Assembly (NCBI RefSeq): GCF_014200505.1
Contig: NZ_JACHBX010000002.1
Location: forward strand, 682,001 to 746,000
Source of the DNA: Massilia aurea
GTDB lineage: Bacteria; Pseudomonadota; Gammaproteobacteria; Burkholderiales; Burkholderiaceae_D
DNA length: 64,000 nucleotides
Direction: 5' to 3'
Shown: one piece after another, positions 1 to 64,000 of the stretch
How the letters are laid out: every line of letters begins with the position of its first letter
Position numbering within the stretch: the first letter of the stretch is position 1
Made by a program: the position numbers and the translations under genes
Notes under the pieces: model-generated
The model's database searches: none
The model's input: only the letters and a program-made list of their open reading frames with translations
What the model was told of the DNA's origin: nothing

Positions 1-94
1 GCACCTTGAACTGGATGCGGGCGCGCGCAGCATTGCCCCAAGTCCAGAAATAGACAGCAAGAATGGCCAGCGTGGTCCAGGCGGTGAAGATCAT
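1..94 (-). CDS. Small membrane protein, N-terminal fragment (MAPEG-like?)
   Basis: Only the first 31 codons are inside the window; the gene continues to the left. It starts at the ATG read from 94 down, preceded by a good AAAGGA ribosome site. The visible peptide begins MIFTAWTTLAILAVYFWTWG, a hydrophobic helix followed by Asn-Ala-Ala-Arg-Ala-Arg, which resembles the first membrane segment of MAPEG-family proteins. Too little is present to assign a function. It is the last visible member of a minus-strand run that includes the DUF2520 gene. Confidence 0.6.
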   Translation of the reverse strand, partial: MIFTAWTTLAILAVYFWTWGNAARARIQFKV

Positions 95-134
95 GGTGTT
101 CCTTTGCGATGAGCGTCGTGAAACGTTGTGGTGA

Positions 135-968
135 TCAGGTGGCGCCGTGCTTGCGCCGCGCCAGGTCGGTCGTGGGCGGCACCAGCGCGCCGTACAGGCG
201 GCCCGTGGCCTCGTCCCAGTCCAGCAATGCCTGTTCCTGCCGCGCCACGGTGGCAAGGTCGCCACGCGCAATGGGGCCGCTGAGCGCTGCGGCAGGCCCG
301 AGGCGAAACACATTGGCCAGCGTCTCGGTAGCCAGCGGTTGCGCCAGTTCGCGCGCCACCGCTTCGGGAATCCCGGCGGCCTGGTAGGCGCGCAGCGCCG
401 CGTCGAGCACCGTGGTCAGGTAGTTCGACGCAAACACGGCCGCCGCGTGATAGACCGTCTTGGCCGCCCCGTCGATCGGCACGAGGCGCGCGCCGATGGT
501 CTCGAATGCGGGTCCGAGCAACGCCAGCGCTGCTGCATCACCCTCAATGCCGCAGAAGGTGCCGGCGAATTCGCGCGCCACCTGCTGTGGATCGGCAAAG
601 CTGCGGATCGGATGCACGCTGGCCACCAGTGCGCCGCCTGCACGCGCCGCCTGCAGCGCAGTCGATGCTTTCGCGCCGCTGCAGTGGAACATCACCGCGC
701 CAGTCAGGTCGTGCGTCTGCGCCAGCTGCGCAGCGACCGGCTCGATCTGATCGTCGCTCACCGCCAGCAACCAGACTTGCGCCGGGCGCAGCTGCGCAAC
801 ATCGGTGCAGGCGTGGCCAGCGCCGATGAACGCCACCGCCGCCTGCGCGCTGGCGGGCGAACGGGTCAGCACATCCTGCAGCGCGAACGCGCCGCTGGCG
901 GCGAACAGGCGCCCCAGCACGCGGCCGACATGGCCTGCGCCGACCAGGTTCAGCGTCGGGGTCAGCAT
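135..968 (-). CDS. DUF2520/Rossmann-like NAD(P)-binding protein
   Basis: A 277-residue protein with an N-terminal Rossmann fold: after the start MLTPTLNLVGAGHVGRVLG the dinucleotide motif is G10-A-G12-x-x-G15. The C-terminal half is the helical DUF2520 domain seen in proteins distantly related to F420-dependent NADP oxidoreductases and ketopantoate-reductase-like enzymes; the segment around VPIDGAAKTVYHAAAVFASN is typical of it. The true substrate of this family is not known to me. I chose the ATG at 968; an in-frame GTG three codons upstream is possible. The DUF924 gene ends only 10 bases upstream, so the two are probably co-transcribed. Confidence 0.85.
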   Translation of the reverse strand: MLTPTLNLVGAGHVGRVLGRLFAASGAFALQDVLTRSPASAQAAVAFIGAGHACTDVAQLRPAQVWLLAVSDDQIEPVAAQLAQTHDLTGAVMFHCSGAKASTALQAARAGGALVASVHPIRSFADPQQVAREFAGTFCGIEGDAAALALLGPAFETIGARLVPIDGAAKTVYHAAAVFASNYLTTVLDAALRAYQAAGIPEAVARELAQPLATETLANVFRLGPAAALSGPIARGDLATVARQEQALLDWDEATGRLYGALVPPTTDLARRKHGAT

Positions 969-978
969 CGATATCACG

Positions 979-1557
979 TCAGAAACCGGCGCCGGGCTGG
1001 CTCAGGTAGTCGAGTTCTTCGGGTGTCGAGGCGCGCCCCAGGATCGGATTACGGTGCGGGAAGCGGCCGAAGCGCGCAATCACGCCGCGGTGGCGGTGCG
1101 CGTAGTCGAGCACTTCGTCGAAGCCCTCGTGGTCGGCGGCCAGCGCGGTGAACTGGTCGACGGCGAGCTGCTGCATGCCGGCGTCTTCCGCATGCTCGAA
1201 CGGCATGTAGACGAACTGGCGCTCGATGGGTGCCAGCGCCATGTGCTCGCCGGCGTCGACCATCTGGCGCGCTGCGCTCAATGCCAGCACATCGCCGGCG
1301 AACGATTCCGGCGCGCCGCGATACACATTGCGTGTGAACTGGTCGAGCACCAGGATGCGCGCCAGCACGCCGCGCGCACCCTGCTCGTCCCACTCGCGCA
1401 AGCCGCCCGCAATCGCGTGCGTGATCGTCGTGCCGAAGCGTTCGCGGATGACGGCGTCAAACGCGGGATCCTTGCGGTACCACTCGGCGCGCGCCTTGCC
1501 ATGGTCAGGATGGGAAGCTGGCAGGAACCAGAAATCGAGAACTTCTTGTGCGTCCAT
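979..1557 (-). CDS. DUF924 family protein
   Basis: A 192-residue soluble protein that starts MDAQEVLDFWFLPASHPDHG, the standard opening of the DUF924 family (alpha-helical, TPR-like fold). Further family landmarks are the central segment LDQFTRNVYRGAP and the YMPFEHAED motif. Members are widespread in proteobacteria, and I know of no established biochemical role. Length is normal and the reading frame is intact. It lies directly upstream of the DUF2520 gene. Confidence 0.9.
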   Translation of the reverse strand: MDAQEVLDFWFLPASHPDHGKARAEWYRKDPAFDAVIRERFGTTITHAIAGGLREWDEQGARGVLARILVLDQFTRNVYRGAPESFAGDVLALSAARQMVDAGEHMALAPIERQFVYMPFEHAEDAGMQQLAVDQFTALAADHEGFDEVLDYAHRHRGVIARFGRFPHRNPILGRASTPEELDYLSQPGAGF

Positions 1558-1617
1558 GAATAAACCCCGTTGGTATTGTTATGGTGATGCAGTAGATTTT
1601 TATGCACTACAGCGTTA

Positions 1618-2358
1618 TCAATTGCGTGCGTGCGACAGCTGGAACGCTTCGACGCCCTCGGTGGCGCCCAGTTCGCGCGCCAGTTCCGACAACGGTGCGC
1701 CGGTCTTGCGTGACAGCGCCAGCGCCACGAAGCGCCATTCCTGGCGCCCATCGTCACTGCTGATGGTGAGCGAACTGCCGGCGATTTCATAGCCACGCGA
1801 CAGCGCCAGTTCGCGGATCGCCGCTTCGCGCGGCAGGAACTCAGGCCGAAAACGCATCCGCACCGCCACCGCGTGGCGCGACGGCAGCAGCGTCTCCAGG
1901 CGGTTCAGGTAAATCATGATCATCGACGCCAGAAAGGCCAGCCCCATCGCGGCCAGATAAAAGCCGATGCCGACCAGGATGCCGATGACCGACGAGGTCC
2001 AGATCGACGCGGCCGTCGTCAGGCCGCTGATATTGAAGCCTTCGCGCATGATGACGCCGGCGCCGAGAAAGCCGATGCCGGTGACCACGCCCTGGATGAT
2101 CCGGGTCGGATCGACGGCGACCATGCCCGCATGGCCGCCGTACCAGATCTCGGGGTAGCCCGCGAGGATCGTCAGCGCTGCCGACGCCATGCACACGAGG
2201 CCATACGTGCGCATCCCGGCCGCGCGCCCATGGTAGGCGCGCTCGTAGCCGACCAGGAGCCCGAGCAGCAAGGCCCCGAGCAGATGCAGCAGGATCAGGC
2301 CATTGGTGAACAATTCCCGGCCGGACCAGTAGGCCGAGAGCAGGTCGCGTTCCGTCAT
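1618..2358 (-). CDS. MgtC/SapB family membrane protein
   Basis: A 246-residue protein with an N-terminal MgtC/SapB domain of about 150 residues containing several hydrophobic helices. The family signature is LLGLLVGYERAYHGRAAGMR near residues 31-50, with the conserved Arg and Gly residues. The C-terminal third is a soluble ACT-like extension. MgtC proteins act in the inner membrane and have been linked to growth in low magnesium and to modulation of ATP synthase in pathogens; which role applies here cannot be told. It sits downstream of a small hypothetical gene and the aminopeptidase P gene on the same strand. Confidence 0.88.
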   Translation of the reverse strand: MTERDLLSAYWSGRELFTNGLILLHLLGALLLGLLVGYERAYHGRAAGMRTYGLVCMASAALTILAGYPEIWYGGHAGMVAVDPTRIIQGVVTGIGFLGAGVIMREGFNISGLTTAASIWTSSVIGILVGIGFYLAAMGLAFLASMIMIYLNRLETLLPSRHAVAVRMRFRPEFLPREAAIRELALSRGYEIAGSSLTISSDDGRQEWRFVALALSRKTGAPLSELARELGATEGVEAFQLSHARN

Positions 2359-2382
2359 GCGCGTGTCAGCGTGTGGGCGCGC

Positions 2383-2649
2383 TCAGGCCGGCGGCTTCTT
2401 GCGCACCAGCTGCTTTTCGAACGCGATGTCGTTCTTGCTCATGCGCGGTTGCTCCTGCGGCCCCAGGCCCTTGACGAAGGTGACGAAGTCGTCGAGCTCC
2501 ATCGGTGCGCACAGCGGCGGGCTGCCGGGCGCTTCGGACAGGTAGAAGTGGCCATCGCCGGTGCGCGCCATCGAGTACAGCGGATTACCGGTGCGCTGCT
2601 TGAGACGGTCGACCGCGCTGCTGGCGCGTGTGGAACGGGAACTTGCCAT
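2383..2649 (-). CDS. Small conserved hypothetical protein
   Basis: An 88-residue protein with no recognised domain. The N-terminus is Ser/Arg rich (MASSRSTRASSAVDRLKQRT) and is followed by a short folded-looking part (NPLYSMARTGDGHFYLSEAP) and a Lys/Arg-rich tail. Its ATG overlaps the last bases of the upstream aminopeptidase gene (TGACATG arrangement), so translation is probably coupled. The tight spacing and intact frame make it a likely real gene; function unknown. Confidence 0.7.
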   Translation of the reverse strand: MASSRSTRASSAVDRLKQRTGNPLYSMARTGDGHFYLSEAPGSPPLCAPMELDDFVTFVKGLGPQEQPRMSKNDIAFEKQLVRKKPPA

Positions 2650-2650
2650 G

Positions 2651-4492
2651 TCAGATTGCCTCCGTGCGCAGCATGAGCCACTCGAACGCGGCGCCTTCGA
2701 CGTGGGGCGTCAGGCGCGCACGCACGGTGGCGTGGTAGTCGTTGAGCCAGACGATTTCGTCAGGGCGCAGCAGCGAACGATCGAGGCAGCGGGTGTCGAT
2801 CGGGCACAGGGTGAGCGTCTCGAAGGCCAGGTATTCGCCGAATTCGGTCTTGTTCGCGGCGACATTGAGCACCAGGTTTTCGATACGGATGCCCCAGCGG
2901 CCCGGGCGATAGATGCCTGGCTCGATCGACGTGATCATGCCCGGCTCCATCGCGGTATGCTGGTCCGGCGGCACGGCCGGCGAAATCGTCTGCGGACCTT
3001 CGTGCACGTTCAGGAAGTAGCCGACGCCATGGCCGGTGCCGTGGCCGTAGTCGATGCCGGCGGCCCAGATCGGGGCGCGTGCGATCGCGTCGAGCAGCGG
3101 TGCGCGGGTGCCGCGCGGGAAGTGGGCGCTCGACAGCGCGATCAGGCCTTTCAGCACCAGCGTGTAGTCGCGCCGCTGGTCGGCGCTTGGCGTGCCGACC
3201 GGGATCACGCGCGTGATGTCGGTGGTGCCGCCCAGGTACTGGCCTCCCGAGTCGATCAGCAGCAGGCCGTCGCCTTCGATCGTGGCGCAGGTGGCGGCTT
3301 CAGCGCGGTAATGCATGATCGCGCCATTGCTGTTGAAGCCCGCGATGGTCGAGAAACTCGCGCTGACGAAGTTCGGGCGGCGCGCGCGGGCAGCGGTGAT
3401 GCGCGTGTCGATGTCGACTTCGTTGATTGCACTACGGTTTGCGTCCGCCAGCAGCGGCTCGAGCGCGGCGAAGAATTCGCACAGCGCGGCGCCGTCCTGC
3501 TCCATCGTGGCGCGCACGTTGACGGCCTCGCTATCGAGCTTGCGCGACTTGGCGAACGTGGTGGGGTTGATCGCCTCGACCACGTTCACGCCACTGGCCA
3601 CGCTCGCGCGCATGCCGGCCGTGACGCGGCGCGGATCGAGCAGCAGCGTCGCGCCTTCCGGCAGCGCTTCGAGCGCATGCACGGCGTTTTCGTATGGCGC
3701 CAGGTGCACGTCGTCGGCTTCCAGGCGCGCGCGCACCTCAGCCGGCACCTTGCCGTCACCAACGAACAGCGTGGCGTCGCCACGGCCAATCAGCGCATGG
3801 GCCAGGAACACGGGATTGAAGCTGACGTCGGCGCCGCGCAGGTTGAACAGGTAGGCGATGTCGTCGAGCGTCGAGACGAAATGGAAGCCGGCACCATGCG
3901 CTTCCATCGCCGCGCGCGTGGACTGCAGCTTGTCGGCGCGGGTGACGGTGGCAAACGGCGGCAGGTGCTCGAACACGGCGTCGGCCGGCAGCGCCGGGCG
4001 CTCGGTCCACACATCGTCCAGCAGGTCGAGATCGGTGCGCAGCACGATGCCCCTGGCCTGCAACGCGTCGGCCAGCAGGCGTGCACCGGCCAGGCCCAGC
4101 ACGCGCGCATCGACGGCGGCGGTCTGGCCGGCGGCCAGGTTGGCGGCGAGCCAGTCGACGTGCAGCTGACTGGCCGCGCCCGGAATCTTCATCAGCGCGA
4201 TCTCGGTGCCGGCCAGTTCGGTGTCGGCCTGCGTGAAGTAGCGGCCATCGGTCCAGACACCGGCAAATTTCGCGGTGGCGATGAAGGTGCCGACCGAGCC
4301 CGTGAAGCCGGACAGCCATTCACGGCCCTTCCAGTGACCGGGCAGGTATTCCGACAGGTGCGGATCGCTCGACGGCACGATGACGGCGTCGATGCCGTGG
4401 CGCGCCATGGCGGCGCGCAGTTGCGCGAGCCGGTCGGCGCGGAGGGTCTGGGAATCGAGGGAAGTGCGGTCTTGTTCGGTGGCTGCGGACAT
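2651..4492 (-). CDS. Xaa-Pro aminopeptidase, M24B family
   Basis: A 613-residue long-form aminopeptidase P that removes an N-terminal residue next to proline. It has two N-terminal creatinase-like domains (about residues 15-310) and a C-terminal pita-bread catalytic domain. The metal ligands are visible in order: Asp in LLLIDSGGQYLGGTTD, a second Asp in the same block, His in the YGHGTGHGVG block, Glu in SIEPGIY and Glu in RIENLV. The frame stays open far upstream over the divergent phosphoribosyltransferase gene, but homology begins after the ATG at 4492 (MSAATEQDRTSLDSQTLRAD). It is transcribed divergently from that gene with about 144 bases between them. Confidence 0.93.
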   Translation of the reverse strand: MSAATEQDRTSLDSQTLRADRLAQLRAAMARHGIDAVIVPSSDPHLSEYLPGHWKGREWLSGFTGSVGTFIATAKFAGVWTDGRYFTQADTELAGTEIALMKIPGAASQLHVDWLAANLAAGQTAAVDARVLGLAGARLLADALQARGIVLRTDLDLLDDVWTERPALPADAVFEHLPPFATVTRADKLQSTRAAMEAHGAGFHFVSTLDDIAYLFNLRGADVSFNPVFLAHALIGRGDATLFVGDGKVPAEVRARLEADDVHLAPYENAVHALEALPEGATLLLDPRRVTAGMRASVASGVNVVEAINPTTFAKSRKLDSEAVNVRATMEQDGAALCEFFAALEPLLADANRSAINEVDIDTRITAARARRPNFVSASFSTIAGFNSNGAIMHYRAEAATCATIEGDGLLLIDSGGQYLGGTTDITRVIPVGTPSADQRRDYTLVLKGLIALSSAHFPRGTRAPLLDAIARAPIWAAGIDYGHGTGHGVGYFLNVHEGPQTISPAVPPDQHTAMEPGMITSIEPGIYRPGRWGIRIENLVLNVAANKTEFGEYLAFETLTLCPIDTRCLDRSLLRPDEIVWLNDYHATVRARLTPHVEGAAFEWLMLRTEAI

Positions 4493-4636
4493 GGGCGAAG
4501 GCGTCGATTTGTTTTCCAAGCTGCGTATGATACGCCCCATTTGGCGTCGCCGACATACGCGGGGCGCCCCAACCGGAACACCCTCCAGCCCGGGGATCAC
4601 GCATAATGGCGCGGCATCCACCAGACATAGAGACCC

Positions 4637-5236
4637 ATGCTCGATTTTCATCATGAGCGCGCCCGCGCGCTGTTGGCGAACGCCACGCAGATCGTCACTC
4701 CGACTGAAGTCCAGGCCGCTGTTACCAGCGTCGCCGACCAGCTCAATGCGCGCTTTGCTGCGCCGGGCGCCACCGAATTTCCGCTCGTGCTGGGCGTGAT
4801 GGGCGGCGCGGTCGTGTTCACCGGCACCCTGCTGCCGCAACTGGCCTTCCCGCTCGACTTCGACTACATCCACGTGAGCCGCTACGGCGACGATGACCGT
4901 GGCGGCGAACTGGTGTGGAAAGTGATCCCGCGCCAGAACGTGGCGGGTCGCACGATTTTGCTGGTCGACGACATCCTCGACGAAGGCGAGACGCTGGCCC
5001 ACGTCAAGCAGCGCCTGCTGGACATGGGCGCGGCCGAAGTGATGGTCGTGGTGTTTGCCGACAAGGACCTGGGCCGCGCCAAGCCGATCACGGCCGACCT
5101 GATCGGCTTGAGCTTGCCGAACAAGTTCGTCGTCGGCTTCGGGATGGACGTGTACGGCTACTGGCGCAACCTGCCGGGACTGTGGACGATCCGGCCCGAG
5201 GATTTGAAACAGGCAGCACCCGAATTGGCAGGCTGA
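4637..5236 (+). CDS. Hypoxanthine-guanine phosphoribosyltransferase family protein
   Basis: A 199-residue type I phosphoribosyltransferase. The PRPP-binding loop is ILLVDDILDEGETLAHVK near residues 110-127, with the paired Asp residues and the following Asp-Glu-Gly-Glu-Thr. The GVMGGAVVFTG segment forms the earlier substrate loop. Close relatives are annotated as hypoxanthine-guanine phosphoribosyltransferases of purine salvage; the sequence alone does not settle the base specificity. The ribosome site is weak. It faces away from the aminopeptidase gene and is followed by a repeat-rich intergenic region. Confidence 0.85.
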   Translation: MLDFHHERARALLANATQIVTPTEVQAAVTSVADQLNARFAAPGATEFPLVLGVMGGAVVFTGTLLPQLAFPLDFDYIHVSRYGDDDRGGELVWKVIPRQNVAGRTILLVDDILDEGETLAHVKQRLLDMGAAEVMVVVFADKDLGRAKPITADLIGLSLPNKFVVGFGMDVYGYWRNLPGLWTIRPEDLKQAAPELAG

Positions 5237-5279
5237 GCCGGACCGTGTCGGTGTCGGTGCTGATGCCTGTGACGATGCC

Positions 5280-5392
5280 GTAGGGTGGAAGGCTACGCCT
5301 TCCACGCGTTCAACCAACGGCTTCCCTTCGCTACGACAAACCTCTGCGCCAACCTGGTTTGAACGCGTGGACGGGGAACCCGTCCACCCTAC
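5280..5392. repeat. Long imperfect inverted repeat, intergenic palindrome
   Basis: Two arms of about 37 bases face each other: the left arm 5280-5316 starts GTAGGGTGGAAGG and contains ACGCGTTCAA; the right arm 5355-5392 contains TTGAACGCGTGGACGG and ends CCGTCCACCCTAC. Each arm also carries a smaller internal hairpin. The layout is that of a dispersed palindromic intergenic element; only one copy is in this window. It lies just after the phosphoribosyltransferase gene and could act as its transcription stop, although no T tract follows. Confidence 0.75.
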
Positions 5393-5394
5393 GC

Positions 5395-5631
5395 GCGAGG
5401 CGGTCGTACGCCACCATGTATTTATAACACGAGGCGCGCGTACGCCACCATGTCTTTATAACGCGAGGCGCGCGTACGCCACCATGTATTCATGACGCGA
5501 GGCGCGCGTACCCCACCATGTATTCATGACGCGAGGCGCGCGCGTGCCACCATGTGTTGATAGCACGCGGCGAGCGCGTGTCCCATCTATTTAAAGCGCG
5601 AGGCGCGCGCGCGCCGCCATGTATTCCGCGG
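5395..5631. repeat. 34-bp tandem repeat, seven copies, running into the next gene
   Basis: Seven consecutive copies of a unit close to GCGAGGCGCGCGTACGCCAC plus CATGTATTCATGAC begin at 5395, 5429, 5463, 5497, 5531, 5565 and 5598. All are 34 bases long except the sixth, which is 33. The last copy and most of the sixth lie inside the 3' end of the nitronate monooxygenase gene, whose stop codon is at 5591-5593 in the sixth copy. The units are contiguous with no unique spacers, so this is a minisatellite and not a CRISPR array. Confidence 0.9.
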
Positions 5632-6544
5632 TCAAGCGCGCGACCATGTCGGCCACCGTCGGCACGTCGTCCATCAGGCCGACACCCTGCCCTGCGCCCC
5701 AGATGTCGCGCCAGGCCTTGGCGCTGCCCGAACCAAAGCTCATCTTGCTCTTGTCCGATTCGGGCAGGTTGTCCGGGTCCAGCCCGGCCGCGACGATCGA
5801 TTTTTTCAGGTAGTTGCCATGCACGCCCGTAAACAGGTTCGTGTAGACGACGTCGGCTGCCGTCGATTCGACGATCGCATCGCGGTAGTCGTCGCTGACG
5901 TTCGATTCCTTCGTCGCCAGCCAGCGCGAACCGATGTAGGCAAAGTCGGCGCCCATCGCCTGCGCGGCCAGGATTGCGTCGCCCGTGGCAATCGAGCCGG
6001 ACAGCGCGATCGGGCCCTTGAACATCTTGCGGATTTCGCCCACCAGCGCGAACGGCGACAGCGCGCCTGCATGACCACCAGCGCCAGCGGCCACCAGGAT
6101 CAGGCCATCGACGCCCGCTTCCAGCGCCTTTTCGGCGTGGCGGATCGAGACGATATCGTGCAGCACGATGCCGCCATACGAATGCACGGCGTCCATCATC
6201 TCGCGCGGCGGTGCGCGCAGCGACGAAATGATGATCGGTATCTGGTGCTTGACGCAGACTTCGACGTCATGCGCCAGGCGGTCATTCGACTGGTGCACGA
6301 TCTGGTTGACGGCGATCGGGCCGACCTTCTTGCCCGGATTGGCCGCGGCGTAGTCGGCCAGTTCGCGCTGCAGGTCGGTCAGCCAGACGTCGAGCATCTC
6401 GGCCGGCCGGGCATTGAGTGCCGGGAACGAGCCGACGATGCCGGCCTTGCACTGGGCTGCCACCAGCGCGGGGCCGCTGGCAATGAACATCGGCGAAGCG
6501 ATGACAGGAAGGGACAGGTTTTGCAGCGCGGCGGGCATCGTCAT
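5591..6544 (-). CDS. Nitronate monooxygenase family flavoprotein
   Basis: A 317-residue TIM-barrel FMN enzyme of the nitronate monooxygenase/2-nitropropane dioxygenase family. Landmarks are the N-terminal PVIASPMFIASGP strand, the central GVDGLILVAAGAGGHAG phosphate-binding loop with the likely catalytic His, ALSGSIATGDAI, and GADFAYIGSRWLATKES. Such enzymes oxidise alkyl nitronates, but many relatives are enoyl-reductase-like or have unknown substrates. The start is the ATG at 6544. The last residues (EYMAARARLAL) are encoded by sequence that is part of the adjacent 34-bp tandem repeat, so the C-terminus has probably been reshaped by it. Confidence 0.9.
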   Translation of the reverse strand: MTMPAALQNLSLPVIASPMFIASGPALVAAQCKAGIVGSFPALNARPAEMLDVWLTDLQRELADYAAANPGKKVGPIAVNQIVHQSNDRLAHDVEVCVKHQIPIIISSLRAPPREMMDAVHSYGGIVLHDIVSIRHAEKALEAGVDGLILVAAGAGGHAGALSPFALVGEIRKMFKGPIALSGSIATGDAILAAQAMGADFAYIGSRWLATKESNVSDDYRDAIVESTAADVVYTNLFTGVHGNYLKKSIVAAGLDPDNLPESDKSKMSFGSGSAKAWRDIWGAGQGVGLMDDVPTVADMVARLTAEYMAARARLAL

Positions 6545-6632
6545 GGAAGCTCTCGGTGGTGGATGGAGGATGGGCCTGATTATAGCCCTGAAAAAAGTAC
6601 GACCGTGCTAGATTCCTGCCTCTAAACGATCG

Positions 6633-6827
6633 CTACTGCCAGTCGATCTCGCCCTCGCGGCGCCGGATCTCGGCCCAGATCGCGCGTTTGGCATCATCCG
6701 TGGCCGTGCCCCAGGCGACGATTTCATCGATGGTGCGCAGGCAGCCCTGGCACAAGCCCGTCTCGGGGACCATCTGGCAGATATTGATACAAGGCGACGG
6801 TACAGGGGTTTGCAGTTCGGGAGCCAT
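6633..6827 (-). CDS. DUF1289 domain-containing small protein
   Basis: A 64-residue protein of the DUF1289 family. The signature is four conserved cysteines in SPCINICQM and GLCQGCLRTIDEI, followed by the W-x-x-A region (VAWGTATDDAKRAIWAEIRR). The Cys pattern suggests a small metal or Fe-S site, but no function has been shown to my knowledge. The frame opens further upstream, but family members begin near MAPELQTPVPSPC, so the ATG at 6827 is chosen. Confidence 0.85.
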   Translation of the reverse strand: MAPELQTPVPSPCINICQMVPETGLCQGCLRTIDEIVAWGTATDDAKRAIWAEIRRREGEIDWQ

Positions 6828-6938
6828 CGTTCGCAGTGGTGGAAAATAAAGTGGCATTATCGCGCGGCTGGCAGTCCAGCGCCGCGTGTTGCCTGTCTTT
6901 TACTATACTGGGGCAACGCGACTTTGCACGAGGTGCCC

Positions 6939-7418
6939 ATGAAATTACGCTCTGTTTTGCTGGCTGGCCTGTTCGGCGTGTCCACGACCGCCTTTGGCCA
7001 GATCCTCTCTCCCGACGGCTACGGCAAGATCGGATTCGGCCAGCGGCTGAGCGCCGTCGAGCGCCAGCTGGGCCAGCGCGCCGCGCCGCGCCCGGCCGAC
7101 CCGGCCTGTTCGATGGTGACCTTCAAACGGTATCCCGATGTGCGCTTCATGGTTGAAAACGGCGTGATCACGCGCGCGGACGCCAACCGGATCGTGCGCA
7201 ACAGCGCCGGTATCACGGCGCGCATGTCGGTCAAGGAGGCGCAGCGCCATCGTCCGGCATTGCAGGTCGGGCCACACAAATATGACGAAAACGGCCAGTA
7301 CCTGACGCTCGCACAGGGCAAGGACAAGGCGCTGATCTTTGAAGCGAGCAAGGGCAAGCTGCAACGCATGCGTGCGGGCATCAAACCGGCCGTGGAATAC
7401 GTGGAAACCTGCGGTTGA
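6939..7418 (+). CDS. Secreted hypothetical protein
   Basis: A 159-residue protein with a clear Sec signal peptide (MKLRSVLLAGLFGVSTTAFG then Gln), so it is periplasmic or outer-membrane facing. The mature part starts ILSPDGYGKIGFGQRLSAVE and contains two cysteines far apart (DPACSMV and VETCG at the C-terminus) that could form a disulfide. The pattern GKIGFGQ, then a Cys, then FMVENGVITRAD resembles small proteobacterial periplasmic proteins of unknown role. The start is set by the signal peptide and a GAGGTG ribosome site; the upstream extension is not coding-like. Confidence 0.75.
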   Translation: MKLRSVLLAGLFGVSTTAFGQILSPDGYGKIGFGQRLSAVERQLGQRAAPRPADPACSMVTFKRYPDVRFMVENGVITRADANRIVRNSAGITARMSVKEAQRHRPALQVGPHKYDENGQYLTLAQGKDKALIFEASKGKLQRMRAGIKPAVEYVETCG

Positions 7419-7436
7419 GCATGCGTTGGCGCTTGA

Positions 7437-7457
7437 TGTGATCACATAGATCAATGT
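7437..7457. promoter_or_regulatory. Possible CRP/FNR-type palindrome
   Basis: The sequence TGATGTGATCACATAGATCA contains a perfect TGTGATCACA core and TTGAT/ATCAA-like outer half sites. This is the kind of dyad bound by CRP/FNR-superfamily regulators. It lies about 110 bases upstream of the esterase gene that begins at 7563. Assignment to a specific regulator is not possible from the site alone. Confidence 0.4.
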
Positions 7458-7562
7458 TCCGTATCTAACGCAGCAGCATATATACGGGCCGTTCGGCAAC
7501 GCTGGCAAGGTTCGTGTAAGCTCATGGCCTGAAATTGGTGCAGTGCACAAAAAAGGAATGCC

Positions 7563-8669
7563 ATGAAACTCAACCGACTCATGCTCGCGCAAATGCGCAG
7601 CGCTACCCGAACGCTCTGGCGCTCGGGTCCGGTGACCCCAGGCGCAGCAGTACGGCAAGCGATGAGCAACGTCAACGCGTTGCACCGGGTCGCCCGCCAA
7701 CAGATGCGTGATTTCACGCTGACGGTGACGCTACCGGAATCCGCGTCGGAATCCGCGCCGCAATCCGCGCCAGCCCCTGCTGCTGCTGCCGCCACGCCTG
7801 CTGCCGCGCCCGCAGCAACGGCCAGCGCGCCGCTGACCGGCCCCTTCATCGCCGGCAGCCACACGAATGCCGCCGGCACGCGCGACTACAAGCTCTACAT
7901 CCCAGCCAGCTACACGGGCGGCCCCGCGCCGCTGGTGGTGATGCTGCACGGCTGCACGCAGGACCCGGACGACTTCGCCGCAGGCACCGGGATGAACGTG
8001 CTGGCCGAAGAGGTCGGCTGCCTGGTGCTGTACCCGGCGCAAAGCAAAAGCGCCAACCCGTCGCGCTGCTGGAACTGGTTCAACGCCGTCGACCAGCGCC
8101 GCGATGAAGGCGAGCCGTCGCTCATCGCCGGCATGACGCAGGCGATCATGGCCACCTACAGCGTCGATGCGAGCCAGGTGTATGTGGCCGGCCTGTCCGC
8201 CGGCGGCGCGATGGCCACCATCATGGGCACGCTGTATCCCGACCTGTACGCTGCCGTCGGCGTGCATTCGGGTTTACCGTTCGCGTCAGCCAATGATCTG
8301 TCGTCGGCCCTGGCGGCGATGAAGGGTGACTTCCGCCGCAGCCAGCTCGAGAACCAGCCACTGCCTGTGATTGTGTTCCATGGCGACCGCGATACGACAG
8401 TGCACCCGGCCAATGGCGAAGAAGTAGTAGCGCAGGGCGCACGCCATTTGCCGCAGCCGGGCACGACCGAACCGGGCAACGTGCCGGACGGCCATGCCTA
8501 CACGCGCACGCTGTATCCGGCCACCGATGGCACCGTGCAGGCAGAACACTGGCTGGTGCATGGCGCCGGCCACGCGTGGTCGGGTGGCCAGGCAAACGGC
8601 AGCTATACCGACGGCAAGGGGCCTGACGCCAGCCGCGAAATGATGCGCTTCTTCCGCACCCAGCGCTGA
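7563..8669 (+). CDS. PHB depolymerase family esterase
   Basis: A 368-residue alpha/beta hydrolase of the extracellular poly(3-hydroxybutyrate) depolymerase/feruloyl esterase-like family (catalytic domain type 1). After an Ala/Pro-rich linker (residues 58-92) the domain shows the oxyanion motif H129-G-C131, the lipase box A209-G-L-S212-A-G-G, Asp277 in GDRDTTVHP and His337 in GAGHAWSGG. No convincing signal peptide is seen, so the site of action is uncertain; relatives with this N-terminus may act on intracellular or exported polyesters. The start has an AAAGGA ribosome site. Fits a polyhydroxyalkanoate-storing lifestyle. Confidence 0.9.
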   Translation: MKLNRLMLAQMRSATRTLWRSGPVTPGAAVRQAMSNVNALHRVARQQMRDFTLTVTLPESASESAPQSAPAPAAAAATPAAAPAATASAPLTGPFIAGSHTNAAGTRDYKLYIPASYTGGPAPLVVMLHGCTQDPDDFAAGTGMNVLAEEVGCLVLYPAQSKSANPSRCWNWFNAVDQRRDEGEPSLIAGMTQAIMATYSVDASQVYVAGLSAGGAMATIMGTLYPDLYAAVGVHSGLPFASANDLSSALAAMKGDFRRSQLENQPLPVIVFHGDRDTTVHPANGEEVVAQGARHLPQPGTTEPGNVPDGHAYTRTLYPATDGTVQAEHWLVHGAGHAWSGGQANGSYTDGKGPDASREMMRFFRTQR

Positions 8670-8673
8670 GCCG

Positions 8674-8865
8674 TCAGGGCGGTGCGGCAGCTGGGGGCTG
8701 GTCCTGCGCGGCAATGTGGGCGCGCAGACAGGCCGGACACCAGCAGCCGACCGCTTCCTGCGGCACCGCCACGGCCGGCGGCAACGCCGTACACCAGCAC
8801 GGCGCGCTGTCGCCATCGGCCATGGCGCAGCTGAACGGGGCGCCGCAGCGCGTGCAATGACTCAT
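8674..8865 (-). CDS. Cysteine-rich CWC family protein
   Basis: A 63-residue protein, MSHCTRCGAPFSCAMADGD onward, with seven cysteines in the order CxxC, C, CWC and CWCPxC. The CWC triplet identifies the small cysteine-rich CWC family, probably a zinc-binding module. Function unknown. It converges with the esterase gene with 4 bases between the two stop codons. The start at 8865 is chosen because the family begins at the first CxxC; upstream codons are not conserved-looking. Confidence 0.75.
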   Translation of the reverse strand: MSHCTRCGAPFSCAMADGDSAPCWCTALPPAVAVPQEAVGCWCPACLRAHIAAQDQPPAAAPP

Positions 8866-9035
8866 GGTCTGAACAGCGTTGAAGATGAATGGCGAACGGC
8901 GGGAATGGCATGGCAGGAGTAGAGTGGTGGGTACTGCTATAAAATACAACGAAACGCCGCTCACTCCCCACAAGGTTTACGCTGTTTTTACGGCATTTGG
9001 CTGTAAAATCTCGCGACAATTATTTCGGACTCTCC

Positions 9036-9965
9036 ATGAACGCTCAAGTGACCAGCCTGACTACCGACGACCAACCAAACGACCTCGCGGGCGTCTCCCC
9101 GGCGATCAAGGCGCAGATCCTGGCCGAAGCGCTTCCGTACATCCGTAATTTCCACGGCAAGACCATCGTCATCAAATACGGCGGCAACGCCATGACCGAC
9201 GAGCGCCTCAAGCACGGCTTCGCGCGCGACGTCATCCTGCTCAAGCTGGTGGGCATGAATCCGGTCGTGGTGCACGGCGGCGGCCCGCAGATCGACAACG
9301 CGCTGAAAAAAATCGGCAAGCAAGGCACGTTCGTGCAGGGCATGCGCATCACCGACGAAGAAACCATGGAAGTGGTGGAGTGGGTGCTGGGCGGCGAAGT
9401 CCAGCAGGACATCGTCATGCTGATCAACCACTACGGTGGCCAGGCCGTGGGCCTGACCGGCAAGGATGGCGGCCTGATTCGCGCGCGCCGCATGGCCATG
9501 CCTGACAAGGAAAAACCGGGCGAGTTCCTCGACATCGGTTTTGTTGGCGAGATCGACGCCATCAACCCGGCCGTCGTCAAGGCGCTGCAGGACGACGCGT
9601 TCATCCCGATCATTTCGCCGATCGGCTTTGGCCAGGACGGCCAGGCCTACAACATCAATGCCGACGTCGTCGCCGGCAAGATCGCCGAAATCCTGAAGGC
9701 CGAAAAGCTGATCATGATGACCAACATCGCCGGCGTGCAAGATAAATCGGGCAACCTCGTCACAGACCTTTCGGCGCGCGAGATCGACGAGATGTTCGCC
9801 GACGGCACGATCTCGGGCGGCATGCTGCCCAAGATTTCATCAGCCCTCGACGCTGCCAAATCGGGCGTGAACACCGTGCACATCATCGATGGCCGGATCG
9901 AACACTCATTGCTGCTCGAAGTCTTGACCGAACAGGCTTTTGGCACTATGATCCGGTCTCATTAA
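9036..9965 (+). CDS. argB: Acetylglutamate kinase
   Basis: A 309-residue amino-acid-kinase-fold enzyme that phosphorylates N-acetyl-L-glutamate in arginine biosynthesis. Seen motifs are [10 protein letters not shown] (nucleotide phosphate loop, about residue 45), [14 protein letters not shown] (substrate loop), [14 protein letters not shown], and the C-terminal [18 protein letters not shown]. The length is normal. It lies just upstream of tRNA-Thr and the HAD nucleotidase and is not in an arginine operon here, which is usual in this lineage. Confidence 0.97.
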
Positions 9966-10007
9966 ATTTTTTGTGGCGGAAACAATCGCCACAGAAAAAC
10001 CAGTACC

Positions 10008-10082
<75 letters not shown>

Positions 10083-10121
10083 TCGCTTCACCTCCCCTCT
10101 GCTTTACCAACGCCTCGCACC

Positions 10122-10850
10122 GTGGCCACTTCCCTACCCCGCGCACCTGTCTGGTTATTTGACCTCGACAACACCCTGCACGACGCATCGCATGCGATTT
10201 TTCCGGCGATCAGCGCCAACATGAATACCTATATCGCGCGCGTGCTGAGCCAGAACGGCGAAACTGCCACGCAAGCGATGATCAATGCCGCGCGCGTCGG
10301 GTACTGGAAGCGCTACGGCGCCACCCTGCTCGGCATGATGCGCCATCACCAGGTGTGCCCGGCCGACTTCCTGCGCCAGACGCACGATATCGGCCCGCTG
10401 GCCGAGCTGCTGCGCTTCGAGCGCGGCCTGGGCCGCCTGTTGCGCCGCCTGCCGGGCCGCAAGATCCTGCTGACCAATGCGCCCAACTCGTACTCGACCG
10501 AGATCGTGCGCCGCCTGAAGCTGCACAACCATTTCTCGCACCACGTGGCGATCGAGCACATGCACGTGCACCGCCAGTTGCGGCCCAAGCCGTCCAAGCT
10601 GATGCTGCGCCGCCTCTTGCGCAAGCATGGCGTGGCTGCGCAGCGCTGCATCCTGGTCGAAGACACGCTGGCCAATCTGCGCACCGCGCGCCAGCTGGGC
10701 CTGCGCACTGTCTGGGTCACCCAATACCTGCGTGTGAGCGATCCGATCGGCACCGCGCCTTTGCCGAGGACATTGAAATGCCCCGGTTACGTCAATGTCA
10801 AAGTAAAATCCGTGCGGCAACTTCCTGCGCGGCTGTCGAGGCTGCGTTAA
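10122..10850 (+). CDS. HAD-family pyrimidine 5'-nucleotidase
   Basis: A 242-residue haloacid-dehalogenase-superfamily hydrolase. Motif I is W-L-F-D14-L-D16-N-T-L near the N-terminus, motif II is LLTNAP, the conserved Lys is in LRPKPSKLML, and the acidic motif is ILVEDTLANLRTA. The helical cap after motif I and the overall pattern match the pyrimidine 5'-nucleotidase (SDT1-like) subfamily, which removes phosphate from UMP/CMP-like nucleotides in the cytoplasm. It is followed after 23 bases by slmA. Confidence 0.88.
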   Translation: MATSLPRAPVWLFDLDNTLHDASHAIFPAISANMNTYIARVLSQNGETATQAMINAARVGYWKRYGATLLGMMRHHQVCPADFLRQTHDIGPLAELLRFERGLGRLLRRLPGRKILLTNAPNSYSTEIVRRLKLHNHFSHHVAIEHMHVHRQLRPKPSKLMLRRLLRKHGVAAQRCILVEDTLANLRTARQLGLRTVWVTQYLRVSDPIGTAPLPRTLKCPGYVNVKVKSVRQLPARLSRLR

Positions 10851-10873
10851 ACGATTAACCACCTAGGGATCCC

Positions 10874-11452
10874 ATGGCAAGCACGAAGCCCGGCCAGCGC
10901 AAGCTGCAAATCCTTCAGGCCCTGGCCGCGATGCTCGAGCAGCCCAAGGGCGAGAAAATCACCACCGCCGCACTGGCCGCGCGCCTGGGCGTCTCTGAAG
11001 CGGCCTTGTACCGCCACTTTGCCAGCAAAGCCCAGATGTACGAGGGGTTGATCGAGTTCATCGAGACCTCGGTATTTGGCGTCATCAACCAGATTACTGA
11101 AAACGAAGAAGGCGGCCTGGATCAGACGCGCGCGATCGTGCAGATGCTGCTCGGCTTTGCCGCGAACAATCCGGGCATGACGCGCGTGCTGATCGGCGAC
11201 GCGCTGGTGAACGAAGACGAACGCCTGCAGCACCGCATGAATGCGTTTTACGACAAGGTCGAGCTGGCATTCAAAGGGGCGTTGCGCGTGGCCGTCACGC
11301 AGGGCCATGGCCAGGAAGCCGACGTCGCCGGCCGCGCGAGCCTGTTGATGAATTACGTCACCGGCCGCTGGCACCGCTTTGCCAAGAGCGGCTTCAAGGT
11401 CAGTCCCGTGGAAGGCACGCCGCTGCACCTGTCGTTGCTGCTGGCAGCGTAA
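10874..11452 (+). CDS. slmA: Nucleoid occlusion factor SlmA
   Basis: A 192-residue TetR-fold DNA-binding protein. The N-terminal helix-turn-helix is ITTAALAARLGVSEAALYRHFASKAQMYEGLIEFIE, and the middle FGVINQITENEE and MLLGFAANNPGMTRVLIGDAL are characteristic of SlmA and not of metabolic TetR repressors. SlmA binds sites across the chromosome and blocks FtsZ ring formation over the nucleoid. Its usual neighbours here are the HAD nucleotidase and pabB, as in other Burkholderiales. Confidence 0.93.
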   Translation: MASTKPGQRKLQILQALAAMLEQPKGEKITTAALAARLGVSEAALYRHFASKAQMYEGLIEFIETSVFGVINQITENEEGGLDQTRAIVQMLLGFAANNPGMTRVLIGDALVNEDERLQHRMNAFYDKVELAFKGALRVAVTQGHGQEADVAGRASLLMNYVTGRWHRFAKSGFKVSPVEGTPLHLSLLLAA

Positions 11453-11461
11453 AATCCGGGG

Positions 11462-13288
11462 ATGGATACTGGTGAAGTCTTTGCACTGCTCGACGATGCG
11501 CGCGCCACGCACGAAGCCCGTTCGCGGCTCTACCGCGGCCATGCCGGCACGCTGACCTGTGATGATGCCAGCGGCTGGCCGCCGCTGCTGGCGGCCCTGC
11601 AAACCGCGCTGCAGCAGGGTTTGTATGCGGTGCCGCTGCTGACGTACGAACTTGGCGCGCACCTGCAGAACCTGCCGGCGCGCGCCCTCGACGGACCGCT
11701 GGCGCAGGTGCTGCTGTTTTCGCACTGCGACCACCTGACGGGCGAGCAGGTCGCATCGTGGCTCGCCACGCGCAGCGCCGGCCCGGACCAGATTGCCGGC
11801 GTGGCCGGCATCACGGCCAATGTCGACGAATCCCAATTCGTCGAGGCCATCGGCCGCATCCGCGCACTCATTGAGGCGGGCGACACCTACCAGGTCAACT
11901 ACACGTATCGCTTGCGCTTTGATGCCTTCGGCCCGCTCGTCGCCCTGTATACGCGCCTGCGTGCACGTCAGCCGGTACCGTATGGCGCGCTGGTGGCGCT
12001 GCCGGATGGCCGCGCGCTGCTGTCGTTCTCGCCCGAGCTGTTCGTGCGCCACGCCGATGGCGTCCTGCAGGCGCGACCGATGAAGGGCACGGCGCGCGCC
12101 AGCGGTGACGCCACCATCGATGCTGCGCGCGCGCACGACCTGGCGCAGGACACCAAGAACCGCGCCGAAAACCTGATGATCGTCGACCTGCTGCGCAATG
12201 ACCTGGGCCGCGTGGCGGTCACGGGCAGCGTGCAGACACCCGTGCTGTTTGACGTGCAGCGCTACGGCGCCGTGCTGCAGATGACGTCCACGGTGCAGGC
12301 GCGCCTGAAGCCCGATGCGGCGCTGGTGGATGTGTTTGACGCGCTGTACCCGTGCGGCTCGATCACGGGCGCGCCCAAACGCCGCGCGATGGAAATCATT
12401 CACGACCTCGAACCGGATGCGCGCGGCGTCTATACCGGCGCGATCGGCTGGTTCGATCCGGCGCCACAAGGCCATGCGTTCGGCGACTTCTGCCTGTCGG
12501 TGCCGATTCGCACGCTGGCGCTGGCGGCACCAGAGAACGGCATACGGCGCGGCGAGCTGGGTGTCGGCGCCGGCATTGTCCACGACAGCGAAGCGCACGA
12601 CGAATTCGCGGAGTGCCAGTTGAAAGCAGGCTTCCTGACCGGACTGCGCAACGATGTCACGATCTTCGAAACGCTGCGCACCTCACGCGAGCACGGTTGC
12701 GGGCACGTCGAACAGCACCTCGAGCGCTTGCGCGCATCGTGCCGCTATTTCGGTGTCCCGTTTGACCCCGGCGCCGCGCATGCCGCCCTGGACGCTGCCT
12801 GCCTGGCGCTGCCAACCGACAGCACTTACCGCATGCGCCTTGCCATCGATGCGGCCGGCGCGCTGACCATCACATCGGGCGTGCTGGCGCCGCTGCAGGA
12901 GCCGGTGCTGGTGGTGCTGGCCGACGAACCGACGACCAGTAGCGACATCTTCCTGCGTCACAAGACGAGCCGCCGCAGCCGCTACGACGCGGCCTGGCAG
13001 GCGGCCGAAGCGCGCGGCGCGTTCGATGCGCTGTTCTTCAACGAGCGCGGTGAATTGACGGAAGGTGGGCGCAGCAATGTGTTCGTGCGCATGGGGGATG
13101 CGTGGATCACGCCGCCGTTGGCCTGTGGCGTGCTGCCAGGCGTCATGCGGGGCGTGCTGCTGGCAGCGCCCGCATGGCATGCGCGCGAAGGCGTGATCAC
13201 GCGCGCAATGCTCGAAGCGGCCGACGACATCGTCGTCTGCAACGCGCTGCGTGGGCCGCTGCGCGCCGTACTTCTTCAGAAGCGGTAA
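11462..13288 (+). CDS. pabB: Aminodeoxychorismate synthase component I fused to class IV aminotransferase-like domain
   Basis: A 608-residue two-domain protein. Residues 1 to about 385 are the chorismate-binding domain, with TYQVNYTYRLRF, PMKGTARASGD, VDLLRNDLGRVA and CGSITGAPKRRAME, all in the active-site order of PabB. Residues from about 400 on form a fold-type IV PLP-dependent domain (FETLRTS, RHKTSRRSRYDAAW with the likely PLP lysine, NERGELTEGGRSNVF, GVLPGVMR), like aminodeoxychorismate lyase PabC. The fusion would make 4-aminobenzoate from chorismate for folate. Its stop codon overlaps the 3' end of the convergent ompW-like gene by 13 bases. Confidence 0.92.
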   Translation: MDTGEVFALLDDARATHEARSRLYRGHAGTLTCDDASGWPPLLAALQTALQQGLYAVPLLTYELGAHLQNLPARALDGPLAQVLLFSHCDHLTGEQVASWLATRSAGPDQIAGVAGITANVDESQFVEAIGRIRALIEAGDTYQVNYTYRLRFDAFGPLVALYTRLRARQPVPYGALVALPDGRALLSFSPELFVRHADGVLQARPMKGTARASGDATIDAARAHDLAQDTKNRAENLMIVDLLRNDLGRVAVTGSVQTPVLFDVQRYGAVLQMTSTVQARLKPDAALVDVFDALYPCGSITGAPKRRAMEIIHDLEPDARGVYTGAIGWFDPAPQGHAFGDFCLSVPIRTLALAAPENGIRRGELGVGAGIVHDSEAHDEFAECQLKAGFLTGLRNDVTIFETLRTSREHGCGHVEQHLERLRASCRYFGVPFDPGAAHAALDAACLALPTDSTYRMRLAIDAAGALTITSGVLAPLQEPVLVVLADEPTTSSDIFLRHKTSRRSRYDAAWQAAEARGAFDALFFNERGELTEGGRSNVFVRMGDAWITPPLACGVLPGVMRGVLLAAPAWHAREGVITRAMLEAADDIVVCNALRGPLRAVLLQKR

Positions 13289-13887
13289 CCGACACCCAGG
13301 CCGAACAGCATCGGATCGACTTTCAGGTGGCTGATATTGGCGCCACCGACAATCACGTCGCTGCGGATGTTCACGCGCTTGATGTCGGCGTTGAGTGACC
13401 AGTGCTCGTCCAGGCGGAAGTCGACGCCAGCCTGCAGCGCCAGCCCGACGCTGTCATTCTCCAGGTCAGCCGCGCCATCGAGCAGCTTGACGCTCGAGAT
13501 ACGCGTGTAGTTCACGCCCACGCCCACGTACGGATTGAACGTGGCGCCCGGTGCAAAGTGGTATTGCGCGCTGAGCGTCGGCGGCAAGTGCTTGAAGCTG
13601 CCAATCCTGGTGCCGGCCAGCGTCACATTGTGCTTCTGCGGATAGGTCAGGATCAGTTCCGCCGCGAAGTTCGGCGTGAAGAAGTAGCTGATATCCAGCT
13701 CGGGGATGGTCTTGTTGCTGACCTTGATCGTGTCTGCCGCGCCCACACCACCAACCGGGCTCGACTTGTTGTCCGGCTCCATCTGGATGGCGCGTGCACG
13801 CACCAGCCACGGCGATTCCTGGGCCAGCGCCTGTGCAGATGCCACGGCAATCAGGGCCACCACTACGGATTTCAACATCGTTGTCAT
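13276..13887 (-). CDS. OmpW family outer membrane protein
   Basis: A 203-residue beta-barrel protein with a signal peptide (MTTMLKSVVVALIAVASAQALA). The OmpW pattern is visible: WLVRARAIQMEP after the signal, TIPELDISYFFTPNFAAELI, KHLPPTLSAQYHF, NPYVGVGVNYT, and a C-terminal aromatic residue (GVGYRF) needed for barrel assembly. OmpW proteins form narrow hydrophobic channels. A perfect FNR-type site lies about 70 bases upstream of its start, so control by oxygen is likely, as is known for E. coli ompW. Confidence 0.92.
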   Translation of the reverse strand: MTTMLKSVVVALIAVASAQALAQESPWLVRARAIQMEPDNKSSPVGGVGAADTIKVSNKTIPELDISYFFTPNFAAELILTYPQKHNVTLAGTRIGSFKHLPPTLSAQYHFAPGATFNPYVGVGVNYTRISSVKLLDGAADLENDSVGLALQAGVDFRLDEHWSLNADIKRVNIRSDVIVGGANISHLKVDPMLFGLGVGYRF

Positions 13888-13956
13888 TGGTTCTTACCTT
13901 TCGTTTTTAAATTACTGCCACGAAAGTAAGCTTATTGATGTGGACCCAAAAAAACG

Positions 13957-13970
13957 TTGATCCACATCAA
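13957..13970. promoter_or_regulatory. FNR/ANR-type box upstream of the ompW-like gene
   Basis: TTGATCCACATCAA matches the FNR consensus TTGAT-N4-ATCAA in every defined position. A second, weaker half site (TTGATGTGG) is about 20 bases nearer the gene. The site is centred about 76 bases from the start codon on the minus strand, a normal place for an activator. The glutathione peroxidase stop codon lies just beyond it. Confidence 0.75.
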
Positions 13971-13992
13971 AATGACCATGTTGCCTGTAAAG

Positions 13993-14586
13993 TTACAGCG
14001 CTTTCTCGATCTGACCGACCAGTTGCGGGTCTTCCGGCGTCACTTTGCTCGGGAAATACTCGAGCACTTTACCGTCGCGCCCGATCAGGTACTTGGTGAA
14101 GTTCCACTTCGGTTCCTTGCCCGTTGCCTTGATCAGCTGCGCGTGCAGCGGATTGGCGTCCGGTCCCTTGACCGACGTCTTGGCAAACATCGGGAACTTC
14201 ACGCCGTAGGTGTTGTAGCAGAGGTCCGCAATTTCTTTGGCGTTGCCCGGTTCCTGCTGGCCGAAGTCGTTCGACGGGAAGCCCAGCACCACCAGGCCGC
14301 GACTGCCGTATTTGGCGTAGATCTTTTCCAGGCCCTCGTACTGCTTGGTAAAGCCGCAGTAGCTGGCCGTGTTGACCACCAGGACCACCTTGCCGCTGTA
14401 CTGGCAGAGGTCTTGCGGCGCTTCGTCCTGCAGGCGCTTGAAGCTGTGCTTGAGCACTGCCGGACAGGCGGCCGGCGTTTTGTTCAATGCCGGCGTTGGT
14501 GCAGCAGGTGCAGCCTGCGCGCTGGCGGGCGGAATGACGCTGGCGGCGGCGCTGGCGGCGAGCAGCAGGGCAATGGTCTTGATCAT
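13993..14586 (-). CDS. Exported glutathione peroxidase family protein
   Basis: A 197-residue thioredoxin-fold peroxidase with an N-terminal signal peptide (MIKTIALLLAASAAASVIPP...SAQA). The peroxidatic Cys lies in VVNTASYCGFTKQYEG; the catalytic-tetrad Gln is in GFPSNDFGQQEP and the Trp-Asn is in KWNFTKYLIG. Family members reduce hydroperoxides, usually with thioredoxin or glutathione. The export signal puts it in the periplasm, which is less usual than the cytoplasmic form. The start is chosen at the signal peptide (ATG at 14586). Confidence 0.9.
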   Translation of the reverse strand: MIKTIALLLAASAAASVIPPASAQAAPAAPTPALNKTPAACPAVLKHSFKRLQDEAPQDLCQYSGKVVLVVNTASYCGFTKQYEGLEKIYAKYGSRGLVVLGFPSNDFGQQEPGNAKEIADLCYNTYGVKFPMFAKTSVKGPDANPLHAQLIKATGKEPKWNFTKYLIGRDGKVLEYFPSKVTPEDPQLVGQIEKAL

Positions 14587-14653
14587 GGCGTGGTATTGAC
14601 GAGGTGGAAGTAGCAGCGATTGTAGCGCGGGCAGCGACGCCACGCGCCGCTTT

Positions 14654-15082
14654 TCAGGCACTTGCCTGAAGGCTGCGGTGCTCGATCTTGATGCAGTGGT
14701 TCATCACCACATCCAGGCCGGCGGCGCGTGCCAGATCGGCGGCAACCTGGTTCTCGATCTCGAGCTGCATCCACAGGCACCCTGCCCCCACGGCGATCGC
14801 ATCGCGCGCGATCGGGCCGATGTCTTCCGACTTGCGGAAGCAATCGACGACGTCGATACGCTGGCCACTGTCTGCGAGCGAGGCGGCAGCGTCCTGCAGC
14901 GTGGCGAACACGGGCTCGCCGAGGATGGTCTCGCCGGCGTACTGGGGGTTCACTGGCAGGATGCGGTAGCCGTGCTGCTGCAGGTAGGCGCCCACTTCGT
15001 GGCTGGCCCGCTCCGGCTTGTTCGACAGGCCGACGATGGCGATGGTGGTGCTCTCTTCGAGAATCCGGGCAATGGTGCGCAT
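14654..15082 (-). CDS. CoA-binding domain protein (YccU-like)
   Basis: A 142-residue single-domain Rossmann-like CoA-binding protein. It starts with a helix (MRTIARILEESTTIAIVGLS), then NKPERASHEVGAYLQQHGYRILPVNP and the downstream VDCFRKSEDIGPIARDA and the C-terminal VVMNHCIKIEH. These are the landmarks of the YccU/succinyl-CoA-synthetase-like CoA-binding family. The physiological role is not established. About 98 bases separate it from the 3' end of the upstream glycosyltransferase gene on the same strand. Confidence 0.9.
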   Translation of the reverse strand: MRTIARILEESTTIAIVGLSNKPERASHEVGAYLQQHGYRILPVNPQYAGETILGEPVFATLQDAAASLADSGQRIDVVDCFRKSEDIGPIARDAIAVGAGCLWMQLEIENQVAADLARAAGLDVVMNHCIKIEHRSLQASA

Positions 15083-15180
15083 GGTGGCTGGGCGTGAATG
15101 TCGTTGTGATGACGAGCAGCTTAGCAGGAGATGAAGGTCGGATCTCCGCGGCGATGTCAGCCGCGGCGTCGGCCTTCTGG

Positions 15181-16785
15181 TCAGTAGGACGTTTCCTGCC
15201 CTTCAATCTCCCGATCGGACAGGAAAGGATTGTCGAAACGCTTCTGCCCTTGCTCTGAAGACAGAAGTTGCGTCACCACGAGCTCGTGGATATAGACCGG
15301 CTTTTGCGGCGCCATGCGCTGGCCAAATTCCACGCCATTGTTGTAGCTGCGACGATCGACTACCCACGCACGTCGGGCACCGCTGGCGCAAGCGGCAACA
15401 TCGGTGCCGACGCAGTACTTGATCCCATTGAACTCGACAAACTGCGTCTTGGGCAGCAGCGACAAGGTATTGGCAAGTTCAGGCCCGAGCTTGTCGGTCA
15501 CCTTGCGCCACTGCTGATTGTCCGGCGGGCGCACTTCCAGTGGCAGGCCCCAATTGGCGCCTTCGGCAAAGAACAGCACGCCCCAATACACGCTCAGGTG
15601 CGGAATAATCACGACATCACCCGCGACGGCATGTTTTTTTACCTCGGCGGCGGCCGCTTCGTAGCTACCGAATGACAGCAGTTTGTCCGACCACGGAATG
15701 GTTACGGCCGCAAGCGCGACGATAAATGTCGCTGCAAAGGCGGCAGGCAGGCGGCGCGGTAGCGTCATGATGTGCGCAATACCGGCGCCCGCGCCCAGCG
15801 CCAGGAACGGCAGCAGGGCTGCCGAAAACGGTGGCGACTTGAAAATCGGTTTACCCAGGAACCCGATGACATACACGGCCAACAGCACGCCCACCGGGAT
15901 AACCAGTACCGGCACGCGCCAGCGCTTGCTCTGCAGGGCAAAGTACAGGAGCGACAAAAACACCACGAAGCCAGCCCACATGAGTATGGTGCGATAGGGG
16001 CCTCCCCCATTGCCTGCAACAGTCTGCCCCAGGATCATCACGATGCTGTCCCACGAACTTGCCGGCAGTGGTTCGGTGCCGCGCATCAGCGCAGTACCGA
16101 GCAGCGGCAGAATCGTGATGCCGGCGACGACCTGCAGCAAGAACCAGTTCCTGAATGTCTTGCGTGGAGCGACCTTGAACTGCTCGATGGCGACCGCGAG
16201 GAAGATAAAGAAAACGAAGATGAATGCAATTGCGTGCACGTAGGCCGTGCAGATCCCGAGCAGCACCAGTGCCACGCCGCCCCAGCGCGATGGCTGCTGC
16301 AGGAAGCGGACATTCAAATACCAGAAACCCACCAGCATCGCCGGCATCAAACCGTACATGCGCAGGTTGGCAGCACCCCAGACCGTCGTCGGCAGTAACA
16401 GGAAGATCGCGGTCGCCCACAGCGCAGCGCTGGTGCCGCTGATCGCGCGCCCGACCCGGTACACGACCACGGCCGACAGCAGGGTCACGGCGAACGAATT
16501 TGCCAGCGCCCACCAGCTACTGCCGGGTGACAGCAGCATCCAGCCCTTCAGGACCAGAAAATAGAAGAAGGGATGGATATCGTTGCGCAGGATTTCAATG
16601 AAGAAGGACGGCAGCGGCTGGAAGGTATGGGTCAACGCAATCAGCTCGTCTTCCCACAGCGAGCCGCGCATGGCAAAGTAATGGATCATTGCCGCCAGGC
16701 CGACCAGGATCCCCATCAGCGGCAGGCTGTGCTGACGGATCTTGTCCATGACGGTCGGGGACGTCCGGGAGAGGGTGTCGTTCAT
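15181..16785 (-). CDS. GT39-like polytopic glycosyltransferase
   Basis: A 534-residue membrane protein with about ten hydrophobic helices and a C-terminal periplasmic part. The first loop contains RGSLWEDELIALTHTFQ, with the acidic Asp-Glu pair typical of GT39/ArnT-type enzymes that use polyprenyl-phosphate sugars, and NDIHPFFYFLVLKGW. It begins at the ATG at 16785, whose first bases overlap the gtrA-like stop (ATGA). Together with the upstream GT2 and GtrA genes it forms a three-gene module: a sugar is loaded on undecaprenyl phosphate, flipped, and transferred outside. The acceptor is unknown. Confidence 0.85.
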   Translation of the reverse strand: MNDTLSRTSPTVMDKIRQHSLPLMGILVGLAAMIHYFAMRGSLWEDELIALTHTFQPLPSFFIEILRNDIHPFFYFLVLKGWMLLSPGSSWWALANSFAVTLLSAVVVYRVGRAISGTSAALWATAIFLLLPTTVWGAANLRMYGLMPAMLVGFWYLNVRFLQQPSRWGGVALVLLGICTAYVHAIAFIFVFFIFLAVAIEQFKVAPRKTFRNWFLLQVVAGITILPLLGTALMRGTEPLPASSWDSIVMILGQTVAGNGGGPYRTILMWAGFVVFLSLLYFALQSKRWRVPVLVIPVGVLLAVYVIGFLGKPIFKSPPFSAALLPFLALGAGAGIAHIMTLPRRLPAAFAATFIVALAAVTIPWSDKLLSFGSYEAAAAEVKKHAVAGDVVIIPHLSVYWGVLFFAEGANWGLPLEVRPPDNQQWRKVTDKLGPELANTLSLLPKTQFVEFNGIKYCVGTDVAACASGARRAWVVDRRSYNNGVEFGQRMAPQKPVYIHELVVTQLLSSEQGQKRFDNPFLSDREIEGQETSY

Positions 16786-17153
16786 TTTGGCGTATCGATC
16801 CGGAATGCAAATTTTCGGTAGCCAACGTAACTCGCACCCGCCTGCAGCACGGAGGCAATGGCGACCGCCAGCAATGGAGGACAGTCCTTCCATACCAGTA
16901 AAGAATAGATGGCATAGTTGGCGGCCGCAGCCGCCAGCGCAGTCGCCGCATAACGCAGGCCTTCGGCCAGCGATGTCTTTTCCTTGACCTGGAAAGTAAA
17001 GCTGCGGTTGGCAATCCAGGTCACCAGGGTGGCGACCACCATGGCGGGCGGGCGCGCATAAAACGGCGACACACCGCTCCAGACCAGTAGCGCGGTGCAT
17101 CCGAGGTCGATCGCGAAACCGAGTCCTCCCACCACGAGAAAGCGCAGGATCAC
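16782..17153 (-). CDS. GtrA family membrane protein
   Basis: A 123-residue protein with four membrane helices. The GtrA pattern is visible: FLVVGGLGFAIDLGCTALLV, then VVATLVTWIANRSFTF, and near the end GASYVGYRKFAFRID. GtrA proteins are thought to flip polyprenyl-phosphate sugars across the inner membrane. The start is a GTG at 17153 that overlaps the stop of the upstream GT2 gene (GTGA), and its own stop overlaps the next start, so all three genes are translationally coupled. Confidence 0.92.
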   Translation of the reverse strand: MILRFLVVGGLGFAIDLGCTALLVWSGVSPFYARPPAMVVATLVTWIANRSFTFQVKEKTSLAEGLRYAATALAAAAANYAIYSLLVWKDCPPLLAVAIASVLQAGASYVGYRKFAFRIDTPK

Positions 17154-18184
17154 TCTTGCTCGCTCTGTTCGGTCTTGAAGCGCGGTACCTGCAGATATTG
17201 GATGCGCTTTTGCTCAAGACGGCCACGGGCGACGCTATCGAGAATCACGCCGCACATGAGCGACATCCCGCCAAGCAGCATCAACCCGGTTGCGAGAATG
17301 GCGGTCGGAAAGCGTGGCACCGTGCCGGTCTGCACATAGGTATCCAACAGCGGAATGGAAAGCACGACCGAGACCAGCATGAACAACAGGGCGATGCTCC
17401 CATAGAACTGCACGGGACGGACTTCCTTCAGCAGAAGCAGGAACGTCAGCAGGATCCGGATACCGTCGCGAATCGTGTTCAATTTACTGGTGCTACCCTC
17501 CTGGCGTTTGCCGTAGGCAGTCGGCATTTCGACGATTGGCATGCGGAGCTGCGAGGCATGAACCGACATTTCGGTTTCGATTTCAAAGCCTGCTGACACG
17601 GCTGGAAAGGTTTTGACGAATCGACGCGAGAATACCCGGTACCCCGAAAAGATATCGGTAAACAGGCGGCCAAACAAGCGCCGGTACAGGCCATTGAACA
17701 GGCGGTTACCGAAGCCATGACCGGCGCGGTGCGCATTTTCATAGACGTTTTCCCGGGTGCCAACCACCATATCGAGCTGCTCATCGATCAGGCGCGCAAT
17801 CATCGCTGGTGCGCGATCGGCATCGTACGTGCCGTCGCCGTCGGCCATCAGATAAATGTCGGCATCGAGATCGGCGAACATGCGGCGCACCACATTGCCT
17901 TTGCCAGGCCAGGGTTCATGACGCACGAACGCACCTGCGGCGCGGGCTTCGCTGGCAGTGTTGTCGGTCGAACGGTTGTCGTAGACGTAGACGTGGGCGG
18001 TTGGCAGGATTTGCTGGAATTTCTTGACGACAGCGCGGATCGCAAGACCTTCGTTATAGCAAGGCAACACGACGGCAATCCTGAGATTGCCAAATGAGCG
18101 GGTCGCATGCGCGGACGACGTCGATCCAGGCAAATCTGTTGGTAAAGACTGATCGGTTGCCATCCCGGCGTTTGCGATATTCAT
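17150..18184 (-). CDS. Family 2 glycosyltransferase, polyprenyl-phosphate sugar synthase type
   Basis: A 344-residue protein. The GT2 domain begins RIAVVLPCYNEGLAIRAVV, with the nucleotide-sugar and metal site YLMADGDGTYDAD and a later TDIFSGYRVFSRRF. Two C-terminal membrane helices (about 255-320) follow. This layout is that of dolichyl/undecaprenyl-phosphate sugar synthases. It is the first gene of the three-gene module with gtrA and the GT39-like enzyme. I chose the ATG at 18184; a longer N-terminus would be basic and not family-like. The ribosome site is weak. Confidence 0.9.
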   Translation of the reverse strand: MNIANAGMATDQSLPTDLPGSTSSAHATRSFGNLRIAVVLPCYNEGLAIRAVVKKFQQILPTAHVYVYDNRSTDNTASEARAAGAFVRHEPWPGKGNVVRRMFADLDADIYLMADGDGTYDADRAPAMIARLIDEQLDMVVGTRENVYENAHRAGHGFGNRLFNGLYRRLFGRLFTDIFSGYRVFSRRFVKTFPAVSAGFEIETEMSVHASQLRMPIVEMPTAYGKRQEGSTSKLNTIRDGIRILLTFLLLLKEVRPVQFYGSIALLFMLVSVVLSIPLLDTYVQTGTVPRFPTAILATGLMLLGGMSLMCGVILDSVARGRLEQKRIQYLQVPRFKTEQSEQE

Positions 18185-18377
18185 TGGTAACCTGTACTGA
18201 AATAATAATAATTCGTCATGTTGATTGCGATCTGGAGTCTGCCAGTTTTTTGTTTTTATCGCAATCAATTTTGCTTTTAGTTATTTCAGAATGTTTAATT
18301 TTTGTTTTATCTTGCGCATGCTGGCAGCGTCGTGCAACAGGGGGCCGCCCTTTGTGGCCAGACGCCAACGATAAAAA

Positions 18378-18402
18378 AAGGCAGCCCGCAGGCTGCCTTT
18401 TT
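18378..18402 (-). terminator. Rho-independent terminator of the atp operon
   Basis: The hairpin GGCAGCC-CGCA-GGCTGCC (18380-18397) has a perfect 7-bp stem extended by A-T pairs and is flanked by a run of A on the left and T on the right. On the minus strand it follows atpC by about 22 bases, so it ends the ATP synthase transcript. The opposite strand has no gene reading into it from the left, although the structure would work in both directions. Confidence 0.9.
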
Positions 18403-18423
18403 GTTGCCAAGCTTGTACTAAGC

Positions 18424-18846
18424 TCAACGGCCTTTCGAACGCAGACGCTGAATTGCCGCCAACTGCGCAATTGCTGCAGCCATTTCGGCCTGGGCTTTTG
18501 CGTAGTCGATCTTCGACTCTTGATTGAGCATCAGGTCTTCAGCCTGCTTCTTCGCGGACGTCGCCTTCGCTTCGTCCAGGTCGGCGCCGCGGATTGCGGT
18601 GTCGGCCAGCACGGTCACGCCGTTCGGCTGCACTTCGAGGATACCGCCAGCGACGAAGACGAACTCTTCACCACCACCGGCAACCTGGATGCGCACGGCG
18701 CCCGGGCGGATGCGCGTGATCAACGGGGTGTGCTTCGGGTAGATACCCAGCTCACCCGCTTCACCCGGCAACGCGACGAATTCGGCCTGGCCGGAGAAGA
18801 TCTGCTCTTCGGCCGAGACGACGTCGACTTGAAATGTGTTTGCCAT
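18424..18846 (-). CDS. atpC: F1Fo ATP synthase subunit epsilon
   Basis: A 140-residue epsilon subunit: an N-terminal beta sandwich ([20 protein letters not shown], then [23 protein letters not shown]) and a C-terminal helical hairpin of about 45 residues. In the family it forms part of the central stalk and can inhibit ATP hydrolysis. It is the last gene of the operon and is followed closely by a terminator. Confidence 0.97.
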
Positions 18847-18873
18847 GTGTGTCTTTCAGTGGAAGAAAGCGAC

Positions 18874-20298
<1,425 letters not shown>

Positions 20299-20383
20299 TT
20301 AGTTAAATTCTTTTTTGCTTTGATCGGTCGGGGACAGCATAGCGGGCCTAACCCGCTTGACGCCATCCCCACGGGCGGCGCTG

Positions 20384-21259
20384 TTAAACAGCTGCGGCGC
20401 CCGACACGATCTCGGAGAGTTCTTTGGTAATCGCCGCCTGGCGGGTCTTGTTGTAGACCAGCTTGAGGTCGCTGATGACACTGCCGGCGTTATCGCTCGC
20501 GGCCTTCATTGCGACCATGCGTGCCGATTGCTCGGACGCCAGGTTTTCTGCCACTGCCTGGTAGACCAGCGCTTCCACGTAACGCACCAGCAGTTCGTCG
20601 ATGACGACCTGTGCTTCCGGTTCGTAGATGTAGTCCCAGCTGGTGGCGCCTGCATCGGCTTTCAGCGAATTGGCTGACAGCGGAAGCAGTTGCTCGACCA
20701 CGGTTTCCTGTTTCATCGTGTTGATGAACTTGGTGTAACACAGGTAGACAGCATCGAGCTTGCCTTCCTGGTACGCGTCCAGCATCACTTTGACCGGTCC
20801 GATCAGCTTGTCCAGTTGCGGTGCATCGCCCAGCTGGGTGGCTTGCGACACCAGCTTCATGCCGACACGGTTCAGGAAGCTCAGGCCCTTGTTGCCAATG
20901 GCAACTGCCTCGACGCGGTTGCCCGCCTGTTCCTGTTCGCGCGCCTTGACGGTTACCTGACGCAGGATGTTGGTGTTCATGCCGCCGCACAGACCCTTGT
21001 CGGTCGTGACAACGATGAAACCAACTGCCTTTGCCTGCACGTCCTTGGCTTGCGCCATGAATGCGTGCGTGTACTCCGGGTTTGCAGTGGCCAGATTGGC
21101 GGTGATGTTACGAACCTTGTCACTGTAGGGACGGGCGGCGCGCATACGTTCCTGCGCCTTGCGCATTTTCGATGCGGCGACCATTTCCATCGCCTTGGTG
21201 ATCTTCTTCGTATTTTCTACGCTCTTGATCTTGCCACGAATCTCTTTGCCTGCTGCCAT
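20384..21259 (-). CDS. atpG: F1Fo ATP synthase subunit gamma
   Basis: The 291-residue rotor subunit. The N-terminal helix [20 protein letters not shown], the conserved [14 protein letters not shown], and the C-terminal helix SASDNAG-like [20 protein letters not shown] are all family hallmarks. It couples proton flow to the catalytic sites. About 103 bases separate it from atpD, longer than the other gaps in this operon. Confidence 0.98.
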
Positions 21260-21315
21260 GAGTCCTTACTCCTTCCAGGCACCGGCATCGCCATGGGGCG
21301 ACGCCGGCCCACAGA

Positions 21316-22857
21316 TTAATATGCGCCGGATTTCTTGAAATCAGCAACGGCCGCGGCCAGTGCTGCTTCGCCGTCTTTGTCCAGTTGCTTGGTTTCGTCA
21401 ATCTTCGCCAGCAGCGCTGCATGGCCCGACTTCAGGAAGGCATGCAGGCCGTGCTCGAATGGCAGCACTTTCTTGACTTCGATATCGTCCAGGTAGCCCT
21501 TGTTGACGGCGAACAGCGATGCGGCCATCAGCGAGGTCGACAGTGGCGAGAACTGTGGCTGCTTGAGCAGTTCGGTCACGCGCGCACCGCGGTCCAGCTG
21601 CTTGCGGGTCGATTCGTCCAGATCCGATGCGAACTGCGCGAACGCAGCCAGTTCACGGTACTGGGCCAGGTCGGTACGAATACCGCCGGACAGGTTCTTG
21701 ATGACTTTGGTCTGAGCAGCACCACCGACGCGCGACACCGAGATACCGGCGTTGATCGCAGGACGGACACCGGCGTTGAACAGCGACGTTTCCAGGAAGA
21801 TCTGGCCGTCAGTAATCGAGATCACGTTGGTCGGCACGAATGCCGAGACGTCGCCAGCTTGCGTTTCGATGATCGGCAGTGCGGTCAGCGAACCGGTCTT
21901 GCCGGTCACGGCGCCGTTGGTGAACTTCGACACGTAATCGGCGTTCACGCGTGCTGCGCGCTCGAGCAGGCGGCTGTGGAGGTAGAACACGTCGCCTGGG
22001 TACGCTTCGCGGCCTGGTGGACGGCGCAGCAGCAGCGAGATCTGGCGGTAGGCAACTGCCTGCTTCGACAGATCGTCGTATACGATCAGTGCGTCTTCGC
22101 CGCGGTCGCGGAAGTATTCGCCCATCGCACAGCCCGAGTAGGCCGAGATGTATTGCATGGCGGCCGATTCCGACGCCGATGCAGCAACAACGATGGTGTA
22201 CTCCATCGCGCCGTGCGTTTCCAGCGAGCGCACGATGTTCTTGATGGTCGATGCTTTCTGACCGATCGCGACGTACACGCAGGTCACGCCCTGACCTTTT
22301 TGGTTGATGATCGCGTCGACTGCAACAGCCGATTTACCGGTCTGGCGGTCACCAATGATCAGCTCACGCTGGCCACGGCCGATCGGCACCATCGCGTCGA
22401 TCGATTTGATACCGGTCTGCATTGGCTGCGAGACCGATTCACGCGCGATAACGCCTGGCGCAATCTTTTCGATTGGCGAGGTCAGCTTGGCGTTGACAGG
22501 ACCTTTGCCGTCGATCGGCTGGCCCAGTGCATTGACGACGCGGCCGCACAGTTCAGGACCGATCGGCACTTCCAGAATACGGCCGGTGGTCTTGACGATG
22601 TCGCCTTCCGAGATGTGCTCGTAAGCACCCAGGATGACCGAGCCGACCGAGTCGCGCTCGAGGTTCATGGCCAGGCCGAAGGTGTTGCCTGGGAATTCCA
22701 GCATCTCGCCCTGCATCACGTCCGACAGACCATGGATGCGGCAGATACCGTCGGCGACCGAGATCACCGTGCCTTGATTGCGAACGTCAGCCGAACTTTC
22801 GAGGCCCTGGATCCGGCTCTTGATCAGTTCGCTGATTTCAGATGGGTTAAGTTGCAT
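21316..22857 (-). CDS. atpA: F1Fo ATP synthase subunit alpha
   Basis: A 513-residue alpha subunit with the non-catalytic P-loop GDRQTGKS at residues 169-176, and the [21 protein letters not shown] block that includes the Arg near the catalytic interface. The ATG at 22857 ([13 protein letters not shown]) is the family start; a GAG-based extension upstream is not needed. Fully intact. Confidence 0.98.
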
Positions 22858-22937
22858 GCTTGCTAACTCCAATTATAGTTTCTTGATGCGTAGGGCAAGG
22901 GCGGGAACGCCGGCGCGTGCCAGTCGATACGTCGTAT

Positions 22938-23471
22938 TTAGTTGGCCAGCGCAACGTGCATCCGTTGCAGCTTGGCGCGAACCGAGGTATCGAGCACTTC
23001 GTCACCGACGACCACGCGCACACCACCGATCAGCGATGGATCCACTGTTACCGTTGGGTTGAGCTTGCGGCCAAATTTCTTTTCCAGCGTGGCGACCAGC
23101 TGCGCCAGCTGGTCGGCCGAGATCTCGAACGCGCTATGGATCATCGCATCGGCAGCGCCCTCGTTCGCGTTTTTCAGGAGCGCAAACTGGGTGCTGATCT
23201 CGGGCAGCAGGTTGATGCGGCCGTTCTGGGCCAGCATCGCGATAAAGTTCTTCGCTTCAGCATTCAGCGGCGACTTGACCAGGGACGCAATCGTGTCCGC
23301 CAGTTGTGCGTGCGTGACGATCGGGTTGCTGGCGAAGGTCTGCACGTCGGCACTGGCGCCAATCTGGCCCAGTTCCGACGCGATGGCCGAGTACGTGTTC
23401 ATGTCGCCGGTTTGGGCGACACGGAACAGCGCTTCGGCGTAGGGGCGGGCGACGGTTGCGAGTTCTGCCAT
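22938..23471 (-). CDS. atpH: F1Fo ATP synthase subunit delta
   Basis: A 177-residue peripheral-stalk subunit. It begins [20 protein letters not shown], the usual N-terminal signature, and ends with the [31 protein letters not shown] block. It joins the F1 head to the b dimer. Its start lies two bases from the end of atpF, so the two are coupled. Confidence 0.97.
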
Positions 23472-23473
23472 GA

Positions 23474-23944
23474 TCAGAGCTCGGTCGACAGTTGCGACAG
23501 CAGGTCGGCGTGGGCCGCTGCGTTCACTTCACGCTTCAGGATCTGCTCGGCGCCGGCGACCGCAAGGGCGGCAACCTGGCCACGCAGTGCTTCGCGTGCG
23601 CTGTTGACTTGCTGCTCGGCGTCAGCCTTGGCGGCGGCAACGATACGCGCGCCTTCGTCGGCGGCAGTACGCTTGGCTTCTTCGATAATCACAGCAGCGC
23701 GCTTTTCAGCGTCGTTGATGCGTTTCTGGACTTCGTCACGGGCGCCAGCCAGTTCGGTCTGGACACGCTTTTCAGCAGCAGCCAGATCGGCCTTGCCACG
23801 GTCTGCAGCAGCCAGGCCACTTGCAATCTTCGCGGCGCGCTCATCGAGCGCCTTCATCAGTGGCGGCCACACGAATTTCATCGTGAACATCGCCAGGATA
23901 AAGAAGACCACGAACTGGACAAACAACGTTGAGTTGATGTTCAC
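23474..23944 (-). CDS. atpF: F1Fo ATP synthase subunit b
   Basis: A 156-residue stator subunit with one N-terminal membrane helix ([20 protein letters not shown]), then the long Ala/Glu/Lys/Arg-rich helix typical of b. As a homodimer it forms the peripheral stalk. Normal length for proteobacteria. Confidence 0.97.
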
Positions 23945-24020
23945 GGTTTTTTCCTTCTTACAGAAACACGGATGCCGAACCAGAACTGGTTCGGCCCTTC
24001 AAGACAGCGAGAAGCGCGTC

Positions 24021-24281
<261 letters not shown>

Positions 24282-24353
24282 TTAAATTGAAAACTAGATT
24301 AAAAACTACAACTTCTTTACAACCACTATCTGTTTCGATGCTTGCGGCGCCGA

Positions 24354-25190
24354 TCAGTGGCCTTCGTGGGCCTGACCGAGGTATACCAGCGTCAGCATCA
24401 TGAAGATGAATGCCTGCAGGAATACGATCAGGATGTGGAAGATCGCCCAGATGGAACCAGCAATGATGTGGCCAACGACACCGAATGCGGTAGCCGATGC
24501 ACCCAGCAGTGCGATCAAGAGGAACAGCAGCTCACCGGCAAACATGTTGCCGAACAGTCGCATACCGAGCGACACCATTTTTGCTGCATATTCGATGATA
24601 TTCAGAAGCAGGTTGAACGGCGCCATCCAGATGCCGAACGGTGCTGCCAGCAGTTCGTGGATCCAGCCGCCAAAGCCCTTGATCTTGATGCCGTAGTAAA
24701 TCATCAGGACCAGCACGCCCAGCGAGATGCCGATGGTGCCGTTGATGTCGGCGGTCGGGACCACACGGTGGTACGGGAACAGATGCTCGACGCCCAGGGC
24801 GGCAAATGCCGACGAGAACATGTCGACTGGCAGGAAGTCCAGGCAGTTCATCAGGGCGACCCAGACGAACACGGTCAGTGCGGCTGGCGCGATGAAGCTG
24901 CGGTCACCGTGCACGATCGACTTGGCTTGATCGTCAACCATTTCAAACAGCATCTCGACGGCAGCCTGGAAGCGGCCCGGCACGCCGGCGGTGGCCTTGC
25001 GCGCAGCGCTCCACAGGATCAGCGAACCGACGATGCCCATGGCGATCGACCAGAACACGGTGTCCATGTTGATCACGGAAAAGTCGACCGGGCCATTCTG
25101 GTGGCCAGTCGACAGGTGGCCGAGGTGGTGCCGGATATATTCTGATGCGGTGGGCGCGTGGGCTGCGCCGTCTACGGTTGGAGTCGCCAT
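24354..25190 (-). CDS. atpB: F1Fo ATP synthase subunit a
   Basis: A 278-residue polytopic subunit that holds the two proton half-channels. The essential Arg is in the segment [17 protein letters not shown]. The N-terminal part carries GHQNGPVDF-like residues typical of the betaproteobacterial form, and the C-terminal helix contains [14 protein letters not shown]. The start lies at the end of atpI with no real gap. Confidence 0.97.
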
Positions 25191-25191
25191 G

Positions 25192-25527
25192 TCATTGCCT
25201 AAATAATAAGAATATGTAACTTTTCAGCGCCACGATGATTCCGGCGACCAATGCCAGCCAGTTCAGATCGCGGTACAGCCACGCCGTCGCGCCCAGGAGC
25301 GCCAGCGTCAATGCAATCTTTATAAATTCCCATATGAAAAATGTCGCAGGGTTCGCCGTGCCACTTGCTGATGCGGCAAACAGGCGCACTGCCATGATTC
25401 CGTTGGGCACGACGCAACTCAAACCGCCAAGTACCGCAGAAAACGCCGCAGGCCATCCCCCCAGTAATCCGGCGATGACGCCGACGAGAACTGTTGCAAT
25501 CAACTGCAGGGAAACGATGCGCAGCAT
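25192..25527 (-). CDS. atpI: ATP synthase assembly protein AtpI
   Basis: A 111-residue protein with four membrane helices, first gene of the operon. The [21 protein letters not shown] and the charged NWLALVAG loop fit the AtpI/I-subunit family, which helps assemble the c ring or imports magnesium in other species. The sequence is weakly conserved in the family, and position is strong support. Confidence 0.9.
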
Positions 25528-25594
25528 ATTTTTATAGGTCTTCGCGCTGGCGCAGTGGACGTGCTACGTGGTGGTAATTACATGAATCGCCGGA

Positions 25595-25624
25595 ATTATA
25601 AGTGGTTATACGGATGTGAGTCAA
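25595..25624 (-). promoter_or_regulatory. Sigma70 promoter of the atp operon
   Basis: On the minus strand TTGACT (25624-25619) and TATAAT (25600-25595) are separated by 18 bases. The -10 box is perfect and the -35 box matches five of six bases. Transcription would start near 25588, leaving a leader of about 60 bases before the atpI start at 25527. No other strong candidate is seen between atpI and parB. Confidence 0.8.
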
Positions 25625-25789
25625 ACGATTCCCTACTTATAACTGCTCTGTAAAGATGACGGAAATGTGACACGTTGCTGGTGGATAGGGCATTATTTTC
25701 AACAACTTAACGCCAGATGGTGTAGGCAGTGGGTGTCACATTGCAGGGCAGTCCGGTCACCGGCCACCCTGCCTGCAGCCCGCTCGCGC

Positions 25790-26668
25790 TCAAGCGCGCA
25801 GCCGCGCCAGTACCCCTTCCAGGATGTCAAGGTCGGCGAAATCGATGATCATCTGGCCCCTGCCCTTCGGGCCCATCTTGAACACGACGGGGGTGGCCAG
25901 CTTGTCCGACAGCTCTTCTTCGAGCCGCACGATGTCGCCCGACTTGTCTTTCGCACGAGCGGCTTGCGCCGGCGCGTTGTGTTCGTCGAGCGCGCGCGTG
26001 ACGAGTTTTTCCGTTTCGCGCACCGACAGCCGTTTGGCGATCACCTGATTGGCCAGCGTGATCTGGTGCGCGCTGTCGACCGCCAGCAAGGCACGAGCAT
26101 GACCCATGTCGATGTCGCCGGCCATCAGCATCGTCTGCACCGGTTGCGCCAGGTTGATCAGGCGCAGCAGGTTCGAGACCGCGCTACGCGAGCGGCCCAC
26201 GGCGCCTGCTGCCTGTTCGTGCGTGAAATTGAAATCCGAAATCAAACGGTTGATACCCTGCGCTTCTTCGAGCGGGTTCAGGTCTTCACGCTGGATGTTC
26301 TCGATCAGCGCCATCGCGGCCGCAGCCTGGTCGTCGACGTCGCGCACCAGCACCGGGATTTCATCCAGCCCCGCCATCTGCGCCGCGCGGAAGCGCCGTT
26401 CGCCGGCGATGATCTCATATGGCGTGCTGCTACCCGGCGGCAACGGGCGCACCAGCACCGGTTGCATGATGCCCTGGGTCTTGATCGATGCGGCCAGCTC
26501 CGACAGGCTCACTTCATCCATGCGCGTACGGGGCTGGTACTTGCCGGCCTGGATCTGGGTCACGGCGAGCACGGACGGCGTGTTCGGCACGGCCGGTGCG
26601 GCGTCCAGGTCGCCGCCGAGCAGGGCGTCGAGGCCGCGGCCCAGTCCCTTGAGTTTTTTGGTTGCCAT
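25790..26668 (-). CDS. parB: Chromosome-partitioning protein ParB
   Basis: A 292-residue ParB/Spo0J-type CTPase. The N-terminal box with GLGRGLDALLG, the CTP-binding GERRFRAAQMAGL, the helix-turn-helix FTHEQAAGAVGRSRSAVSNLLRL and the C-terminal dimerisation segment are all visible. It binds parS, loads as a sliding clamp and works with ParA to segregate the origin region. Candidate parS sites lie at 30.3 kb. The parA stop is about 23 bases upstream. Confidence 0.97.
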   Translation of the reverse strand: MATKKLKGLGRGLDALLGGDLDAAPAVPNTPSVLAVTQIQAGKYQPRTRMDEVSLSELAASIKTQGIMQPVLVRPLPPGSSTPYEIIAGERRFRAAQMAGLDEIPVLVRDVDDQAAAAMALIENIQREDLNPLEEAQGINRLISDFNFTHEQAAGAVGRSRSAVSNLLRLINLAQPVQTMLMAGDIDMGHARALLAVDSAHQITLANQVIAKRLSVRETEKLVTRALDEHNAPAQAARAKDKSGDIVRLEEELSDKLATPVVFKMGPKGRGQMIIDFADLDILEGVLARLRA

Positions 26669-26691
26669 CTCTTTGTCAGCTTTTTGATTGA

Positions 26692-27462
26692 TTACATGCT
26701 CTTGATGCGCTCGACCATTTCGGCGCCGAAGGCGATGTATGCCTGCGCGCCTTTCGAGGACGGATCGAACGTCACGCCGGGGATGCCGTACGACGGCGCC
26801 TCGGCCAGCCGCACATTGCGCGGGATGATCGTCTTGAAGACCTTGTCGCCGAAATGCTGCTCGAGCTGGCCCGAGACCTGCTGTGACAGCGTCATGCGCG
26901 GATCGAACATCACGCGCAGCAGACCGATGATCTTCAGGTCGGTGTTCAGGTTGGCGTGCACCTTCTTGATCGTGTTGACCAGGTCGGACAAGCCTTCGAG
27001 CGCATAGTATTCACACTGCATCGGGATGATCACGCCGTCAGCGGCGCACAGACCGTTCAAGGTCAGCAGCGACAGCGCGGGCGGACAGTCGACCAGGATG
27101 AAGTCGTAGTCATCGGCCACTGCGGCCAGTGCTTCCTTCAGGCGCCGCTCGCGGTTCTCGAGCGCGACCATCTCGACTTCGGCGCCGGCCAGCTCGCGGT
27201 TGGCAGGCAGCACATCGAAGCGCCCTGCTTCCGAGCGCACGCGCGCCGTGGCCACATCGGATTCGCCCAGCAGCACCTGATAGATCGACGCGGCCAGCTC
27301 GGCCTTGTTGATACCGGCGCCCATCGTGGCATTGCCCTGCGGGTCGAGGTCGACCAGCAGCACGCGCTGGTCCAGTTTGGCCAGGCCTGCGGACAGGTTG
27401 ACGCTGGTGGTGGTCTTGCCTACTCCACCCTTCTGGTTCGCAACGCAAAAAATCTTCGCCAT
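26692..27462 (-). CDS. parA: Chromosome-partitioning ATPase ParA
   Basis: A 256-residue ParA/Soj-type ATPase. The deviant Walker A is NQKGGVGKTTTSVNLS at the N-terminus, Walker A' DLDPQGNATMG follows, and Walker B is FILVDCPPALSLLT. The absence of an N-terminal DNA-binding extension marks it as the chromosomal type. It partners ParB and is located within 6 kb of the putative origin. Confidence 0.97.
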   Translation of the reverse strand: MAKIFCVANQKGGVGKTTTSVNLSAGLAKLDQRVLLVDLDPQGNATMGAGINKAELAASIYQVLLGESDVATARVRSEAGRFDVLPANRELAGAEVEMVALENRERRLKEALAAVADDYDFILVDCPPALSLLTLNGLCAADGVIIPMQCEYYALEGLSDLVNTIKKVHANLNTDLKIIGLLRVMFDPRMTLSQQVSGQLEQHFGDKVFKTIIPRNVRLAEAPSYGIPGVTFDPSSKGAQAYIAFGAEMVERIKSM

Positions 27463-27554
27463 CTTTTCCTTTCCTGGATGCGACTACAAGGCATCATATC
27501 GTTCATTCCGTAAAACCGTTTCATTGGTTTATATGAGTTAAACGATATAAACTG

Positions 27555-27608
27555 TTTATACGGTTAATACAGATAGTACGGTTAGTACAGTTCGTATGAT
27601 TTATATAG
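27555..27608. repeat. Three degenerate 18-bp direct repeats upstream of parA
   Basis: The blocks TTTATACGGTTAATACAG, ATAGTACGGTTAGTACAG and TTCGTATGATTTATATAG follow each other without gaps (27555, 27573, 27591), and a fourth partial copy follows. The first two share 13 of 18 positions. The region is AT-rich against a GC-rich background and lies 90-145 bases ahead of the parA start. It may hold the parAB promoter or a regulator site; no function is proven. Confidence 0.55.
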
Positions 27609-27627
27609 TATGTACTGTTGGTAGCTT

Positions 27628-28278
27628 TTATGCGGCTCGCTCGATGAATACCAAGTGTCGCTCTGCCTGCAGTCTTGGCACCCATAAGGGCTGCAGGTCC
27701 ACGACTTTCCAGTCCTGTGGCAGGCGCTCGCGTTCCTCGCTTGGCGCCACGCCTTTCAGCGCGATGAATTTGCCGCCCTCGGCCAGCAGATGGCCCGACC
27801 AGTTGACGAAGTCGGACAGGTCAGCAAACGCGCGCGAGGTGATCACGTCGAATGGTTCGCTCACGACCAGATCCTGCACCTTCATCGTGTGCACGCTGAC
27901 ATTGGTCAGCTTCAGTTCTGCCTTCACCTGGTTCAGGAATGCGGTTTTCTTGTGCACGGTGTCGATCATCGCCACGTTCATGTCCGGCCGCACGATGGCC
28001 AGGACGATGCCCGGCAATCCGCCTCCTGCCCCCACGTCCAGCACATTGCGGGCATCGGCAAATGCCGGCACCGCCGCGAGCGAGTCGAGCAGATGGTGCG
28101 TGACCATCTGCTGTGGATCGCGCAGCGACGTCAGGTTGTAGACGGCGTTCCACTTGTTCATCAGCGCGAGATAGCCCATCAGCTTGGTCTGCTGTTCGGG
28201 CGTGATGGCCAGTGTCATGTCCTTGATGCCCTGGTCCAGTACGGCCGCCAGTGCATCATGATCGAAGTTGTATTTCAT
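27628..28278 (-). CDS. rsmG: 16S rRNA (guanine527-N7)-methyltransferase RsmG
   Basis: A 216-residue Rossmann-fold methyltransferase. The SAM site is [17 protein letters not shown] and later blocks are [12 protein letters not shown] and [13 protein letters not shown]. It methylates G527 of 16S rRNA. Its start overlaps the stop of mnmG by four bases (ATGA), the classical gidA-gidB arrangement. Confidence 0.97.
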
Positions 28279-30206
28279 TCGGCCACCTCGGCTGCGACGG
28301 TTGCAAAACCTTTGGCGCCCCGTTTTTTCAGCGTCACCAAGAGCAGTGAAATCGCGGCCGGGGTTACACCCGAGATGCGCGAGGCCTGGCCCAGGGTTTC
28401 GGGTCGCTGCTTGTCGAGCTTCTGACGCACTTCGAACGACAGCGCTTCGATATCCAGATAGTTCAGGTTCTCAGGCAGCTTCATGTTTTCGTAGTGATCG
28501 TGACGCTCGACTTCACGCGCCTGGCGATCGATGTAGCCGGAATATTTAAGTTGAATCTCGACCTGCTCTTTGACAGCGGGATCCTCAACGCCGGGACCGG
28601 CCAGGCTCTGCCCTTCGAGACCACTCATCGTCATCAAGGTGTCGTAGTTCACGCCCGGTCTGCGCAGCAGATCGGCCAGATTGTATTCGCGCTCGAGCGG
28701 CTGGCCGACGATGCGTTCCGACTCGGCCGCCGCCAGGATGCGCGGGTTGACCCACACCGAGCGCAGGCGTTCCAGTTCACGTGCGACGGATTCGCGCTTG
28801 ATCTCGAATGCCGCCCAGCGTGCGTCGTCAACCAGACCCAGCCCGCGACCGATTTCGGTCAGGCGCATGTCGGCATTGTCTTCACGCAGCGACAGGCGAT
28901 ATTCGGCGCGGCTGGTGAACATGCGGTATGGCTCGGCCACACCTTGCGTCGTCAGGTCGTCGACCAGCACGCCGAGGTACGCTTCCGAGCGACCCGGCGT
29001 CCAGGCATCCTTGCCCTGCGTTTGCAGCGCGGCGTTCAAGCCGGCCAGCAAACCCTGGGCCGCCGCTTCTTCGTAGCCGGTGGTGCCGTTGATCTGGCCG
29101 GCGAAGAACAGACCCTTGATCGACTTGGTTTCCAGCGACGCTTTCAAGCCGCGAGGATCGAAATAATCGTATTCGATCGCATAGCCGGGCCGCAGAATGA
29201 ACGCGTTTTCCATGCCGCGCATCGAGCGCACCAGGGCCAGTTGCACGTCGAATGGCAAGCTGGTCGAGATCCCGTTTGGATAGAACTCGTTGGTCGTCAA
29301 GCCTTCCGGCTCGAGGAAGATCTGGTGTGATTCCTTGCTGGCGAAGCGATGGATCTTGTCTTCGATCGACGGGCAATAGCGCGGACCGACACCTTCGATC
29401 ACGCCGGTATACATCGGGCTGCGGTCCAGTCCGGCGCGGATGATGTCGTGCGTGCGCTCGTTGGTGTGCGTGACCCAGCATGGCACCTGCTTCGGATGCA
29501 TCGCCACGTTGCCCATATACGAGAACACCGGCACCAGATCGACGTCACCGGGCTGCTCGGTCAGCAGCGAGAAGTCAATACTGCGGCCATCGATGCGCGG
29601 CGGCGTGCCGGTTTTCAGGCGGCCTTGCGGCAGCTTGAGTTCCTTCAGGCGTGCCGACAATGACGTCGCCGGTGGATCGCCCGCGCGGCCACCGGCATAA
29701 TTCTGCAGGCCGACGTGGATTTTCCCGTCCAGGAAAGTACCGGCCGTGAGTACCACTGCGCGTGCGCGGAAGCTCAGACCCACTTGGGTGACGGCGCCGA
29801 CGACCCGGTCGCCTTCAACGATCAGGTCTTCGACTGCCTGCTGGAACAGCCACAGGTTCGGCTGGTTTTCCAGGCGCGAGCGGATCGCCGCCTTGTACAA
29901 AACGCGGTCGGCTTGCGCGCGGGTAGCACGCACGGCGGGCCCCTTCGATGAATTCAGGATCCTGAACTGGATGCCTGCCTCATCGGTGGCAATGGCCATG
30001 GCGCCGCCGAGGGCATCGACTTCCTTGACCAGGTGTCCTTTGCCGATGCCGCCGATCGACGGATTGCAGGACATGGCGCCCAGCGTTTCAATATTGTGCG
30101 TCAGCAGGAGGGTCTTTTGACCTGTGCGTGCAGACGCGAGTGCAGCTTCGGTGCCGGCATGGCCGCCGCCGACGACGATGACGTCGAATTCAGTTGGAAA
30201 TAGCAT
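28275..30206 (-). CDS. mnmG: tRNA uridine-5-carboxymethylaminomethyl modification enzyme MnmG
   Basis: The 643-residue flavoenzyme (GidA) that with MnmE modifies the wobble uridine of several tRNAs. The FAD-binding motif is [17 protein letters not shown] at the N-terminus. Other signatures are [18 protein letters not shown], the [12 protein letters not shown] block, and the C-terminal Ser/Gly-rich GLxGQ-type helix [13 protein letters not shown]. The length is standard. It is the first gene of the mnmG-rsmG-parA-parB run, which is usual near chromosomal origins. Confidence 0.98.
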
Positions 30207-30293
30207 GATGGGATGTGAGGCGAGGAGACTAATGCGCGATTATAGATTCTTTTGTGCTGACTGATTCTTCGACCGCCAGAAAACGACGAATTT

Positions 30294-30401
30294 TGTTTCA
30301 CGTGGAACGTCGAAAAAGTTGGACATCGCAGTTGTTTCACGTGGAACGTCGCAACTGATAAAGCGGGGCTGACCCGGCTTCATGATGTTTCACGTGGAAC
30401 A
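30294..30401. promoter_or_regulatory. Cluster of three parS sites
   Basis: Three 16-base near-palindromes occur at 30294-30309 and 30333-30348 (both TGTTTCACGTGGAACG) and at 30386-30401 (TGTTTCACGTGGAACA). They differ from the classical parS TGTTTCACGTGAAACA by one or two bases, and each keeps the TTCACGTG core. They sit in the 202-base gap between mnmG and the TauE/SafE gene, about 2 kb from the putative origin. ParB should bind and spread from here. Confidence 0.92.
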
Positions 30402-30408
30402 ATGGCGA

Positions 30409-31179
30409 CTACCAACCCAACTTTGTGAAGGAATCGTAGGCAGTCTTGACAATCAACGCGCTGACAACAAACAAGAAGACCTTGCGCACGAACCCGCTGC
30501 CATACTTCATTGCGAGTCGCGTGCCCGTCAATGACCCCACGATTTGGCAGCCCGCCATCATCAGTCCGAGTTGCCACAGAATATGGCCGCTGTAACCAAA
30601 CCACATCAGCGCCGAGAAGTTGCACGCCACGTTGACGATCTTTGCAGCAGCCGAAGCACTCAGAAAATCAAAGCCGAAAAAGCGTACGAACAGGAAGATC
30701 AAAAAACTGCCAGTGCCGGGACCGAAGAACCCGTCGTAGAATCCGATCGCCGCGCCAATCCCGATCGCCCAATACCGTTCGGCTAAACCGCTGTGCACCG
30801 GTGCGTGCACGGACCCCAGGTCTTTCTTCATGAAGGTATAGACCGCGACCGCAACAAGGATAATGGGCAACAAGGCGCGGACGAAATCGGCGGGCACGCG
30901 GGTTACCGTCCAGGCGCCAGCGAACGACAAGAGAAATGCGGCGGCGGCTGCCGGCGCGGCGGTGCTCCACGCTACCCGAACGCGCCGCGCGTAATCCACA
31001 GCGGCCGAACTGGTGCCGAAGATTGCTGCAAGCTTGTTGGTACCGAGGATGGTTGCCGGCGCTTCTTTCGGCAACAGGGAGAACATCGCGGGAAGCTGGA
31101 CCAGGCCGCCGCCGCCGACAACGGCATCGACCAGGCCGGCGGCGAACGCGGCGCCACCGAGCCAAACAACATCAATCAT
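30409..31179 (-). CDS. TauE/SafE family sulfite-exporter-like membrane protein
   Basis: A 256-residue protein with about eight membrane helices in two halves. The first repeat begins WLGGAAFAAGLVDAVVGGGGLVQLPAM and includes LGTNKLAAIFGTSSAA; the second carries GFYDGFFGPGTGSFLIFLFV, and SASAAAKIVNVACNFSAL. These are the paired signatures of the TauE/SafE family. The substrate (sulfite, sulfoacetate, other anions) cannot be read from sequence. I chose the ATG at 31179; no clear ribosome site is visible. Confidence 0.9.
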   Translation of the reverse strand: MIDVVWLGGAAFAAGLVDAVVGGGGLVQLPAMFSLLPKEAPATILGTNKLAAIFGTSSAAVDYARRVRVAWSTAAPAAAAAFLLSFAGAWTVTRVPADFVRALLPIILVAVAVYTFMKKDLGSVHAPVHSGLAERYWAIGIGAAIGFYDGFFGPGTGSFLIFLFVRFFGFDFLSASAAAKIVNVACNFSALMWFGYSGHILWQLGLMMAGCQIVGSLTGTRLAMKYGSGFVRKVFLFVVSALIVKTAYDSFTKLGW

Positions 31180-31245
31180 GGAAAGGATTCGGGAGGAGTG
31201 CTGAAGCCGCAATTCTACGGCATGCCGTACGTACTTACCTGACGG

Positions 31246-32073
31246 TCAAGCGGTAGGCGACTTTATGAAGTCGAGCAACAATGCATTCAGGCGATCCGCG
31301 CCCGAGAGCTGCATCCAATGGCCAACACCATCGATACGTTCATAGCGAAAACCTGCACGACATTGCTCGCGCGAATCGAGTATCTGTTGTTCGCCCAATG
31401 CTGGATCGTGCTCGCTCCAGACACCCATCACCGGCACATTGACCGGCAGCCAAGCCCGCGCGGATGATGGCTTGAAATTGGCGCGATAATAATTCAGCGC
31501 TGCCGTCAGGCGACCTTCGGGTGCAAGCGCCGCGATCCAGATATCTTGCTGTTCGCGACTGCGGATCATTTTTCGCAACGCAGCCCAGTCCCCTGCTTTC
31601 AGCAATGCCTCCGCAACGACAGGCGTTTTGAAAACAAGCATGTACCAGAACCGCAGTTTCTGACCGAGACTTGAAGAGGAAATTGCCTTGGGATGGCCGA
31701 CCGACAGGGCGGCATAGCGTACGATGCGTTCCGGCGCATGCATGGCCAGGTGCCAGCCGATCAACGCGCCCCAGTCATGACCGACCACGGCAGCCTTGTC
31801 AATACCGAGCGCATCCATCAGTCGCAATACATCATCGGCCAAAAAAGACACGGCATACGCGCCGACGTCTTGCGGCATATCGGTCTTGCCGTAGCCACGC
31901 AGGTCAGGTGCAATCACACGCAGACCCGCCGCAGCGAGATCCGGAATCTGACGCCGCCAGATCTGGTGCGTGTCAGGAAAACCATGGAGCAGGATCACCG
32001 GCGGGCCTTCGCCAGCCGTCACGTAGTGCATGTTCAGGCCATTGACCGTAGCGTAATGCGACTCGAATTCCAT
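31246..32073 (-). CDS. Alpha/beta hydrolase, epoxide-hydrolase-like
   Basis: A 275-residue alpha/beta hydrolase. His30-Gly31 in LLHGFPDT is the oxyanion motif. The nucleophile position is Asp100 in VVGHDWGAL, not Ser, which fits epoxide hydrolases and haloacid or haloalkane dehalogenases. The catalytic His is in GVGHWMQLS near the end, and the acidic residue is in VWSEHDPAL. A good AAGGGGAG ribosome site supports the ATG at 32073. The gene borders the origin region. Confidence 0.88.
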   Translation of the reverse strand: MEFESHYATVNGLNMHYVTAGEGPPVILLHGFPDTHQIWRRQIPDLAAAGLRVIAPDLRGYGKTDMPQDVGAYAVSFLADDVLRLMDALGIDKAAVVGHDWGALIGWHLAMHAPERIVRYAALSVGHPKAISSSSLGQKLRFWYMLVFKTPVVAEALLKAGDWAALRKMIRSREQQDIWIAALAPEGRLTAALNYYRANFKPSSARAWLPVNVPVMGVWSEHDPALGEQQILDSREQCRAGFRYERIDGVGHWMQLSGADRLNALLLDFIKSPTA

Positions 32074-32302
32074 GCGGCTCCCCTTGGCGCTGACTCGATG
32101 AAACACAGCTTACCAGAACGTAAACGCCTGTCCAGACCCCACCTGTGGATAAGCAAATGGATATCCACAGGTACGGTTTGTGCAGAACTCCGCTTTTGTA
32201 CACAAGCAAAAATCTTGTCCAGATTTGCCACCATGAAGCCGGGTGACTAGTGCACTGCCTTATACGCAGTGTAAGTCGATGATTTTGTTCTCGTTAACCG
32301 GG

Positions 32303-32352
32303 TTGTCCACAGAAAGTGGCCACCCTTACTTATTACTACCAATGTTGTATAC
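32303..32352 (+). promoter_or_regulatory. Origin unwinding module A (degenerate)
   Basis: DnaA box TTGTCCACA at 32303-32311, then a spacer of 18 bases, then TTA-TTA-CTA triplets (32330-32338) and TTGTATAC (32345-32352). The triplets, read on the complementary strand 3' to 5', fit the DnaA-trio rule (G/A-A-T). It is the weakest of the three modules because the run breaks after three triplets. Confidence 0.6.
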
Positions 32353-32607
32353 AGTTATTGGTTGTAAACCTGAGATGCCTGTTTCAAAAAAAAAATTCTG
32401 TCCGTGGCAGATCGAAACAACGCGGTCATTGCAAACACGCTTTCAGGTCTGTGGAGAACCCAATGCATATCCACAGGATGGAATGTGCAAAAGCCCGTTT
32501 TTTTCAATCGTCGGCAAATCTGTCCACCATCGCTGCACCGTCAGCACCAGGGTTCTCCAGCCAGTTTCAAATCGCCTAAACCGTTGAAGTTGTGGAAAAA
32601 TCCAAGC

Positions 32608-32654
32608 TTATCCACACAATCGGCCACGTTTACTATTACTACTATTTTGTATAC
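32608..32654 (+). promoter_or_regulatory. Origin unwinding module B
   Basis: A perfect DnaA box TTATCCACA at 32608-32616 is followed 16 bases later by the triplets CTA-TTA-CTA-CTA-TTT (32633-32647) and then TTGTATAC ending at 32654. Every triplet fits the DnaA-trio pattern on the opposite strand. Confidence 0.75.
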
Positions 32655-32991
32655 AAGCTTTTAAGTAAACAAACTGGATAACTCGCGCGCTGTACATCTT
32701 TCGCCAGAAGCTCGACTGAGCATCGTTCTAAAAGCGTTTTTCAAAAAAAAGAACGTGGGCACAAAACCGCCAGCAATTTGAGATTGCCAGTCAGCGTCGA
32801 TCACTGACAACCAGCGTCCAGGCGCAAAGGTCCTGTGGACAAGCGCCTGCATATCCACAGCATCAACTGTGCAGAACCCCGGCTTTTGGCGACAACCAAA
32901 TTGTTGTCCACGATCCATGCGTGACTCGCGCATGTGTTGTCCCGCGTAAAAAACAGGACTTAACGCGCTGATTCTGTTCAGTAAACGCACC

Positions 32992-33039
32992 TTATCCACA
33001 GAAAATCGTGCGTTTACTTACTACTACTATTTTGTATAC
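32992..33039 (+). promoter_or_regulatory. Origin unwinding module C
   Basis: A perfect DnaA box TTATCCACA at 32992-33000 is followed 17 bases later by the triplets TTA-CTA-CTA-CTA-TTT (33018-33032) and then TTGTATAC (33032-33039). With module B this is the best candidate for the site of first strand opening. It lies about 90 bases before the nucleosidase gene. Confidence 0.75.
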
Positions 33040-33128
33040 AACTCTCTTAATTAAATAAGCAAATAACAGCGCAGCCAAAAAAAAAGCGTTTTGCAGAACG
33101 AAAAACCAGGCCAGTAAATTTGTCTCCA

Positions 33129-33953
33129 ATGGCTGACAATGCTGTGTACAATCCGGCGCTTATGCACAACGGCCCGGCAAAAAAAATGCTTTTAGGCATC
33201 ATCAGCGCGTTGCACGAAGAACAGGCAGGGCTCGTGGAAGCCTTGCAAGGGCCCTCCACGCTCATCCACGGCAAGCGTGAGTACTTTCTCGGACAGCTGT
33301 GGGAAATCGACGCCGTGTGCGTTCTGTCGCGAATTGGCAAGGTTGCTGCCGCTATGACGGCGACAACGCTTGTGGAGAAGTTCGGAGTTACCCACATCCT
33401 GTTCACGGGCGTGGCTGGCGCCGGGGATGCGTCGATCCGGGTTGGCGACATCGTGGTGGCTGAATCGCTGGTCCAGCACGACATGGATGCCAGTCCCCTG
33501 TTCCCCCGTTTCGAGGTGCCATTGACGGGGCAAACGCATTTTCAGCCGGACGCCAGGCTATCGCTGCGGGTGTCGAGTGCCGCGCATGCATTCCTGGACG
33601 AAGACCTGACGCATGCAATCGCTCAGGCTGACCGTGAACAATTCGGCTTGACGCAGCCGCGCGTACACCGTGGCCTGATTGCCAGCGGTGACCTGTTCGT
33701 GCATGAAGCCGTGAAGATCGATGCGATGAATGCCGCGCTGCCAGGCCTGGTTGCGGTGGAGATGGAAGGCGCTGCAGTGGCGCAGGTGTGTCACGAACTG
33801 AATGTGCCGTTTGCCGTCATCCGCGCGATTTCGGACAACGCCAACGAACACGCGGCGCACGACTTCATGGGCTTCGTGAAGACAGTGGCCGCGCAGTACG
33901 CATTCCACATCACCCGGCGCCTGTGCCGGGATCTGGCAGCAGCGCCGCTCTAG
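33129..33953 (+). CDS. 5'-methylthioadenosine/S-adenosylhomocysteine nucleosidase
   Basis: A phosphorylase-fold nucleosidase that cleaves adenine from MTA and SAH in methionine salvage. Visible are LLGIISALHEEQAGL at the start of the domain, FTGVAGAGDASIRVGDIVVAE, the ribose site VAVEMEGAAVAQV, and the catalytic Asp in IRAISDNANEHA. The protein is 274 residues from the ATG at 33129; ATGs at 33162 and 33186 are also possible, and the latter fits the family N-terminus best. No ribosome site decides between them. It overlaps the convergent ald gene by four bases. Confidence 0.85.
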   Translation: MADNAVYNPALMHNGPAKKMLLGIISALHEEQAGLVEALQGPSTLIHGKREYFLGQLWEIDAVCVLSRIGKVAAAMTATTLVEKFGVTHILFTGVAGAGDASIRVGDIVVAESLVQHDMDASPLFPRFEVPLTGQTHFQPDARLSLRVSSAAHAFLDEDLTHAIAQADREQFGLTQPRVHRGLIASGDLFVHEAVKIDAMNAALPGLVAVEMEGAAVAQVCHELNVPFAVIRAISDNANEHAAHDFMGFVKTVAAQYAFHITRRLCRDLAAAPL

Positions 33954-35065
33954 TCCAGCAGCGACTCGGCCGGCATGTAGTCGTAGCCAAGTGCTTGCGC
34001 CACGGCTTCGAACGTGACCTTGCCCTGACAAACATTCAGGCCATGACGCAGATGGGGATCATCCCCCAACGCGCGCCGCCACCCCTTGCCGGCCAGCGCC
34101 AGCACGTGGCCGATCGTGGCGTTGTTCAGCGCAAAAGTGGATGTGCGCGCCACTGCACCAGGCATGTTCGCAACGCAGTAATGCACGACACCGTCGACGA
34201 CGAAGGTTGGATCGGCGTGGGTGGTAGCGTGGGACGTTTCAAAGCAGCCGCCCTGGTCGATCGCCACATCGACGATGACCGCGCCCTGCTTCATGCGTGA
34301 CACCATGCTGCGCGTGACGAGTTTCGGCGCTGCGGCGCCCGGCACCAGCACCCCGCCGATGACCAGATCCGCCGACAGCACGGCTTCTTCGAGCGCCTGC
34401 GCGTTGGAATGCAGCGTGGCGATACGGTTGCCATAGACCAGATCGAGCTGGCGCAGGCGATCGAGGTTCTTGTCGAGCACCGTCACCCGTGCGCCCGTGC
34501 CGACCGCCATCTGCAGGGCATTGGCGCCCACCACGCCGGCGCCGATGATGACGACGTGGCCCGCGGCCACGCCCGGCACACCACCCAGCAGCAGGCCCAT
34601 GCCGCCCCGGGATTTTTCCAGATGCGCAGCGCCCGCCTGGATCGACATGCGCCCTGCCACTTCGCTCATCGGCGCGAGCAGCGGTAAGCCGCCGCCAGGC
34701 CCGGTGACAGTTTCATAGGCGATGCAGATGGCTCTTGACCGCACCAGCGCCGCCGTTTGGTCGGGATCTGGCGCCAGGTGCAGGTACGTGAAAAGGATCT
34801 GGTCTTCGCGCAGCATCGCGCATTCAGCCGCCTGGGGCTCTTTGACCTTGACGATCATGGCGGCCTGCGCAAACACCTCTTGCGCGCTGCCCACGATGCT
34901 GGCGCCGGCCGCGACGTACTGCGCATCGGGCAAGCCGATCTCGCTGCCGGCGCCCTGCTGGACGAGCACCTGGTGGCCTTGCGCCACCAGTTCATGCACC
35001 GACGCCGGCGTGAGGCCGACGCGGTATTCGTTGTTCTTGATTTCGGTTGGAACGCCTACAAGCAT
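33950..35065 (-). CDS. ald: Alanine dehydrogenase
   Basis: A 371-residue NAD-dependent L-alanine dehydrogenase. It starts [20 protein letters not shown], the conserved N-terminal signature with the substrate Arg; the [11 protein letters not shown] block carries the catalytic His; the NAD site is [19 protein letters not shown]. It converts alanine to pyruvate and ammonium. An AAGGAG ribosome site precedes the ATG. It lies downstream of putA on the same strand, but a hairpin separates the two, so it probably has its own promoter. Amino-acid use is the shared theme. Confidence 0.96.
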
Positions 35066-35140
35066 GGTGAGTCTCCTTGTTGTTGGTGTGGTTCCTGCAA
35101 CTGCTGTTACTGCTCCTGACGTGAATGCGGGTTAGAAAGC

Positions 35141-35166
35141 ACATCGGCGACCGAAGTCGCCGATGT
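35141..35166 (-). terminator. Hairpin terminator after putA
   Basis: An 11-bp perfect stem, ACATCGGCGAC with its complement GTCGCCGATGT, encloses four bases that on the minus-strand RNA read UUCG closed by a C-G pair, an extra-stable tetraloop. It lies 9 bases past the putA stop. The following sequence GCTTTCTAAC is only weakly T-rich. Confidence 0.75.
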
Positions 35167-35174
35167 AGTGTGAA

Positions 35175-38100
35175 TTACAGGCCCAGCGTCATCAGGCTGG
35201 CGTTACCCCCAGCCGCCGTCGTATTGACGCAGACGGCGCGTTCGGCCACCAGCCGCCACAGATCGACTGCTGCCAGTGGTTCGGTATCGACCACCCCGAC
35301 GATGGCGCCGCTGCGCGCCGCCAGCTGCGTGCGCAGCGAGCCGGCCAGGCCCGATTCGACCAGGGCGATCGCGAACTCGCCCGCATCGACTTCGTCCTTG
35401 CCAATGAAGCGCACGCGCTCCTTGACCGCCTGCGGCAGGTTGGCCGGGATCGCCTCCGGCGACATGGTCAGCACCAGTGCGCGGTTGCCAGTGGCCAGCG
35501 CAGCTGCCACTTGATTGAGCAGACCTGCCGGCGTACCCGATGCGCACAGCACGACGCCGCGCGGCGTGAACGACAGGCGATTGCGCTCGCCGGTCGGCCC
35601 CGGCAAGTCGATCGCCACGCCATTCAACGACGTGCGCGCATAGCCTTCGGCCAGTGCCACCACGGGTTGCTGGCCGTTCGTGCGCAGCCAGCCGATCAGC
35701 GCTTCCAGCGCAACGTCAGCCTGACGGACATGGTCCATCAATGGCGCCGCGCCGCGCTGCAGACGCTTGATGTACAACGGCCCACCGGCTTTCGGACCAG
35801 TACCGGATTTGCCTTCGCCACCGAACGGCTGCACGCCGACGACCGCGCCAACGATATTGCGGTTCACGTAGATATTGCCGACGTGTGCATGGTTGACGAT
35901 GTAGTCGATCGTTTCATCGATGCGCGAGTGCACGCCCAGCGTCAGGCCAAAGCCCGTGGCATTGATCGACGCGATCACCTTTGGCAGATCGGCGCGGCGG
36001 TAGCGCACGATGTGCAGGACCGGGCCAAACACCTCTTGCTTGAGTTCCGACAGCGACGCGATCTCGAGCACCGTCGGCGGCACGAACGTGCCACAGCTGG
36101 TGATGGCGCTTGGCAGCTCGAGCGCAAAGTGGCTGCGCGCGGTGGCCTTCGTGCGTTCGATGTGCGCCAGCAGGTTGCGCTGCGCTTCTGCATCGATGAC
36201 CGGACCGATATCGGTGGCCAGGCGATCCGGGCTGCCCACGCGCAGTTCCTGCATCGCGCCCTTGAGCATCTTGATGGTCTTGTCGGCGATGTCTTCCTGC
36301 AGGAACAGCACGCGCAGCGCCGAGCAACGCTGGCCAGCCGAATCGAAGGCCGAACTCAACACGTCGCCCACCACCTGTTCGGGCAGCGCCGACGAATCGA
36401 CGATCAGCGCGTTCTGGCCACCCGTTTCGGCCACCAGCGGAATGTCGATGCCTTCCTGTTCGGCGCGTTTGGCCAGCGTGCGGTTGATCAGCTGCGCGAC
36501 TTCGGTCGAGCCGGTGAAGATCACACCCTTGATGCGGCTGTCGGCCGTCAGCGCGGCGCCGACGACTTCGCCGCGGCCTGGCAGCAGTTGCAGCGCAGCG
36601 CGCGGCGTGCCGGCCTCGAGGAACAGCTCCACCGCCCGGTGGGCGATCAGCGGCGTTTGCTCGGCCGGCTTGGCCAGCACCACGTTGCCGGCGGCCAGTG
36701 CAGCCGCGACCTGCCCCGTGAAGATCGCCAGCGGGAAGTTCCATGGGCTGATGCAGCTGACCGGGCCCAGCGCCTGGACGTTTGCCTGGACTCCAGTTAC
36801 AGCGCGGATCTGCACCGCGTAGTAGCGCAGGAAGTCGACCGCTTCGCGCAGTTCGGCAATCGCGTTCGGCAGCGATTTGCCCGCTTCGCGCACGGCCAGG
36901 GCCATCAGCTCGACACCATGGTGCTCGAACAGGTCGGCGGTGCGTTCCAGAATCGCGGCGCGCTCGGTCGTGCTGGTGGCGGCCCACTCGCCGGCAAAGG
37001 CACTGGCCGCTGCCAGCGCGGCATCGACATCGGCGCGCGAGGCTTCCTGCACCAGGCCGACGATATCGGCCGACTGGGCCGGGTTGACCACGTTGGCGAG
37101 CGGACCGGCGTCGACCTTTGCTGCGGTCAGGGGCGCGGCGACGTGCCGGCGCTGTTGCGACAGGCCACCCGCCAGCACGCCAAGAATGTCTTCGTTGACC
37201 AGGTCCATGCCGGCGGAGTTCTTGCGCTCCGTACCGAACATGTCCACCGGCAGCGCGATTGCCGGATGCGGCTTGCCGCCGCTGGCGCGGGCGACCTCGA
37301 ACGGATCGGTGATCAGGGTGTTGATGGCCACGCTCTCGTCGACGATCTGGTTCACGAACGACGAGTTGGCGCCGTTTTCCAGCAGGCGGCGCACGAGGTA
37401 CGCCAGCAGCGTTTCGTGCGAACCGACCGGCGCGTAAATACGGCACGGTTTGTCGAGGTTCTTGCTGCCCACGACCTGGTCGTACAGCGTCTCGCCCATG
37501 CCGTGCAGGCACTGGAATTCGTAGTTGCTGATGTTTCCCAGGCGCGCCCACGTGTAGATAACGGACAGCGTATGCGCATTGTGGGTGGCGAACTGCGGGT
37601 ACAGAATGTCGGACGCGCCGAGCAGCTTGCGCGCGCAGATCAGGTAAGACACATCGGTGTGCACCTTGCGCGTGTAGACCGGATAGCCGGGCATGCCGTC
37701 CACCTGGGCGCGCTTGATCTCGGCGTCCCAATAAGCGCCCTTGACCAGCCGCACCATGAACTTGCGGCCGCTCCGTTTGGCCAGGTCGATCACATAATCG
37801 ATCACGTACGGGCAGCGCTTCTGGTAAGCCTGCACGACCAGGCCGATACCTTCGAAGCCGGCCAGCTCGGGGTCGAACGCCAGCACCTCGAGCATATCGA
37901 GCGAGATCTCGAGGCGATCCGCTTCTTCGGCGTCGATATTGATGCCGATGTCGTAGCGCTTGGCCAGCAGCACGAGGCTGCGCACGCGCGGCAGCAGTTC
38001 GTCCATCACGCGCGCCGACTGCGCGCGGCTGTAGCGCGGGTGCAGTGCCGAGAGCTTGATCGAGATGCCTGGACCGTCCTTGATGCCGCGGCCATTCGAG

Positions 38101-38834
38101 GCTTTGCCGATCGCATGGATGGCCTGCTCGTACGACGCGTAATAATGTTGCGCATCGAGTTCGGTCAGCGCCGCTTCACCCAGCATGTCGTACGAATAGC
38201 GATAGCCGCGCGTTTCGTTCTCGCGGCTGTTTTTCAGTGCCTCGTCGATGGTCTGGCCGGTGACGAACTGGTTACCCAGCATGCGCATCGCCATGTCGAC
38301 GCCCTTGCGGATCAGCGGTTCGCCGCCCTTGGCGATCATGCGCGTGAGCGCCGAGCCCAGGCCTTGCTCGCTATTGGTCGACACCAGCTTGCCGGTGATG
38401 AGCAGGCCCCAGGTGGCTGCGTTGACGAACAGCGACGGGGATTCGCCCAGGTGCTTGCGCCAGTCGCCCTTGCTGATCTTGTCGGCGATGAGGCGGTCGG
38501 CCGTTTCGCTGTCCGGAATGCGCAGCAGTGCTTCGGCCAGGCACATCAATGCCACACCTTCTTCGGATGACAGCGAGAATTCATGCATCAGGGCGTCCAC
38601 GCCCGACGAGCGGGTGCGTTTTTCACGCACGGCGGCGACCAGGCGGTGCGCCAGGGCCTGGGCATCGTGGCTGGCGCCGGAACCCTGGACCAGCAGCCAC
38701 TGTACCGCCTCAGTTTCATCGCGGCGGTAGGCGGCCGTGATGGCGGCGCGCAGGGGAGTCTGGTCGCGCTTGATTTCAGCGTGAAGGGCGTCGAACGGAA
38801 CGAAGGTGGAGGCCGGGTGAGCAGCAATCTGCAT
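35175..38834 (-). CDS. putA: Bifunctional proline dehydrogenase / L-glutamate-5-semialdehyde dehydrogenase
   Basis: A 1219-residue protein that oxidises proline to glutamate. The FAD-dependent proline dehydrogenase barrel occupies about residues 130-480 (GPGISIKLSALHPRY, VRLVKGAYWDAEIKRAQ, FATHNAHT). The aldehyde dehydrogenase domain covers about 570-1030 (ISPWNFPLAIFTGQVAAAL, GGQNALIVDSSALPEQ, catalytic Cys in SAFDSAGQRCSALRVL). A C-terminal partial ALDH-like domain follows. Unlike E. coli PutA there is no N-terminal ribbon-helix-helix, so it should not repress its own gene; the divergent Lrp-type regulator likely does that work. Confidence 0.97.
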   Translation of the reverse strand: MQIAAHPASTFVPFDALHAEIKRDQTPLRAAITAAYRRDETEAVQWLLVQGSGASHDAQALAHRLVAAVREKRTRSSGVDALMHEFSLSSEEGVALMCLAEALLRIPDSETADRLIADKISKGDWRKHLGESPSLFVNAATWGLLITGKLVSTNSEQGLGSALTRMIAKGGEPLIRKGVDMAMRMLGNQFVTGQTIDEALKNSRENETRGYRYSYDMLGEAALTELDAQHYYASYEQAIHAIGKASNGRGIKDGPGISIKLSALHPRYSRAQSARVMDELLPRVRSLVLLAKRYDIGINIDAEEADRLEISLDMLEVLAFDPELAGFEGIGLVVQAYQKRCPYVIDYVIDLAKRSGRKFMVRLVKGAYWDAEIKRAQVDGMPGYPVYTRKVHTDVSYLICARKLLGASDILYPQFATHNAHTLSVIYTWARLGNISNYEFQCLHGMGETLYDQVVGSKNLDKPCRIYAPVGSHETLLAYLVRRLLENGANSSFVNQIVDESVAINTLITDPFEVARASGGKPHPAIALPVDMFGTERKNSAGMDLVNEDILGVLAGGLSQQRRHVAAPLTAAKVDAGPLANVVNPAQSADIVGLVQEASRADVDAALAAASAFAGEWAATSTTERAAILERTADLFEHHGVELMALAVREAGKSLPNAIAELREAVDFLRYYAVQIRAVTGVQANVQALGPVSCISPWNFPLAIFTGQVAAALAAGNVVLAKPAEQTPLIAHRAVELFLEAGTPRAALQLLPGRGEVVGAALTADSRIKGVIFTGSTEVAQLINRTLAKRAEQEGIDIPLVAETGGQNALIVDSSALPEQVVGDVLSSAFDSAGQRCSALRVLFLQEDIADKTIKMLKGAMQELRVGSPDRLATDIGPVIDAEAQRNLLAHIERTKATARSHFALELPSAITSCGTFVPPTVLEIASLSELKQEVFGPVLHIVRYRRADLPKVIASINATGFGLTLGVHSRIDETIDYIVNHAHVGNIYVNRNIVGAVVGVQPFGGEGKSGTGPKAGGPLYIKRLQRGAAPLMDHVRQADVALEALIGWLRTNGQQPVVALAEGYARTSLNGVAIDLPGPTGERNRLSFTPRGVVLCASGTPAGLLNQVAAALATGNRALVLTMSPEAIPANLPQAVKERVRFIGKDEVDAGEFAIALVESGLAGSLRTQLAARSGAIVGVVDTEPLAAVDLWRLVAERAVCVNTTAAGGNASLMTLGL

Positions 38835-39047
38835 GGCTATCTAGTCAAAAGAAAAATACACAACGAGGGCCACCGCACAGCAAAAGCGCCGTGCTGTAAG
38901 CAACAGCCGGCGCAGATTGGAACTTGGTGGAAATGATTCGATTGTAGAAGGATTTCTTCTGGATTTATTCTGGATTTAACCGATACTGGCAATAGATAGT
39001 TTTTGATGCGACAATCTGACCAAATAAAATTTACAAGGAGATGTAGC

Positions 39048-39503
39048 ATGCTGGACAAGATTAGCAAAAAGATTCTGGCCGAATTGCAGAACGACGGCCG
39101 CATCAGCAACGTCGAACTGGCGGCGCGCGTCAACTTGTCGCCGGCTGCCTGCCTTGAACGTGTACGCAAGCTGCACGAATCAGGTTACATCATGGGCTAC
39201 ACCGCCCAGCTCAACCCGCAGTTGCTGGACGTGTCGCTGCTGGTCTTCATCGAAGTCGTGCTCGACCGCACCACGCCTGAAGTGTTCGATGCCTTCAAGC
39301 AGAGCGTGCAGATGATTCCCGAAGTGCTCGAATGCCATATGGTGGCGGGCGGCTTCGACTACCTGGTCAAGGCGCGCGTGAAAGACATGGCCGCTTACCG
39401 CGAATTTCTGGGCAAAACGCTGCTGCAGAAAGGTGTGCGCGAGACGCACACCTATGCGGTGATGGAAGAAGTGAAAAACTCCACCAAGCTGCCGATTCGC
39501 TGA
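39048..39503 (+). CDS. Lrp/AsnC family regulator, probable activator of putA
   Basis: A 151-residue regulator: N-terminal helix-turn-helix (ISKKILAELQNDGRISNVELAARVNLSPAACLERVRKLHESGYI) and C-terminal RAM domain (LECHMVAGGFDYLVKARVKDMAAYREFL). An AAGGAG ribosome site sits eight bases before the ATG. It faces away from putA across 213 bases, the usual layout for a proline-sensing Lrp-type regulator next to its target; the ligand is inferred from position only. A leucine role cannot be excluded. Confidence 0.92.
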   Translation: MLDKISKKILAELQNDGRISNVELAARVNLSPAACLERVRKLHESGYIMGYTAQLNPQLLDVSLLVFIEVVLDRTTPEVFDAFKQSVQMIPEVLECHMVAGGFDYLVKARVKDMAAYREFLGKTLLQKGVRETHTYAVMEEVKNSTKLPIR

Positions 39504-39504
39504 G

Positions 39505-41541
39505 TTATGGCTGCCCAGCCTGGCCGGTTTTGCTGGTCTGGCCGGTCATGCGTAGTGCGCCGCGGTACAGAAGGGCGGCAGGTGATGCTTGCGCGGCCTG
39601 ACTGGCGGCCTGACCGGCGGCCTGAGTGAGATCCTGCGGCATAGCGCCGTCGCGGCCGGCTTCAAACATGACTTTGCGCATCGCGCCCACGCTATTCGCT
39701 TCTTCGATGCGCACTGCCATCCTGCTGGCGCTGGTCAGCGCGTCGCCCTCCCCCGCCACCGCATCGATCACGAAGCGGTAGCCCGGGCGATTGGACAGTT
39801 GCCCCGTGCCTTCCAGCCTGACCCGGTTGCCGTCGAGCGTGATCCGATCCAGCGTCTCGCCTTTGAATGACGTGCTGCCCATCAGACGAAACACGAACGG
39901 CGTGCCAGCAGCTGTCTTGAGCGCGAGTGGCGCTGCCAGCCGGAAGGCTGTTCTGGCAGCAGGCGAATAGACACCGCTACCAGGGGCCGCAGCCGACTGG
40001 AGCATCCCTTCGCCGACCAGTTGCGCGCCGTCGGTGAAGCCGACCCGGACGGACGCAGACATCGTCGTACGTCTGCGCGCCGAATCGGTGACGATCACGG
40101 TCGCGCGGTAATCCCCTGCAACGCCAAATTTGTGTTCAGCCAGCACTGTGCCGGTGCCATTACGCTCGCGCACGACCGCCGGCAGCGGCCCGCTGCCATC
40201 GCCCCAGTCAATGGTGGCAGTGTGGGTATCGCTTGCATTGCGGTCGCGAAATGACAGCGTGAGCCTGGCAAGCTCGTTCTGGCGCAGCGCCGGGATTTGT
40301 ATCGGACCCAGCACCGGCGCATCGGTACCGCTGCCACCACGACACAGAAACACCAGGCCGGCGTTGGATTGGGCCAGGATGTCGCCGTTGGCTGCAATAC
40401 CAAGCCCTTCGGTGAGCACCAACCCTGTTGGCGAGTTCTGCAGGCGCAGATTGAGATCGGTTGCCACGCCCGTGCGCGACCAGCGATAGGCGCGGCCTTC
40501 GTCGAGCATGCCGGAGCGGACCAGGCCCACGCTCACGCCATCATCATTCAGTGCGTTGGCCTCGGACGTGAACATGCCCGCCGGGTGCAGACTGAGAAAA
40601 CCCCGCGCACGCGAATACCGGAAAGCGCGAAACTCGCTCGTGGTCGGGCCCCGCACGGCGCCGATGACCTCGCCCGTTTCATTGAGTGTCGTGGGATAGG
40701 CGGCATTGATGCTGACTGCGGGCTTTCCGGGACTCGACAAGAAGAACCCGCGGGTTGCAGCGTCGACGATGCGCCAACCGAGAACGTCGCCCTGATTATT
40801 GATGCGGATACCGAACGCACTGCGCGCGCCGAATGTTCCCAGATTCGTGGGACGGCCGTCTGCGTTCCAGACCAGCGTGGTCGTCCCGCCATTGACAGCA
40901 CTGCCCGAGCCGATGACGGCATCGAGATCGTTGATGCCGTAGGCAGCGCCTGGAACGAAGCCCGTGACGCCGGGCAGTGATGACAGGCGATTTGCCGACG
41001 TCCAGCGCACTGCACGCACGCTGCTGTTGTCGCTGGACGTGGCAGACAGACCCGCGATCTGGCCATGTTTGTTGATGGCGTCCAGGGAGGCGTATTCGCT
41101 CACATTAAGCGACGGCAGCACGACCCGGCCCCGCGCGGCCGACCAGCGCAGCGGCTGGTAACGCAGGCCACCGGGACTCTGCGCGTCAAGGAAGCGTGCG
41201 TTGAAAATCACCTCGCCTTGTTCGTTCAGACCGCCGACAAACGTACGGTCATTGCCTGGAGGACTGATATCGACAATGCGATCGCCATTGAAGAACGCCA
41301 CCTGGGTGCGATCGTCCGGCCCCAGGTACTCGAATGCAGCCTGACCATGTGCATTGACAAAGCCGTTGTAGGTCGTTGGTGCGGCGAGATTGACGATGCT
41401 GTAGATGTCACCACTACTGCGCTCGGTATCAGTGGCGTCATCCTCTGCAGCGCCATTGGCACCGCCGGATAGCGCAAGCATGAGCAGCAGAGTGATCGCA
41501 AACACCCCGTATTGGCCTGTCGATAAATGGCGCATTGTCAT
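39505..41541 (-). CDS. Secreted HAF-repeat protein with PKD-like domain
   Basis: A 678-residue exported protein with a signal peptide ending near LALSGGANGA. Residues about 45-400 consist of repeats with a GINxxGDVxG-like core (for example FGIRINNQGDVLGWRI and YGINDLDAVIGSG), as in HAF-repeat proteins. A PKD-like segment follows (TIDWGDGSGPLPAVVRERNG). Two ATGs two codons apart are possible; AGGGAG lies best for the second (41535), and the first is given here. Role unknown, probably at the cell surface or outside. Confidence 0.75.
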   Translation of the reverse strand: MTMRHLSTGQYGVFAITLLLMLALSGGANGAAEDDATDTERSSGDIYSIVNLAAPTTYNGFVNAHGQAAFEYLGPDDRTQVAFFNGDRIVDISPPGNDRTFVGGLNEQGEVIFNARFLDAQSPGGLRYQPLRWSAARGRVVLPSLNVSEYASLDAINKHGQIAGLSATSSDNSSVRAVRWTSANRLSSLPGVTGFVPGAAYGINDLDAVIGSGSAVNGGTTTLVWNADGRPTNLGTFGARSAFGIRINNQGDVLGWRIVDAATRGFFLSSPGKPAVSINAAYPTTLNETGEVIGAVRGPTTSEFRAFRYSRARGFLSLHPAGMFTSEANALNDDGVSVGLVRSGMLDEGRAYRWSRTGVATDLNLRLQNSPTGLVLTEGLGIAANGDILAQSNAGLVFLCRGGSGTDAPVLGPIQIPALRQNELARLTLSFRDRNASDTHTATIDWGDGSGPLPAVVRERNGTGTVLAEHKFGVAGDYRATVIVTDSARRRTTMSASVRVGFTDGAQLVGEGMLQSAAAPGSGVYSPAARTAFRLAAPLALKTAAGTPFVFRLMGSTSFKGETLDRITLDGNRVRLEGTGQLSNRPGYRFVIDAVAGEGDALTSASRMAVRIEEANSVGAMRKVMFEAGRDGAMPQDLTQAAGQAASQAAQASPAALLYRGALRMTGQTSKTGQAGQP

Positions 41542-41755
41542 CTCCCTGTCTCCCTGTAGGTGCGTATGCGGTATGCACGGCGCATGCCCATTCTGGAACG
41601 TGACGAATCATTCAGGATGCGCTAGCGCAAACCCGCTGACGGATCTCGCGCAAAACGGATTGGGGAATTGCATGGTAGGCAGAGCCACCAAGCAAGGAGG
41701 TCGGCGTACAGGAGAGAAGGGATGACGCGGCTGCGCCATCCTTGGCGACAACGTA

Positions 41756-42709
41756 TCAGACGACCTTGCGCACGCCGCCTTTAGAAGCGCTTTCTGCCAT
41801 GCCTTCGAGGTTCTTGCGCAGCCAGCGGTGCGCCGGGCTGCGGCCATCACGCTCGTGCCACAGCATGTCCAGGTGGACGGCCGGCAGCTGGAGTGGGAGT
41901 TCTTTCCAGATCAGCACATCGGCCATGCCGGTCGAGACCAGCAAGTGCTTCGGCAGCACCGTGATCAGGTCCGAGTTGGCCACCACACGGCCGGCCGTGA
42001 AGAACTGGTTCACCGTCAGCAGGATGCGCCGTTCGCGGCCCATCTGGCCCAGTGCCTCGTCCACCAAGCCGTGGGCGCGGCCCGAGAAGCTCACCAGCAG
42101 GTGGTTTGCCTTGCAATAGGTGTCGAGATCGAGCTTTTCCTTGGCCAGCGGGTGATCCTTGCGCATCACGCACACGTACACGCCCGAATACAGCCGTTCG
42201 TGGCGAATCGGCGAGCCCGTTTCATACGACAACTGCGCCGCCACACCAGGAAAGAAGCCCACTGCCAGATCAATATCGCCGCGCAGCAGCATCGGCCGCG
42301 GTTCGCGCGTGGTCAGCGGCACCATGCGGATGTTCACGCCTGGCGCCTCGCCTTCGATCGAGCGCATCAGCGACGGCAGCCACAGGGCAGCGGTCGCGTC
42401 GGCCATCGCCATCCGGAACGTTGCCTGCGCCTTGGAGACATCGAACGTTTCCGGCATCACGGCCGCTTCGAGCGCCGCCAGCGCCTGGCGCACCGCTGGC
42501 CACAGCGCTTCGGCGCGCGGCGTCGGCTTGACGCCGTACGCGGTGCGGATCAGGAGTTCGTCGCCCAGGCTTTCACGCAATCGCTTGATGGCATTCGAGA
42601 CAGCAGGCTGGGTCATGGCCAGGTGGCCGGCAGCGCGGGTCAGGTTTTGCTCGGTCATGACGGCATCGAACACGCGCAGCAAATTCAGGTCAAGCGTCAG
42701 AAAGCTCAT
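41756..42709 (-). CDS. LysR family transcriptional regulator
   Basis: A 317-residue LysR-type regulator: N-terminal helix-turn-helix in LLRVFDAVMTEQNLTRAAGHLAMTQPAVSNAIKRLR, then a periplasmic-binding-like effector domain. The start at 42709 (MSFLTLDLNLL) is the family start; the frame upstream is not conserved-looking. It is divergent to a small membrane protein gene 138 bases away, which could be a target. The ligand is unknown; the sequence resembles the NodD/LeuO-like subgroup (LDLNLLRVFDAV), which is only a weak hint. Confidence 0.9.
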   Translation of the reverse strand: MSFLTLDLNLLRVFDAVMTEQNLTRAAGHLAMTQPAVSNAIKRLRESLGDELLIRTAYGVKPTPRAEALWPAVRQALAALEAAVMPETFDVSKAQATFRMAMADATAALWLPSLMRSIEGEAPGVNIRMVPLTTREPRPMLLRGDIDLAVGFFPGVAAQLSYETGSPIRHERLYSGVYVCVMRKDHPLAKEKLDLDTYCKANHLLVSFSGRAHGLVDEALGQMGRERRILLTVNQFFTAGRVVANSDLITVLPKHLLVSTGMADVLIWKELPLQLPAVHLDMLWHERDGRSPAHRWLRKNLEGMAESASKGGVRKVV

Positions 42710-42819
42710 GGAATTCAGGATAAAACTGTCGTGAATACAAGTGTACCTCAACTCATTCACAAACAGTATAAGTGCCATCAGCGATGGGAATTAGATTTAT
42801 ATGTTGCGATGCACTAGAG

Positions 42820-42828
42820 TTATCCACA
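42820..42828 (+). promoter_or_regulatory. DnaA box outside oriC
   Basis: A perfect TTATCCACA in the gap between the LysR gene and the small membrane protein gene, 19 bases before the latter's ATG. Single consensus boxes can titrate DnaA or tie a gene to the cell cycle; a chance match is also possible. Confidence 0.5.
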
Positions 42829-42847
42829 ATTACAGAACGAGTACATC

Positions 42848-43045
42848 ATGTTTTCCACCGCCACCCTAGTTCAAACCGCCAGTGCGGTGCCCTACAGCCT
42901 GTTGTTCAGCATGACCATCTATCTCGCCCTGCTCGGCGGAGTCGCCCTGTTCTTCCGTCCTCTGCTGGTTGGTATTGGCCGCGCGCTGTACCTGACGGTA
43001 CGGCCCCGCCCAAGCAAATCGGCCCTGCCGTCGAAGTCAGCCTGA
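42848..43045 (+). CDS. Small single-span membrane protein
   Basis: A 65-residue protein with one long hydrophobic stretch (LLFSMTIYLALLGGVALFF) and a basic Ser/Pro-rich C-terminus (RPRPSKSALPSKSA). No family is recognised. It is followed by a hairpin terminator and divergent to a LysR gene, which supports it as a real short transcription unit. Confidence 0.6.
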   Translation: MFSTATLVQTASAVPYSLLFSMTIYLALLGGVALFFRPLLVGIGRALYLTVRPRPSKSALPSKSA

Positions 43046-43082
43046 TGACCATCGATCACTGACCTGCTTTTCCCCTTCGCTG

Positions 43083-43118
43083 AAACGCGGCACCGGACAC
43101 GGTAGCCGCGTTTTTTTT
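43083..43118 (+). terminator. Terminator after the small membrane protein gene
   Basis: AAACGCGGCACCG and CGGTAGCCGCGTTT pair with one bulged base around a short loop, then eight T follow. This is a typical Rho-independent terminator about 40 bases after the stop codon at 43045. Confidence 0.85.
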
Positions 43119-43179
43119 CGCCTGTCGCTTTGTATTCCGGCAAGGCACGCCCAACTCTCATGTTTTCAACGGTGACTTG

Positions 43180-43560
43180 GTGTTACCCAACTTTTCTCGG
43201 CCTCAAAATGTGACAAAGTTCACATAGAATTACATAATCTAGAAATTTCTAGGTGCGTAGAAATGGATTTTAGACCGATTTACGCTAATGAAATCATCTT
43301 TAAGCGATAATTTAGAGGAATTTGGCTAAAATTTTATATATTAAAAATTGAGAATAAATTTAAGCTTAATTGAGTAAAATTAAACGACGAAGCAGAATTT
43401 AAGACGATATTTATTATCTGTTCCACGAAGTTCACATTCTATGTAAATTATAATAAAACTATAAGTAACAAGAAGGGCGATGGAAAATTTGCTACTGGAA
43501 GTATCGATAAAGCTAACCATGTAGAACGTTGGAGGATCAAACGAGATGCGACGCGAATTG
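43180..43560. other. AT-rich stretch without a gene
   Basis: About 380 bases of clearly lower GC than the surroundings, with many short stop codons in all frames. It holds a repeated AAGTTCACAT with flanking ATAGAATTACAT / TCTATGTAAATTATA, which are partly inverted to each other, and a dyad CTAGAAATTTCTAG (43239-43252). No protein or RNA gene is recognised. From 43577 the GC rises again with a CCGCCAGC/GCTGGCGG hairpin (43577-43602). Confidence 0.6.
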
Positions 43561-43660
43561 ATTACGCGAGTGAACGCCGCCAGCGGTCAAGCCAGCTGGC
43601 GGTGTAGAGATATAGGGGAGGAGAAGCGAGCCGACAGGGAGGCGTCGGCCAGGGAGACGG

Positions 43661-44477
<817 letters not shown>

Positions 44478-44543
44478 TTATGCCTTAAATACCCGGCATT
44501 CGCCCCACGCTGGGGCGGGGTTTGCCCAATGGCTGTGCAGTTT

Positions 44544-45218
44544 TCACAGCCTTTCAACAACGCATGCCTGTTTTTCTTGCAGCTTGAGCAGATGATAGTA
44601 GACCATGCCGGCCTTATCCGCACGTACGGCTTCCCAGCCTGCCAGCCACTCGGGTACCGCATCACCTTCGGCCAGCAGGGGCGCCTCCGCTTCTGCGTAC
44701 ACCATGCCGCCCTCGTTCAGCAGCGCTGCGCACAACGGCAAGGTCTTGGCCAGCAAGTCTTGCTGGTAAGGTGGATCGAGAAAGATCACGTCGAAGCGCT
44801 GGCCACGGGTGACCAGGTCGCGCACGAGCGTCAACGCGTCCGCGCGCAGGATGGTGACGTTGGTCGCCTTGAGCTTGTCGCGGTTTGCTTCCAGCTGGCG
44901 TACCGCAGGGCTATGGTTATCAACCATCAGCACCGACGCCGCGCCGCGGCTGGCCGCTTCGAAGCCCAGCGCCCCGGAACCGGCGTACAGGTCGAGCACG
45001 GTAGCAGCATCCCAGTCATTGGCGAGCAGGTGATTGATCCAGTTGAAAACGGTCTCGCGCACCCGGTCCGGCGTGGGCCGCAGGCCAAGGGCGTCGACGA
45101 CGGGGAGCAGGGTTCGTTTGAAGGCGCCGCCGATGATGCGGACCTGATGTTGCGCCATGCGCGGCGCGCCGTGCGGCTTGGTGCCGGCAGGCTTGGAGTT
45201 GATGGACTTTCTGTGCAT
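44544..45218 (-). CDS. rsmD: 16S rRNA (guanine966-N2)-methyltransferase RsmD
   Basis: A 224-residue methyltransferase. The N-terminal IIGGAFKRTLLPV and PTPDRVRETVFNWI identify RsmD; the SAM motif is LDLYAGSGALGFEAASRG and the catalytic motif DPPY. It methylates G966 of 16S rRNA. I chose the ATG at 45218; a GTG three codons upstream is the alternative, and some relatives begin at the internal MAQHQVRIIGG. Confidence 0.95.
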   Translation of the reverse strand: MHRKSINSKPAGTKPHGAPRMAQHQVRIIGGAFKRTLLPVVDALGLRPTPDRVRETVFNWINHLLANDWDAATVLDLYAGSGALGFEAASRGAASVLMVDNHSPAVRQLEANRDKLKATNVTILRADALTLVRDLVTRGQRFDVIFLDPPYQQDLLAKTLPLCAALLNEGGMVYAEAEAPLLAEGDAVPEWLAGWEAVRADKAGMVYYHLLKLQEKQACVVERL

Positions 45219-45296
45219 GGGCGGCACTATAGCATGGGGTTTACATGCGATTGTGCGCCGCCCTTTGCGTACTTCTTCAGTGACTTATTGGCTTAC

Positions 45297-46190
45297 TTAT
45301 TTACCTGCAGCCAGCGCCTCAAGGTCGCCAATCCAGCCCTGGATACGCTCCTGCGCATGGGCTTTCTGCTGCGGCGTGGCGATCCGGATCGCTGTCATGA
45401 TGAACTTGGTGGTGTGATCAATGCTGGCGTCATAGAAACCCTTGCGTTCCGGCGAGTCCATGCGGGCAGACAATTCCCGCATCAAGCCTGCGACACGCGC
45501 CGACGTCTGTTCGCGGTTGAGTTTCTTTTGCTGGATCTCTTGCAGCACGGCCAGCACGCGGCGCTGGCGGTACTGGCGCTCTTCCAGCCACAGGTTGTTG
45601 TCCAGCGGACGCAGATCGGACGCGCGGCGCAGGGTCGCCTCCTGTTCGCTGCTGAAGTTGCCGAACCAGAGTTCCATCTGTTCCATCGACTTCTTGAAAC
45701 GGGCACGCTGGCGCTTGTCGACACTGCCATCCATGAACTTGCGACGGTATTCGTCGTTCTTGTCCTTGAACTTGCGCTCCATGTGGGTGATCTGGTCGGG
45801 CGTGATCGACATGGCCAGCGTCGTCAGTTCCGGCACGGCGCGCTGGCCCAGGCGATCGGCGCGCACGCGGATTTCGCGGTAGTCGCCGAGCAGGTCGGCC
45901 TGGGTCGGGTTGCCAGCCAGCTGGCGCTTGAACGTGCCCAGCAATGCAGCATAGTCACGCAACTCCGTCTTGCGGTGCCACTGGAACACGGCTTTGATAT
46001 CGCGCTTGGCCACATCCGCTTGTTGACCTTCGAAGTCGACATACGAATTCATCCACCAGTACAGTAAAGTGTCACCCTGGTTGTACGAGAAGCGAATCGA
46101 GCTGCAACCGGCGGCCATGACCGTCATGGCAAGCAGCAGAAGCGCAAACACGCGTCGGAACGCGCCATCGCGCATGCTAAAATTTTTCAT
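45297..46190 (-). CDS. DUF6279 family lipoprotein
   Basis: A 297-residue predicted lipoprotein: signal sequence ending M25-A-A-G-C29, so it is anchored in a membrane after the Cys. The mature part is helical and charged (SSIRFSYNQGDTLLYWWMNSYVDFEGQQ onward), which matches the DUF6279 family. Function unknown. An internal ATG at 46175 gives an equally good signal peptide. It is divergent to glmU with only 25 bases between the starts. Confidence 0.85.
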   Translation of the reverse strand: MKNFSMRDGAFRRVFALLLLAMTVMAAGCSSIRFSYNQGDTLLYWWMNSYVDFEGQQADVAKRDIKAVFQWHRKTELRDYAALLGTFKRQLAGNPTQADLLGDYREIRVRADRLGQRAVPELTTLAMSITPDQITHMERKFKDKNDEYRRKFMDGSVDKRQRARFKKSMEQMELWFGNFSSEQEATLRRASDLRPLDNNLWLEERQYRQRRVLAVLQEIQQKKLNREQTSARVAGLMRELSARMDSPERKGFYDASIDHTTKFIMTAIRIATPQQKAHAQERIQGWIGDLEALAAGK

Positions 46191-46215
46191 ATATTCAACT
46201 TTTTGAGAACGGCTT

Positions 46216-47592
46216 ATGAACGTTGTGATCCTCGCCGCCGGTATGGGCAAACGCATGCAGTCTGCCTTGCCGAAAGTACTGCATCCACTGGCTGGTAAGC
46301 CCCTTTTGCGCCACGTCATCGATACCGCGCGTGGCTTGAATCCGCAGAAATTATGCGTGATTTATGGACATGGAGGCGCAGCGGTGCCAGAGATGGTCGC
46401 AACAGTGGCAGAATCCACCGGCAGCACGATCGATACCGCGCTGCAGGAACCGCAGCAGGGCACCGGTCACGCCGTCATGCAAGCCGTGCCGCAACTGGAT
46501 GACGACCAGCCAACGATCGTGCTCTACGGCGACGTGCCGCTGACCACCGTCGCCACGCTGCGCCGCCTGGTCGAGGCTGCTGGTAGCGACAAGCTGGGCA
46601 TTCTCACCGTCGAGCAGGCCAATCCATTCGGGCTGGGCCGCATCGTGCGTGAAGACGGCAAGATCGTGCGTATCGTCGAAGAGAAAGACGCTACCGAGGC
46701 CGAACGCGCTATCAAGGAAATCAACAGCGGCATCATGGCGATTCCAACCCGCCATCTCAAGAAGTGGCTGGCGGCGCTGTCCAACAACAATGCCCAGGGC
46801 GAGTATTACCTTACCGACATCGTCGCCCAGGCCGTGGCCGACGGTGTGCCGGTCGTCTCGAGCCAGCCGTCCGGCGAATGGGAAGTGGCGGGCGTGAACA
46901 GCAAAGTGCAGTTGGCCGAGCTCGAGCGCCGTCACCAGCTGAACATTGCCCACGCATTGCTGGAACGCGGCGTGACCTTGATGGATCCGGCCCGCATCGA
47001 TGTGCGCGGTGAACTCATTTGCGGTCGCGATGTCACGATCGATGTGGGTTGCGTATTCGAAGGCCGCGTCGAGCTGGCCGACGGCGTGCGCATCGGCGCG
47101 CACTGCGTGCTGGTCGACGCCACCGTGGGCGCGGGCGCCAATATCAAGCCGTTCTCCCATATCGACGACGCCACGATCGGCGCCGCCTCGCAGATCGGCC
47201 CGTACGCGCGCTTGCGGCCGGGCACCACGCTCGGCGAAGATGTCCACATCGGTAACTTTGTCGAGGTCAAGAACAGCACGGTCGCCGCGCACAGCAAGGC
47301 CAATCACCTGGCGTACGTGGGCGACGCCACAATCGGTTCGCGCGTCAACATCGGCGCCGGCGTCATTACGTGCAACTACGACGGCGCGAACAAGTTCCGC
47401 ACCGTGATCGAAGACGACGTGTTCGTTGGCAGCGACACCCAGCTGATCGCGCCGGTCACGGTCGGCAAGGGCGCGACGCTGGCGGCCGGCACGACGCTGA
47501 CCAAGGATGCGCCAGCCGGCAAGCTGACCATCTCGCGATCGAAGCAAATCACCATCGACAGCTGGAAGCGTCCAGTGAAAATCAAGAAGTAA
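46216..47592 (+). CDS. glmU: Bifunctional GlmU (GlcN-1-P acetyltransferase / UDP-GlcNAc pyrophosphorylase)
   Basis: A 458-residue two-domain enzyme. The pyrophosphorylase domain (1-230) opens [25 protein letters not shown]; the left-handed beta-helix acetyltransferase domain (about 250-458) is made of hexapeptide repeats with the catalytic His in [18 protein letters not shown] and [15 protein letters not shown]. It makes UDP-GlcNAc for peptidoglycan and LPS; glmS, which feeds it, is about 0.8 kb downstream. Confidence 0.98.
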
Positions 47593-47691
47593 TCCACTGA
47601 GTGCGCACAGGCTAATCACAGGAAATGAACAAGATAAACACAGGGTAATACCCAGCTTATCCCATGTTCTTCCCTGTGGTCATCCACATTG

Positions 47692-47700
47692 TTATCCACA
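47692..47700 (+). promoter_or_regulatory. DnaA box in the glmU-Lrp gap
   Basis: A perfect TTATCCACA with related TATCCCA and CATCCACA matches within 45 bases upstream. It lies in the 134-base gap between the convergent ends of glmU and an Lrp-type gene, where it cannot be a promoter element of either. Confidence 0.5.
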
Positions 47701-47726
47701 GGTATTCGCGCGACTTTTATGCCTGA

Positions 47727-48203
47727 TTAAACGGCGATACGCGTCTCGAACTTGCTGCGGTGGGTGGCAAAATAGGTCTTCACGTTACGCACATTGGCGT
47801 GCGCGGTGAACAGCCGGTGCGCCAGCTCGTGGTAGGCCGGCATGTCGGCCACTTGCACGATCAGCACGAAATCCGGGCCGGGCGACACGCGGTAGCACTG
47901 CAGCACCGCAGCTTCCGTGTCTGCCAATTTCTCGAATTCGGCCATGCGCTCGGCGGCCTGCACGTCGAGCGTGATTTCGACGATGGCGCTCAGGCCCGCC
48001 CCCACCTTGTCGGGCGCGACGATGGCCACCTGGCGCTGGATGATGCCGCTGTCCGTCATGGTCTTCACACGGCGCAGGCACGTCGGTGGCGACACATGCA
48101 CTTGCGCCGCCAGCTGTGCGTTCGTCTGCGATGCGTCAGTCTGCAGAATGGTCAGAATGCGACGATCGATGTCGTCAAGGACAGGGAGAGCATTGATAGG
48201 CAT
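47727..48203 (-). CDS. Lrp/AsnC family transcriptional regulator
   Basis: A 158-residue regulator with an N-terminal helix-turn-helix (LDDIDRRILTILQTDASQTNAQLAAQVHVSPPTCLRRVK) and a RAM ligand domain (LQCYRVSPGPDFVLIVQVADMPAYHELAHRLF). It is divergent to glmS across 156 bases. The effector is not known. Confidence 0.93.
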   Translation of the reverse strand: MPINALPVLDDIDRRILTILQTDASQTNAQLAAQVHVSPPTCLRRVKTMTDSGIIQRQVAIVAPDKVGAGLSAIVEITLDVQAAERMAEFEKLADTEAAVLQCYRVSPGPDFVLIVQVADMPAYHELAHRLFTAHANVRNVKTYFATHRSKFETRIAV

Positions 48204-48359
48204 GAAATTTAAGAGTATTTAATGCTGCTATATGAAACAAGATTTCACAGCGTCGTAGTGGTGAAATAATATGACAAATATAACCGCACACTGTACGCTT
48301 ATTTCACCGTAATTGCTCTACGATAATACTCATTGAATATCTTTGAAGTGAGGTTAGCC

Positions 48360-50189
48360 ATGTGCGGTATCGTCGGAGCAGTCGCAAAACGCAACATTAC
48401 CCCTGTCCTGATTGAGGGCCTCAAGCGCCTCGAGTACCGGGGCTATGACTCCTGCGGCGTGGCGGTCCACCTCGACGGCCGCCTGACACGCTCGCGCTCG
48501 ACGTCGCGCGTGGCCGAACTGGAAGCGCAAGTCAAGGAAGCTCATCTGGAAGGCTTCACCGGTATTGCCCACACCCGCTGGGCCACCCACGGCGCGCCGG
48601 CATCGCACAATGCCCACCCGCACTTCTCGCCAAGCGAAGACAACGCGCGCATCGCGCTGGTTCACAACGGCATCATCGAAAATCACGACGAACTGCGCGC
48701 TGAACTGACGGGCCTGGGCTACGTCTTCATGAGCCAGACCGACACCGAGGTCATCGCTCACTTGGTCGACCACATGTACAACGGCGACCTGTTCGAGACC
48801 GTGCAGCAAGCCGTCAAGCGCCTGCACGGTGCCTACGCCATCGCCGTGTTCTGCCGCGAAGAACCGCACCGCGTGATCGCCGCGCGCCAAGGCTCGCCAC
48901 TGATCGTCGGCGTGGGCAAAGACGAGAACTTCGTCGCCTCCGACGCGATGGCGCTGGCCGGCACGACCGACCAGATCATCTATCTGGAAGAAGGCGACGT
49001 GGTCGACCTGCAACTGGCGCGCTACTGGATCGTCGACGTCGACGGCCGCCCGGTCGAGCGCGAAGTCAAGACCGTGCACGCCCACACCGGCGCGGCCGAA
49101 CTCGGCCCATACCGCCACTACATGCAGAAAGAGATCTTCGAGCAGCCACGCGTGATCGGCGACACGCTCGAAGGCGTCACGGGCATCATGCCGGAACTGT
49201 TCGGCGACGGCGCCTTTGCGGTGTTCAAGAAAATCGACCGCGTGCTGATCCTGGCCTGCGGCACCAGCTACTACGCGGGCCTGACCGCCAAGTACTGGAT
49301 CGAATCGGTGGCCAAGGTACCCGTGAGCGTCGAGATCGCCAGCGAATACCGCTACCGCGACAGCGTGCCGCATCCGGACACGCTGGTCGTGACCATCACC
49401 CAGAGCGGCGAAACGGCCGACACCCTTGCCGCGCTCAAGCACGCGCGCAGCCTGGGCATGGAACACACGCTGACCATCTGCAACGTCTCGACGAGCGCCA
49501 TGGTGCGCGAATGCAAGTTGGCCTACATCACCCGCGCCGGTGTCGAAGTCGGCGTGGCCTCGACCAAGGCCTTCACGACCCAGCTGGCCGCCCTGTTCCT
49601 GCTGACGCTGACGCTGGCCCAGGTCAATGGCCGCCTGACCGATGCCGAAGAAGCCGAGCACCTCAAGCAGATGCGTCACCTGCCCGTCGCGCTGGCCGCC
49701 GTGCTGGCACTCGAGCCGCAGATCATCGCCTGGGCCGACGACTTCGCCCGCAAGGAAAACGCCCTCTTCCTGGGCCGCGGCATCCACTACCCGATCGCAC
49801 TGGAAGGCGCGCTGAAGCTCAAGGAGATTTCGTACATCCACGCTGAAGCGTATCCGGCCGGCGAACTCAAGCACGGCCCGCTGGCGCTGGTGACCGAAGA
49901 AATGCCAGTGGTGACGATCGCCCCGAACGATGCACTGCTGGAAAAGCTGAAGTCGAACATGCAGGAAGTGCGCGCGCGTGGCGGTCAGCTGTACGTGTTC
50001 GCCGACGTCGATTCGCGCATCACGTCGGGCGATGGCCTGCACGTGATTCGTTTGCCTGAGCACTACGGTTTGCTGTCACCGATCCTGCACGTGGCTGCGC
50101 TGCAGTTGCTGGCGTATCACACGGCGCTGGCGCGTGGGACGGATGTGGACAAGCCGCGTAATCTGGCGAAGTCGGTGACGGTGGAATAA
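48360..50189 (+). CDS. glmS: Glutamine-fructose-6-phosphate aminotransferase (isomerising)
   Basis: A 609-residue enzyme that makes glucosamine-6-phosphate. Cys2 in [10 protein letters not shown] is the glutaminase nucleophile and fixes the start at 48360; a GTGAGG ribosome site precedes it. The GATase domain (1-235) is followed by two SIS domains ([36 protein letters not shown]) and the C-terminal [13 protein letters not shown]. Its 3' end is the usual attTn7 target, and the low-GC island begins directly downstream. Confidence 0.98.
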
Positions 50190-51087
50190 GGTGCCCACCG
50201 GTTTGAGCACCGCAGTTTCATTTCAATTCTAGTTAAAAAAATTTGATTAAAATCTGAGACAAGCGATACCCGTGATGCCGAGATTGAAAATAGTTATGTG
50301 GTTTGATTCTGCTTCAGGCAACCACTAACATTTAATAAAGACGCCGGCGGATGCAGTTCGGCAGTTTTCGTGGCAGCCTCTGCTCACGCCATCCTTCGGC
50401 CCATTTTCTGCTGCGTCAGACAAGTATGACAAAGAAGAGGGATACCCGGCATTTCCTGAAGAGAGGATGAGGGTAATCCGGGGGCATTCATTGGTAGTAC
50501 TATTTTTGAACTTCAGTATTCTGAGGTGCACTGTCTTCTATCCGGTAATTTTAGTAATACGCGAATATCGGAACTTATGCCGCTTGCACCTTATATATCT
50601 ATGGATTTTGGCAATTTTTGGTTCAAATCTTAGATGATGCTGAAAAAAAATTTGCTTGTTCATAAAATTTAGCACTATTGTTAAATTATCGAAATGGATA
50701 GGTACTCAACGATCGGGCCACCAGTTACCAGCTCGAAAGACTCGATTGACCCAGAAAATGGTTTGCAGCGGTATGAATGCGCGAGAACTTACGCACGAAA
50801 ATGCGATTAATTTTCGCGATCGGATCCGGTAGAACAAACTTGAACAACCGCATACTTGCCGCTTTTATAAGATTGGCGTCTATTCCCCAGAGATGCTCTC
50901 TGTCAGGCTGGATGCACTGCTCAAACACCAGACTCGGCATTCGATCAAAATTAGCCTTAAATTCTATCGAATTGTCACTACAAAGAGTCACTGTTGAAGT
51001 GTTATACCCTTTATCAATAATTCAAACTAATAAGCAAAACATCAGATAAAATACCGGAAATTACATGATCGCAGGGTGAATGAATAA
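50190..51087. other. Gene-poor low-GC junction at the island's left edge
   Basis: About 900 bases with no convincing gene. GC falls sharply after about 50215. Short open frames on the minus strand (50325-50531 and 50725-50991) and a plus-strand frame from about 50328 to 50630 show no recognised family and no ribosome sites. I looked for Tn7-type ends (starting TGTGGGCGG) and for a direct repeat shared with the right edge near 56.65 kb and saw none. It may be decayed mobile-element or old regulatory DNA. Confidence 0.5.
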
Positions 51088-52185
51088 ATGTTAAATAAAA
51101 TTCAAATTCTGCTTAGTACTTGCCCAGAACTAAAAGCTAAAAATATTGCTGAAAAGTTGTCCTTGGACAGATCTGCAGTTAGTAAAATTTTGCACGACAA
51201 TAAAGATATTTTTGTACAAGATTTGGGTTATCAGTGGTCACTTATCTCTGATAGCGAGTTGAAGGTGGAATTCATGGAATGTTCTTGGATGTCTGCTGAT
51301 ATTTTCGAAGAATCTTTGCTTAACAAGAATGTTTTAGATGGGAATCATTCGGCAGTTACGTTTGTCATTGCCAAGGACTGCAATATTTTGCTAGAAGCGC
51401 TGGCGCGAATCTTGGCTATTTGCAATCAACTGCGTGCATTAAAGAAGAAAGTTACAATTGATTTCAGTAATTGCAAAAAGAGTATTGGCTATTTCAGCCG
51501 GATTGGACTTTTTGATCAGTTAGAAAAAGATATTGAAATAAAACCATATCGCCCTATGAAATCTAGGGCTACGACCTATGCAGGGAATAATAACAGTGTT
51601 GTGGAACTGCGCTCAATTGATCCTATTTCGCCTGATAGAAAAATTCCAAAAAACCTAAAGGAGAGTTTTGAGGTATGTGCTGGGAAAAGTTATTCCCAAG
51701 TTGCTTTCACAGTATTATCTGAATTATTTGGAAATGTTTATGAGCATTCGGGATCGACCAGACCAGGGTTTGCTGCACTTCAAGCTTACGCAGGTAAGAA
51801 GCCACATATTCAAACGGTTATTTCTGACAGCGGCGTTGGAATTGTCGGCACTTTAATGCCTATATTAGAAAAAAAATATCCTGAGTTACTAAGAAAAATA
51901 AATAGCTCCAAGCTGGACCCACGGGTAGCTTTGTTGACTGAAGTATTTTTAAAAGGAGGCTTCAGCAAATCTGATGATGATGGTCGGGGTTTAGGGTTGA
52001 AGCGTTCAGCCGGTATTGCTAAGCAGTTCAGTGCAAAAATATCTGTACGTCAAGAAACCTTTGAGCTGAGAATGAACTATGTGAACGGACAAATAAAGTT
52101 CTCTCATAGTTTAGGTCTGACAAAGATCTTAGGTACTCACATATGTTTTGATTTTCTACTTGACGATATGCCAAAATCTGGTTAA
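51088..52185 (+). CDS. HTH - HATPase (GHKL) regulatory protein
   Basis: A 365-residue soluble protein. Residues 1-40 form a helix-turn-helix (AKNIAEKLSLDRSAVSKIL). Residues about 90-150 look STAS-like (KKVTIDFSNCKKSIGYFSRIG). From about 195 it is a GHKL-type ATPase domain: N box E212-x-x-x-N216 in SELFGNVYEHSG, G1 box D247-S-G249-V-G251, G2 box D298-G299-R-G301-L-G303-L. No His-phosphotransfer helix or receiver is seen, so it is more like an anti-sigma/serine-kinase-type switch than a sensor kinase. An AGGGTGA ribosome site precedes it. The next gene starts 9 bases after its stop. Codon use is AT-rich. Confidence 0.8.
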   Translation: MLNKIQILLSTCPELKAKNIAEKLSLDRSAVSKILHDNKDIFVQDLGYQWSLISDSELKVEFMECSWMSADIFEESLLNKNVLDGNHSAVTFVIAKDCNILLEALARILAICNQLRALKKKVTIDFSNCKKSIGYFSRIGLFDQLEKDIEIKPYRPMKSRATTYAGNNNSVVELRSIDPISPDRKIPKNLKESFEVCAGKSYSQVAFTVLSELFGNVYEHSGSTRPGFAALQAYAGKKPHIQTVISDSGVGIVGTLMPILEKKYPELLRKINSSKLDPRVALLTEVFLKGGFSKSDDDGRGLGLKRSAGIAKQFSAKISVRQETFELRMNYVNGQIKFSHSLGLTKILGTHICFDFLLDDMPKSG

Positions 52186-52194
52186 ATTACAGAA

Positions 52195-52746
52195 ATGAAA
52201 CAGAATTCCAAAAAGATAAATCTTCGTGACTTCACTAGCGACTCCCACCCCTTCGGAAACGTCGAAGGTAAGGAAGTCTTTCGCAAGCTAGTTAGTTTCG
52301 TCGAAGCTCAACCTTGTTACGACATCTTTGGCATATCGTTGGCAGGGATCGAAGCTACTGATGCATCTTTTCCGAGAGAAAGCGTGATTGCTGTAGCTAA
52401 GCAATTTAGAGGCCAGAAGGGGTTTTTTCTTACCGACATTAGTGATAGAGACCTCATCGACAACTGGAACTATGCCGCGCAGGCGAAAGAGCAGCCGTTG
52501 GTGATATGGAAAGATGATCAGTTTGAGATCATTGGTCCAGAGCTAAATTCGGCTGCAAAAGTGTTGGTTCAGTATGTCCTAACCAATCGCTCAGTTCTAG
52601 CGTCACAGACGGCCGAGGATCTGAGTCTCTCCGTTCAAAATGCAAGTACTAGGCTGAAGAATTTGGTTGCACAGGGGTACATTGTTCGACGCGAGGACGT
52701 CGCCGATACAGGCGGAATAGAGTTCAAGTACCAAGCAATCAAATAA
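52195..52746 (+). CDS. STAS-like (DUF4325) winged-helix protein
   Basis: A 183-residue protein. Residues about 25-115 match the DUF4325 STAS-like pattern (DIFGISLAGIEATDASFPRESVIAVAKQF), and about 120-183 form a winged helix (ASQTAEDLSLSVQNASTRLKNLVAQGYIVRRED). STAS-like proteins often partner GHKL ATPases in anti-sigma/antagonist switches; the upstream neighbour is exactly such an ATPase, so a two-protein regulator is inferred. The start at 52195 has a poor ribosome site, which fits coupling to the upstream gene. Confidence 0.75.
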   Translation: MKQNSKKINLRDFTSDSHPFGNVEGKEVFRKLVSFVEAQPCYDIFGISLAGIEATDASFPRESVIAVAKQFRGQKGFFLTDISDRDLIDNWNYAAQAKEQPLVIWKDDQFEIIGPELNSAAKVLVQYVLTNRSVLASQTAEDLSLSVQNASTRLKNLVAQGYIVRREDVADTGGIEFKYQAIK

Positions 52747-52760
52747 TCTCGTTAAACAGC

Positions 52761-52790
52761 TTGCTTTAACCAGAACTTGTGAGGTATCAT
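52761..52790 (+). promoter_or_regulatory. Candidate sigma70 promoter of the ubiquitin-like cassette
   Basis: TTGCTT and TATCAT are separated by 18 bases, in the 106-base gap before the multi-ubiquitin/E2 gene. This would give the conjugation genes their own transcript, separate from the HATPase and STAS-like genes. The boxes are moderate matches. Confidence 0.5.
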
Positions 52791-52852
52791 GAGGCTAGCT
52801 CATCGGGCAATGGTGCCTTAGATGTTAAACGGCTTCATTGAAGCAGAAAATT

Positions 52853-53944
52853 ATGCCTACTTATACCTCCAAAGATGATACCTGCGATATCTTGGTCTGC
52901 GGCTTGGACCTGGCGTTGCGTTCCGTCCGTATCAATGACGACAAACCAACCGGCATGCAAATCGCGGAAGCGGCAGGATTCGCTCCGGTGCCCCAGATCA
53001 CTGTGCTCCAGTGGCTTGCGCATGGTTTAGAGGACGTTCGTCCCACCGAGACGGTGAATATCCGAGAGGGTGTTAACCGTTTCATCGTGGCTGAAAGCGA
53101 GGGTTCTTCACGCTTTCTCATTGATGGTGTTCGCTACGATTGGCCGGCATCGCTTATTTCCATCTCGGTCATCCGCACGCTTGCCGCCGTTTCCGAGAAC
53201 AAAGGTATTTTCTTGGTTGACCCGGAGCGTGGGGAAGTTTTGTTGAGTGAGAATGACGAACTCAATCTGTCTCATCGTGGTGTTGAAAATCTGGTCACGC
53301 ATGCTCCGACTTGGAAGTTGAATGTACAGGGCGTGGCTCTGAGTGTGGACACACCGATAATCAAGGTGCGGAAAGCTTTAGAGCTAGCTGGTGTGAGCAC
53401 TGAACAAGACTGGCATATCTACCTCATCGTCGAAGGCCACGATAAGCGTGAGCTGAGTCTTGATGATGACATTGATCTGACCCAGCCTGGTATCGAGAAA
53501 GTTCGCCTGACGCCAAAGGACGTTGACAATGGCGAGTCGGGACCTTCGACCATACGTCAGTTTTGCCTGCTGCCGGCCGATGAGGCCTTTTTGGATAGTG
53601 CCTACCCTAACTGGCAAACCGTCATCGATAATGCGCGTCAGTGGATCTTGCTGCCGAAGTACAAGCTCCCTGCTGGATATACACAAAGTCTTGTCAACTT
53701 GGCGATTGAGGTCCCGCCCACCTATCCGATGGCCCAGCTCGATATGTTTTACTTGTTCCCAGCTGGCGTCTTATTGACTGGGGTATCAATTGCAGCTACG
53801 GAAGCTTGCGAAACAATCCAAGGTTATCAGTATCAGCGTTGGTCGCGTCACCGCGGCGGCCGCTCAGTATGGCGCCCTGGCGTTGATAATGTGATGACCC
53901 ACATTGCTCTGGTCGAATCGGCTTTGATTAAAGAGGTTCTCTAA
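52853..53944 (+). CDS. Multi-ubiquitin-like protein fused to an E2-like domain
   Basis: A 363-residue protein. Three beta-grasp ubiquitin-like units are inferred at about 11-82 (CDILVCGLDLALRSV onward), 86-150 (RFLIDGVRYDWPAS onward) and 154-222 (WKLNVQGVALSVDTPIIKVR onward, with the clearest ubiquitin-like pattern). Residues 234-363 match the prokaryotic E2 family E fold: VPPTYPMAQLDMFYLF, then GYQYQRWSRH, VWRPGVDNVMTHIALVE. Cysteines are only C11, C16, C238 and C319; C319, 14 residues before the conserved H333, is the only Cys near the expected active site. No unit ends in Gly-Gly. Its stop overlaps the next start (TAATG). The family (multi-ubiquitin, Prok-E2_E) was defined by comparative genomics; function here is inferred. 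Confidence 0.85.
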   Translation: MPTYTSKDDTCDILVCGLDLALRSVRINDDKPTGMQIAEAAGFAPVPQITVLQWLAHGLEDVRPTETVNIREGVNRFIVAESEGSSRFLIDGVRYDWPASLISISVIRTLAAVSENKGIFLVDPERGEVLLSENDELNLSHRGVENLVTHAPTWKLNVQGVALSVDTPIIKVRKALELAGVSTEQDWHIYLIVEGHDKRELSLDDDIDLTQPGIEKVRLTPKDVDNGESGPSTIRQFCLLPADEAFLDSAYPNWQTVIDNARQWILLPKYKLPAGYTQSLVNLAIEVPPTYPMAQLDMFYLFPAGVLLTGVSIAATEACETIQGYQYQRWSRHRGGRSVWRPGVDNVMTHIALVESALIKEVL

Positions 53945-55314
53945 TGCCATCTGCATCGACGCTAGCGCTAACCAACGAACATCATCAGCAACTGCTTCGG
54001 CACCTCTTCCCTGGAGATGGGCTCGAGGCAGCAGCGGTTTTGCTTTGCTCTCGAAGTGTCGGGCCCCGTCTCCGGCTTATGGTGCGAGATTTGTTGCTTG
54101 TGCCACACGAGAACTGCATTCGCGAGGTGGACTTTTTACGATGGCCAGGGAAGGCGATTGAAGAAGCCATCGACATGGCAAGAGAAGATGATCTGTCTTT
54201 GCTTCTCTTGCATTCCCACCCCGGCGGGTACTTCGAATTCTCGCTGCAGGATGATCGCAGCGACCAGTTGACGATACCTTGCATCTTTCAGGCTCTTGGC
54301 CGACTTCATGGTTCGGCCATCATGCTCCCACAAGGTGAAATGTTAGCCAGGGTGTATCGAGATGATATGAAGCCGCAAAAGCTTGAGCTTGTGGCTTTGG
54401 CAGATGACAACATGCGTCTTTGGTGGGCAGACGAAAGCTTTCACAAACGCCCCATGGCGTTTGGAGCCGAATCGCGGCGCGAATTGCATCGCTTGACGGC
54501 AGCAGTGATTGGCGCATCGGGTACTGGATCGATTTGCATGGAGCAGGCATCACGGCTAGGTTTTGGTCGTTTAATCGTGGTGGATTACGACAAGGTCGAA
54601 GAAAAAAATCTGAACCGAATCCTCAATACAAGTATTGCTGACATCGGCGAACTAAAAGTCGACGTGCTTGTACGTGCTGTAACCACTCATCGTGGACCAG
54701 ATGTATCAGTGCCTGTTCCGACAACTATCTTTGATAGGGAAGCAGTGCTGCAGGTTAGCCAGGCCGATGTCATTTTCTGTTGCGTGGATTCAAAAGAAGG
54801 AAGACAGATCGCTGATTTAATTGCATCAGCCTTTCTGATTCCTCTGTTTGACGTAGGCGTATGCATTCCTACCCGTCGTAAAGACGATGACATCGCTATT
54901 CTTGATGTGTGTGCACGGATCGATTACGTGCGGCCTGGTGGTCCTACTCTAGCCGACAGAGGCGTATACACACAAGCTAGCTTGCGTGCAGAATTTCTGA
55001 AGCGCACCGCACCTAAGCAATATGACCAAGAAGTTCAGGACGGGTATATCAAGGGTACGCTTGAAGAGGCCCCTTCGGTAATTTCACTCAACATGCGAGC
55101 GACGGCCGACATGATGCTGGAATTTATCTCTCGCATGTATCCGTTCAGGCATGATTCGAACAAAAAGTATTCGCGGAGGCAGCTTAGTTTTGCCGCTGGT
55201 GAAGAAGAATATATACCCGAGACTGGGTTTACCACAGGCATAAATCCATTACTTGCGCGTGGAGCCCAAGAGCCGTTAATTGGACTGCCAGCGCTCAATA
55301 GCAAGGGGGCTTAA
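53944..55314 (+). CDS. JAMM (JAB) peptidase fused to ThiF/E1-like adenylyltransferase
   Basis: A 456-residue fusion. The JAB domain (about 15-140) has the full JAMM set: E28, H90-S-H92-P and S100-x-x-D103. The ThiF/E1 domain (about 180-400) has the nucleotide loop VIGASGTGSICMEQASRLGF, D214 and D216 in IVVDYDKVEEKNLNRI with N222, N224 and R225, and K238. At the position where relatives carry CL-x-C after PGG, this protein has PGGPTLADRGVY. JAB would remove or trim ubiquitin-like tags and E1 would activate them by adenylation. Direct coupling (TAATG) to the multi-ubiquitin gene shows they work together. Confidence 0.87.
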   Translation: MPSASTLALTNEHHQQLLRHLFPGDGLEAAAVLLCSRSVGPRLRLMVRDLLLVPHENCIREVDFLRWPGKAIEEAIDMAREDDLSLLLLHSHPGGYFEFSLQDDRSDQLTIPCIFQALGRLHGSAIMLPQGEMLARVYRDDMKPQKLELVALADDNMRLWWADESFHKRPMAFGAESRRELHRLTAAVIGASGTGSICMEQASRLGFGRLIVVDYDKVEEKNLNRILNTSIADIGELKVDVLVRAVTTHRGPDVSVPVPTTIFDREAVLQVSQADVIFCCVDSKEGRQIADLIASAFLIPLFDVGVCIPTRRKDDDIAILDVCARIDYVRPGGPTLADRGVYTQASLRAEFLKRTAPKQYDQEVQDGYIKGTLEEAPSVISLNMRATADMMLEFISRMYPFRHDSNKKYSRRQLSFAAGEEEYIPETGFTTGINPLLARGAQEPLIGLPALNSKGA

Positions 55315-55330
55315 TTGCTGAGAACATAAA

Positions 55331-55666
55331 ATGCTAAAAGTACTGTTACTACGTCTGAAGAATTTTTTTAACGATTTATGGAGTACGCGTTATGTTGAAG
55401 TAGCAAAAGGGGAGTTTCTCCCCACTAACTTGCCAAGGCGTAATTTCGTTGTTGTGCGTGACGGTAAAGAAGATTGGAGCGTTGGCTTTATATGCCCTTG
55501 TGGATGTCATCGAAAAATCGAACTATTATTGATAACGGCCGCAGACCCACACTGGAGAATGACGGTAGATTCAAAAGAGCGACCTACTTTATATCCATCA
55601 ATTTGGCTTAAAAATGGTTGTAGATCACACTTTTGGGTCAAACGAGGAAAAATAGTCTGGGTATAG
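55331..55666 (+). CDS. DUF6527 family protein, putative metal-binding
   Basis: A 111-residue protein with a Cys cluster C55-P-C57-G-C59-H60 and a later C97-R-S-H100, the pattern of the DUF6527 family (ICPCGCH then TLYPSIWLKNGCRSHFWV). A structural zinc site is likely. Relatives are found beside bacterial ubiquitin-like genes; the biochemical role is not known to me. It starts 16 bases after the E1-like gene and is more AT-rich than it. Confidence 0.8.
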   Translation: MLKVLLLRLKNFFNDLWSTRYVEVAKGEFLPTNLPRRNFVVVRDGKEDWSVGFICPCGCHRKIELLLITAADPHWRMTVDSKERPTLYPSIWLKNGCRSHFWVKRGKIVWV

Positions 55667-55725
55667 TCTATTTTGCTATTTATTGCAGTCGTTAGATGAT
55701 TTGGAAATAGGAACAAGTTTAATTT

Positions 55726-56622
55726 ATGTCAAAATTTAATTTTGAGCAAATTGGAAAAAGTGTAGAAGCGCTTTTAAAAGCCATGACGTTTTTTTCTAAG
55801 ATTGGAATATTGACCGGAGGCATTTGCGTGCTAGGATACTTTTTGAGAATTGGTCATTTTCCACAGGGATTAACGATAGGCGACGGTTTGCTTTTTATGC
55901 TAACGGCTGTTTGCTTTGGAATAATCTATGTGCTGTTTGTAGTAAGCTTGGTCTCTCTAGGCGTAGTCATGTCACCAGTAAGTAAGGGGCTGACAAAATT
56001 ATATATTTGGTTGTATAAATTTCGAAAAACACGTCCCCCATCACAAGTGTACGATTTCGCTAAATTTAGTTTAGAGTACTTTATATTCGCTATCTTTGCT
56101 GTACTTTTTATTTTGGTATTAGGTCGAGATAATTCTAGTGCCTATTGGAATTTGCCGATTCTGTCTATCGCTATGTATTTCTTTTATTCTAGTTTCATTT
56201 CCGCTGGGGCTAAAATAAGAAATTTGGAGTTCGCTGAAAATTCTCTTTTTAAAATCGAGGAGTATGGAGATTTGGCTCAAGCTAAAATAAAGAAGTTGCG
56301 CAAAGCGCAGATGCTTAGCTTAGGACTGATTCTGATTATGCCTATTCTTCTTGGTGGCGTTACTGGTCAACTTCTCGACGGTGCTATGCGGCAAGCCAAT
56401 ATTCGAATAGAAAGCGCTACAATTTTCGTTAAGGAGCCGTATGCTTCACTTGTCCCTTCAGTAAAAAGATCCAAAACACAACCGTTAGCAATGCAATATG
56501 TGAAATTTGATGGAATACTAATTTTATCGAAAGGAATAGGAAATATGACCGTGTTGTATCTTGCTGACGGAAAATCCAAAAAACGGTTAGAAGTGCCAAA
56601 TGATCAGTTAATAGTGAATTAA
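55726..56622 (+). CDS. Five-span membrane protein of unknown function
   Basis: A 298-residue protein with hydrophobic helices at about 24-42, 52-80, 113-132, 142-160 and 196-214, then a C-terminal soluble tail (about 220-298) with two beta-rich stretches. No family is recognised. It is very AT-rich. It ends the cassette and could be a membrane effector, a target of conjugation, or unrelated cargo. An AGGAACAAG-like ribosome site lies before the ATG. Confidence 0.7.
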   Translation: MSKFNFEQIGKSVEALLKAMTFFSKIGILTGGICVLGYFLRIGHFPQGLTIGDGLLFMLTAVCFGIIYVLFVVSLVSLGVVMSPVSKGLTKLYIWLYKFRKTRPPSQVYDFAKFSLEYFIFAIFAVLFILVLGRDNSSAYWNLPILSIAMYFFYSSFISAGAKIRNLEFAENSLFKIEEYGDLAQAKIKKLRKAQMLSLGLILIMPILLGGVTGQLLDGAMRQANIRIESATIFVKEPYASLVPSVKRSKTQPLAMQYVKFDGILILSKGIGNMTVLYLADGKSKKRLEVPNDQLIVN

Positions 56623-56762
56623 AAACGACCTGAAAGTGAAATTAACATTTCGGAAGTCTGCAGGGAACCATCTACCAATAAGGTCCAGTGGCATATGTCC
56701 ATCCGCCTACCCGGCAATTGCTGGCCAGACTAGGGCCTGTCGTGGCGGGGCTACAGAAGGCA

Positions 56763-57191
56763 TCAGCGATCAGCCGAGCGCAATGTAATGTTCGGATGAT
56801 CAGCAAACACCTGCATCACCAGGTCAAAGTACGTCGGCCCGCCCTGCCCAAGGCGCGCCAGTGCCGCTTGAATCGGGCCAGGTTTAAACACCTGCGGCTG
56901 CTCGAGCTTTGCGAGATAGTAGGCGCGGGTCGCCTCGACGCCCAGGGCAATACGGCTACTGTCCATTTGCTGCCAGACGACGATCGCTGGCGACTTGCCG
57001 CGCAAGACGCCATAGCCACCGTATAGCATGTCGTCCAGCCCATCCAGGCTGGCGCCAAGCTGCCAATCCTCGCCCACCATGAAGACGCGGTTGATCTCGT
57101 CATAGAATGAAGCGATGTCCCGGATGTTGGCGCCGTCGATCATCAGGGTCTGCGGTGGCGATGCTGCAGGCAAGCTTGTGGTCGTCGTCAT
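56763..57191 (-). CDS. Barstar-like protein
   Basis: A 142-residue protein whose core LMIDGANIRDIASFYDEINRVFMVGEDWQLGASLDGLDDMLYGGYG fits the barstar (barnase-inhibitor) family, with the extended C-terminus seen in one subgroup (TYFDLVMQVFADHPNITL). Barstars bind and block secreted ribonucleases; no partner RNase is visible in the window. GC is that of the backbone. I chose the ATG at 57191; the internal MIDGAN is also possible. Confidence 0.6.
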   Translation of the reverse strand: MTTTTSLPAASPPQTLMIDGANIRDIASFYDEINRVFMVGEDWQLGASLDGLDDMLYGGYGVLRGKSPAIVVWQQMDSSRIALGVEATRAYYLAKLEQPQVFKPGPIQAALARLGQGGPTYFDLVMQVFADHPNITLRSADR

Positions 57192-57261
57192 CGATATCGT
57201 ATCCCGTAGCAAACATCCTATATGTGCCCGCATCCACCGGATTCAATGCGGGCCAACCCGG

Positions 57262-59400
57262 TCAGAACCGGTAAGTACCAGTCAACCTGACGTTGCGCCC
57301 CTCGCCCGGCATGATCCAGCGCGATACATGCAAGTGGCTCGACACGAAATAATGCTGGTTGAACGCATTGCGTAGTGCCAGTTGCACCTCGATCGACTGG
57401 CCTTGCCCGAGCTTTCTGGCCCAGGTGTGTGTGGCGTCGAAGCGGCCGTAGCCCGGCAGTGTCGTGCCGTTTGCCTCATCGGCAAAGCGCGCACCTTGCA
57501 AATAAAGGCCCGCACCGGTTTTCCAGGCGTCGTTCCAGCGATACTGGCCCCACAAGGTCATGGCATGGCGGGCCACGTTGGGCACACGCTTGCCGCCATA
57601 TACGGCATTCTGGCGATAGGCAGCGTCCGTGTACGCATAGGTTGCCGCAACGTCCAGGTTCGCGGTGACCGATCCGGTCAGCGATGCCTCGATGCCCTGT
57701 GACCTTGCCGAGCCGTCGACAGTGAAGTCGAAATTATTTGCCGGCGTGCTCTGATCGGCCGAAATCATATTGGTCTGCTGCAGACGGTACAGGGCGATAT
57801 CCCCCATCAACAGCCCTTCCAGCCACAGCGATTTCCAACCCATTTCCATTTGCCTGGAAACGCGCGAAGGCAGCGACCGGTTCGATGACGACGACACCTG
57901 GTTTGGCGACATGCCGGACGCGATATTGGCGTACAGGGTGTGCTGTGCCGATACGCGGTACAGCACACCCAGTTTCGGCGACCAGCGGGACTCGTCCACT
58001 GGCAGCGTGCCCGCGGCGCCAAACATGAACTGCTGGTCCGTGTAGCGCAGGCCCGCCACGAGCGACCAGGCAGCAAGATCGATCTGGTCTTGCGCAGAGG
58101 CAGCAAGCGAGGTCAGATCTTCGTTCGTGCGCGAACGCGGTAACACCACGCCTGCTGGCGGCGCAGTTACGCGGCCGAATACGGGTAGGTAGACATTGAT
58201 CGGCGGGCTGGTCGCTGCCGGGACAGTCAAGGCAGGCTGGTCGAGCGTCTCCTTGTACCTGTCCAGCCCGAAGAACAGCTTGTGGGTGATGCCGGCCAGT
58301 TCTTGCTTGCTGGTCAGCGACATGGCGATGCTGTCGATCCGTCGTTTGGTAGCAGGCTCCAAGGCTGACACCCTGGCGTACGTGCCGGCTGGCTGCCCCG
58401 CCAACGGCGCGCCGTTCAACAGATTCTTGATCGACGTCGCGTGTGCTGCCAGATGGGTCACATCGACGGCAACCTTGGTAGCGTCGGTGATCGCGAAGTC
58501 GCCGTGCAGATCGATGATGCGATTCTTCGTTGTCGAATCGCCGAATGGTTCACCGAACTGGCGGTCGCGGGGAATGGCCACCGGGCGCCCATCGACTGCG
58601 GGGATGCCGTAGTCGGGGCGATAGGTCTGGTTGATGGCCTCGACACCGGCGCGCAAGCGATAACGGCGCCCGTCTCCCTGTGCGATGCCCAGCTTGACCG
58701 CCTCCAGTCGATCGGGGACATGGCGCCACTGGCTCGCATCTGAGCGCGTCACGATGATGCGCGCTGCCAGGGCATCTTCCGCCGACAGGATGCGGTTCAG
58801 GTCGGCGGTGTACTCGCGCGCGGCATGCTCTCCCGCCGCTACCAGCACGGCGCCGGCATTGGCCATCGTTGGCTGGCGTGTCACGAGATTGACCGTGCCG
58901 CCGGGTTCGCTGCGCACGCCCACCGCCGACCCCGGGCCGCGCAGCACATCCACGCTGTCGATGAAGGCCGGCACATACGGGTAGTTCGACAGGCGCACGC
59001 CGTCGCGCAAGATACGGTTCGAGCCCGTACTGCTATCGGCAACCGCACCACGCAAGATGAAAAACTGTGTATGCGCCCCGTTGAAACCTGAATCGGCCTG
59101 CGCCCCGGGAATATTGCGTAGCGCGTCTTGCAGCGTGGTGCCTGCCTGGTCGCGTACGCGCTCGCCATCGATGCTGTCGACGGAAAACGGCACGTCCATC
59201 GATGAACCGTTCGTCCCGATGGCCAGCGTGCCGGCGCGCTGGCCATCGGGCAATGCGTGGCCCGACACAATCACGATTGGCGTGCGCGTCGTTATCTCGT
59301 CGGCCTGCGCAACGGCAGGCGTACCAGCGACAATCGTCAGTCCCAGCAGGACGACGCTGGCTGTGGCGTGCATGGTGGATGTGTAGCGTGTTTTTTTCAT
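57262..59400 (-). CDS. TonB-dependent siderophore-type outer membrane receptor
   Basis: A 712-residue receptor with a signal peptide (MKKTRYTSTMHATASVVLLG...PAVAQA). The plug domain contains RDQAGTTLQDALRNIPGAQ and DSVDVLRGPGSAVGVRSEPGG, and the barrel ends GRNVRLTGTYRF with the terminal aromatic residue. It resembles FhuE/FpvA-type ferric-siderophore receptors; the true ligand is unknown. A GAGAGAG ribosome site precedes the ATG at 59400. Confidence 0.92.
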   Translation of the reverse strand: MKKTRYTSTMHATASVVLLGLTIVAGTPAVAQADEITTRTPIVIVSGHALPDGQRAGTLAIGTNGSSMDVPFSVDSIDGERVRDQAGTTLQDALRNIPGAQADSGFNGAHTQFFILRGAVADSSTGSNRILRDGVRLSNYPYVPAFIDSVDVLRGPGSAVGVRSEPGGTVNLVTRQPTMANAGAVLVAAGEHAAREYTADLNRILSAEDALAARIIVTRSDASQWRHVPDRLEAVKLGIAQGDGRRYRLRAGVEAINQTYRPDYGIPAVDGRPVAIPRDRQFGEPFGDSTTKNRIIDLHGDFAITDATKVAVDVTHLAAHATSIKNLLNGAPLAGQPAGTYARVSALEPATKRRIDSIAMSLTSKQELAGITHKLFFGLDRYKETLDQPALTVPAATSPPINVYLPVFGRVTAPPAGVVLPRSRTNEDLTSLAASAQDQIDLAAWSLVAGLRYTDQQFMFGAAGTLPVDESRWSPKLGVLYRVSAQHTLYANIASGMSPNQVSSSSNRSLPSRVSRQMEMGWKSLWLEGLLMGDIALYRLQQTNMISADQSTPANNFDFTVDGSARSQGIEASLTGSVTANLDVAATYAYTDAAYRQNAVYGGKRVPNVARHAMTLWGQYRWNDAWKTGAGLYLQGARFADEANGTTLPGYGRFDATHTWARKLGQGQSIEVQLALRNAFNQHYFVSSHLHVSRWIMPGEGRNVRLTGTYRF

Positions 59401-59427
59401 GGGGATCTCTCTCTCGTATTGACCTGA

Positions 59428-59456
59428 GCCGACCATGCGATGGACGCATGGTCGGC
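59428..59456. terminator. Strong hairpin between receptor and DUF2946 genes
   Basis: GCCGACCATGCG and CGCATGGTCGGC form a 12-bp perfect stem around five bases. No T tract follows on the minus strand, so it may pause or attenuate rather than end transcription. It lies 28 bases upstream of the receptor start and 66 bases after the DUF2946 stop. Confidence 0.6.
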
Positions 59457-59521
59457 AAATTTAAGTAGGCGAAGCAAAGCACGCGCTTGCGCAAGGCTTC
59501 ACGTCGAACTGCTGCAGAAGA

Positions 59522-59914
59522 TCAGGAGCGCAGAGGAGGCGCGCGTGCTTGCGCGCGCTTCCAGATCGCCAGCGGATAGGGCGATTGGAAGAACAGGAAG
59601 GAATGGGTTTGTTGGGTGTCGATCAGGGGGATGGAATATCCCGCACCCGGTGGCAAGGCGAACGAGCCTGCGTGCGTCGCACACAGCGGGCAATGGTCGA
59701 CATGTCCAGCATCGGATGGAGCGTGATCGGAAACGTCGCCTGTCGTTGAAGCGACCTTGACGAATCGGGTGCTACCCATGCTGCAAATTTCAGTCCAGGT
59801 ATCACCCGACGCGACAGCCATTGCATGGGACATCGACGGCGCCAATGCAGCAAACAGCATCGCAATGCATGCGATCCAGGCGGCAAAGTGACGCGTCATT
59901 CTTTCCATTTGCAT
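59522..59914 (-). CDS. DUF2946 family protein
   Basis: A 130-residue protein with an N-terminal hydrophobic signal (FAAWIACIAMLFAALAPSMSHA) and the DUF2946 motif HCPLCATHAG with His and Cys residues that could bind metal. Members often sit beside TonB receptors or copper genes; here it lies directly upstream of the siderophore-type receptor on the same strand, so metal uptake is a reasonable guess. Start at the first or second ATG. Confidence 0.8.
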   Translation of the reverse strand: MQMERMTRHFAAWIACIAMLFAALAPSMSHAMAVASGDTWTEICSMGSTRFVKVASTTGDVSDHAPSDAGHVDHCPLCATHAGSFALPPGAGYSIPLIDTQQTHSFLFFQSPYPLAIWKRAQARAPPLRS

Positions 59915-60456
59915 ACTGAAATTATAGCAGTGGGGATGGACAGAAAGTATCTATTCATTCCTTGTCCCGAAGCCGCTGAAACCTGCATCGCGCACCTCAA
60001 CAAACCCACCGCACAAACGTCGCGCCACCGCCTCAGTAGTAGTACGCAGAACGCTACCGCTTGAATACTGAGACGGCCTTTTAAGGGGGCCAGCCCCAAG
60101 CAAGGCTACTTTGTTTGGGCTATACTTACCGAACTCCTATACAAGAGTTACCCCCAGTTTCGATGGACGCCCGGGATATTGACTGGCCCGCCTGACACTC
60201 CTGTCAACGCGTTATATCCTTGTTTGCCAACCCGCGATGCCGCCACGATCGAGACCCGATCGCAGCAATGCATCGCCGTTGCTATTGCGTCGGTTGTCGA
60301 GGCTTGTTGCGGTGGATTGCCGCGACAGATCCCGACAACCCGTTCTCTAATGGCGCTTCCTGTTGCTTCCGGAATGCGCCACTACCGAGCCGTCGAATTT
60401 TTAAATCAGATGTTGCATGCCAGGCCATCGCACACATTTTTTCAGGTGATACTCGT
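59915..60456. other. Intergenic region upstream of the malate:quinone oxidoreductase gene
   Basis: About 540 bases between divergent genes. It holds a 7-bp dyad CTCAGTA/TACTGAG (60031-60075 area), a GGGGCC-AG-CCCC-like small stem near 60086, and a TATACT that could be a -10 box at 60121 but without a convincing -35. The frame of the oxidoreductase is open from 60220 but the translated sequence before 60457 is not protein-like. No further gene is seen. Confidence 0.5.
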
Positions 60457-62046
60457 ATGCGCAACTCGCTATTAGTCGTCCTTTCTTGCTTCGTCGTTGC
60501 TTCGTGCTCGAAAGCGCCCGCTCCATCCAATGACAAGCCGGTTGACGTTGTCCTGATCGGTGCCGGCGTCATGAGCGCCACGCTCGGGACGATGCTCAAG
60601 GAACTCGATCCGGAACTGACGATCCAGATGTACGAACGCATGGACTCGGTTTCGGCCGAAAGTTCGGATGCCATGAACAACGCCGGCACCGGTCACTCCG
60701 GTTTCGCCGAGCTGAACTACACGCCGGAAATGCCGGACGGTACCATCGACACCAAGAAGGCGGTCGACATCAACGAGCAGTTCGAAGTGTCGAAGCAGTT
60801 CTGGGCCTACCAGGTGCAGAAGCAGTACCTTGGCGCGCCGCAGAGCTTCATCAACAATGTGCCGCACATGGCCTTTGTCTGGGGTGACGACAACATCAAT
60901 TTCCTGCGCAAGCGTTACGCCGCACTGCAGAAGGAAAACCTGTTCAAGGGCATGCTGTATAGCGAAGACCAGGAACAGATCCGCAAGTGGGCGCCGCTGG
61001 TCATGAATGGCCGCGACGCAGCGCAGAAAGTGGCTGCCACCCGCATGGAAATCGGTACCGACGTCAACTTCGGCGCCCTGACCCGCAGCATGGTCAAGCA
61101 CCTGACCGGCACCCACGGGATGACGCTGAACCTGCGTACCCAGGTCGAAGACATCAAGCGCGGCGAAAACGGTCTGTGGAACGTCACCGTCAAGAACCTG
61201 GCGGACAACAAGGTCTCGACCGTGAGCACCAAATTCGTGTTCATCGGCGCTGGCGGCGGCGCACTGCCACTGCTGGAAAAGACGGGCATTCCTGAAGCCA
61301 AGGGTTTCGGTGGCGTACCGGTCGGTGGCCAGTGGCTCGTCACGACCAACCAGGCGCTGGTCGAGGCGCACAACGCCAAGGTGTATGGCAAGGCATCGGT
61401 CGGTTCGCCGCCAATGTCGGTTCCTCACCTGGACACCCGGGTCATCGACGGCAAGAAAGCCCTGCTGTTTGGCCCGTTCGCGACGTTCTCGACCAAGTTC
61501 TTGAAAAATGGTTCGTGGATCGACATGCCAGCATCGGTCAACACCGGCAACGTGCGTCCGATGGTGCAAGCCGGTATCGACAACATCCCGCTGACCAAGT
61601 ACCTGGTCGAGCAAGTGATGCAGTCGCAGGAAGACCGCGTGGCAACCCTGCGTGAGTACCTGCCGGAAGCGAAGAAAGAAGACTGGAAACTGGTCAACGC
61701 AGGTCAGCGCGTGCAGATCGTCAAGGACGATCCGGCCAAGGGCGGCCTGCTGCAGTTCGGTACCGAAGTCGTGGCATCGAACGACGGTTCGGTCACTGCT
61801 CTGCTGGGCGCGTCGCCAGGCGCCTCGACCGCTGCGCCGATCATGCTGAAAGTGATTGCAGCGTCGTCGTTCAAGGACAAGCTGGCCACGCCGGAGTGGC
61901 AAGCCAAGATGAAGGAAATGATCCCTTCGTACGGCCGCAAGCTCAACGGTGATGCAGCGTATGCCAACCAGATCCGTCAGCAGAGCAGCGCTGTCCTGGG
62001 CCTGAAAGCCTTCACGCTCGACGTGACGGCCGCATCGCAAGAGTAA
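60457..62046 (+). CDS. mqo: Malate:quinone oxidoreductase with lipoprotein signal
   Basis: A 529-residue FAD enzyme that oxidises malate and passes electrons to quinone. The FAD site is VVLIGAGVMSATLGTML (about 31-47) and conserved MQO blocks are NAGTGHSGFAELNYTP and GQWLVTTNQALVEAHNAKVYGKASVGSPPMSVPHLD. The N-terminus is a lipoprotein signal (MRNSLLVVLSCFVVASCSKA, lipobox V14-A-S-C17), so it should act as an exported anchored enzyme. An AGGTGA ribosome site fixes the ATG at 60457. Confidence 0.95.
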   Translation: MRNSLLVVLSCFVVASCSKAPAPSNDKPVDVVLIGAGVMSATLGTMLKELDPELTIQMYERMDSVSAESSDAMNNAGTGHSGFAELNYTPEMPDGTIDTKKAVDINEQFEVSKQFWAYQVQKQYLGAPQSFINNVPHMAFVWGDDNINFLRKRYAALQKENLFKGMLYSEDQEQIRKWAPLVMNGRDAAQKVAATRMEIGTDVNFGALTRSMVKHLTGTHGMTLNLRTQVEDIKRGENGLWNVTVKNLADNKVSTVSTKFVFIGAGGGALPLLEKTGIPEAKGFGGVPVGGQWLVTTNQALVEAHNAKVYGKASVGSPPMSVPHLDTRVIDGKKALLFGPFATFSTKFLKNGSWIDMPASVNTGNVRPMVQAGIDNIPLTKYLVEQVMQSQEDRVATLREYLPEAKKEDWKLVNAGQRVQIVKDDPAKGGLLQFGTEVVASNDGSVTALLGASPGASTAAPIMLKVIAASSFKDKLATPEWQAKMKEMIPSYGRKLNGDAAYANQIRQQSSAVLGLKAFTLDVTAASQE

Positions 62047-62068
62047 GCAACACCGTCGTAATAACCAC

Positions 62069-62102
62069 AAAGGCCCCGGTGCTTCACAGCGCCGGGGCCT
62101 TT
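62069..62102 (+). terminator. Terminator after mqo
   Basis: AAAGGCCCCGG and CCGGGGCCTTT form an 11-bp perfect stem around 12 bases, 22 bases after the mqo stop. It works in both directions and also faces the minus-strand gene that ends at 62126. Confidence 0.88.
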
Positions 62103-62125
62103 GTCATTGTGCGCTGCAGATGGTG

Positions 62126-62668
62126 TTATTTGCGTGAACGCAGCGCTTCGAGCTCGGCCCGCAACGCGCTGCGCTCGGTGCGCGAGGTGTCGAGTTTGGT
62201 CTGCAGATCCTTCAGCTCGCCCATCAGGTTGTCGCGCTCGGTCGTGGCGCCGATCAGGTCCATCTGGGCCTGCAGGCGCGCATCCGACTCGGCTGCCGTG
62301 GCCGTCACATTGCGTTCGAGCTGCTGGCGCAGATCGACCAGTTGCGCATCCTTGCCGTCGATGGCCAGCTGGTCCTTGGCCTTGCCGACCAGGGCGTCGG
62401 TGGCGATCTGGCGTGCATTGCGCAGCTCGGCCGTCAGGCGCTGGATTTCTTCGTCGCGTTCTGCTGCCATCGACTGGGCATGGTCGCGCGCGGCCTGGGC
62501 TTCGTCCAGGTCGGCCTGCAGCGAAAGTTTCTCGCTGTCGGCTGTTGCCAGCGCGTCGCGCAGACCGGCGCCGGCGTCGTGTGCATACTGTTGGGCCCAG
62601 GCACTCAGCTCAGCGAGCAGGGCTGGGGGCATTTCGGCCTTTGGTGGGGTGGCCATGGCAGTGGTCAT
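62126..62668 (-). CDS. Coiled-coil protein of unknown function
   Basis: A 180-residue protein. After about 50 residues (MPPALLAELSAWAQQYAHDAG) almost all of it is a long, charged coiled coil with heptad pattern (DEEIQRLTAELRNARQ, LQAQMDLIGATTERDNLMGEL). No enzyme motif or signal is seen. It lies between mqo and the tssK-like gene. Likely real from codon use and length, function unknown. Confidence 0.7.
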   Translation of the reverse strand: MTTAMATPPKAEMPPALLAELSAWAQQYAHDAGAGLRDALATADSEKLSLQADLDEAQAARDHAQSMAAERDEEIQRLTAELRNARQIATDALVGKAKDQLAIDGKDAQLVDLRQQLERNVTATAAESDARLQAQMDLIGATTERDNLMGELKDLQTKLDTSRTERSALRAELEALRSRK

Positions 62669-62815
62669 TGCGCGTCAAATCGTAAGAGGAGGAGGCGTTT
62701 ATCATACGCGAGAGTTTCCACCGAGAATTAAATTAGCCGCCAAAAAGCAGCGATGTGTTGCGCCGTTGCTGGTGCAAGAACACCGTCCATACAGGGCACG
62801 GCTGAGTATTCAGAC

Positions 62816-62824
62816 TTATCCACA
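62816..62824 (+). promoter_or_regulatory. DnaA box near the right edge
   Basis: A perfect TTATCCACA, 32 bases downstream of the tssK-like stop and followed by a second partial match (TTATCCCCA). Meaning unknown. Confidence 0.45.
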
Positions 62825-62855
62825 GGTTTATCCCCACCAGGTCGGCAGCGCCCCA

Positions 62856-64000
62856 TCACGCCATCACGGCCAGCAATTCCAGCTTGAGTTCCCTCAAGCC
62901 TTCCGGCGCATAGATCGAGATCGACTGCGCCTTGAGCATGCGTTCGAACATCGGCCCTTTCGATTCGAGGCTGAAGTAACAGGTTTCGGGCCGCACGGGG
63001 ATGGCGGCCGGCGGCTGCGGCGAATACTGCAGGCGCACGCCGGGCAGCGCCGAGAGCACGAACTTCTCGACGTCGTCCGGCGCGCCCACCTTGAAGCGCA
63101 GCGGCACGATCTCGATCAGTTCGAGCGCTGCGATGTCGGCCGATACCGCGATATAGAACGTGGTGTCGTCGTCGATCTTGCCGGAGTCGAGCATCCCGAT
63201 GTGGTATGACGGGCGCACCTCGTTGAGCATGATGCCGAAGTACTTGGCCGAGATGACCGTGTCGAGCAGTTCGCGGATGATCATGTGCAGCTTCGCAAAC
63301 GCCGGGCCAGGGTCGCCATGCTGGTAGGCCGGCAGGTCGGCCAGGGTCCAGCTCTTCGAGAACGTCATCAGGCCGCCCGCCACGTCCAGCAGTGACTGGA
63401 ACAGGCGCTCGGGATGCAGCGCCGGATGATGGAAGTGGTGCGTCAGCGCCGCGTAGGCTGAACTGGCCGTGTGCAGCAGCCAGAACGACGACATGTCGCC
63501 CGAGCGAAATTCGATCACGTTGCGGGTCGGTTCACGGTGGTGGCCGTACAGCGCGCCGACCTTGGCCTGCAGCGCGTCGAGCAGGCGCCGCAAACCCTGG
63601 AACAGCACCGGTGACGCGCCCACTGACAGGGCCGGCGGCACCAGGGCAGGATCGGGCTCGAAGCCACCGGTGGGCGTGCGCCGCACGCGCAGCAGCGGAA
63701 AATGGATGTAGGCGTCGCGCGGCTCGAACTCGGCCACCAGCCGCAGCGCGCGCCGCAGATAGGCCAGCTGCACCGGCGCAGCCTGCGTGAACAGGTCGGG
63801 CGCTTCCAGGTTCGCCTGCATGAAGCGCGCCGCGTTGTCGGCCGACGTTGCGGCCTGCCCCGGCTGCACGAAGTTGGCATTGAAGGGTTTGAGGCCCGGC
63901 AGCGCCGCGTAATACGTCACTGCCTGCACCGTTTGCGCCAGCGTGCTGAGGTCGATCGTGGCGGGCAGCTCGTCGCTGCCGGGCGCCTCGTACAGCTCGC
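62856..64000 (-). CDS. tssK: Type VI secretion baseplate subunit TssK, C-terminal part
   Basis: The open frame runs to the window edge, so at least 381 C-terminal codons are present and the 5' end is missing. The segment AVTYYAALPGLKPFNANF, the YGHHREPTRNVIEFRSGDMSSFWLLHTA block and the C-terminal PETCYFSLESKGPMFERMLKAQSISIYAPEGLRELKLELLAV match the TssK/ImpJ family, which links the T6SS baseplate to the membrane complex. No other T6SS gene is in the window, so the cluster, if any, lies to the right. Confidence 0.85.
   Translation of the reverse strand, partial: ELYEAPGSDELPATIDLSTLAQTVQAVTYYAALPGLKPFNANFVQPGQAATSADNAARFMQANLEAPDLFTQAAPVQLAYLRRALRLVAEFEPRDAYIHFPLLRVRRTPTGGFEPDPALVPPALSVGASPVLFQGLRRLLDALQAKVGALYGHHREPTRNVIEFRSGDMSSFWLLHTASSAYAALTHHFHHPALHPERLFQSLLDVAGGLMTFSKSWTLADLPAYQHGDPGPAFAKLHMIIRELLDTVISAKYFGIMLNEVRPSYHIGMLDSGKIDDDTTFYIAVSADIAALELIEIVPLRFKVGAPDDVEKFVLSALPGVRLQYSPQPPAAIPVRPETCYFSLESKGPMFERMLKAQSISIYAPEGLRELKLELLAVMA

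Follow-up and report, generated by a model that had tools for sequence, protein, structure and literature searches.

Results

The window, by which we mean the whole 64-kb stretch of DNA analysed here, belongs to the 5.39-Mb draft genome of a Massilia/Telluria-group bacterium. Within it, about 1 kb of GC-poor DNA (48% GC over 32001–33000) separates an alpha/beta hydrolase gene from a phosphorylase-superfamily nucleosidase gene, both assigned by Pfam; the latter (33120–33953, plus strand; PNP_UDP_1) forms the right border of the candidate origin. To the left, all on the minus strand, lie parB (25790–26668; Pfam ParB_N and HTH_ParB), parA (26692–27462; AAA_31 and CbiA), rsmG (gidB; 27628–28278; GidB) and mnmG (gidA; 28275–30206; GIDA). 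Three perfect parS sites, GTTCCACGTGAAAC, follow on the minus strand at 30295, 30334 and 30387 (span 30295–30400), 1.7–1.9 kb from the three-unit locus described below. The dnaA gene is 274 kb distant from that locus. Elsewhere in the window, adjacent genes at 52838–55314 encode one protein combining Multi_ubiq with Prok-E2_E and another, E1-like, of JAB-ThiF type with PADLOC E1-E2 matches, a pair that is a bacterial ubiquitin-like conjugation system. It sits in a GC-poor island at about 50–57 kb together with ORFs at 51088–52185 and 55726–56622, one with an HATPase_c match below the curated cut-off and the other without a Pfam match.

Between the hydrolase and nucleosidase genes we found three tandem units of about 225 bp each (32144–33057), every one extending from a reverse DnaA box at −158/−159 to about +65 of its last DnaA box. 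The order of parts is the same throughout: distal DnaA boxes of alternating orientation, an IHF-like site, the last DnaA box, DnaA-trio-like triplets and an AT-rich stretch. Unit A (32144–32368, plus strand) has DnaA boxes at 32144(−), 32161(+), 32179(−) and 32196(+), a minus-strand IHF-like site (32272–32284; 1 mismatch to YAAnnnnTTGATW), a last box TTGTCCACA identified by box scan (32303–32311, plus) and an AT-rich element; its plus-strand triplets, TTA-c-TTA-TTA-CTA, and TTGTATAC at 32345–32352 together occupy 32326–32353. Unit B (32450–32673, plus) has boxes at 32450(−), 32467(+), 32484(−) and 32591(−), an IHF-like site with 2 mismatches (32577–32589, minus), a last box TTATCCACA from the same scan (32608–32616, plus) and an AT-rich element; its trios TTA CTA TTA CTA CTA (32630–32644) and the palindrome TTGTATACAA together occupy 32630–32656 on the plus strand. 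Unit C (32834–33057, plus) carries boxes at 32834(−), 32851(+) and 32868(−), an IHF-like site with 1 mismatch (32961–32973, minus), the scanned last box TTATCCACA (32992–33000, plus), an AT-rich element, and the triplets TTA-c-TTA-CTA-CTA-CTA with TTGTATACAA (33014–33041, plus).

A sequence-only reading of this DNA had proposed three copies of a 300–380 base unit. The three copies are evident in a 55-nt direct repeat that begins at 32143, 32449 and 32833, at spacings of 306 and 384. The conserved unit is about 225 bp, and since the variable part is the spacer between units, the figure of 300–380 measures the repeat spacing. The AT-rich sequence TTGTATAC, which that reading had placed at the end of every copy, is confined in the 64-kb window to three positions, 32345, 32647 and 33032; each copy here has it, whereas many relatives have another AT-rich sequence in its place. 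Because two copies sit inside the palindrome, TTGTATAC gives 5 strand matches, against 0.36 expected, a number equalled in none of 100 shuffles. The window contains 46 DnaA-box-like 9-mers (at most 1 mismatch to TTATNCACA), compared with 24.6 expected, and 15 of them fall in 32144–33000. Over 32000–33200, the three 40-bp stretches of lowest stability coincide with the opening elements (33018, 32629 and 32329), that of unit A ranking third; the minimum of duplex stability for the whole window lies elsewhere, at 43331–43475, so that the origin elements are not its lowest points. To the right of unit C, 33143–33168 holds an extra pair of DnaA-box-like sequences 17 bp apart and without triplets, and in 12 of the 25 genus genomes TTATGCACA is again present to the right of the last unit, at variable distance.

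We assembled two sets of related units. The genus set consists of regions from 25 genomes, in which a profile scan for the opening element yielded 73 units. The named-locus set came from a pattern scan of named genomes that required one strong unit, and comprises at least 118 loci, among which L174/L224 and L191/L241 are two pairs that are each pieces of one contig. The 73-unit genus set and the 260-unit named set overlap, with some records shared.

Unit geometry was constant in both sets. A reverse box at −158 to −160 together with a forward box at −141 to −143 (at most 2 mismatches to TTATCCACA) was present in 73/73 genus units; a further reverse box lay at −123 to −125 in 61/73, and one at −17 in 36/73. 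Among the named loci listed, 262 of 265 units had the reverse box (at most 1 mismatch) at −156 to −160. Each unit also has a part that had escaped the sequence-only reading, the IHF-like site. The IHF consensus is TAAnnnnTTGATW, as given in the accessible text of PMC10380432, and a site within 2 mismatches begins exactly at −31 in 72/73 genus units and in 258/260 units among the named loci listed (shuffled mean 6.6, maximum 13); at a threshold of 1 mismatch the counts are 40/73 and 204/260, respectively. An IHF consensus site between the proximal box and the further boxes, a feature of the E. coli type, is present. Inter-unit distance ranges from 305 to 3570 among the flanked named loci listed, without change to the geometry inside the units. 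The 158-base distance would correspond to about 15 turns of B-DNA.

The units were detected through their opening element, and arrays without the element were therefore sought separately. Among 120 box pairs in the 25 genus loci, 102 lay inside units, and the 18 outside were near-copies of one sequence; no DnaA-box array without an opening element was found in this search. Orphan box clusters as remnants of lost units were considered and rejected, as all 18 outside pairs repeat that one sequence. Its copy in the window lies at 33371–33396, within the nucleosidase frame. The three opening modules proposed for the locus are borne out.

An alignment of the interval from box to triplets shows invariant columns. 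In this genome the triplets read CTA/TTA on the plus strand, with the DnaA-trios on the opposite strand. In the window, the longest canonical CTA/TTA run is 3 in unit A, 5 in B and 4 in C, beginning 18, 13 and 17 bases past the last box; the spacer of 16–18 bases proposed from the sequence fits A and C, but fits B only if counted from its first CTA. Across the genus set, runs of at least three canonical triplets were found in 11/23 A units, 15/23 B units, 4/23 C units and 0/4 divergent units (chance 0.3%). Relaxing the pattern to at least three [CT][CT]A triplets recovered 73/73 units, compared with 2.1% of shuffles: units without a canonical run keep the three-base rhythm, with C as the middle base of some triplets. 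Every unit of the genus set thus keeps the three-base rhythm, and it is unit B that best preserves the canonical motif. With canonical runs commonest in B and scarce in C, B comes closest to the canonical form; A and C may be weaker units or helpers.

The program rule of Pelliciari 2021 (PMC8287927), as given in the accessible text, calls for a DnaA box with at least 3 contiguous NAN trios within 16 bp. In the window, such trios begin at 14 bp in unit A (in a loose form), at 13 bp in B and at 17 bp, one over, in C. In the genus set, a first run of three contiguous NTN triplets at a spacing of at most 16 occurs in 1/23 A, 15/23 B and 3/23 C units, and the strict rule would fail many of the genus units. 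Trios without the middle adenine are mentioned as conceivable in the same text (PMC8287927).

The first interpretation of the locus held module A to be degraded and offered decay of one copy as an outcome of duplication. Some evidence agrees with a recent duplication of one origin element whose copy A is decaying: with model R1, unit A scores lowest in its own genome (42.5 bits versus 50.4 and 47.7), and its last box TTGTCCACA has 1 mismatch. A second model, however, does not rank A lowest (A 45.6, B 48.1, C 44.4), and the TTGTCCACA box is shared by 10 of 23 unit-A copies across the genus, TTATCCACA being found in another 10. In a tree of the 73 units, a branch supported at 100/99 (bootstrap not fully settled) sets apart 23/23 unit-A copies of the three-unit genomes, from as many species; B and C separate less cleanly. 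Between-species identity of the 60-bp element is 0.785 for A, 0.791 for B and 0.792 for C over 80 sampled pairs. The tree and the equal cross-species identity led us to reject decay of unit A; neither the degraded module nor the decayed copy is supported, and recent duplication followed by decay can scarcely be credited. Because the A copies branch apart and the A element is equally conserved, the A/BC duplication predates the genus, with no decay seen; growth by duplication stands as an event, provided that it is older than the genus. We also considered concerted evolution of B and C and set it aside: their identity within genomes (0.652) is barely above that between genomes (0.630), so concerted evolution is not needed. 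The inter-unit spacers could be aligned over only 62–64% of their length, which made spacer conservation unusable as a measure.

The arrangement is widespread in the family. Three tandem units are present in 23/25 genus genomes and a divergent pair in the other 2/25 (G002, G015). A nucleotide search matched the region in 24/24 other genus genomes and in none of 16 genomes from other families of the order. At E ≤ 1, the opening-element model matched 264/294 sampled family genomes, in 36/44 genera, leaving 30 of the 294 without a match. Among the matches listed, at least three were found in 24/27 genomes of the same genus and in 26/26 genomes of the genus taken as Janthinobacterium. A fourth match was counted in G007 and G321. 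Forty chosen family genomes had mostly tandem pairs or triplets, some of them inverted, and three had no match.

At least two units are present at 106 of the 118 named loci listed (at least 118 in all), which cover Massilia, Telluria, Janthinobacterium, Duganella, Rugamonas, Undibacterium, Herbaspirillum, Collimonas, Herminiimonas, Paucimonas, Glaciimonas, Oxalicibacterium, Sapientia, Keguizhuia and unplaced records. Among those listed, 58 loci are flanked, meaning by 1.5 kb on each side, a span in which a unit 3 kb off could be missed; 30 of them have two units, 24 three and 4 one (two or three in 54/58), arranged in tandem at 50, divergently at 2, convergently at 2 and singly at 4. The divergent pairs are those of Massilia solisilvae and M. 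agilis (L087, L100), with two units only, back to back, whose array end boxes start 72 bases apart. At nine wide-spaced loci, chosen for their spacing from the first 80 of the 118 listed (Duganella, Rugamonas and two unplaced Oxalobacteraceae), neighbouring units lie 3.0–3.6 kb apart with an ORF of 895–1071 aa between them. One such intervening gene, in Duganella (L181, 2259–5051), is a c-di-GMP Cache-PAS-GGDEF-EAL gene between two complete origin units. Outside the family, the element model gave weak matches, in 21 of 25 matching genomes, among 160. Under a simple rule, 11 extra-family loci comprised 3 with a pair, 5 with one element and 3 with none. The extra-family pairs are tandem and 430 bp apart in L337 and L339 (f49), and facing and 3 kb apart in L335 (f31); the box geometry of these box-plus-triplet pairs differs.

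Having described the units, we asked whether the locus is the chromosomal origin. It carries the DnaA-box cluster of a DnaA-dependent oriC, and strand composition and KOPS polarity switch in relatives, as judged by sampled stretches. KOPS, the FtsK-orienting motif GGG(A/C/T)AGGG, which tells more than GC skew in this group, was counted in 20 sampled stretches each of G007 and G022; its orientation has been applied likewise to Burkholderia cenocepacia, according to the available text of PMC4948915. G007 had +15/−10 sites to the right of the locus, the contrary ones coming from the stretches furthest off, and +3/−29 to the left. G022 had +21/−2 to the right and +5/−22 to the left, and the last stretch on the left, some 180 kb from the locus, was already +2/−0, so that the switch is bracketed only coarsely. 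Counts in G321 were +10/−19 left of the locus and +21/−2 right of it, and in G087 they were mixed on the left (+12/−11) and +15/−5 on the right. GC skew in G087 averaged −0.017 on the left (8/11 stretches negative) and +0.014 on the right (9/9 positive), changing sign at the locus and not at dnaA, which is at the contig start. In both G321 and G087, dnaA lies at 0.8–2.5 kb of the contig, with the locus at about 287 kb in the former and 364 kb in the latter.

The window's own contig has too few KOPS sites, and GC skew, weak in the group, was unclear over 14 sampled stretches of the same genome. At closer range, in 250-bp bins around unit C, mean base skew is negative from −1750 to +250 and positive from +250 to +1000, and it does not switch between units. 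Left of −2000 it is for the most part positive, and past +1250 it returns to negative values. With these further reversals, and with genes as a confounder, the skew does not give a clean signal of an origin.

The weak GC skew, the draft state of the genome and the 274 kb to dnaA would also suit a DnaA-binding control region, serving titration, reactivation or promoter control, rather than an origin. Such a region would account poorly for the switch of KOPS polarity seen in relatives close to the locus, the change of GC-skew sign at the locus in G087, the three parS sites with parAB alongside and the AT-rich opening elements. The opening-element model has three matches in the genome at E ≤ 1, those with coordinates all at the locus, and there is no further unit-model match at that threshold under strict filters. 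We consider a control region very improbable; the locus is probably the chromosomal origin of this bacterium. Its identification as such in the sequence-only reading gains from the KOPS switch and the G087 skew change in relatives and from the three parS sites nearby, and is very probable.

Discussion

The reading that we favour, and hold to be reasonably likely on the sequence evidence, is of an origin with several complete tandem unwinding units, at least two of them able to open, either redundantly or in stages. The distal array and last box would both be filled by DnaA, and a bend made at the −31 site by IHF (or HU) would let the array, about 15 helical turns off, meet the opening site. 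DnaA would spread onto the triplets, melting the AT-rich stretch, at which the helicase would be loaded. From the retention of all parts at fixed spacing in the units we infer that at least two can open, and functional multiplicity of the units is likely. Weighed against more than one gate are the canonical runs missing in many units, the 4 of 58 flanked loci listed with one detectable unit, the 30 of 294 family genomes without a match and the noise in KOPS polarity.

A single gate could instead serve the whole locus, B as the most canonical or C by the local skew change, with the other units looping in as enhancers of DnaA loading or timing, in the manner of oriC1 of bipartite origins. B. subtilis and epsilonproteobacteria have bipartite origins that open at a single site, as described in the accessible text of PMC13220808 and PMC5043019. 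Canonical runs are most frequent in B (15/23) and rare in C (4/23), the mean local GC skew becomes positive immediately to the right of C, and there is no skew switch between units. Helpers, however, would need neither an AT-rich element nor triplets, yet the rhythm is present in 73/73 genus units, and the cross-species identity of the element is equal for A, B and C. Units are also retained where an ORF separates them by 3 kb and where they converge or diverge. Since the units retain the element and no array lacking it was found, several openable units are favoured, and a single gate seems rather unlikely.

A bolder form of the several-unit reading would have two or three autonomous mini-origins, each openable alone by DnaA and IHF, with different units firing in different cells or loading separate helicases, and kept by selection through much of the Oxalobacteraceae; the divergent pair of M. 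solisilvae and M. agilis could then send one helicase each way. We regard this as possible rather than probable.

Two or three complete sets make redundant gates at a bacterial origin testable through natural variants, which also bear on the placing of two helicases for replication in both directions and on why spare copies stay. The fixed distances, 158 to the distal box and 31 to the IHF-like site, allow origin geometry to be read out from evolution, and triplets whose middle base has changed probe the tolerance of DnaA on single strands. Surveys that take the best candidate per origin would miss reiterated units. Titles and abstract openings of the open-access papers listed by full-text searches gave no account of repeated opening elements in one origin, and one may be in print elsewhere.

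Model bacterial origins are described with one opening site. A basal origin unwinding system (BUS), of the B. subtilis type, was reportedly set out by Richardson in 2016. The present units resemble the BUS, as presented in the accessible text of PMC8287927, in having a DnaA box, a short spacer, DnaA-trio triplets and an AT-rich stretch, and the gap of 13 between box and triplets in unit B is at the edge of the peak of 10–13 given there. They differ in that there are three per origin and that many units have a changed middle base in the triplets. The survey in PMC8287927, as its available text describes it, kept the best-scoring candidate or candidates, leaving almost all genomes with one, so that copy number was not assessed in that survey.

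With E. coli oriC the units share an opening element, a proximal box aimed at it, an IHF site and further boxes, as laid out in the accessible part of PMC10380432, and the locus likewise adjoins gidA at a distance from dnaA. E. coli oriC has one DUE, whereas three AT-rich elements are found here, with all the parts repeated and the distal boxes pointing in alternate directions. DnaA-box clusters lie near the main origin of Burkholderia cenocepacia, whose exact origin is unclear, and of Cupriavidus, judging from the accessible text of PMC4948915 and PMC2864759. Multiple origins per chromosome have also been considered (Gao 2015, as cited in the available text of PMC10225481); such chromosomes are alike in having more than one potential start, and differ in that the units described here lie within one origin region.

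The bipartite origins of B. subtilis, H. pylori and other epsilonproteobacteria likewise have several DnaA box clusters, sometimes with a gene between them. In those origins one sub-region opens, according to the accessible text of PMC13220808 and PMC5043019, whereas here every unit carries, by sequence, an AT-rich element, triplets and an IHF-like site. The reiteration of complete opening sets within this probable DnaA-dependent origin is real and conserved, and the case for it is stronger than first noted.
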